Shown here one piece after another: positions 1 to 23,758 of a stretch of 23,758 bases of DNA (the first letter of the stretch is position 1; every line of letters starts with the position of its first letter). The position numbers and the translations under genes were made by a program. Origin of the DNA: a virus. A model generated the notes under the pieces. The model saw nothing but the letters and a program-made list of their open reading frames with translations. It did not search any database and was not told the DNA's origin. The stretch covers positions 1 through 23,758 of IMG/VR virus record IMGVR_UViG_3300021373_002118; one strand, 5' to 3'.

Positions 1-6
1 AGAGAG

Positions 7-318
7 ATGGCAAATGACTGGGACTTTACTGATGCAGGCCGAAGACGTCAATCAGAACGCATGAATACTATTGCTACATTTGAAGCTGTAAGAGCTCGCA
101 CTGTTATTTGTGACTTTGTTTGTCCTACTGGTGCAACACGTGAAGAGTTTGATGCTGACATTACAATTTGGATGGATACTATTGAAGCAGGTCGTTTTGA
201 TAATACTAATAAGATCTTTGAAGCTCCTACTGATGTAGACCATCAAATCAAAGGATTTATGTCAGATGATGAAATCCTAAACTTTGCAAATATATTAAAG
301 GCGAAATACAATGTTTGA
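7..318 (+). CDS. Small hypothetical phage protein
   Basis: A 103-residue protein of unknown function. The ATG lies directly behind the purine-rich AGAGAG at the left edge of the window, so the ribosome binding site is only partly visible. The sequence is soluble, mixed helical and acidic, with no membrane segment and no motif I recognise; two Cys lie in the middle (near 35-39). Its end overlaps the nucleotidyltransferase start by 8 nt, so the two are probably translationally coupled and may act together, but that is inference. An upstream in-frame start outside the window cannot be excluded. Confidence 0.7.
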   Translation: MANDWDFTDAGRRRQSERMNTIATFEAVRARTVICDFVCPTGATREEFDADITIWMDTIEAGRFDNTNKIFEAPTDVDHQIKGFMSDDEILNFANILKAKYNV

Positions 319-721
319 TTATAAAAAACCAACAACGCAAATGCTAGGACGGTGGCAGCCATGGCATGATGGACACACTGCTTTGTTTAAGAAGTCATTA
401 GCTGAGACTGGACAAGTCGTAATTATGGTACGAGATGTTGGTGGTATTATTGGTACAGATGCTGGTGGCGGACGTACCGAGGGTCAGTATGATAATCCAT
501 TTAAGTGGAATCAAGTAAGACAAAATATTGTTGCGGGTTTAGCAGAACATGGGTTTACAGAGGGTGTTGAGTATGTTATAATGCAAGTACCAAACATCGT
601 AGACATTTCTTATGGTCGTGGTGTTGGTTATACATTCACCCAACATGATCTTGGTGAAGAGATTCATAATATCTCTGCTACTAAGATCCGAGCTAAAATG
701 CGTAATGAAGGAAAATTATGA
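311..721 (+). CDS. Small HxGH nucleotidyltransferase (cytidylyltransferase-like fold)
   Basis: A 136-residue protein of the HIGH-type nucleotidyltransferase superfamily (NMN/pantetheine-phosphate adenylyltransferase fold). Visible are G13-R14, then W18-H19-D20-G21-H22 (the HxGH motif binding nucleotide phosphates) and near the end I121-S122-A123-T124-K125-I126-R127, matching the ISxTxxR motif. Such enzymes transfer AMP or CMP from NTP to a phosphorylated substrate; the substrate here cannot be read from sequence. NMN or another NAD precursor is one possibility. The protein is short, essentially one catalytic domain. It overlaps its neighbours by 8 and 4 nt, placing it in the replication gene run with the helicase. 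A second, larger member of the same superfamily lies at 20926-22473. Confidence 0.8.
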   Translation: MFDYKKPTTQMLGRWQPWHDGHTALFKKSLAETGQVVIMVRDVGGIIGTDAGGGRTEGQYDNPFKWNQVRQNIVAGLAEHGFTEGVEYVIMQVPNIVDISYGRGVGYTFTQHDLGEEIHNISATKIRAKMRNEGKL

Positions 722-2082
722 GTAACGTTGAACAAGTTATTCTTCGTAATGTACTTACAAATGAATCTTATATGCGTAAGGTTCTACCATTTATAAAGCC
801 TGAATACTTTCAAGGTGTCTATAATCAACTATTCAAAGAGGCTGGTAAGTTTGTTGCTAAGTACAATAAGCTGCCTAACCTTGATGCATTTAAGATTGAG
901 ATTGACAATAGCGATAAGTTTAATGACGATCAGTACCAGGCAGCTATGGAGATTCTGCCTAATATCTTTGTACAAGAGACGTCTGATGAAAAATGGCTAG
1001 AGGATACTACTGAGAAGTGGTGCCAAGACCGTGCTATTCATAATGCAATCATGGAGTCTATCTCTATTATTGATGGTAAGCACAAGAATCTTACAAAGAA
1101 TGCTTTGCCTGATCTATTGTCAAAGGCACTTGCTGTATCATTTGATACTAATATTGGTCACGACTATATTGAGAATGTTAATGAGCGTTATGAATTCTAT
1201 CATGAAGATGAAGAACGTATTCCGTTTGACATTGATTTCTTTAATCAGATTACTAAAGGTGGTTTACCTAATAAGACACTAAACATTGCACTAGCTGGTA
1301 CTGGTGTCGGTAAATCATTGTTTATGTGCCATTGTGCAGGTAATGTATTGGTACAAGGTAGGAACGTTTTGTACATTACAATGGAGATGGCAGAGGAACG
1401 TATTGCTGAACGCATTGATGCTAACCTATTAAATATCCCGCTAGATCAGTTACAGAATATCACTAAGGATATGCTAACTTCAAAGGTAGATGAAATTGCT
1501 TCTCGTACTAATGGTAAACTTATCATCAAAGAGTATCCTACTGGTTCAGCTCATACTGGCCACTTTCGTGCGCTATTAAATGAACTGAAGCTAAAGAAGA
1601 ACTTTGTACCTGATATGATATTCATTGACTATCTTAATATCTGTGCATCAAGTAGAATGAAAGGTATGGGAGGTGCTATTAACTCTTACACTTATATTAA
1701 GGCGATTGCGGAAGAACTCCGAGGCCTTGCAGTCGAGTTCGATGTACCGATCGTATCGGCGACTCAAACGACGCGCAGTGGTTATAGTTCGTCGGATCCT
1801 GGGTTAGAGGACACATCAGAATCATTCGGTCTACCAGCTACTGCAGACCTTATGTTTGCTCTTGTTTCTAGTGAAGAACTAGAGGCACTAGGTCAGATTA
1901 TGGTCAAACAACTTAAAAACAGATATAATGATCCTAATCATAAAAAACGTTTTGCAGTCGGTATAGATAGATCTAGAATGAGACTGTTTGACATTGACAA
2001 CCCACAAGATAACTTAATCGATGATACTCCGGCATTTGATAAGTCTCAAGTAAACGAGAGGTTTAAAGACTTCAAGATATAG
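718..2082 (+). CDS. 41: Replicative DNA helicase, T4 gp41-like (DnaB family)
   Basis: A 454-residue RecA-fold hexameric helicase. An N-terminal all-helical domain (about 1-150) precedes the motor. Walker A is G194-TGVGK-S200, followed by a motif-1a-like stretch ending YITMEMAEERIAER (219-232). Walker B is DMIFIDYLN, with Asp304 as the likely metal-coordinating residue. The DnaB motif SATQTTR (347-353) acts as the gamma-phosphate sensor, and an Arg-rich motif lies near 390-420. Length fits T4 gp41 (about 475). It should unwind duplex DNA 5'-3' at the phage fork with a separate gp61-type primase, which is not in this window. It starts ATG in a 4-nt overlap with the preceding gene. The stretch 1701-1800 is markedly GC-richer than its surroundings (see findings). 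Confidence 0.93.
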   Translation: MSNVEQVILRNVLTNESYMRKVLPFIKPEYFQGVYNQLFKEAGKFVAKYNKLPNLDAFKIEIDNSDKFNDDQYQAAMEILPNIFVQETSDEKWLEDTTEKWCQDRAIHNAIMESISIIDGKHKNLTKNALPDLLSKALAVSFDTNIGHDYIENVNERYEFYHEDEERIPFDIDFFNQITKGGLPNKTLNIALAGTGVGKSLFMCHCAGNVLVQGRNVLYITMEMAEERIAERIDANLLNIPLDQLQNITKDMLTSKVDEIASRTNGKLIIKEYPTGSAHTGHFRALLNELKLKKNFVPDMIFIDYLNICASSRMKGMGGAINSYTYIKAIAEELRGLAVEFDVPIVSATQTTRSGYSSSDPGLEDTSESFGLPATADLMFALVSSEELEALGQIMVKQLKNRYNDPNHKKRFAVGIDRSRMRLFDIDNPQDNLIDDTPAFDKSQVNERFKDFKI

Positions 2083-2091
2083 GAGGGACTC

Positions 2092-2259
2092 ATGTGGATA
2101 CTAATTTGGTTAGCTATGGGTAATGCTCAGAATGTAGAATACTTTCATGTTGGTACATATGACAACAAAGATAAATGTGTAAACGCTATGCAGGATGCTT
2201 CTGTACTAGTTACAAATAAAAATCAAACAATCGATTGTATTTACATAGATAGGAAATAA
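2092..2259 (+). CDS. Tiny secreted-type protein with a Cys pair
   Basis: A 55-residue gene starting ATG at 2092, behind a perfect AGGAGG (2081-2086) that overlaps the helicase stop. The N-terminus MWILIWLAMGNAQ looks like a short hydrophobic export signal. The rest is polar with two Cys (K-C-V-N and D-C-I-Y) that could form a disulphide. The layout (short hydrophobic start, then a small domain ending with D-C-I-Y) resembles the gene at 9665-9898, so the two may be distant relatives. Function unknown. The strong Shine-Dalgarno and the fit between its neighbours argue it is real. Confidence 0.6.
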   Translation: MWILIWLAMGNAQNVEYFHVGTYDNKDKCVNAMQDASVLVTNKNQTIDCIYIDRK

Positions 2260-2265
2260 TGAACA

Positions 2266-2835
2266 ATGAAAGACATTAGAGATATATATCAATATGTCCA
2301 GAGACATAATGTTGTACCAAAGGAGACGTGCAATAAAATTATTGAGTTATCTAAAGGCTATGATTGGACAGCACATCAATGGTCAAACTGGAAGGGCCGG
2401 GAAGACCCTATTACATTCCCGGATCATGATAAAGAGTTAGTTGTTTCACATCCTCAAAATTACGAAGTAGAAGATATGTTAAAGGTGCATGTTGCTTCAG
2501 CTCTAAAAAAATATTATGAAAATTTTCCTGGTGCTCGTTGTGCTAAGTATTCAGTCCCAAGACTCAATAGATATGACGAAAACAGAATAATGAAACAGCA
2601 TGTAGACCGAATAACATCTATATTTGATGGTAAAGAAAAAGGAGTGCCAGTTCTATCAATACTTGGTGCATTAAACGATGACTACGAAGGTGGGGAATTT
2701 GTATTTAATGATACTGCACCAGTGAGAATGAAAGCAGGTGATGTTTTGATTTTTCCTTCTACATTTATATACAGGCACGAAGTGAAACCAGTAACTAGGG
2801 GTACTAGATACTCTTGGATATCTTGGGGATACTAA
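2266..2835 (+). CDS. 2-oxoglutarate/Fe(II)-dependent oxygenase, prolyl-4-hydroxylase type
   Basis: A 189-residue double-stranded beta-helix oxygenase. The iron triad is visible as H112-V-D114 (in QHVDR) and H171 (in YRHEVKP), with R181 ten residues on as the 2-oxoglutarate carboxylate binder. Between them, G142-G143-E144-F145-V146-F147 is the typical GGEL/F strand, and K156-A-G-D-V-L-I-F-P is the strand before the distal His. Members hydroxylate protein side chains, DNA bases or small molecules using O2 and 2-oxoglutarate; the substrate is not evident. Such genes are frequent in T4-like marine phages. It is followed by a gene whose ATG overlaps the stop (TAATG), indicating coupling. Confidence 0.88.
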   Translation: MKDIRDIYQYVQRHNVVPKETCNKIIELSKGYDWTAHQWSNWKGREDPITFPDHDKELVVSHPQNYEVEDMLKVHVASALKKYYENFPGARCAKYSVPRLNRYDENRIMKQHVDRITSIFDGKEKGVPVLSILGALNDDYEGGEFVFNDTAPVRMKAGDVLIFPSTFIYRHEVKPVTRGTRYSWISWGY

Positions 2836-3062
2836 TGGAATGTGACGAAGAAGAATTTCAAGCGGTTTATGAAGAATATATTGAACTTACAAATGAGTTA
2901 CTAGAAAACTTCGATGTTTTAATGGTAGCTGCAGTAATGACTACAATAGGTTTTAGTCTATACAAAACATCACTATCAGAAGAGGATTATAATAAAATTG
3001 TAGATGCTATGTACGATTTAAAAAATGATATTGCAACAATTGAAAAAGGATACTTACACTAA
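2835..3062 (+). CDS. Small acidic hypothetical protein
   Basis: A 75-residue protein whose ATG at 2835 overlaps the oxygenase stop codon; an in-frame ATG at 2814 would run inside the oxygenase and is less likely. The N-terminal third is strongly acidic. The middle (about 27-42, VLMVAAVMTTIGFSLY) is hydrophobic enough for a buried helix or a marginal membrane segment. The C-terminus is amphipathic helical. No family recognised. Its stop overlaps the next start (TAATG), so it sits in a tightly coupled run from the oxygenase to thyX. Confidence 0.6.
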   Translation: MECDEEEFQAVYEEYIELTNELLENFDVLMVAAVMTTIGFSLYKTSLSEEDYNKIVDAMYDLKNDIATIEKGYLH

Positions 3063-3172
3063 TGGCAAAAGGCAATAAGAAAACAGCAATCGGTAATGGA
3101 AACGTGAAAACGTCTTCCATGAATAAAAGTAAAAAGAATTCATATAAAAAATATCGAGGTCAAGGTAAATAA
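3062..3172 (+). CDS. Tiny Lys-rich basic protein
   Basis: A 36-residue gene linked by TAATG overlaps on both sides (to the gene at 2835 and to thyX at 3172), which is the main evidence that it is translated. It is rich in Lys, Asn and Gly, with almost no acidic residues, and ends in YKKYRGQGK. Such a peptide is probably disordered and could bind nucleic acid or ribosomes, but that is inference. No known domain. Confidence 0.55.
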   Translation: MAKGNKKTAIGNGNVKTSSMNKSKKNSYKKYRGQGK

Positions 3173-3870
3173 TGCATGCTAAACTTATCTCCTATAGCCA
3201 ACCCTCTGGTCGTATCTACTCAGGAGAACCTGCAGCGCAGGGGCTTGACAACATCCAAGACCTTATCGCGTTTGCCGCCCGTGTCTCCAACCCATCGAAC
3301 CAGGCTAACACCAAAACAACAGCAAAGTTACTTGACTATCTCATCAAGCACAAACACTGGTCACCATTCGAAATGGCATCAGCCTGTATCGAAATTGAAA
3401 CAACCAGAGATATCGCTAGACAGCTCATCCGGCACCGCAGCTTCTCATTCCAAGAGTTTTCTCAGCGGTATGCTAACATCAATGATCTTAATGATGAGTT
3501 TGTTATAAGAGAAGCACGTTTACAGGATGAAAAAAATCGACAGAATAGCATCGAGACATCCGATGTGGCTTTAGATGCTTGGTGGGATGCACAACAAAAG
3601 TTTATCATCGAACATGTAAAGAGGATCTACAATGAAGCAATCGAACGAGGAATCGCTAAAGAACAAGCAAGAGCAATATTGCCAGAGGGTAACACAGTCA
3701 GTAGGCTCTATGTTAATGGTACCATTCGCTCTTGGATTCATTATATCGAGTTACGTTCTTCAAATGGGACACAAAAAGAACATATGGGATTGGCCAGAGA
3801 AGTAGCTAAGGCAATAGGTCAAATATATCCAAAAGCATTGGAATTTGTAGATGGCGGAACTAGTACTTAG
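3172..3870 (+). CDS. thyX: Flavin-dependent thymidylate synthase ThyX
   Basis: A 232-residue ThyX, of typical family length. The signature RHR-x7-S is at R87-H88-R89...S97, within RHRSFSFQEFSQRY, where the two Arg and the Ser bind dUMP and FAD. H62-W63-S64-P65-F66-E67 matches the conserved HxSPfEH-like FAD-binding region, and R-S-W-I-H-Y-I-E-L-R near 186-195 fits the C-terminal substrate-binding strand. It methylates dUMP to dTMP with methylene-tetrahydrofolate and NAD(P)H, supplying dTTP for phage replication. Base composition shifts inside the gene: the first 120 sampled bases after the start are 50-57% GC, those after about 3480 near 30%, suggesting a mosaic gene. The last 20 nt overlap the next gene. 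Confidence 0.95.
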   Translation: MHAKLISYSQPSGRIYSGEPAAQGLDNIQDLIAFAARVSNPSNQANTKTTAKLLDYLIKHKHWSPFEMASACIEIETTRDIARQLIRHRSFSFQEFSQRYANINDLNDEFVIREARLQDEKNRQNSIETSDVALDAWWDAQQKFIIEHVKRIYNEAIERGIAKEQARAILPEGNTVSRLYVNGTIRSWIHYIELRSSNGTQKEHMGLAREVAKAIGQIYPKALEFVDGGTST

Positions 3871-4525
3871 AAATAAAGATATAATTTCAAAACTAGAATA
3901 TATTAGGTCTGAAGTATTCAAAACTGAAATTATAACTAACGAAGATAAGTATCGCGATAAATTAACACGTAACCCACAGGAAGATCTTGCTGATCCAGAG
4001 AAATTCATGAGTAAAGAACATTTGTTTAAGCACATGTCTGATCCGAATCATGAAGGATTTCCAGTTGAACACTGTTCTTTACCTGTAGAGGTTATGTCTA
4101 GGTCTGATAATAAACTAGCGCATATTGTAAATTACACAAGAAACGAATTCATATCAGATCTTGGGGCTAATAGTGACGCTGTTTTCCTTTACTACCCACC
4201 TAAGGGGTTTGTAGGTTGGCATACAAATCAAAACAATTCTGGACATCAATTTATTTTTTCTTGGTCAGAAAGGGGTGATGGTTATTTTCAGTACTATGAT
4301 AAACAGAAAAAAGAGATAGTAAAAATACCAGATAAATCAGGTTGGCAAGCTAGGCACTATCATTTTGGTGAAGATGTCGCTGACCACTGTTGGCACTCTG
4401 CTTATACTAATGTACCTAGAATCACTGTTTGTGTTTTATTTAGATGGTGGGATAAGCCACATATGAAAGAGCAGGTTTTAGCGATGAAAGATCAACTAAT
4501 AGAAGAAATAGAATCGGAGGATTAA
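3851..4525 (+). CDS. Double-stranded beta-helix protein, oxygenase-like with HxN in place of HxD
   Basis: A 224-residue protein. The central part looks like a 2-oxoglutarate oxygenase core: FLYYPPKGFVGWHTN (112-126), a strand with GDGYFQYYD (142-150), then C180-W181-H182 and R190-I-T-V-C-V-L-F. The presumed iron ligands would be H124 and H182, but the position normally held by Asp or Glu is N126. Either this is a non-catalytic or altered-chemistry family member, or the fold is a related cupin. The N-terminal 90 residues are helical and polar, without a recognised domain. It overlaps thyX by 20 nt and the next gene by 1 nt (TAATG). Function unknown. Confidence 0.65.
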   Translation: MAELVLRNKDIISKLEYIRSEVFKTEIITNEDKYRDKLTRNPQEDLADPEKFMSKEHLFKHMSDPNHEGFPVEHCSLPVEVMSRSDNKLAHIVNYTRNEFISDLGANSDAVFLYYPPKGFVGWHTNQNNSGHQFIFSWSERGDGYFQYYDKQKKEIVKIPDKSGWQARHYHFGEDVADHCWHSAYTNVPRITVCVLFRWWDKPHMKEQVLAMKDQLIEEIESED

Positions 4526-4740
4526 TGGGCAAACACCTTTCTACATACTATTCAGACTTTGACGAAGGTCATTGTGAAATCCATTTTGACTTTAAAGAAG
4601 AATACGCGTATATCAAGTATTTTGATAACAACGGTAAACGTTTCTTTACAGAAGACTTTAAGGGCAAGTCAATGCGATATGTCGAAGACGCTGCAGAGAA
4701 TTGGGCACTAGGAATAAAAAAGCTAGAAGCTATTAATTAA
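4525..4740 (+). CDS. Small acidic/aromatic hypothetical protein
   Basis: A 71-residue protein beginning in the TAATG overlap with the previous gene. It is rich in Phe, Tyr, Asp and Glu, with alternating patterns typical of a small beta-sheet (GHCEIHFDF, YAYIKYFDNNGKRFF) followed by an amphipathic helix. No signal peptide, no family recognised. It is the last gene of the thyX run: its TAA stop (4738-4740) runs directly into the promoter-family element at 4739. Confidence 0.65.
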   Translation: MGKHLSTYYSDFDEGHCEIHFDFKEEYAYIKYFDNNGKRFFTEDFKGKSMRYVEDAAENWALGIKKLEAIN

Positions 4741-4772
4741 CTGTTTACATTCCTTTTGATTTAGTATAGAAT
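4739..4772 (+). promoter_or_regulatory. Sigma70-like phage promoter (family member 1)
   Basis: AACTGTTTACA at 4739-4749 supplies a -35 TTTACA (4744-4749). After a 17-nt spacer comes -10 TAGAAT (4767-4772), followed by a 20-odd nt leader with GGAGG before the ATG at 4800. The same AACTGTKTACA-N17 layout recurs upstream of 13433, 14271 and 18632, and more loosely before 7341. Confidence 0.7.
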
Positions 4773-4799
4773 ACTATCATATATTATGGAGGAATGAAT

Positions 4800-5015
4800 A
4801 TGAGTAATCAACGTGGTGGTAAGTGGAAACCAGCTGCATTAGATAATGGTACGACAGACATGCGTCTTCGTAACTTCTTTAAAACATGTGTACGTGCTTT
4901 GGAAGATGAACCTGATTCTCAATTCTATTTTGAACAAATTGTAGACCATATCAATCAGGGTGGGTCTATCATGACGGACGACTTAGTTGCCGTCCGTCGT
5001 ATTCTCGGTGTTTAG
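4800..5015 (+). CDS. Small hypothetical protein behind its own promoter
   Basis: A 71-residue protein. The ATG at 4800 is preferred over the in-frame ATG at 4794 because GGAGG (4788-4792) is 7 nt upstream of it and only 1 nt from the other. The N-terminus is basic and flexible (SNQRGGKWKPAA); the rest is a compact helical fold with FYFEQIVDHINQGG and a C-terminal VAVRRILGV helix. No recognised family. It is monocistronic: the stop codon overlaps the convergent gene at 5012-5380 by 4 nt, so no terminator separates the two transcripts. Confidence 0.7.
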   Translation: MSNQRGGKWKPAALDNGTTDMRLRNFFKTCVRALEDEPDSQFYFEQIVDHINQGGSIMTDDLVAVRRILGV

Positions 5016-5380
5016 TCTTTCTTAGGATCAGACTTACCTTTAGAGTAAGCTTGAGCACCAAAGAATGCTGCAACCAAACCAGCGATTGCAACAAAATAGG
5101 TGGGTGCAATGTCACTCACCAGTTGCGCTGCAGTTTCTTGTCCTATCAAAGAAGTGACAATGATTGTAACTGGATATAGAAGCATACCCCAGAGAGCAAA
5201 CCAAGCCATAGCGCGTATTTGATCTTCTTTCTTATCTTCATTTTCTTGCATATTACGTTTGTGTTCAAACTCGGCAATCTCCTTTGCACGAGCCATCTCT
5301 TCATCAGTAATAATTCCATCACCATCCGTATCTAGATGCGCAAATATGGAATCAGGTTCTAGTGTCTTTGCAGCTGCCAT
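5012..5380 (-). CDS. EF-hand membrane protein, holin-like topology
   Basis: A 122-residue protein with one canonical EF-hand loop at D17-T-D19-G-D21-G22-I-I-T-D-E-E28, with Ca2+ ligands at loop positions 1, 3, 5 and 12. A charged helix rich in Lys/Glu (30-55) follows, then two hydrophobic segments (about 57-79, AWFALWGMLLYPVTII..., and about 88-108, PTYFVAIAGLVAAFFGA) and a Lys-rich C-terminal tail. Two membrane helices with a charged tail fit a class-II holin or similar small pore protein, with a calcium-binding cytoplasmic or periplasmic head. That role is inferred from topology and from neighbouring small membrane genes. It is last in the minus-strand operon and abuts the gene at 5381 with no spacer. 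Confidence 0.75.
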   Translation of the reverse strand: MAAAKTLEPDSIFAHLDTDGDGIITDEEMARAKEIAEFEHKRNMQENEDKKEDQIRAMAWFALWGMLLYPVTIIVTSLIGQETAAQLVSDIAPTYFVAIAGLVAAFFGAQAYSKGKSDPKKD

Positions 5381-5539
5381 TTATTCGCCTTTCCACAATG
5401 TCCAAGCACCATATACAATTGCTACACCTGCAGCAATCTTAGCGAGTGGAGCCATAAACAAAACTAGACCACCAAGCACCATGAGTGCAGCACCGTCTAG
5501 ACTTGTTCTTTCTTTCAGTCTATTTTTTATCCAGTTCAT
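5381..5539 (-). CDS. 52-residue small membrane protein
   Basis: A short gene on the minus strand starting ATG at 5539-5537, with a strong AAGGAG 5 nt upstream (complement of 5545-5550) and stop TAA at 5383-5381, immediately before the EF-hand gene start. The N-terminus is basic (MNWIKNRLKERTS). A Gly/Ala/Leu-rich hydrophobic stretch (about 16-46) could form one long or two short membrane helices, and it ends in TLWKGE. Candidate holin or antiholin component in this cluster; the function is inference. Confidence 0.7.
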   Translation of the reverse strand: MNWIKNRLKERTSLDGAALMVLGGLVLFMAPLAKIAAGVAIVYGAWTLWKGE

Positions 5540-5789
5540 CTAATCTCCTTTCGATCTCATCGATCTTCTTTGTGATTTTTGGATATTTTTTACGCCATGC
5601 ATCTTCTGGTTGTTCTAACCATGTCCATCCAAAGCGTTCCACCAGATAATCTAAAGTCTGATCCAGCTTTGCATATGCCCAAAGTCCTGCCTTCGTCTCT
5701 TTGAAATATGCTAAGAATGCTGCACCAGCGACAGCACCAAGGATACTAGTATAGATCCATAGTGTGTCGTCAAACAATCTCTCTATCAT
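5520..5789 (-). CDS. Single-span membrane protein with charged helical tail
   Basis: An 89-residue protein. Residues about 10-28 (LWIYTSILGAVAGAAFLAYF) form one membrane helix. The remaining 60 residues are soluble, with an aromatic patch (FGWTWLEQPEDAW) and a Lys/Glu coiled-coil end (ITKKIDEIERRLDELDKK). The topology resembles an inner-membrane spanin or other lysis accessory, but there is no partner lipoprotein nested here, so this stays inference. The start overlaps the nuclease stop by 4 nt and the end overlaps the next start by 20 nt. Confidence 0.72.
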   Translation of the reverse strand: MIERLFDDTLWIYTSILGAVAGAAFLAYFKETKAGLWAYAKLDQTLDYLVERFGWTWLEQPEDAWRKKYPKITKKIDEIERRLDELDKK

Positions 5790-6262
5790 TTGTCAGCCAT
5801 CTTTGCTACGGCTGCATCATAATCTTCTTGTGATACAATACCTTCGCTCAATAGTCTTTTCCTATTGACCATATGTTGAGCTTGTACATCTTCTTTCGAA
5901 CCACCAAAGTATGGTACACAATGTCCTTCATCAATCATAACTTCAGTTAATTTTTCACGTTTGCCTTCATAGCGTTCTACATAGAAGTCACCAAGGATAC
6001 GTCCAAACTTGCCTTTCATATCCTCACCATGTTTATCCTCTTGAGTAATAAGAATAACATCATTTTCCATTAACTCTTTTACTCTTTTCTTGGCTGCTTC
6101 ACCAAATAGGTCTTCAACCTTATCAGATGTACGTGATTCAGGAGTATCGATGCCCATGACACGCACACGCTCATCTGTGAGCACGATACCAAATCCTAGT
6201 TCGATATCAACGTCGACGGTATCACCATCAACGACTTTAATTACTTTGCATTTATATTCCAC
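5786..6262 (-). CDS. Thermonuclease-like (SNase-fold) nuclease
   Basis: A 158-residue OB-fold nuclease. Landmarks match staphylococcal nuclease: V11-D12-G13-D14-T15; R34 in RVRVMGIDTPE; D39, P41 and E42; and F86-G87-R88-I-L-G. D14/D39, E42, R34 and R88 correspond to the Ca2+ ligands, general base and two catalytic Arg. It would cut DNA and RNA in a Ca2+-dependent manner. There is no N-terminal signal peptide, so it acts in the cytoplasm or is released at lysis; host DNA degradation is a plausible job. It sits inside a run of membrane genes behind a late promoter, overlapping them by 4 and 1 nt. The nearby EF-hand gene makes calcium a shared theme. Confidence 0.88.
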   Translation of the reverse strand: MEYKCKVIKVVDGDTVDVDIELGFGIVLTDERVRVMGIDTPESRTSDKVEDLFGEAAKKRVKELMENDVILITQEDKHGEDMKGKFGRILGDFYVERYEGKREKLTEVMIDEGHCVPYFGGSKEDVQAQHMVNRKRLLSEGIVSQEDYDAAVAKMADK

Positions 6263-6486
6263 TAGATTCCTCCATAAGTGCTAACTAATGCTGGACCAAA
6301 TAATGTCATTACCCACATTAGTACACCAATGGCGAATATGCCAATGAGTAACCATTTCATTTTAAAATCATCAACCTTCATTTGTAGTCCAAGTATTTCA
6401 TTACCTAAAACTCTTATAGCAAGTTCAAATTTTCCTTCTGGGTGATCTACTACGTCTATTGAGTTTTTCTTTTCTTCATCCATCAT
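6262..6486 (-). CDS. Small single-span membrane protein
   Basis: A 74-residue protein starting at the first of two adjacent ATGs (6486, with 6483 the alternative), behind GGAG about 6 nt upstream. Residues 1-43 are polar and helical (FELAIRVLGNEILGLQMKVDDFKMK); 44-65 (WLLIGIFAIGVLMWVMTLFGPAL) form one membrane helix with a short C-terminal tail. This is a tail-anchored style. It overlaps the lipase by 11 nt and the nuclease by 1 nt. Function unknown; it probably belongs with the other small membrane proteins of this operon. Confidence 0.72.
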   Translation of the reverse strand: MMDEEKKNSIDVVDHPEGKFELAIRVLGNEILGLQMKVDDFKMKWLLIGIFAIGVLMWVMTLFGPALVSTYGGI

Positions 6487-7210
6487 TTTGCTCCGTGTAT
6501 GTTATGTAATTCATCATTCCATGATCTGTTGCACCATCAAACTTACTTCCGTTTTTCCATGCAGCACGACGACCTCTCCAGCCATCTTTAAATCTTTGCC
6601 ATTTAGTCATCTTACGAATATTGCCATGGAAGTTAATGTAACGTAGTGTACCGTGGTGTCTATATCCCATCCATGCAAACGGAACTTTTGGAACAATATC
6701 GTTATTATTCACATGTCTGTAATGAGGACATGTAATAGCTTTTACAAACTTTTTAGATCCTACACGTGGGGATCCATATGTGAACAAAGCATCTACGTCA
6801 TCAAAACGTGATGCTGCTACAGTAGCCATCGCACCACCGAGTGAATGTCCACAAATAAAGAACTCTTGTGTTTTTAAAATGAAATGTTTTTCTTTGTGAG
6901 CTACAATGGCATCCCAAAGTTTTTCGGTTTCGTTTTGAAACCCGTTATGTACACGACCACCAGCTTGAGCCTTATCTGGCCAAGCGTTTAAGTCTGCTTT
7001 AATGTCTGAAAATTCTTTTGGCTCTGTTCCTCTAAAACAGAGAACATACATATTCTTATTGACAACTGCATGGCATTGAGCACCATCGTTTTCGAAAAAG
7101 AAATGCTTCGTAAATCCTAGTTTACGGTATTTTGGTTTTGCTTCAGGTCCATCCTCATAGGCAATGCCTGCAAGCTTAGCCATAAGGCTACACTTTTCTA
7201 TATGATCCAT
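6476..7210 (-). CDS. Class-3 lipase (alpha/beta hydrolase)
   Basis: A 244-residue alpha/beta hydrolase. The nucleophile elbow is G121-H-S123-L-G-G126; the acid is most likely D171 in VNNNDIVPK, the strand and motif typical of Lipase_3; the base is H230 in ATDHGMMNY. C58-F-R60-G61-T62 upstream is the oxyanion-hole strand. It should hydrolyse acylglycerols or phospholipids. No signal peptide is seen, so it may act on the inner face of the membrane or after holin opening, helping lysis or lipid recycling (inference). It is the first gene of the minus-strand operon, with AGGAG before the ATG and a TATAAATA late promoter about 60 nt upstream. Confidence 0.9.
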   Translation of the reverse strand: MDHIEKCSLMAKLAGIAYEDGPEAKPKYRKLGFTKHFFFENDGAQCHAVVNKNMYVLCFRGTEPKEFSDIKADLNAWPDKAQAGGRVHNGFQNETEKLWDAIVAHKEKHFILKTQEFFICGHSLGGAMATVAASRFDDVDALFTYGSPRVGSKKFVKAITCPHYRHVNNNDIVPKVPFAWMGYRHHGTLRYINFHGNIRKMTKWQRFKDGWRGRRAAWKNGSKFDGATDHGMMNYITYTEQNDG

Positions 7211-7268
7211 AATTTGTCTCCTGTTTTCATCATCTAAACAGTAACAAAAAGATCACACTCAATAACGT

Positions 7269-7276
7269 TATTTATA
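7269..7276 (-). promoter_or_regulatory. T4-type late promoter for the minus-strand operon
   Basis: The plus strand reads TATTTATA, so the minus strand carries TATAAATA, the exact T4 gp55-dependent late -10 element, about 60 nt upstream of the lipase ATG and pointing at it. It partly overlaps a 12-bp perfect palindrome AATAACGTTATT (7261-7272). This suggests the 5012-7210 genes are expressed late. Confidence 0.65.
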
Positions 7277-7293
7277 TTACTCTATATATACTA

Positions 7294-7322
7294 TGTACAA
7301 ATTATGGAATCTTTGCTATGAT
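7294..7322 (+). promoter_or_regulatory. Sigma70-like promoter before the SleB-type hydrolase (family member 2, divergent)
   Basis: TGTACA (7294-7299), a 17-nt spacer and TATGAT (7317-7322), preceded by ACTA, so close to the ACTGTGTACA family. AGAGG (7330-7334) then precedes ATG 7341. It lies back to back with the minus-strand late promoter. Confidence 0.6.
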
Positions 7323-7340
7323 GTATTCAGAGGCAAATGA

Positions 7341-7844
7341 ATGAAAAAATTAATATTCATACTGAGCGGAGTAATAAACGCCATGGTGTTAGGAGCGATC
7401 CTGGCAACAGTTCTTAATGGCTACGGCCCAGAACTGGATGCCAAAGAGGTCGAGTGTATGGCTAAGAACATATACTACGAATCTCGCAGTGAACCAATTG
7501 AAGGACAAATAGCAGTTGCACAAGTTACACTCAATCGTGTAGCTCATACTAACTGGCCAAACAACATTTGTGATGTTGTGTATGAACCAAAACAATTTAG
7601 CTGGACATGGCTAGAAAAGGATCAAACACCAAATGATCCTATTGCATATAAGAGAGCTGTTGTTGTAGCTCGTGACGTTATGATTGGCAATGTTGTCGAT
7701 CCTACACATGGTGCAGTATTCTATCACGCGGCTTATGTAAATCCTGAATGGAACCAATACATGGAAGTGAGTAAAGTTATTGGTGCTCATATCTTCTATG
7801 TATGGGATGGACAATGGATTAAGAAACAAAAGCAAGAGAAGTAA
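7341..7844 (+). CDS. Cell-wall hydrolase, SleB/Hydrolase_2 family (candidate endolysin)
   Basis: A 167-residue peptidoglycan hydrolase. Residues 1-27 are a basic start plus hydrophobic stretch (KKLIFILSGVINAMVLGAILATVL), a signal-anchor or SAR-type export segment. The catalytic domain follows: E38-CMAKNIYYE47-SRSEP, then GQIAVAQVTLNRVAH and W72-P-N-N-I-C-D-V-V-Y...FSWTW, all hallmarks of the SleB/CwlJ fold, with E47 as the likely catalytic acid of this lytic-transglycosylase-like family. It would cleave the glycan strands of the periplasmic wall at lysis. It is alone on this strand, opposite the lipase and small membrane genes, with its own sigma70-like promoter. The stop overlaps the next ATG. 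Confidence 0.88.
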   Translation: MKKLIFILSGVINAMVLGAILATVLNGYGPELDAKEVECMAKNIYYESRSEPIEGQIAVAQVTLNRVAHTNWPNNICDVVYEPKQFSWTWLEKDQTPNDPIAYKRAVVVARDVMIGNVVDPTHGAVFYHAAYVNPEWNQYMEVSKVIGAHIFYVWDGQWIKKQKQEK

Positions 7845-8059
7845 TGTATATTACTCCTTGTGTATCTGTCTGCAGAATAAATAAGAATACAAAGGTATGC
7901 GATGGTTGCGGAAGAACCATAGATCAGATTAGTAACTGGTCAAGATATAGTGATGAAGAACGTATGAATATTATGAAAGGCTTGGGGTATGGAAGAAGAA
8001 CTTCAAAGGAAGATCGCTTGGTTCGAAAAGCGACACGCCGAACACGAACAAAAAGTTGA
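7844..8059 (+). CDS. DUF1289-like small Cys protein
   Basis: A 71-residue protein whose first 45 residues show the DUF1289 pattern: C6-V-S-V-C10-R-I, then C19-D-G-C22-G-R-T-I-D-Q-I, W32 and Y35-S-D-E-E-R. The four Cys suggest a small metal site. The C-terminus is very basic (RRTSKEDRLVRKATRRTRTKS) and is encoded in the region overlapped by the next gene. DUF1289 proteins are common in proteobacteria, including Alphaproteobacteria; function unknown. Starts by TAATG overlap with the hydrolase gene. Confidence 0.8.
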   Translation: MYITPCVSVCRINKNTKVCDGCGRTIDQISNWSRYSDEERMNIMKGLGYGRRTSKEDRLVRKATRRTRTKS

Positions 8060-8198
8060 AGAGCTTGAAAAAGATCGTAGATTAAATAGAAGTACTACAA
8101 AACAAGCTCAGTTACGTTACGCTAAAAAAGAAAAGTTGAGAATGAAAGATCAAATAGCATGGCTGAAGAAATTAGAAAATCAATTACCAAAGAACTAG
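7989..8198 (+). CDS. DUF465/YdcH-like coiled-coil protein
   Basis: A 69-residue, highly charged helical hairpin: FEKRHAEHEQKVEELEKDR, then a second helix with YAKKEKLRMKDQIAWLKKLE. This matches the small DUF465 (YdcH) proteins. It begins inside the preceding gene and overlaps it by 71 nt in another frame, which explains why the C-terminus of that gene is a run of Arg/Lys. The next gene starts 40 nt before its stop. Function unknown. Confidence 0.7.
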   Translation: MEEELQRKIAWFEKRHAEHEQKVEELEKDRRLNRSTTKQAQLRYAKKEKLRMKDQIAWLKKLENQLPKN

Positions 8199-8317
8199 AT
8201 GTATGCCACGACTGCGCTGAATATGGTGGTCATTTCTGCGATGAATGTCTTGATGAAATCAAAAAGATGAAACAAGATGCGGATAGAAAAACGGAACAAG
8301 AAGTACGTAGCGATTGA
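8159..8317 (+). CDS. 52-residue zinc-ribbon-like protein
   Basis: A small gene starting ATG at 8159, within the end of the DUF465-like gene. It has a compact treble motif C16-H-D-C19 ... C27-D-E-C30 (CxxC-x7-CxxC), flanked by charged helices, so a single Zn2+ site is likely. Translation is supported by the coherent motif and by dense packing with its neighbours (40-nt and 41-nt overlaps in other frames). Could act as a nucleic-acid or protein adaptor; unknown. Confidence 0.6.
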   Translation: MAEEIRKSITKELDVCHDCAEYGGHFCDECLDEIKKMKQDADRKTEQEVRSD

Positions 8318-8399
8318 TGACGATGGTTATGTGATAATAATGTCACATAATAAAAAATGTGTAATTGCCTATTTACGTCAGCAAGGATATGTGATATAA
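8277..8399 (+). CDS. 40-residue basic small protein
   Basis: A short ORF (ATG 8277, TAA 8397-8399) overlapping the zinc-ribbon gene by 41 nt. The peptide is a basic start (MRIEKRNKKYVAI), a turn DDDGYVIIM, then HNKKCVIAYLRQQGYVI, which could be a mini beta-fold. No clear ribosome binding site. Its 3' end contains the putative tmRNA promoter (8372-8400). The pattern looks protein-like, but it is short enough to arise by chance. Confidence 0.42.
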   Translation: MRIEKRNKKYVAIDDDGYVIIMSHNKKCVIAYLRQQGYVI

Positions 8400-8400
8400 G
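8372..8400 (+). promoter_or_regulatory. Putative promoter of the tmRNA
   Basis: TTTACG (8372-8377), a 17-nt spacer and TATAAG (8395-8400), the same spacing and a -10 identical to that at 18620-18625. A start about 7 nt downstream (near 8406-8408) would coincide with the 5' strand of the tmRNA P2 helix, i.e. the expected beginning of the acceptor piece. Confidence 0.55.
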
Positions 8401-8460
8401 TATTCTCGTAGATGTTAGAGGGTATTCAGGACCTCGGGGCGGTACCGAGCAGCTCCACCA

Positions 8461-8517
8461 TAAACACACTGGGAGAAATCACTCTCCATCACTGAAAGTT
8501 TAACAGTGTGTTTTTAT
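8461..8517 (+). other. Intervening segment of the tmRNA precursor (removed hairpin)
   Basis: This segment links the mature 3' CCA to the mature 5' G. It forms a hairpin: AAACACACTG (8462-8471) with CAGTGTGTTT (8504-8513) is a perfect 10-bp stem that nearly continues into the acceptor stem, and GGAG/CTCC is an inner stem. In permuted tmRNAs such a segment is cut out to free the two pieces. Confidence 0.8.
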
Positions 8518-8564
8518 GGGGCTGAAATAGGATCGACTGGTATTTGAGTCTACGAAACACAAAT

Positions 8565-8609
8565 GCAAACGATAACTTTGCACCATCTGGTTTTGCTCTA
8601 GCAGCATAA
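8565..8609 (+). other. tmRNA tag reading frame (ANDNFAPSGFALAA)
   Basis: Fourteen codons plus TAA. With the alanine charged on the tmRNA, the appended tag is A-ANDNFAPSGFALAA. It begins ANDN and ends ALAA, the C-terminal signal that ClpXP and related proteases recognise. The ANDNF start resembles tags of Caulobacter-type Alphaproteobacteria. Confidence 0.92.
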
Positions 8610-8681
8610 ACACAGGGGGAGGCCACTGCCTAGCAACAGAAGTGTGGCACTAATATATCACATTCATTAAGGGTAAAAGAA

Positions 8682-9074
8682 ATGAAAATCGCAATCGCAG
8701 CAACAGTAGCAGCATTGACACTTGCAGCATGTGCAGGTACAGAAGCAGAAGCAGCAGAAATCGGCGCAACAGGCATCTCAATCGGTGCAGAACTAGACAA
8801 CCGTTACAATGTCGATGCAGAAACAATGACAACAACATTGACACCAGGTGTTGGTTATGACATCGCAGGTTTTGGTCTATCAGCAGAAATGGACTTTGTT
8901 CTATATGACGATAAGTTCACATTGAACAATGACGAACTACCAACTCTAGACTTTGGTGCAGAGTATGGTCTAGGTCTTATGGGTCTAACATCAACAGCAT
9001 ATGTTGAATCAGGCTACAACTTTGAGACAGAAGATATGTCAGACGTAGAAGTTGGTGTTTCCTTCAAATTCTAA
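8682..9074 (+). CDS. Small outer-membrane lipoprotein-like beta protein
   Basis: A 130-residue protein with an N-terminal export signal and lipobox L-A-A-C17 in MKIAIAATVAALTLAACAG; an ordinary signal peptide cut after AEAAE is the alternative. The mature part has alternating strands (ISIGAELDNRYNVD, TLTPGVGYDIAGFGLSAEMDFV, AEYGLGLMGLTSTAYVESGYNF) and ends VEVGVSFKF, with a terminal Phe as in outer-membrane barrels. It is acidic and short for a full porin, so a small barrel or half-barrel. AAGGG lies 8 nt before the ATG. No terminator separates it from the tmRNA, so it may share that transcript; the terminator at 9117 closes the unit. Possibly changes the host surface (inference). Confidence 0.75.
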   Translation: MKIAIAATVAALTLAACAGTEAEAAEIGATGISIGAELDNRYNVDAETMTTTLTPGVGYDIAGFGLSAEMDFVLYDDKFTLNNDELPTLDFGAEYGLGLMGLTSTAYVESGYNFETEDMSDVEVGVSFKF

Positions 9075-9116
9075 GCTGATATATAATAGTATCGGGTCGT
9101 TACGTAATGGACGCGC

Positions 9117-9148
9117 GGGGAGCCACGGTTAGCTCCCCATTTTTATTT
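9117..9148 (+). terminator. Rho-independent terminator
   Basis: Perfect 7-bp stem GGGGAGC (9117-9123) and GCTCCCC (9132-9138) with an 8-nt loop, followed by ATTTTTATTT. It ends the tmRNA/lipoprotein unit. Just before it, at 9082-9096, TATAATAGTATCG resembles the sequence around the late boxes; a promoter there would yield only a very short RNA. Confidence 0.88.
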
Positions 9149-9157
9149 GAGGTAATT

Positions 9158-9655
9158 ATGCATATAGAAGTACTTGAAGATAATATTGATTTAAAGACTA
9201 TACTTGAAGAAGCAAATTCTGTTAAGATGTTTTTAAAGGCTGGTTGGAAAGATATTGACCAGGTTGGATTACAAGCTCACAAACCGGATTTAAATCCTAA
9301 AGACGAATGGAAAAGTTCTATAGGACGAGTGAATAGATTACAATATCCTGAAACCTATTTTAAGTATCCACTATTTCAATTACCTACAATAAATCGGTTA
9401 ATGGAAAAATACGGGATGAAACGTACAAGGATTATGAAAAGTAATCCTAAAACATGTTTGACAGCCCACGAAGATCTTACAAAGAGAATACACATTCCAT
9501 TAATTAGCAATGACAAATGTTTTATGGCAATAGAGGATAGGAACTATTATCTTGAACCAGGGAAGATTTATCTTACAAATACAACACTAAGACATACTGC
9601 TGTGAATGCCTCTGATACCTATAGAGTGCACATAGTAGGATGCATTTACAGTTAG
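9158..9655 (+). CDS. Aspartyl/asparaginyl beta-hydroxylase-like oxygenase
   Basis: A 165-residue 2-oxoglutarate/Fe(II) oxygenase of the AspH type. H104-E-D106 supplies the HxD ligands; R110-I-H-I-P matches the RxHxP strand of this family; H146 in RHTAVN is the distal ligand; R156 ten residues later (YRVHIVG) binds 2-oxoglutarate. The ATG at 9158, behind GAGG, is chosen because the longer in-frame ORF (from 9107) would run through the terminator hairpin. It hydroxylates Asp/Asn or related side chains in proteins; the target is unknown. A clean 165-residue length means the catalytic domain only. Confidence 0.85.
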   Translation: MHIEVLEDNIDLKTILEEANSVKMFLKAGWKDIDQVGLQAHKPDLNPKDEWKSSIGRVNRLQYPETYFKYPLFQLPTINRLMEKYGMKRTRIMKSNPKTCLTAHEDLTKRIHIPLISNDKCFMAIEDRNYYLEPGKIYLTNTTLRHTAVNASDTYRVHIVGCIYS

Positions 9656-9664
9656 GAACTTATT

Positions 9665-9898
9665 ATGGACTTATTAGGATATTACACAGCAGGGTTCTTT
9701 CTCTGCCTAATTGGTGAACCACAGGAATACAAAAATTGTATAGTATATCGAAGTCCAAACTCTTTCCCTACAGAAGAAATTTGTCATGCTTCACTTGTAA
9801 AACAAGGTGAGATGTTATGGTATATGTTTGATCAAGAATCATTTGAAGTTGTTGATATACGTTGCATTGAATGGCTACCACCAAAAAAAGGTGTTTAG
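9665..9898 (+). CDS. Small secreted-type Cys protein
   Basis: A 77-residue protein with a hydrophobic N-terminus (DLLGYYTAGFFLCLIG) that could be a short signal or anchor. A Cys-containing domain follows, with C24, C39 (in EEICHASLVKQG) and C67 (in DIRCIEWLPP) besides C14. The layout of hydrophobic start, [D/E]xC and a final D-x-x-C-I strand is like that of the 55-residue gene at 2092. Function unknown; a periplasmic role is inference. It starts 9 nt after the hydroxylase stop. Its stop abuts the dyad array at 9899. Confidence 0.65.
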   Translation: MDLLGYYTAGFFLCLIGEPQEYKNCIVYRSPNSFPTEEICHASLVKQGEMLWYMFDQESFEVVDIRCIEWLPPKKGV

Positions 9899-9938
9899 TG
9901 TCAAAAAAATGACAGTTGCTCTTGTCAAATTATTGACA
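9899..9938. promoter_or_regulatory. Tandem dyad pair upstream of late promoters (possible operator)
   Basis: Two 16-nt dyads, TGTCAAAAAAATGACA (9899-9914) and TGTCAAATTATTGACA (9923-9938), lie with centres 24 bp apart, directly before the first TATAAATA. Same half-site TGTCA in both. A dimeric DNA-binding protein could dock here; alternatively they help end upstream transcription. Inferred from sequence only. Confidence 0.5.
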
Positions 9939-9940
9939 CT

Positions 9941-9966
9941 TATAAATATGTATCGATTTATAAATA
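9941..9966 (+). promoter_or_regulatory. Two T4-type late promoters in tandem
   Basis: TATAAATA occurs at 9941-9948 and again at 9959-9966, 18 nt apart, each followed by [A/T]xGTATCGA-like sequence. The second lies 27 nt before the ATG at 9994, with AGAGAGGA as ribosome binding site. This marks the 9994-13116 genes as late. Confidence 0.75.
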
Positions 9967-9993
9967 GTATCGAATAACAGAGAGGATACAACC

Positions 9994-10962
9994 ATGAAGA
10001 AGCATCTACTCGGTGCATTCTTCGTAATGATGGCAACCACTGCATTATCGCAAACGGTTACCAATGATGCAGATGGACTATTTGATTCCACCAGCTATGT
10101 TGAAACAGATAGCACCACAAACAATACCACGACTAGTAATGTGACTACTGATAATACTAATACCAACACTAGTACTATCACAAGTACAAACACTAATACA
10201 AATACAAATAATAATACCTCTACTATTACGAGTACTAACACTAATAATAATACAAATACTAATACTAATACGACAACTAGTACAAATACAAACACCAATA
10301 ATACAACTATTGACCAAACGACTGACTCAACAATCAATCAAACTGTCAATCAAACAACTGACTCAACTATAGATCAGACTGTCAATACTACTAGCAATAT
10401 TACTACAGATAATACAAATCGTAATATTAACATTAGTACATCTACTAATACTAACACAAATAATAATACTAACGATACTACTATAAACAGTACTACCGAT
10501 AATACTAATACTAACACTAATGTGAATACTAATGATAGTACTATTACTCAAGAAGTAATATCCCCTCCCCCATCAGCCATTGCACCATCCATTCAATCAG
10601 GTGGAAATGATACTTGTACTGTATCATATTCTGCAGCTGTACAAACACAGATACTTGGTGTATCTGGGGGTGGACATGTAAGAGATTTAAATTGTGAACG
10701 TCTAAAGAATGCTAAGACCCTTTATAATATGGGTATGAAAGTCGCTGCTGTTGCACTAATGTGTCAGGAAGAGACTGTCTATAAAGCTATGGAAATGGCT
10801 GGCACACCTTGTCCCTATATGGGTGAGATTGGTGCTACTGCTCAGGCGTTATGGGACAACGACCCAGACCGTATTCCTGTAGATGACGGAAAGGAAGAGA
10901 ATGATACGACGACTGCTATTACTGTCGGTGGCATTCTTTTGGCTATCCTCCTCGTCCTCTAG
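9994..10962 (+). CDS. Secreted Asn/Thr-repeat stalk protein with Cys domain and C-terminal membrane segment
   Basis: A 322-residue protein. Residues 1-20 (KKHLLGAFFVMMATTALSQ) form a Sec signal peptide. From about 35 to 188 the chain is almost entirely Asn, Thr, Ser with Ile/Asp/Gln, in short repeats such as TNTNTN and TTDSTI(D/N)QTVN, predicted to be an extended or beta-solenoid-like stalk. A PPPSAIAPSIQSGG linker leads to a C-terminal domain with four Cys (C-T-V-S-Y, L-N-C-E-R-L, L-M-C-Q-E-E, G-T-P-C-P-Y). The end (TTTAITVGGILLAILLVL) is a membrane helix. Such proteins recur in T4-like marine phages. It could be an envelope-exposed adhesin or virion fibre component; role unproven. Late promoters and a good ribosome site precede it. 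Confidence 0.82.
   Translation: MKKHLLGAFFVMMATTALSQTVTNDADGLFDSTSYVETDSTTNNTTTSNVTTDNTNTNTSTITSTNTNTNTNNNTSTITSTNTNNNTNTNTNTTTSTNTNTNNTTIDQTTDSTINQTVNQTTDSTIDQTVNTTSNITTDNTNRNINISTSTNTNTNNNTNDTTINSTTDNTNTNTNVNTNDSTITQEVISPPPSAIAPSIQSGGNDTCTVSYSAAVQTQILGVSGGGHVRDLNCERLKNAKTLYNMGMKVAAVALMCQEETVYKAMEMAGTPCPYMGEIGATAQALWDNDPDRIPVDDGKEENDTTTAITVGGILLAILLVL
10120..10550 (+). repeat. Low-complexity AAT/ACT/ACA trinucleotide-type repeat
   Basis: The DNA encoding the Asn/Thr stalk is a degenerate array of AAY-ACN codon pairs (AATACTAATAC-type units). It also includes a near-duplicate of a unit encoding TTDST-I-[ND]-QTVN (about 10315-10385). The array is a likely site of length change by slippage or recombination. 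Long minus-strand ORFs here are by-products of the composition. Confidence 0.8.
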
Positions 10963-12436
10963 TCAAGAGTTAAATTCCGATCAAAGTATAACTGGTAACG
11001 TATTAGATCCTTCAACTATTGAGGGATCTTACAATACTTGTACCCCAGGTGTAAATTGTTGGAGCGGTTATACTGGCGGTGTTTTACCTAATTGGGGAGG
11101 AAATACTGCTTATTGGGGATACGGCGGGGGTATTCTTAAATGGACTTCTTCCATTAACACAGCCTTGCAAGAGTCTGGTTTGCAAATAGATGGTTATCAC
11201 TATCGATGGCGTGTGAAAAACAAAGATACAAACGCTAATCAAGGTGACGGCTATGACTATATGAGAATTTCTGTTAGAATTTACGATTCAGCAGGAAAAG
11301 AAGTGTGGGGCAAACAATACAACTTAGACGGTTATTATGATTGGTCGTACTTTAGAGGAACAGAGTTATTTGATGAGTCATTAATAGCAGATGATTTAAG
11401 TGATATTGTAATCAGAGCTGAAGGTGATGATCCAGGATATTGGGCAGGTTATTATGGACCTGAGTTTAACGTAGATGATTCATATGTAAAATTCATTTAT
11501 AGCACAATTCCTGTAGATCCGTGCGATGAAGTTCCAGTTGTAGATCCTAGTTGTGAAAACTTTATTGGTGCTGCACCATCAGAAGATCCAGCAGTAAAGG
11601 AATTAGTAATAATTGAATCAACGGGATCTATTCCTCTATCAGAAGATGAGCTAGCTGTTTTAGAGTCTTTAGAAGAAGAGGAAGAAACATTTGAAGAAGA
11701 ACCAACTCAAGAAAAAGAAGAAGAGAATAAAGTAGATGCATTATCAGTAGCTAGAAATGCTGAAGCAAATGCTCTAGCTGATGCTGCAGCTACAATAAAT
11801 GATACATTAACTACTACAGAATTAGCAGCTCAACAAGATATTACTCAAAGTCAAACTATATTACAACAATCTCAGTCTCAATCTCAGCAATCTATGCAAG
11901 AAGGGCAATCGTCTCAGCAGCAGTCTATGCAGCAATCACTAGAATCTGCTGGTATAGGTTCTGATGGCAGTTTATCTTCAAGTAGTGCTTTAAGTCAAAT
12001 GCAAAATGAAAATTCAAATGTCGAATTAGAAATTATAATGGACACAGAAGTGTTAGAAATCGCTGCTTTGGATAATGCTATTAATGATGCTGTGATGAAC
12101 TTAATTAAAATGGAACAAAATATTATTAGAGAGCAGGTTGAAGAGTCAGTACAAGAAGAAGAACTAACTGAACCAGTATCTAATGAAAAAGAAGATGAAC
12201 TAGTTGCAGCAGCCTTAGCCGGTAGTGATGATGAAGATGCTCAAGCTGCTCTTCTTGGATTTAATCCAAACTTTAGAGCATATCAACAACCACAAATGAC
12301 TGATGCAGACTTTTATAAACCGAAGGACATATATGCAGGTCAAAAGAACTATGATAATCCAAATGCAAGGTTCTTTAACGGTGCATCAGACGCAACACAT
12401 CGAGAGATGGTAAGACAACAATACGAGGGAAATTAA
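10901..12436 (+). CDS. Secreted beta-domain plus Gln/Ser-rich coiled protein
   Basis: A 511-residue protein. ATG 10901 is favoured over the in-frame ATG at 10883 because GGAAGAG precedes it, and translation then opens with a signal peptide (MIRRLLLLSVAFFWLSSSSS). The mature N-terminus (about 30-210) is rich in Trp, Tyr, Gly and Asp (NCWSGYTGG, YHYRWRVKNKDTN, YYDWSYFRG), looking like a carbohydrate-binding-type beta-sandwich. An acidic Glu-rich segment (about 245-275), Ala-rich helices, then a Gln/Ser stretch (QSQSQSQQSMQ) and long helices follow. The first 62 nt lie inside the preceding gene in another frame. Probably a late extracellular or virion-associated protein; not identified further. 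Confidence 0.75.
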   Translation: MIRRLLLLSVAFFWLSSSSSSQELNSDQSITGNVLDPSTIEGSYNTCTPGVNCWSGYTGGVLPNWGGNTAYWGYGGGILKWTSSINTALQESGLQIDGYHYRWRVKNKDTNANQGDGYDYMRISVRIYDSAGKEVWGKQYNLDGYYDWSYFRGTELFDESLIADDLSDIVIRAEGDDPGYWAGYYGPEFNVDDSYVKFIYSTIPVDPCDEVPVVDPSCENFIGAAPSEDPAVKELVIIESTGSIPLSEDELAVLESLEEEEETFEEEPTQEKEEENKVDALSVARNAEANALADAAATINDTLTTTELAAQQDITQSQTILQQSQSQSQQSMQEGQSSQQQSMQQSLESAGIGSDGSLSSSSALSQMQNENSNVELEIIMDTEVLEIAALDNAINDAVMNLIKMEQNIIREQVEESVQEEELTEPVSNEKEDELVAAALAGSDDEDAQAALLGFNPNFRAYQQPQMTDADFYKPKDIYAGQKNYDNPNARFFNGASDATHREMVRQQYEGN

Positions 12437-13015
12437 ATGGCAGAGTTTGAATTTGCAGGCACAACATTTAGAGGCGGTAAGATGTTTGCTGTTCTTACTG
12501 CTCTATCTACACTCGGAGGCGGTTTATGGGCTGGCTTTGAGTTTTACAAAGATTATATGGATATGAAAGAGATTGTTCAAAACATTGATGTAGATGCTAT
12601 TGCAGCAGAGAATGCAAAAGTAATGTTAAAGATGGACGAACAAATGCTTCGTATCGAAGAAGCAATTGAATACACACGTGACATTAAATCAGATTTAAGA
12701 CAAGATGTATTAGAAATGGAAAAGCTGGTTGAAAGACTAGAGGACAAGACTGATGCATCAGAGGATAGAGTAAAGGATTCACAAAACTCTATTGAAGCTA
12801 CACTTGAGGGTGTACGTAATGAAATGAATCAGGTTCAGAAAGATGTAACAGCTTCTATCCGTGAAGTTGAAGCTATAATTCGTGAATCTGAAAAAGATGT
12901 ACGTAATACTATGAGAGAAACTGAAGAACGTATTGATGCATCGATGAGACAACTTGATAAAGATATTAACGAAAAACTACAAGAGGCGTTAGATAATCCA
13001 CTTAACGATGGGTAG
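12437..13015 (+). CDS. Membrane-anchored long coiled-coil protein
   Basis: A 192-residue protein starting right after the upstream TAA. Residues about 14-35 (KMFAVLTALSTLGGGLWAGFEF) form one membrane helix. The remaining 150 residues are a continuous charged heptad coiled coil (DLRQDVLEMEKLVERLEDKTDASEDR and similar), ending in DNPLNDG. It could form a trimeric or dimeric rod projecting from the membrane, perhaps assembling with the two secreted proteins encoded upstream. Function not known. It is late and in the same operon. Confidence 0.8.
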   Translation: MAEFEFAGTTFRGGKMFAVLTALSTLGGGLWAGFEFYKDYMDMKEIVQNIDVDAIAAENAKVMLKMDEQMLRIEEAIEYTRDIKSDLRQDVLEMEKLVERLEDKTDASEDRVKDSQNSIEATLEGVRNEMNQVQKDVTASIREVEAIIRESEKDVRNTMRETEERIDASMRQLDKDINEKLQEALDNPLNDG

Positions 13016-13017
13016 AG

Positions 13018-13116
13018 ATGTGGCATTATAAAGATACTACTTCAGGCCAATATGTTATATTTTTTATAATTCTTACTATAATTTTTTGTACAGTTGTGTT
13101 TTTATTTACTAATTAA
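13018..13116 (+). CDS. 32-residue single-span membrane peptide
   Basis: A short ORF starting 2 nt after the coiled-coil gene. The peptide begins MWHYKDTTSGQ and continues into about 20 hydrophobic residues (YVIFFIILTIIFCTVVFLF), ending TN. Its placement at the operon end and clean hydropathy suggest a real small membrane protein, for example an antiholin or stabiliser. The ribosome site (GGTAGAG) is weak, so translation is uncertain. Confidence 0.5.
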   Translation: MWHYKDTTSGQYVIFFIILTIIFCTVVFLFTN

Positions 13117-13181
13117 ATTTTTTTATTTCATTGTTAACACTAACATTTTATAAGTAGCACTGACCAGCCAGGGAGGTGCTC

Positions 13182-13394
13182 ATGACTTATTTTCAACTCA
13201 AGGAAGCTAACCGATATTATTGGATGGTAAAGGGTCAGCTCATACCTGAGTCCTGGAAAGAGCCTGAGATTAAAAAAACATATGAGTCATACTTTGCACG
13301 AATCTGGGGAAATCATGAAGCCTGTGTTCATGAAGTAGGATTTGAAGCTGCATGGGCACAAAGACAAAGAAAAAAGGCTCTCGCAGCAAAATAA
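13182..13394 (+). CDS. Small basic/aromatic hypothetical protein
   Basis: A 70-residue protein. The ATG at 13182 is chosen over an in-frame GTG at 13176 because that GTG lies within the Shine-Dalgarno GGGAGG (13171-13176). It is rich in Tyr, Trp and Lys, likely two to three helices (YFQLKEANRYYWMVKGQ, YESYFARIWGNHEACVHEVGFEAAWAQRQRKKALAAK). No domain recognised. The 65 nt upstream hold an AT-rich stretch with TATAAG but no convincing -35. The stop is fused to the promoter element at 13393. Confidence 0.65.
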   Translation: MTYFQLKEANRYYWMVKGQLIPESWKEPEIKKTYESYFARIWGNHEACVHEVGFEAAWAQRQRKKALAAK

Positions 13395-13426
13395 CTGTGT
13401 ACATTACAATTCATTTGGTGTAGTAT
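13393..13426 (+). promoter_or_regulatory. Sigma70-like phage promoter (family member 3)
   Basis: AACTGTGTACA (13393-13403), a 17-nt spacer, then TAGTAT (13421-13426). The ATG of the next gene is only 7 nt beyond the -10, with no Shine-Dalgarno between, implying a leaderless transcript. Confidence 0.7.
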
Positions 13427-13432
13427 ACCAAT

Positions 13433-13993
13433 ATGAATATTTTTATCTTGTCAGAAGACCCCGTAGAAGCAGCTCAACTGCAGTGCGATAAGCATGTAGT
13501 TAAGATGATTGTTGAGTCAGCGCAAATGCTGTCAACAGCCCACCGTATGCTAGATGGTTATGTCGAGAAACGACCGTCTAAGTCTGGTAAGCGTATGGTC
13601 AGCTATTGGGTACATCCTAATCAGAACATGGAAGACAATCTATACAAGGCTGTTCACCATGGCCATCCTTGTACTGTATGGACTATGCAGTCTGCAGCCA
13701 ATTACCGTTGGCACTATGAGCACTTTATTGCCTTACTTGACGAATATCAATATCGATATGGTAAGCAGCACAGTACACGTAAACTAGAGGTCATTCTAGG
13801 TTTTCCACCAAAAAATATCAGCTTTACTAAGGACATCACGCCTTTCCCACTAGCAATGCAGCACGAACCACAGTGCATGCATGAGGGAGAACCTGTCCGT
13901 TCTTATCAAGAATATTACCAAACAAAACAATCTAGGTTCAAAATGGCTTGGACTGGTCGTCCTATTCCAGAGTGGTTCCATGTTGCAAGTTGA
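13433..13993 (+). CDS. Conserved phage protein, MNIF..CDKHVVKM type
   Basis: A 186-residue soluble protein. The N-terminus MNIFILSEDPVEAAQLQCDKHVVKMIVESAQ is of a type I recognise from many phages, sometimes annotated near the pyrimidine-dimer-glycosylase/DenV (Pyr_excise) fold: acidic residue, D19-K20-H21 and helix. Central W-V-H-P-N-Q and HHGHPCTVW patches and the C-terminal aromatic/basic WTGRPIPEW are notable. A DNA-repair glycosylase or nuclease is possible, but no catalytic residue can be assigned. It has its own promoter, and the ATG sits at the predicted transcription start with no ribosome site. Confidence 0.7.
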   Translation: MNIFILSEDPVEAAQLQCDKHVVKMIVESAQMLSTAHRMLDGYVEKRPSKSGKRMVSYWVHPNQNMEDNLYKAVHHGHPCTVWTMQSAANYRWHYEHFIALLDEYQYRYGKQHSTRKLEVILGFPPKNISFTKDITPFPLAMQHEPQCMHEGEPVRSYQEYYQTKQSRFKMAWTGRPIPEWFHVAS

Positions 13994-14207
13994 GTATGAT
14001 GTAATAGAAGAGTTGAATATTGGTGACTGTAAGTGGAGACTTGTAGAGAACATTAATAACAAACGTAAGGTTGTTCAGTCATGGTCTACTATGACTAAAC
14101 AGTGGAATGCTGTCTACAAATATGAATGTAAGTCACCAGATTATAGAACTGTTTTAGAGTCTTGGGATGCTCTGAAAAAAATTGCAAAAAATTTGCAAAA
14201 AAGCTAA
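13980..14207 (+). CDS. Small hypothetical protein
   Basis: A 75-residue protein starting within the previous gene (14-nt overlap, different frame). The longer in-frame ORF from 13881 would overlap far more and is rejected. It is a mixed alpha/beta polypeptide with several Trp (CKWRLVENI, VVQSWSTMTKQWNAVYKYECK), ending in a Lys-rich helix. No recognised family. It is probably translated by coupling, and its stop is followed by the next copy of the promoter family. Confidence 0.55.
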   Translation: MLQVEYDVIEELNIGDCKWRLVENINNKRKVVQSWSTMTKQWNAVYKYECKSPDYRTVLESWDALKKIAKNLQKS

Positions 14208-14244
14208 ATTAACTGTGTACAAACGATTTGTAATATGATAGGAT
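14204..14244 (+). promoter_or_regulatory. Sigma70-like phage promoter (family member 4)
   Basis: CTAAATTAACTGTGTACA (14204-14221), with TGTACA as -35, a 17-nt spacer, then TAGGAT (14239-14244). The 18 nt from 14204 are identical to 18585-18602, including the stop codon of the upstream gene. Confidence 0.7.
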
Positions 14245-14270
14245 ATACTTATCAAATGAAGGAAAACACT

Positions 14271-14444
14271 ATGACACTTACATGGACAGCAGACTTTGGT
14301 GATAACAACATTCGCACATGGGATTCAAAATACACATTGTGTGAAATTGTAGAGGTTTTTAATAAAGCACAGCGTGGTGCATTGAACAAAGGCAAAACGT
14401 TAACGTTTGTTGAACAGTTTGTAACTTATAGTGTGAAGGCTTAA
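14271..14444 (+). CDS. Small hypothetical protein
   Basis: A 57-residue protein. ATG 14271 is preferred because AAGGA (14258-14262) is well spaced from it. The in-frame ATG at 14235 lies upstream of the -10 element and would not be transcribed from this promoter; ATG 14256 is possible. The peptide is polar with one Cys, likely a beta-hairpin plus helix (MTLTWTADFGDNNIRTW, ALNKGKTLTFVEQFVTYSV). Function unknown. Precedes the DUF932-like gene by 14 nt, so co-transcribed. Confidence 0.6.
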   Translation: MTLTWTADFGDNNIRTWDSKYTLCEIVEVFNKAQRGALNKGKTLTFVEQFVTYSVKA

Positions 14445-14458
14445 TAGGAGATTATATT

Positions 14459-15415
14459 ATGGCACATGAAGTAGAAATCATTAACGGTCAAGCTCAACTA
14501 GCATATGCGGGTGATAAACCTTGGCATGGACTTGGTGTAGAAGTTTCAAACGATTTGACACCTGAGCAAATGATGGTAAAAGCTGGTCTTGATTGGGAAG
14601 TCGATAAAGAGTCAGTCTTTACAGCATCTGGTGTAGAAGTACCAGGCAAGAAAGCTCTGATTCGTAAATCAGATGGTAGCATCTTGGATATGGTCGGTGA
14701 CGACTGGAATCCAGTTCAAAACTCTGAAGCATTTCAGTTCTTTTCAGAGTTTGTCATGGCTGGTGACATGGAGATGGAAGTAGCTGGTTCATTAAAGGAA
14801 GGTAAAAATGTTTTTGCACTCGCTAAAGTCAAAGAGTCTTTTTCAATTCTTGGTGATGATCAAGTGGATAGCTATCTTTTGTTTAGCAATCCTCATCAGT
14901 ACGGCAAAGCCATTGATGTTCGTTTCACCCCAATCCGAGTCGTATGCAACAATACTTTGACATTCTCATTGCAGTCTGCATCTAAGAACTTTGTGAAGGT
15001 TGGTCACCGTTCTACATTCGATGCTGATATGGTGAAAGAACAAATGGGTCTTGCCTCTGAGAAGTTTGCTCAGTACAAAGAGATGGCCGAGTTCTTGTCA
15101 ACTCGTAAGTTCTCTGTTGATGCATTGCTTCAGTATTACAACGATGTATTCCCACATCGTGAGAAGCGTGAGCTTCAAACTGAAGCAGATCTATCTCGTA
15201 CAGCACGTCAGTGCTATGAGGTTCTAGAGACTCAGCCAGGTGCTGAGTTTGGTCAAGGCACATGGTGGCAGGCATTTAACTCTGTCACATATATGACTGA
15301 CCATCTTCAAGGTCGTAATGCAGCAAATCGTCTGCAAAACCAATGGTTTGGTTACAACCAAGCTCGTAAAATTCAAGCTGCTAATAAGGCTGTGGAATAT
15401 GCCACAGCCTCCTAA
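14459..15415 (+). CDS. DUF932 phage/plasmid-like protein
   Basis: A 318-residue protein of the DUF932 family, known from phages, plasmids and some bacterial genomes. Near the N-terminus, P20-W-H22-G-L-G25 is the family's conserved WHGLG. The middle contains IRKSDGSILDMVGDDWNPVQNSEAF, VRFTPIRVVCNNTL (around 155-168) and a long helical tail. Function is not established in any member I know; a link to recombination or early gene takeover is only inferred from its contexts. Here it lies behind an early-type promoter and AGGAG (14447-14451). Length is about normal for the family. Confidence 0.85.
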   Translation: MAHEVEIINGQAQLAYAGDKPWHGLGVEVSNDLTPEQMMVKAGLDWEVDKESVFTASGVEVPGKKALIRKSDGSILDMVGDDWNPVQNSEAFQFFSEFVMAGDMEMEVAGSLKEGKNVFALAKVKESFSILGDDQVDSYLLFSNPHQYGKAIDVRFTPIRVVCNNTLTFSLQSASKNFVKVGHRSTFDADMVKEQMGLASEKFAQYKEMAEFLSTRKFSVDALLQYYNDVFPHREKRELQTEADLSRTARQCYEVLETQPGAEFGQGTWWQAFNSVTYMTDHLQGRNAANRLQNQWFGYNQARKIQAANKAVEYATAS

Positions 15416-15620
15416 AATCATAATGCTAGCTGATGTACTGGAGACTCGAGTTCGAAAAGAAAAAGAACTCGAGTACTACCAGAAGGAGCTAGAGAAGTTA
15501 CAAGAGAAGATGTTCTTCATTAAGAAGGACATTGACATCACTAACTTGATTATAGATATGATCGAGAAAGAAAATGTCATTGATATTAGACAAAGATTAT
15601 TAGAGAAAAAAGATGATTGA
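15399..15620 (+). CDS. Coiled-coil phage protein
   Basis: A 73-residue protein starting ATG 15399 (AAGG about 10 nt upstream), or 65 residues from the in-frame ATG at 15423. The core is a strongly charged helix: VLETRVRKEKELEYYQKELEKLQEKMFFIKKDI with heptads, then a second helix DITNLIIDMIEKENVIDIRQRLL. The pattern of R-x-R-K-E-K-E-L then I-x-x-T-N-L-I-I-x-M-I is one I know from other T4-like marine phages, function unknown. It overlaps the DUF932 gene slightly. Confidence 0.65.
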   Translation: MPQPPKIIMLADVLETRVRKEKELEYYQKELEKLQEKMFFIKKDIDITNLIIDMIEKENVIDIRQRLLEKKDD

Positions 15621-15693
15621 GAAGCAAGAGCGATATCATGACTATATTCTTCGTAAATTGCGCGAGTTAAAGGATTCAGATGGTTCGAGTTGA
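15613..15693 (+). CDS. 26-residue charged peptide ORF
   Basis: A short ORF bridging the coiled-coil gene and the sulfotransferase, overlapping them by 8 and 14 nt. The peptide is an amphipathic basic/acidic helix (MIEKQERYHDYILRKLRELKD then SDGSS). The evidence for translation is its fit in the overlapping chain. No independent support. Confidence 0.4.
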   Translation: MIEKQERYHDYILRKLRELKDSDGSS

Positions 15694-16240
15694 AGATTTA
15701 AATATTTCTTTTTTTCATTTACCAAAAAATGCTGGTTCTAGCATAGCTAAATGGTTAGTAGATAATGTAGATGGTGATGAATACAAAGATGACATACGCC
15801 ATGAAACTCCACAAAAGGTACTTCCGTTATTTGATGACCTAGGTTGGAGTTTTTGTTGTGTAAGAAACCCATGGGATAGAGTTGTTAGTTGGTATAACTT
15901 TTTTAGACGCCAAAATAAAATAAATTGTAATTTTGATACATATATGGATAAAATTATTTCTAGACAATACACGCCTAAATATATTTTACCTATTCAATCA
16001 CAAATGTATATGGTAGATAGCGTCGATCATGTTATTAAATATGAAAATCTTGTTGAAGATTTTAAACTTATACAAGAAAAAACAAATTGTTTTGAGCCTT
16101 TAGTTCATATCAATAAATCTCGCAAACAAAATGAGGTTAGATCATATGTAAACTATTATACTAAGGATTCTTATATTAATCATGTTGGTGAAGTTTGTAA
16201 ACGTGAAATAGCTTACTTCAACTATTCATTTGGAGGGTGA
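15680..16240 (+). CDS. PAPS-dependent sulfotransferase (carbohydrate sulfotransferase-like)
   Basis: A 186-residue sulfotransferase-fold protein. The 5'-phosphosulfate loop is H13-L-P-K16-N-A-G19-S20-S21 near the N-terminus, and the 3'-phosphate-binding motif is V61-R62-N-P-W-D-R67-V-V-S70. The C-terminal YTKDSYINHVGEVCKREIAYF is a usual end for Sulfotransfer_2-type proteins. It would move sulfate from PAPS to a hydroxyl, most likely on a glycan, capsule or lipid of the host or phage; the acceptor is not known. It is short, a near-minimal domain. Composition is AT-rich like its neighbours, so no sign of recent transfer. Confidence 0.85.
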   Translation: MVRVEDLNISFFHLPKNAGSSIAKWLVDNVDGDEYKDDIRHETPQKVLPLFDDLGWSFCCVRNPWDRVVSWYNFFRRQNKINCNFDTYMDKIISRQYTPKYILPIQSQMYMVDSVDHVIKYENLVEDFKLIQEKTNCFEPLVHINKSRKQNEVRSYVNYYTKDSYINHVGEVCKREIAYFNYSFGG

Positions 16241-16241
16241 T

Positions 16242-16424
16242 ATGAAACTCATTAATGATAAAGATGATCCTGATCTATTAGGTATCATAGAGGAGAAGGA
16301 TGACTTTGTTCATGTGTCTAAGATTGTAGAGAATATGAATAAGGATCTGGTCGACAGTGGCTTTGATCAGTATCAATATAAAGCTGAGAAGCGAGGGAGA
16401 AAAGCTTATATCAGACGAATTTAA
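16242..16424 (+). CDS. Small hypothetical protein
   Basis: A 60-residue protein starting ATG 16242 behind GGAGGG (16231-16236), which argues against the in-frame TTG at 16230. The N-terminal half is acidic (LINDKDDPDLLGIIEEKDD); the C-terminal half is basic (YQYKAEKRGRKAYIRRI). Probably a small helical protein that could bind nucleic acid or a partner. No family recognised. It is the last gene before a terminator. Confidence 0.65.
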   Translation: MKLINDKDDPDLLGIIEEKDDFVHVSKIVENMNKDLVDSGFDQYQYKAEKRGRKAYIRRI

Positions 16425-16449
16425 GGGGTTTACTACCCCTTATTTTTTT
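16423..16449 (+). terminator. Rho-independent terminator
   Basis: AAGGGGT (16423-16429) pairs with ACCCCTT (16435-16441) around a short TTACT loop, followed by ATTTTTTTA. It overlaps the stop codon of the preceding gene and separates it from the late promoter at 16451. Confidence 0.88.
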
Positions 16450-16450
16450 A

Positions 16451-16458
16451 TATAAATA
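16451..16458 (+). promoter_or_regulatory. T4-type late promoter
   Basis: TATAAATA directly after the terminator, in context TATATAAATAGTATAAAA. The ATG of the next gene lies 28 nt on. The following GTAT matches the sequence after the late box at 9959. It is probably the head of the 16487-18588 transcript. Confidence 0.75.
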
Positions 16459-16486
16459 GTATAAAATTTCTAAAAAGAGTACTGAA

Positions 16487-17290
16487 ATGAAAAAGTTTAA
16501 AGGATACTTACAAGAAATGGCTGCTATCGACGCTTCTGACCTTGACTCTAAGTTTTTACAAAGAGCTCAGAAGGTCACATCATTTAATCTAAAACCAGTT
16601 GATTTTCAAAGTTTAAAATATAAGGGTGAAATTCAGTTCTTGTTTAAGACTCACTTCTTCCCAAAATTTGATTTAGACCAAACTATCAAAGGAAAGCCTA
16701 AAGAACAAGAGCTGAATAATTTAATTAAAAAGTTACGTTCTCAAGACAAAAAATATTTTACAGCTTTACATAATTATAATCTGAAAGGTGTCGGTCCAGG
16801 CGAAGCTACACTTTACTTTTTATTAGATGATGCTTCTATAGGTGGTGGTAGTGCATCTGCTGCTGACATTAATATTGGATCCCAGTCATATGAGGTAAAA
16901 GCTGGTAGCTTAGATGGTGATGGTTTCTTTAAGAACTTTAAACTTGGTGGTACAGTTCCAATGGATAAAATGGTTGGTGCTGGTCTACGAATCAGAGATT
17001 CAGATGAGAGAATTAAAAGAGCTGGTACTGAAAAGAACGGCGTGAATAATACTCAAATAAAAATGATCATGTCTAATCCAGCATTGAAAAAAGAGTGGGA
17101 AAACGAAGTAGAAAAACCATATAGACCAGCCGCTCACAAGTACCTTTCGAAGAACCCACTGATTTTAATGATTAATAAAACCCCTGCAGCTAGACTTGGA
17201 GAAGTTCTTTTTATCGGTAAACTTAAACGTGAACAAATTTATGTCGATGTTATAACACAAGGTACAATTAAACCGAAAGTCAAGTTCTAA
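16487..17290 (+). CDS. PD-(D/E)XK nuclease-like protein with capsid-targeting-like N-terminus
   Basis: A 267-residue protein. The first residues MKKFKGYLQE resemble the T4 internal-protein targeting peptide (MKTYQEFIAE), and L-Q-E10 is a plausible prohead-protease cut. The core looks like a PD-(D/E)XK nuclease: E106 in GVGPGEATLYFLL, D127 in AADINI, and E136-V-K138 in SYEVKAG, in the usual strand order. It also has a Gly-rich loop (SIGGGSASA). Basic patches occur throughout. If active, it would be an endonuclease packaged in the head and perhaps injected. Its placement behind a late promoter and next to a structural gene fits that. The fold assignment and function are inference. Confidence 0.6.
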   Translation: MKKFKGYLQEMAAIDASDLDSKFLQRAQKVTSFNLKPVDFQSLKYKGEIQFLFKTHFFPKFDLDQTIKGKPKEQELNNLIKKLRSQDKKYFTALHNYNLKGVGPGEATLYFLLDDASIGGGSASAADINIGSQSYEVKAGSLDGDGFFKNFKLGGTVPMDKMVGAGLRIRDSDERIKRAGTEKNGVNNTQIKMIMSNPALKKEWENEVEKPYRPAAHKYLSKNPLILMINKTPAARLGEVLFIGKLKREQIYVDVITQGTIKPKVKF

Positions 17291-18588
17291 TGGTACAGTT
17301 TCATACAAGACGTAATGCATTTTTAAATAACAACGATGAGATTTATGAAGTTGTTATGATTGCAGGACAATCAGGTCCTACAGTTTATGTTCCTAAGGGA
17401 AATTTAAACGCCTCTACAGATGCATTTGGTAGGCTCAGAATATCAACACCACATACCGTATTTGATAACTCATTTAGATATAATGATAATACTGAAAAAT
17501 GGAATCAAAAAATAACTGGCACTGGAACCGTTACTCATAACGCAGATGAAGGTTTGATGGATCTGACAATTGGCACTAACAGTGGTGATCAAATAATCAG
17601 AGAAACTAGTAGAGTATTTCAATACCAACCAGGTAAAAGCCTTTTGTCAATGAACACATTTGCATTCGGCGCTGCACAAGAAAATGTAAGAATGCGGTGC
17701 GGATATTTTGGTAAAGAAAATGGTATTTACTTTGAAAGAGACGGCGAAGATGTTTACATTGTTAAAAGATCAGCCGTGAGTGGTTCAATAGTAGAAACAA
17801 GAGTTCCTCAATCTGAATGGAATGTTAACACACTTGATGGATCTTCTGTTTTATCTCCGAGATTAAAACCTAGAAGATCTCAAATATTTTTTACAGACTT
17901 TGAATGGTTAGGCGTAGGTTCTGTAAGGGCAGGATTTGTTATTAACGGACAGTTTATAATTTGTCATATTTTTCACCATGCAAATGAAATTGATGCTACA
18001 TATATGACAACGGCTACATTACCTATTCGTTATGAAGTTACGAATACAGGAGCATCTACTGGTGCTACACTCAAACAAATTTGTTCTACAGTTGCTTCAG
18101 AGGGTGGATATTCTGCACTGTCATTAGCACGTGGTGCATCTACTGCATTAACTGGTAAAAATTTGTCACAAACTAGATTTAGACCACTAATTAATTTAAG
18201 ATTGAAATCAGGTAGAACCGATGGCGTTGTCATACCATCAGAAGCAATGGTCTATGGTCTACAGCAGGCAGCCTTTAAATATGCAATCATAAAAGGAAGT
18301 AGTGTGAATAGTCCTTCATGGGAAAGTTTAGATGATCTAAGTGATGTTGAGTATGACACTTCTGCAGATAGCATAAACACAATTGGCACAATTGTTAAAG
18401 AAGGGATATTTGTTGGTGACAATAAAGGTGGTTCAACAATAATCAATTTAATGGATATGAATCACTCTTTACAATTATCTAGAGGCATAATTGATTCTGA
18501 TTCAGCTGGTGACATATTGACACTAGCTGCAATTTCTACAACAAATAATGATGATGCAGTAGGTTCAATAAGTTGGCAAGAACACTAA
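17290..18588 (+). CDS. Virion structural protein with DAFGRLR motif
   Basis: A 432-residue protein, beta-rich with no signal peptide or membrane segment. Near the N-terminus, NASTDAFGRLRISTPHTVFDNS (about 41-62) contains the DAFGRLR-[VI]-S-x-P-x-T-x-F-D motif known from structural proteins of many marine phages, probably of the tail or capsid decoration. Later parts contain jelly-roll-like strands (MRCGYFGKENGIYFERDGEDVYIVKRS) and a FFTDFEWLGVGSVRAGFVINGQ stretch. It starts in an ATG overlapping the previous stop, so it is expressed late with the nuclease-like gene. Exact virion position not known. Confidence 0.75.
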   Translation: MVQFHTRRNAFLNNNDEIYEVVMIAGQSGPTVYVPKGNLNASTDAFGRLRISTPHTVFDNSFRYNDNTEKWNQKITGTGTVTHNADEGLMDLTIGTNSGDQIIRETSRVFQYQPGKSLLSMNTFAFGAAQENVRMRCGYFGKENGIYFERDGEDVYIVKRSAVSGSIVETRVPQSEWNVNTLDGSSVLSPRLKPRRSQIFFTDFEWLGVGSVRAGFVINGQFIICHIFHHANEIDATYMTTATLPIRYEVTNTGASTGATLKQICSTVASEGGYSALSLARGASTALTGKNLSQTRFRPLINLRLKSGRTDGVVIPSEAMVYGLQQAAFKYAIIKGSSVNSPSWESLDDLSDVEYDTSADSINTIGTIVKEGIFVGDNKGGSTIINLMDMNHSLQLSRGIIDSDSAGDILTLAAISTTNNDDAVGSISWQEH

Positions 18589-18625
18589 ATTAACTGTGTA
18601 CATTTAAAAAGAAATAGTATATAAG
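18585..18625 (+). promoter_or_regulatory. Sigma70-like phage promoter (family member 5)
   Basis: CTAAATTAACTGTGTACA (18585-18602) overlaps the stop codon, with TGTACA as -35 (18597-18602), a 17-nt spacer and TATAAG (18620-18625). The ATG follows 6 nt later, so the mRNA would be leaderless or nearly so. Confidence 0.7.
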
Positions 18626-18631
18626 AGATAT

Positions 18632-19861
18632 ATGGAAAATTTTAAAACACATATCACTGAGAATAAGAATACACATATGACCCATATCGAGGATAAGGTC
18701 ATTTATGGTGGAGTAAATGGTACACGTCAAGCTATCATGGTTTTACGTGAATTGAGAGACATGTTGAAAGGTGAACATGCTGGTTCTGTTAGTGTTAAAT
18801 GGGATGGGGCTCCTGCTATTTTTGCAGGCACTGATCCTAATGACGGACGTTTCTTTGTTGCAAAGAAAGGTATTTTTAACAAGAATCCCAAGGTCTATAA
18901 GACTCCTGCTGACATTGACGCTGATACAAGTGGTGATCTTGCTGACAAGCTCAAAGCAGCTTTGCGAGAGCTCCCTGCCCTGGGTATCAAAGGTGTCGTG
19001 CAAGGTGACTTCCTTTATGGGCCTGGAGATTTAAAGAAAGCTAAGATTAAGGGTGAGGACTATATTACATTTCATCCAAATACTATCGTTTATGCTGTGC
19101 CAGCAAAGTCGGCTGCAGCTAAGGCTATTAGGTCATCAAAAATTGGTATTGTGTGGCACACAACCTATAAAGGTGACACCTTCGAGTCTATGCGAGCTTC
19201 GTATGGAGTTGATGTAAGCAAATTTAAGAAATCAAAGAATGTATGGTCTCAAGATGCCATGCTACGTGATTTGACAAACGTTACTATGAATAAAAAGGAC
19301 ACAGAGGAAGTCAATGAATATCTATCGCAAGCTGGTAAACTCTTTAACCAAATCTCAGGAACAACTCTCAGAAAACTTGAAAGCTCGCCAGAGCTATCGC
19401 GCCTCATTGAAACCTATAATAACTCCTTCGTACGAAAAGGACAAGTTATTGGAGATACAGGACGACATGTATCTGGGCTCATTAATTGGATTAAACAGCG
19501 ATTCCAAAAAGAAATAGATAAGCGTACTACAGAGCGTGGTAAGTCAGCACAACAGAAGAAACTAGATGCAATTCTAGACTTTTTCTCTACTGAGAACAAA
19601 CAATCGCTTAAAAAGATGTTTGATTTACAGAAAGTAATAGTTTTAGCGAAATTAAAACTTATAAATACTCTTAATAAATTGAACAAAATTAAAACATTTG
19701 TAAAAACACGTAATGGTTATAAGGTGACAGGAGCCGAAGGCTATGTCGCTATTGATAAACTTGGTGGTGATGCAGTGAAAATTGTTGATCGTATGGAATT
19801 CTCATACAACAACTTTTCACCCGATATATTAAAGGGATGGGACAAACCGGGAAGAAACTAA
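18632..19861 (+). CDS. Ligase-fold (covalent nucleotidyltransferase) protein with capsid-targeting-like N-terminus
   Basis: A 409-residue protein with motifs of ATP-dependent DNA/RNA ligases: motif I K56-W-D-G59 in SVKWDGAPAIF, with K56 as the adenylated Lys; a motif-III-like VVQGDFLYGPGD (around 121-132); motif IV E369-G-Y-V372; and motif V around K383 (DAVKIVDR). A long helical insert (about 210-345) separates motif III from IV. Residues 1-10 (MENFKTHITE) match the T4-style targeting pattern with I-T-E10, followed by the conserved-looking NKNTHMTHIED. Proteins of this type occur in T4-like marine phages and I believe carry a DUF label. Nucleic-acid end joining, perhaps from inside the virion, is inferred. 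The promoter and ATG suggest a leaderless mRNA. Confidence 0.7.
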   Translation: MENFKTHITENKNTHMTHIEDKVIYGGVNGTRQAIMVLRELRDMLKGEHAGSVSVKWDGAPAIFAGTDPNDGRFFVAKKGIFNKNPKVYKTPADIDADTSGDLADKLKAALRELPALGIKGVVQGDFLYGPGDLKKAKIKGEDYITFHPNTIVYAVPAKSAAAKAIRSSKIGIVWHTTYKGDTFESMRASYGVDVSKFKKSKNVWSQDAMLRDLTNVTMNKKDTEEVNEYLSQAGKLFNQISGTTLRKLESSPELSRLIETYNNSFVRKGQVIGDTGRHVSGLINWIKQRFQKEIDKRTTERGKSAQQKKLDAILDFFSTENKQSLKKMFDLQKVIVLAKLKLINTLNKLNKIKTFVKTRNGYKVTGAEGYVAIDKLGGDAVKIVDRMEFSYNNFSPDILKGWDKPGRN

Positions 19862-20325
19862 TGGCAGTAGGTTTTAAAGATTTTCTAACCGTTGACTATA
19901 CACAAACAGGTGATGGTCAACTTGCAAAGAACGCTAAGAAGCGTAAGATGGATACAACAGGTGGCAACAATGCCGAGTATTCATCGACTCATGGTCCGTC
20001 TAAAACGGATGAGGCCCTTTCCATGGCCCAAAGACGTGCTCGTGCTCGTCAAATGAAGAAGTATAAGACAAGAATTGCTATGGGTCGTAAGAGAGCCATG
20101 GCAAAGATGGCTGATGCTCCTCGTTTGAAAAAGAGAGCTCAGAAGGCAGCACGTGCAGCCCTAGCTAAAAAACTCACCAAGGGAATACCTAAAGGCGAAT
20201 TGACTCCAGCAAGAAAAATGGAGATTGAAAAGCGTCTAGACAAGATGAAACAAAGAGTGAATCGTCTTGCTAAGAAAATGTTACCCACAATAAGGAAAAA
20301 AGAGTTAGCTAGAAGGCAGGGATAG
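19861..20325 (+). CDS. Very basic Lys/Arg/Ala-rich protein, likely DNA-binding
   Basis: A 154-residue protein starting ATG 19861, overlapping the previous TAA by one base; the in-frame ATG at 19837 inside that gene is not preferred. The first part (MAVGFKDFLTVDYTQTG) again has an F-K-x-F-L start, though without the E cut site. From about 50 on it is strongly basic helix (RRARARQMKKYKTRIAMGRKRAMAK, RLKKRAQKAARAALAKKL). Such proteins can neutralise packaged DNA or act as scaffold, as T4 internal head proteins do. No domain recognised. A TATAAATA box lies within the upstream gene, about 190 nt before. Confidence 0.7.
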   Translation: MAVGFKDFLTVDYTQTGDGQLAKNAKKRKMDTTGGNNAEYSSTHGPSKTDEALSMAQRRARARQMKKYKTRIAMGRKRAMAKMADAPRLKKRAQKAARAALAKKLTKGIPKGELTPARKMEIEKRLDKMKQRVNRLAKKMLPTIRKKELARRQG

Positions 20326-20326
20326 T

Positions 20327-20929
20327 ATGAGATCTATCATAAGAAATATATTACCAGAAGATGAATACGCAAAAATTGTAGAGAAAGCTGATGCTATCTA
20401 CAATACTAAAGAACTTGCTGTGACGTATGAAAATTCTAATTTTCTAACCACCGTTGGTAACGAAGATGGTACTCCTGATGAAGATATTATGTCTATCTTT
20501 GATGATGTAAAAATAAAACATAGAATATTCCATTCTTTAAATGTTCCCGTAAATCAAAAAGGACAGGGCGGAACTAATGTTTCATGTTGGTTAAGTCTAT
20601 TCAAACCAGGCCAATATATGGCACCTACTATTGAAGTTACTGATATTTGGCAGCATGCTAGAAAGAAAAATCTAACAACATGTGCATTTATTTACGTTAT
20701 CAAAGCTAGTAGTCCTGGTTTTTATTTTGTTCATAAAGAATCACATGAAGCTGAAATTTATAAAAATCATTATATACCATATCAAGAAGATAATATGTTG
20801 ATATTATTTTCTCAAGATATGACATATGGCTGGGATGAAAATGTTTGGGAAGGCGACAGAAAAGCATTGCATGGACATATATCCTTTTTTAGAGATCCAA
20901 CCGACCCAGGTAATAGAGTTATTGTATGA
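20327..20929 (+). CDS. Hypothetical protein with beta-helix-like core
   Basis: A 200-residue soluble protein. Residues 1-70 are helical (SIIRNILPEDEYAKIVEKAD). The rest alternates strands: CWLSLFKPGQYMAP, TTCAFIYVIKASSPGFYFVH, NMLILFSQDMTYGWDE, ALHGHISFF. This order recalls 2-oxoglutarate-oxygenase-like double-stranded beta-helices of marine phages, but the iron ligands HxD and distal His are not convincing, so I do not call it an enzyme. It overlaps the next gene by 4 nt and begins 1 nt after the previous stop. Confidence 0.6.
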   Translation: MRSIIRNILPEDEYAKIVEKADAIYNTKELAVTYENSNFLTTVGNEDGTPDEDIMSIFDDVKIKHRIFHSLNVPVNQKGQGGTNVSCWLSLFKPGQYMAPTIEVTDIWQHARKKNLTTCAFIYVIKASSPGFYFVHKESHEAEIYKNHYIPYQEDNMLILFSQDMTYGWDENVWEGDRKALHGHISFFRDPTDPGNRVIV

Positions 20930-22473
20930 TAAATTCATTTAGTCAGTTTCTAGTTGAAGAAGAAAAGGCAGTTTATTTTACCTTTGGTAGAATGAATCCT
21001 CCTACTATTGGTCATGGTAAGTTACTAGACAAGCTTGCTTCAAAGGCTGGTAAGAATCCATATCGCGTGTATCTGTCACAATCATCAGATGCAAAGAAAA
21101 ATCCATTAGCATATGCAGATAAAGTAAAGTTTGTGCGGAAGATGTTCCCCAAGCATGCTCGTTCTGTAATGTTAAACAAAAAAGTAAAGACTGCTATCGA
21201 TGCAGCTGTAGCACTTTATGACGAAGGTTTCACTAAGGTTGTAATGATCGTAGGTGATGACCGCCTTCGTGACTTTGATATCCTATTAAACAGATATAAT
21301 GGTGAAAAGGCACGCCATGGCTTCTATAACTTTGAGTCAATTAAAGTTATGTCAGCTGGACAAAGAGATCCAGATGCTGAAGGTGCTGAAGGTGCATCTG
21401 CTACGAAACAACGTGGTGCTGCGTCAGATAATGACTTTACTACATTTGCCCAAGGTTTACCAAAGCAAATGTCAAATAAAGATTCTAAAGCACTATTTAA
21501 TGCAGTTCGTAAAGGTATGGGCCTCAAAGAACAAAAACAATTCCGTAATCATGTTCAATTAAAACCAGTATCAGATTTACGTGAAGCATATGTAAAAGAT
21601 GGACTATTTGCTGAAGGTGATGAGGTAGTAATTTTAAAGAATGATATTGTAGGTAATATCCAGCATCTTGGTGCTAACTACGTTATTGTTGAATCAAAGG
21701 GTGAGAGATATCGTTGTTGGTTATCTGACATTTCAAAAGTAGATCCGGATCCTAAAATGAATTGGGATGCTGCACCTTATGATGATCCAGGTGAAGATGG
21801 TGTTGTAAGAGAATCATTACACGAAGCTGGATCAATGTATAAAGACAAGCCTGATTGGGGAACACCTGAGTCGACTAAAAAGGCTAAAAAGATTACACCA
21901 GGTTACAAAGAAGATTTTGACATTAATGATATTACAGCTGATTTTTCTGTTGAAAAGCAAGGTAGTATGACTGTAGGTTTAAGTGACTTGCAAGAAGGGA
22001 ATGGTCTTTGGGTTAATATTCATGCGAAACGTCGTAGAGGCGAACGTATGAGAAAGAAAGGTGAAAAGGGTGCACCTACACCTGATGCCATCAAATCAGC
22101 TCAAAGAGAAAAGACAGAGAATCCACAAGATCCAGATATTGCAGATCGTCCCGGTTCTCAGCCTAAAGCATACCATAAGGGTTTAAGTAAAGCACAAAAG
22201 GTTGCAAGAGATCGTCAGTTTAAACGTCAGGCTAAAATGTCTGATGATGATCCTAAAGCATATAAGCCAGCACCTGGTGATAAAACTGCTAAGACTAAAC
22301 CATCAAAGCATACACTCAAATTTAAAAAGATGTTTGGTGAACAAGATGCACAAGATATGGCTAAAACAAGAATTGACAGAGAAAAGAAAGTTGATGCACG
22401 GAAACATGATCAGATGATGGATCGTGCACGACTCAAAGATGTTCTCAAAAAGAATAGAGAGACGAAGGCATGA
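20926..22473 (+). CDS. Nucleotidyltransferase/KOW-like fusion with capsid-targeting-like N-terminus
   Basis: A 515-residue protein. Residues 1-11 (MINSFSQFLVE) fit the T4 targeting pattern with L-V-E11. A cytidylyltransferase-like domain follows (about 14-175): G21-R22-M-N-P-P-T27-I-G29-H30, a V108-I-V-G-D-D strand end, and S158-A-T160-K-Q-R163 as the SxTxxR motif. Residues 226-272 (F-A-E-G-D-E-V-V...Y-R-C-W-L-S-D-I) form a small SH3/KOW-like barrel. The C-terminal 250 residues are charged and largely disordered. Further sites of the (L/I)-x-E|(A/G) type occur: L-R-E220|A, L-H-E300|A, L-Q-E357|G. It looks like an enzyme fused to a head-internal scaffold-like tail. The substrate is unknown. 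Confidence 0.72.
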   Translation: MINSFSQFLVEEEKAVYFTFGRMNPPTIGHGKLLDKLASKAGKNPYRVYLSQSSDAKKNPLAYADKVKFVRKMFPKHARSVMLNKKVKTAIDAAVALYDEGFTKVVMIVGDDRLRDFDILLNRYNGEKARHGFYNFESIKVMSAGQRDPDAEGAEGASATKQRGAASDNDFTTFAQGLPKQMSNKDSKALFNAVRKGMGLKEQKQFRNHVQLKPVSDLREAYVKDGLFAEGDEVVILKNDIVGNIQHLGANYVIVESKGERYRCWLSDISKVDPDPKMNWDAAPYDDPGEDGVVRESLHEAGSMYKDKPDWGTPESTKKAKKITPGYKEDFDINDITADFSVEKQGSMTVGLSDLQEGNGLWVNIHAKRRRGERMRKKGEKGAPTPDAIKSAQREKTENPQDPDIADRPGSQPKAYHKGLSKAQKVARDRQFKRQAKMSDDDPKAYKPAPGDKTAKTKPSKHTLKFKKMFGEQDAQDMAKTRIDREKKVDARKHDQMMDRARLKDVLKKNRETKA

Positions 22474-22718
22474 TTAAATTTAGACAGTTTAATGAAAACA
22501 CTACTGCGCTTAAAAATAAAGCAGAGAAGAGTGGAATGCCTTTAGGTGTTTTACGTAAGGTATATAATCGTGGTGTTGCTGCTTGGAAAACAGGTCATAG
22601 ACCTGGTACAACTCCTGAGCAGTGGGGTATGGCAAGAGTCAACTCGTTTGTGACTAAATCATCAGGTACATGGGGTAAGGCAGACAAAGATCTGGCAGCG
22701 AGAGTAAGAGGCAAGTAA
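22470..22718 (+). CDS. DUF5824-like small basic protein
   Basis: An 82-residue protein beginning MIKFRQFNEN, again like the targeting pattern but with F-N-E. Residues 20-82 (SGMPLGVLRKVYNRGVAAWKTGHRPGTTPEQWGMARVNSF) match a small phage domain I associate with DUF5824: a GHRPGTTPEQWGxARVNSF core, then a Lys/Arg-rich end. Probably helical and DNA- or head-associated. It overlaps both neighbours (4 and 1 nt), so belongs to the same translation-coupled run. Confidence 0.75.
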   Translation: MIKFRQFNENTTALKNKAEKSGMPLGVLRKVYNRGVAAWKTGHRPGTTPEQWGMARVNSFVTKSSGTWGKADKDLAARVRGK

Positions 22719-23758
22719 TGGCAGTAAGATCAGCAGATAAAAAACCAGAAAAATACATTGGACAAGACGGTAAGCCAAGAATTCGTATGGTTCCGGTTGA
22801 TAAAGAAATTGTAAAGAATGAAGCAGCTAATGCTTCGAAAGAAGCGCAACGCCATATGCAGGGTATGAAAGATGCTCGAGCAGATATGAAAGTTGCAAAG
22901 TCTGCTGATGCTATGACCAAAGCTATGAATAAACTTCAGCATCATACTAAAGCTCATAAGAAAGCTATGTCTGCTATGAGTGAAGCAGCTCCAAAAATAG
23001 ATGATGAAAAATATGCTGATCATATGGCTCGTAATAAAAAGCCAAAAACAATGACATCTACTCAAAAGTCCCTAAGTGATATCAGTAAACGCGCTAATGA
23101 AGCTAAAGATGGTGACGGCGTTAATATCGTAAAGGATCGTCCATTCAAAGGCAAACCTATGAAGAAAGAGCCTGATAGTGGAAAAGGTATTAGCTTTGCA
23201 AATATGAAAAAGTCTAAAGTGGCTAAGGATGCTGATGCTAATCCAAACAGAGCTAAAGCTATGGGTGAAGCTAAAGATCCTGCTAGAACTGTTAGCCAAT
23301 TAGCAATAAGAGATACAAACAGAAGATTTGATAGAGCTAAAAAATCTGCTGAGAAAGATAATGAAAATTCAAAGTATCGTACATCTAAATCTGGTAATGT
23401 GTTTGTAGGATTAAAAAAAGAAGCCAAAGATCCTGAAGAGTATGATAAAGAAGGTGATATGGCTAAGACTCAACTTAAGACAATGATCGACGCTGCTCAA
23501 GAACTACACGATCAATTGTCTGATGATGAGAACATGCCAGAGTGGGTACAGAATAAGATTACAAAAGCTACAGATTATATTGATTCTGTACGTGACTATA
23601 TGAAAAATAATGATGACGTAAATGAAGAGACTCAACTAGATGAGTATGGCGGACCACCTATTTCACGTGCTAAATACTTGAAACAAAAGCCAATGAAAGA
23701 ACGTGAACTGACGCCAGGCGAAATGAAAAAACGTGAGAAATATGCACAAGATCTACCT
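22718..23758 (+). CDS. Head/scaffold-like charged protein, truncated at the window end
   Basis: An open frame from ATG 22718 (TAATG overlap) to the last base without a stop: at least 347 residues. It is Lys/Ala/Met/Asp-rich and largely helical (AQRHMQGMKDARADMKVAKSADAM). Around residues 247-300 there is a module (GDMAKTQLKTMIDAAQELHDQL, then MPEWVQNKITKATDYIDSVRDYM) I recognise from prohead or structural proteins of T4-like marine phages. The end contains LTPGEMKKREKYAQDLP, a Lys-rich repeat type also typical there. S-E-A-A and G-E-A sites occur. It is likely a core or internal head component; not assigned to a named T4 gene. Confidence 0.75.
   Translation, partial: MAVRSADKKPEKYIGQDGKPRIRMVPVDKEIVKNEAANASKEAQRHMQGMKDARADMKVAKSADAMTKAMNKLQHHTKAHKKAMSAMSEAAPKIDDEKYADHMARNKKPKTMTSTQKSLSDISKRANEAKDGDGVNIVKDRPFKGKPMKKEPDSGKGISFANMKKSKVAKDADANPNRAKAMGEAKDPARTVSQLAIRDTNRRFDRAKKSAEKDNENSKYRTSKSGNVFVGLKKEAKDPEEYDKEGDMAKTQLKTMIDAAQELHDQLSDDENMPEWVQNKITKATDYIDSVRDYMKNNDDVNEETQLDEYGGPPISRAKYLKQKPMKERELTPGEMKKREKYAQDLP

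Follow-up and report, generated by a model that had tools for sequence, protein, structure and literature searches.

A permuted tmRNA gene on a T4-like phage fragment

The window analyzed here, a whole 23,758-bp IMG/VR fragment of a T4-like phage, encodes a T4-type DnaB helicase (PHROG 19, 434 bits), ThyX, an endolysin, a virion structural protein, and others. The nearest isolate helicases belong to Kyanoviridae-type T4-like phages: C48C1 (71%), cyanophages, and Melnitz. Flanked by the endolysin gene (7341-7844) and the gene for a small signal-peptide protein (8682-9074), positions 8406-8651 of the plus strand hold a circularly permuted two-piece tmRNA of the alphaproteobacterial kind (Table 1). 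tmRNA is the bacterial RNA that frees stalled ribosomes. Its gene order here is permuted: the 3' acceptor piece, ending in an encoded CCACCA, lies upstream of the 5' coding piece, which begins with GGGGCTG. Using Rfam cmscan, this interval matched RF04321 (tmRNA_permuted, a family in which pseudoknot 1 [PK1] is usual, not required) at 88.9 bits (cutoff, 47; E = 3.6e-16) and RF01849 (alpha_tmRNA) at 81.8 bits (cutoff, 50; E = 4.7e-21). In folding, the 250-nt precursor outperforms every one of 200 shuffles (z = -2.55); the acceptor stem, T-arm, P2, and intervening stem all appear in the predicted structure. ARAGORN did not detect the tmRNA in the window and was also blind to seven of eight relatives carrying the same tmRNA type.

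Table 1. Features of the tmRNA locus and its surroundings (window coordinates)
Feature	Position	Strand	Remarks
T4-late-promoter-like octamer TATAAGTA	8395..8402	+	ends 5 nt ahead of G8408
Acceptor (3' tRNA-like) piece	8406..8460	+	sequence, Rfam, covariation
P2 5' strand TCGTAGA	8406-8412	+	pairs with TCTACGA 8549-8555
Predicted transcript start	~8408	+	
P2 inner strand, acceptor piece	8423-8429	+	
T-arm CTCGG-GGCGGTA-CCGAG	8433-8449	+	
Acceptor 3' strand CAGCTCC	8450-8456	+	7-bp stem with GGGGCTG
ACCA	8457-8460	+	
Intervening segment, 57 nt, predicted to be removed in maturation	8461..8517	+	no ORF
Intervening-stem arms AAACACACTG / CAGTGTGTTT	8462-8471 / 8504-8513	+	prolong acceptor stem
Coding piece (with tag frame and 3' pseudoknot)	8518..8651	+	
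Acceptor 5' strand GGGGCTG	8518-8524	+	
P2 inner strand, coding piece	8537-8542	+	
P2 outer strand TCTACGA	8549-8555	+	
Linker AACACAAAT, 9 nt, P2 to resume codon	8556..8564	+	site of missing PK1
Tag reading frame ANDNFAPSGFALAA + TAA	8565..8609	+	resume codon GCA 8565; TAA 8607-8609
3' pseudoknot, alphaproteobacterial type	8620..8648	+	S1 AGG 8620-8622 / CCT 8629-8631
3' pseudoknot S2 CCAC / GTGG, loop AGCAACAGA	8623-8626 / 8644-8647	+	
Downstream ORF with signal peptide; product probably a small outer-membrane-like protein	8682..9074	+	
Intrinsic terminator closing transcription unit	9117..9138	+	

The helices were examined for covariation in 56 representative relatives, against 500 shuffles that ignore relatedness. 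All 392 cells of the acceptor stem are paired, 46 of them changed on both sides, and none of the 500 shuffles equals this; the same holds for P2a (168/168 cells paired, 39 two-sided changes; 0/500 shuffles equal) and for the outer part of P2 (345/390 cells, 37 two-sided changes; 0/500). The T-stem is paired in 280 of 280 cells with 65 two-sided changes, and the three pairs of P2b are weakly supported, as 35 of the 500 shuffles reach the observed pairing. Locus selection partly used acceptor and T-stem pairing. The P2 strands played no role in selecting sequences, which makes their covariation an independent test. In every one of the 56 representatives, the third pair of the acceptor stem is G-U, the alanine identity element, and S2 of the 3' pseudoknot is present in 54, its sequence varying while the AACAGAA loop is conserved. 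In each of the 83 distinct sequences listed, the base at position -4 relative to the resume codon is an A. The window's tag frame ends as a hydrophobic degron followed by a stop, and nearly all tags among the matches listed end in the -LAA class.

A sequence-only reading of this DNA had proposed a phage-encoded, circularly permuted two-piece tmRNA on a T4-like phage, and the coordinates, pairings, and Rfam scores bear it out. The 7-bp acceptor stem, P2, T-arm, tag frame, and intervening hairpin lie and pair as it described, the two covariance models score far over their cutoffs, and the acceptor stem and P2, which it had singled out, both covary in related phages. As possible roles it had named ribosome rescue and the diversion of tagged proteins. 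Covariance-model scores, covariation, and folding together rule out a chance or artefactual origin.

Absence of pseudoknot 1 in a phage tmRNA group

The same reading had called the RNA complete; this does not hold, because PK1 is missing. P2 and the resume codon are just 9 nt apart, and the resume codon follows GGATCGAC by 27 nt, compared to about 60 to 67 nt in alphaproteobacterial tmRNAs, where PK1 lies between P2 and the resume codon. The window tmRNA otherwise resembles the Caulobacter-type tmRNAs of RF01849 and RF04321 in its permuted order, TLD sequence, alanine identity pair, resume-codon context, tag of the form ANDN...ALAA, and 3' pseudoknot with the conserved AACAGAA loop, but lacks PK1 and has a shorter P2.

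Among 108 phage loci with a readable tag, this distance falls into classes of about 27, 38 to 46, 54 to 57, and 59 to 68 nt; outside these lie two short outliers, which are misread tags, and three longer ones. The distances cluster, and the window therefore belongs to a distinct short class. The intermediate spacings of 38 to 46 and 54 to 57 nt occur in other phage tmRNA groups (e.g., loci L059, L084, L121, and L004), which suggests further reductions or different forms of PK1. A dedicated pattern, whose hits were screened for an acceptor stem and T-arm that match, identified at least 108 PK1-less loci including the window, that is, at least 107 other viral contigs, with 83 distinct sequences among the matches listed. 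The spacing from GGATCGAC to the resume codon in the PK1-less loci listed is 27 nt in 80, 28 nt in 22, 26 nt in 5, and 29 nt in 1.

Pattern searches of 385 alphaproteobacterial genomes gave no credible PK1-less tmRNA. The short-gap pattern matched in 93 of these genomes; 12 loci that were opened had no tmRNA start, and the other matches listed look like ordinary genic DNA. The long-gap pattern recovered many canonical PK1 sequences from alphaproteobacterial genomes. The sole "bacterial" PK1-less match (L138, from the Rhodobacteraceae MAG Water_Bin34) is phage DNA in a bin, because its contig encodes four homologues of window-phage proteins. A phage-type tmRNA also occurs on a contig binned as Bacteroidetes UBA4009 (L131), which, judged by the tmRNA alone, we suspect to be phage DNA too. 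PK1 loss was not found in the cultured phages examined that carry an alphaproteobacterial-type tmRNA, namely Melnitz, DSS3_MAL1, RpoS-V10, RcXuper, RcSimone-Hastad, and Phosso, which keep 62 to 66 nt.

Two-piece tmRNAs in phages have been described before: the Melnitz paper of 2022 reported one of alphaproteobacterial origin, and its count of two-piece forms in phage genomes came to 53, of which 50 were from aquatic samples (PMC9004378). In our searches, one exact 20-base tmRNA pattern alone hit at least 120 stretches in viral contigs. Phage two-piece tmRNAs as such are thus not rare and are common at sea, and the suggestion that one would be uncommon on a T4-like phage is refuted by these two counts. 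The tmRNA of the OM43 phage Melnitz (MZ577095-8) is like that of the window in coming from a T4-like marine phage, in being permuted and of alphaproteobacterial type, and in having a TATAAATA-type octamer just upstream and thyX nearby. Unlike the window, Melnitz retains 62 nt of PK1 region, and its intervening segment is long and contains a Shine-Dalgarno-preceded open reading frame (ORF). The glutamine riboswitch reported for Melnitz had no Rfam match beside the window tmRNA at E values up to 1.

In a 2005 survey of 274 tmRNAs, PK1 was lacking only in Oenococcus oeni, one partial plastid sequence, and mitochondria (PMC1168896). In Escherichia coli, tagging continues when PK1 is cut to a hairpin or swapped for single-stranded RNA (PMC4236655; PMC2481249), and PK1 loss is therefore compatible with function. 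The E. coli PK1-deleted tmRNA of Wower et al. 2009, as presented in PMC4236655, likewise lacks PK1 and still tags; that construct is a one-piece, engineered molecule, whereas the loss seen here is natural and common to a phage group. No description of a PK1-less phage class was found in the literature searched, in which few subscription journals were represented. PK1-less phage two-piece tmRNAs form a widespread, apparently undescribed group.

Promoter-like octamers and genes nested in the intervening segment of relatives

A T4 late promoter is an 8-bp TATA box that precedes the start by roughly one turn of the helix (PMC2988020). Among the 76 distinct PK1-less relatives, the best octamer upstream of P2 matches TATAAATA exactly in 34 (shuffles, 1.8%) and with at most one mismatch in 59 (shuffles, 21%), and it lies 5 nt from P2 in 53. 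PK1-containing phage tmRNAs have an exact TATAAATA in 49 of 89 distinct sequences (shuffles, 1.6%), mostly at one narrow position. The window octamer TATAAGTA differs from TATAAATA by one mismatch, and its position points to late expression of the tmRNA. It could just as well be an extended -10 box, TG-A-TATAAG, in which case early expression would be possible, and many of the other octamer sites likewise read as extended -10 boxes (TGnTATAAT). Homologues of gp55 were found in four of eight tmRNA-bearing related records, the four largest, with E values of 4e-16 to 1e-18. The authors of the Melnitz paper placed their tmRNA behind an early promoter (PMC9004378); in the Melnitz sequence, TATAAATA lies just upstream of the tmRNA, which conflicts with the published reading. 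Elsewhere in the window, ORFs 9994 and 16487 and the reverse-strand ORF 6476-7210 are closely preceded by exact octamers. The first of these ORFs (9994-10962, plus strand) encodes an Asn/Thr-rich repeat protein of low complexity and follows a pair of exact late octamers, at 9941 and 9959.

The closest tmRNA relatives among the matches listed (L090, L108, L062, L123, and L041) have neighbors in common with the window, and homologues of the 8682-9074 protein adjoin the tmRNA in L108, L062, L123, and L076. No terminator was seen between the window tmRNA and this ORF, and the protein, which resembles a small outer-membrane barrel, is apparently cotranscribed with the tmRNA. Bacterial tmRNAs with the same GGGGCTG start are mostly from Planktomarina and other Rhodobacteraceae; a marine alphaproteobacterium would fit as the host, short of proof.

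The arms of the intervening segment pair in relatives even as their sequences vary, with a mean helix of 10.3 bp compared to 6.6 bp when arms are swapped between sequences. The segment ranges from 5 to 244 nt in relatives, and long ones hold a Shine-Dalgarno-preceded ORF fitting between the arms. Loci with small genes in this position are L123, L147, L207, L148, L213, L219, L244, L297, and L299, and in L123, L148, L207, and L244 Rfam places tmRNA on both flanks of the ORF. The nested ORFs start 18 to 22 nt past CCA and end 14 to 22 nt ahead of GGGG; in two contigs, one 443-nt intervening segment holds both small genes in tandem. Substitution patterns indicate that these small protein genes are under purifying selection, with both families clearly coding: for the 63-amino-acid family, pS is 0.68 and pN is 0.065 (L123 versus L207), and for the 68- to 70-amino-acid family, pS is 0.81 and pN is 0.049 (L213 versus L148). 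The window segment contains none. Homologues of both families are stand-alone genes in many other phages; in 8 of 49 loci and in 9 of 80 they sit between the two pieces of a tmRNA gene. In the window, a 74-amino-acid ORF at 6262-6486 on the minus strand, in another operon, resembles by eye the 68- to 70-amino-acid membrane protein (motif FEL.IRVLGNEILG). Melnitz (L002, 3946-4398) has an unannotated Shine-Dalgarno-preceded ORF (MFKWLSKTRLVVITRDYFRERNRKADAKIPKYLSG...) in its intervening segment that extends into the coding piece. A tmRNA database paper of 2025 mentions one intervening sequence that contains a tRNA gene; a search of its text for protein genes found none mentioned (PMC11915505).

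Taken with the octamers and the missing PK1, these arrangements make it reasonably probable, if well short of assured, that the phages represent an undescribed, widespread class in which PK1-less tmRNAs are expressed from T4-type late promoters and in which the excised segment of relatives, not that of the window, nests one or two small protein genes, such that one late transcript would give rise to a tmRNA and a free small mRNA.

Proposed role in infection

We propose that the window encodes a functional trans-translation RNA that is made late in infection, works without PK1, and uses host SmpB, a reading to which we assign a probability of about 0.83. SmpB was not found in eight related records, and an identical search recovered it from 10 of 14 control genomes; the phage RNA would therefore have to use host SmpB. 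Expression, processing, charging, tagging, and their timing would, we infer, proceed as follows. Host RNA polymerase with a phage late sigma factor of the gp55 type would probably start near 8408, so that the primary transcript would begin at or within the acceptor piece. The transcript would fold with the intervening stem continuing the acceptor stem, and host tRNA-processing enzymes (RNase P and related) would excise 8461-8517, leaving two pieces held together by the acceptor stem and P2. In this PK1-less RNA, P2 sits about where PK1 would otherwise end, 9 nt ahead of the resume codon. Host alanyl-tRNA synthetase would charge the RNA with alanine via the G-U third pair, and the charged RNA with host SmpB would enter ribosomes stalled on broken messages late in infection. 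It would add ANDNFAPSGFALAA and release the ribosomes, and the -ALAA end would route the product to host proteases.

A reduced, phage-borne tmRNA could instead act as a decoy that binds SmpB and blocks host tmRNA without productive tagging. The missing PK1 would suit such a role, and there is a precedent in mycobacteriophage DS6A, whose tmRNA, likewise phage encoded and reduced, consists of the TLD only; a similar molecule inhibits tmRNA (PMC4131195; PMC11915505). However, the DS6A type has no tag frame, whereas the window tmRNA is two-piece with a full tag, and across 83 distinct sequences the tag frame, the context of the resume codon, and the 3' pseudoknot have been retained and vary under constraint, features of which a decoy would need none. 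We therefore regard a decoy as unlikely. Proteome remodeling, put forward by the Melnitz authors (PMC9004378), in which phage tags send host proteins to early degradation for amino acid recycling, agrees with the degron-like tags but seems to us marginally less probable still: tmRNA acts on the nascent chains of stalled ribosomes, not on finished host proteins, and the octamer indicates late rather than early transcription.

Least probable of all is a decaying, host-derived passenger gene without function. The loss of PK1 and the failure of ARAGORN to recognize the window tmRNA could be read as signs of decay, but several features speak against it: the acceptor, T, and P2 helices show compensatory changes, the tags are open, the promoter spacing is conserved, and the same reduced form occurs in at least 108 contigs.

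Standard finders of the ARAGORN type overlook the PK1-less class, and phage tmRNAs are therefore undercounted. The PK1-less phage group is a natural counterpart of laboratory PK1 deletions and provides a compact RNA with which to study the function of PK1 and the choice of the resume codon. Given the placement behind a late promoter, the proposed benefit of a tmRNA to the phage, rescue of ribosomes late in infection, becomes testable, and protein genes within the intervening segment would mean that an mRNA can be released as well when the tmRNA is processed.
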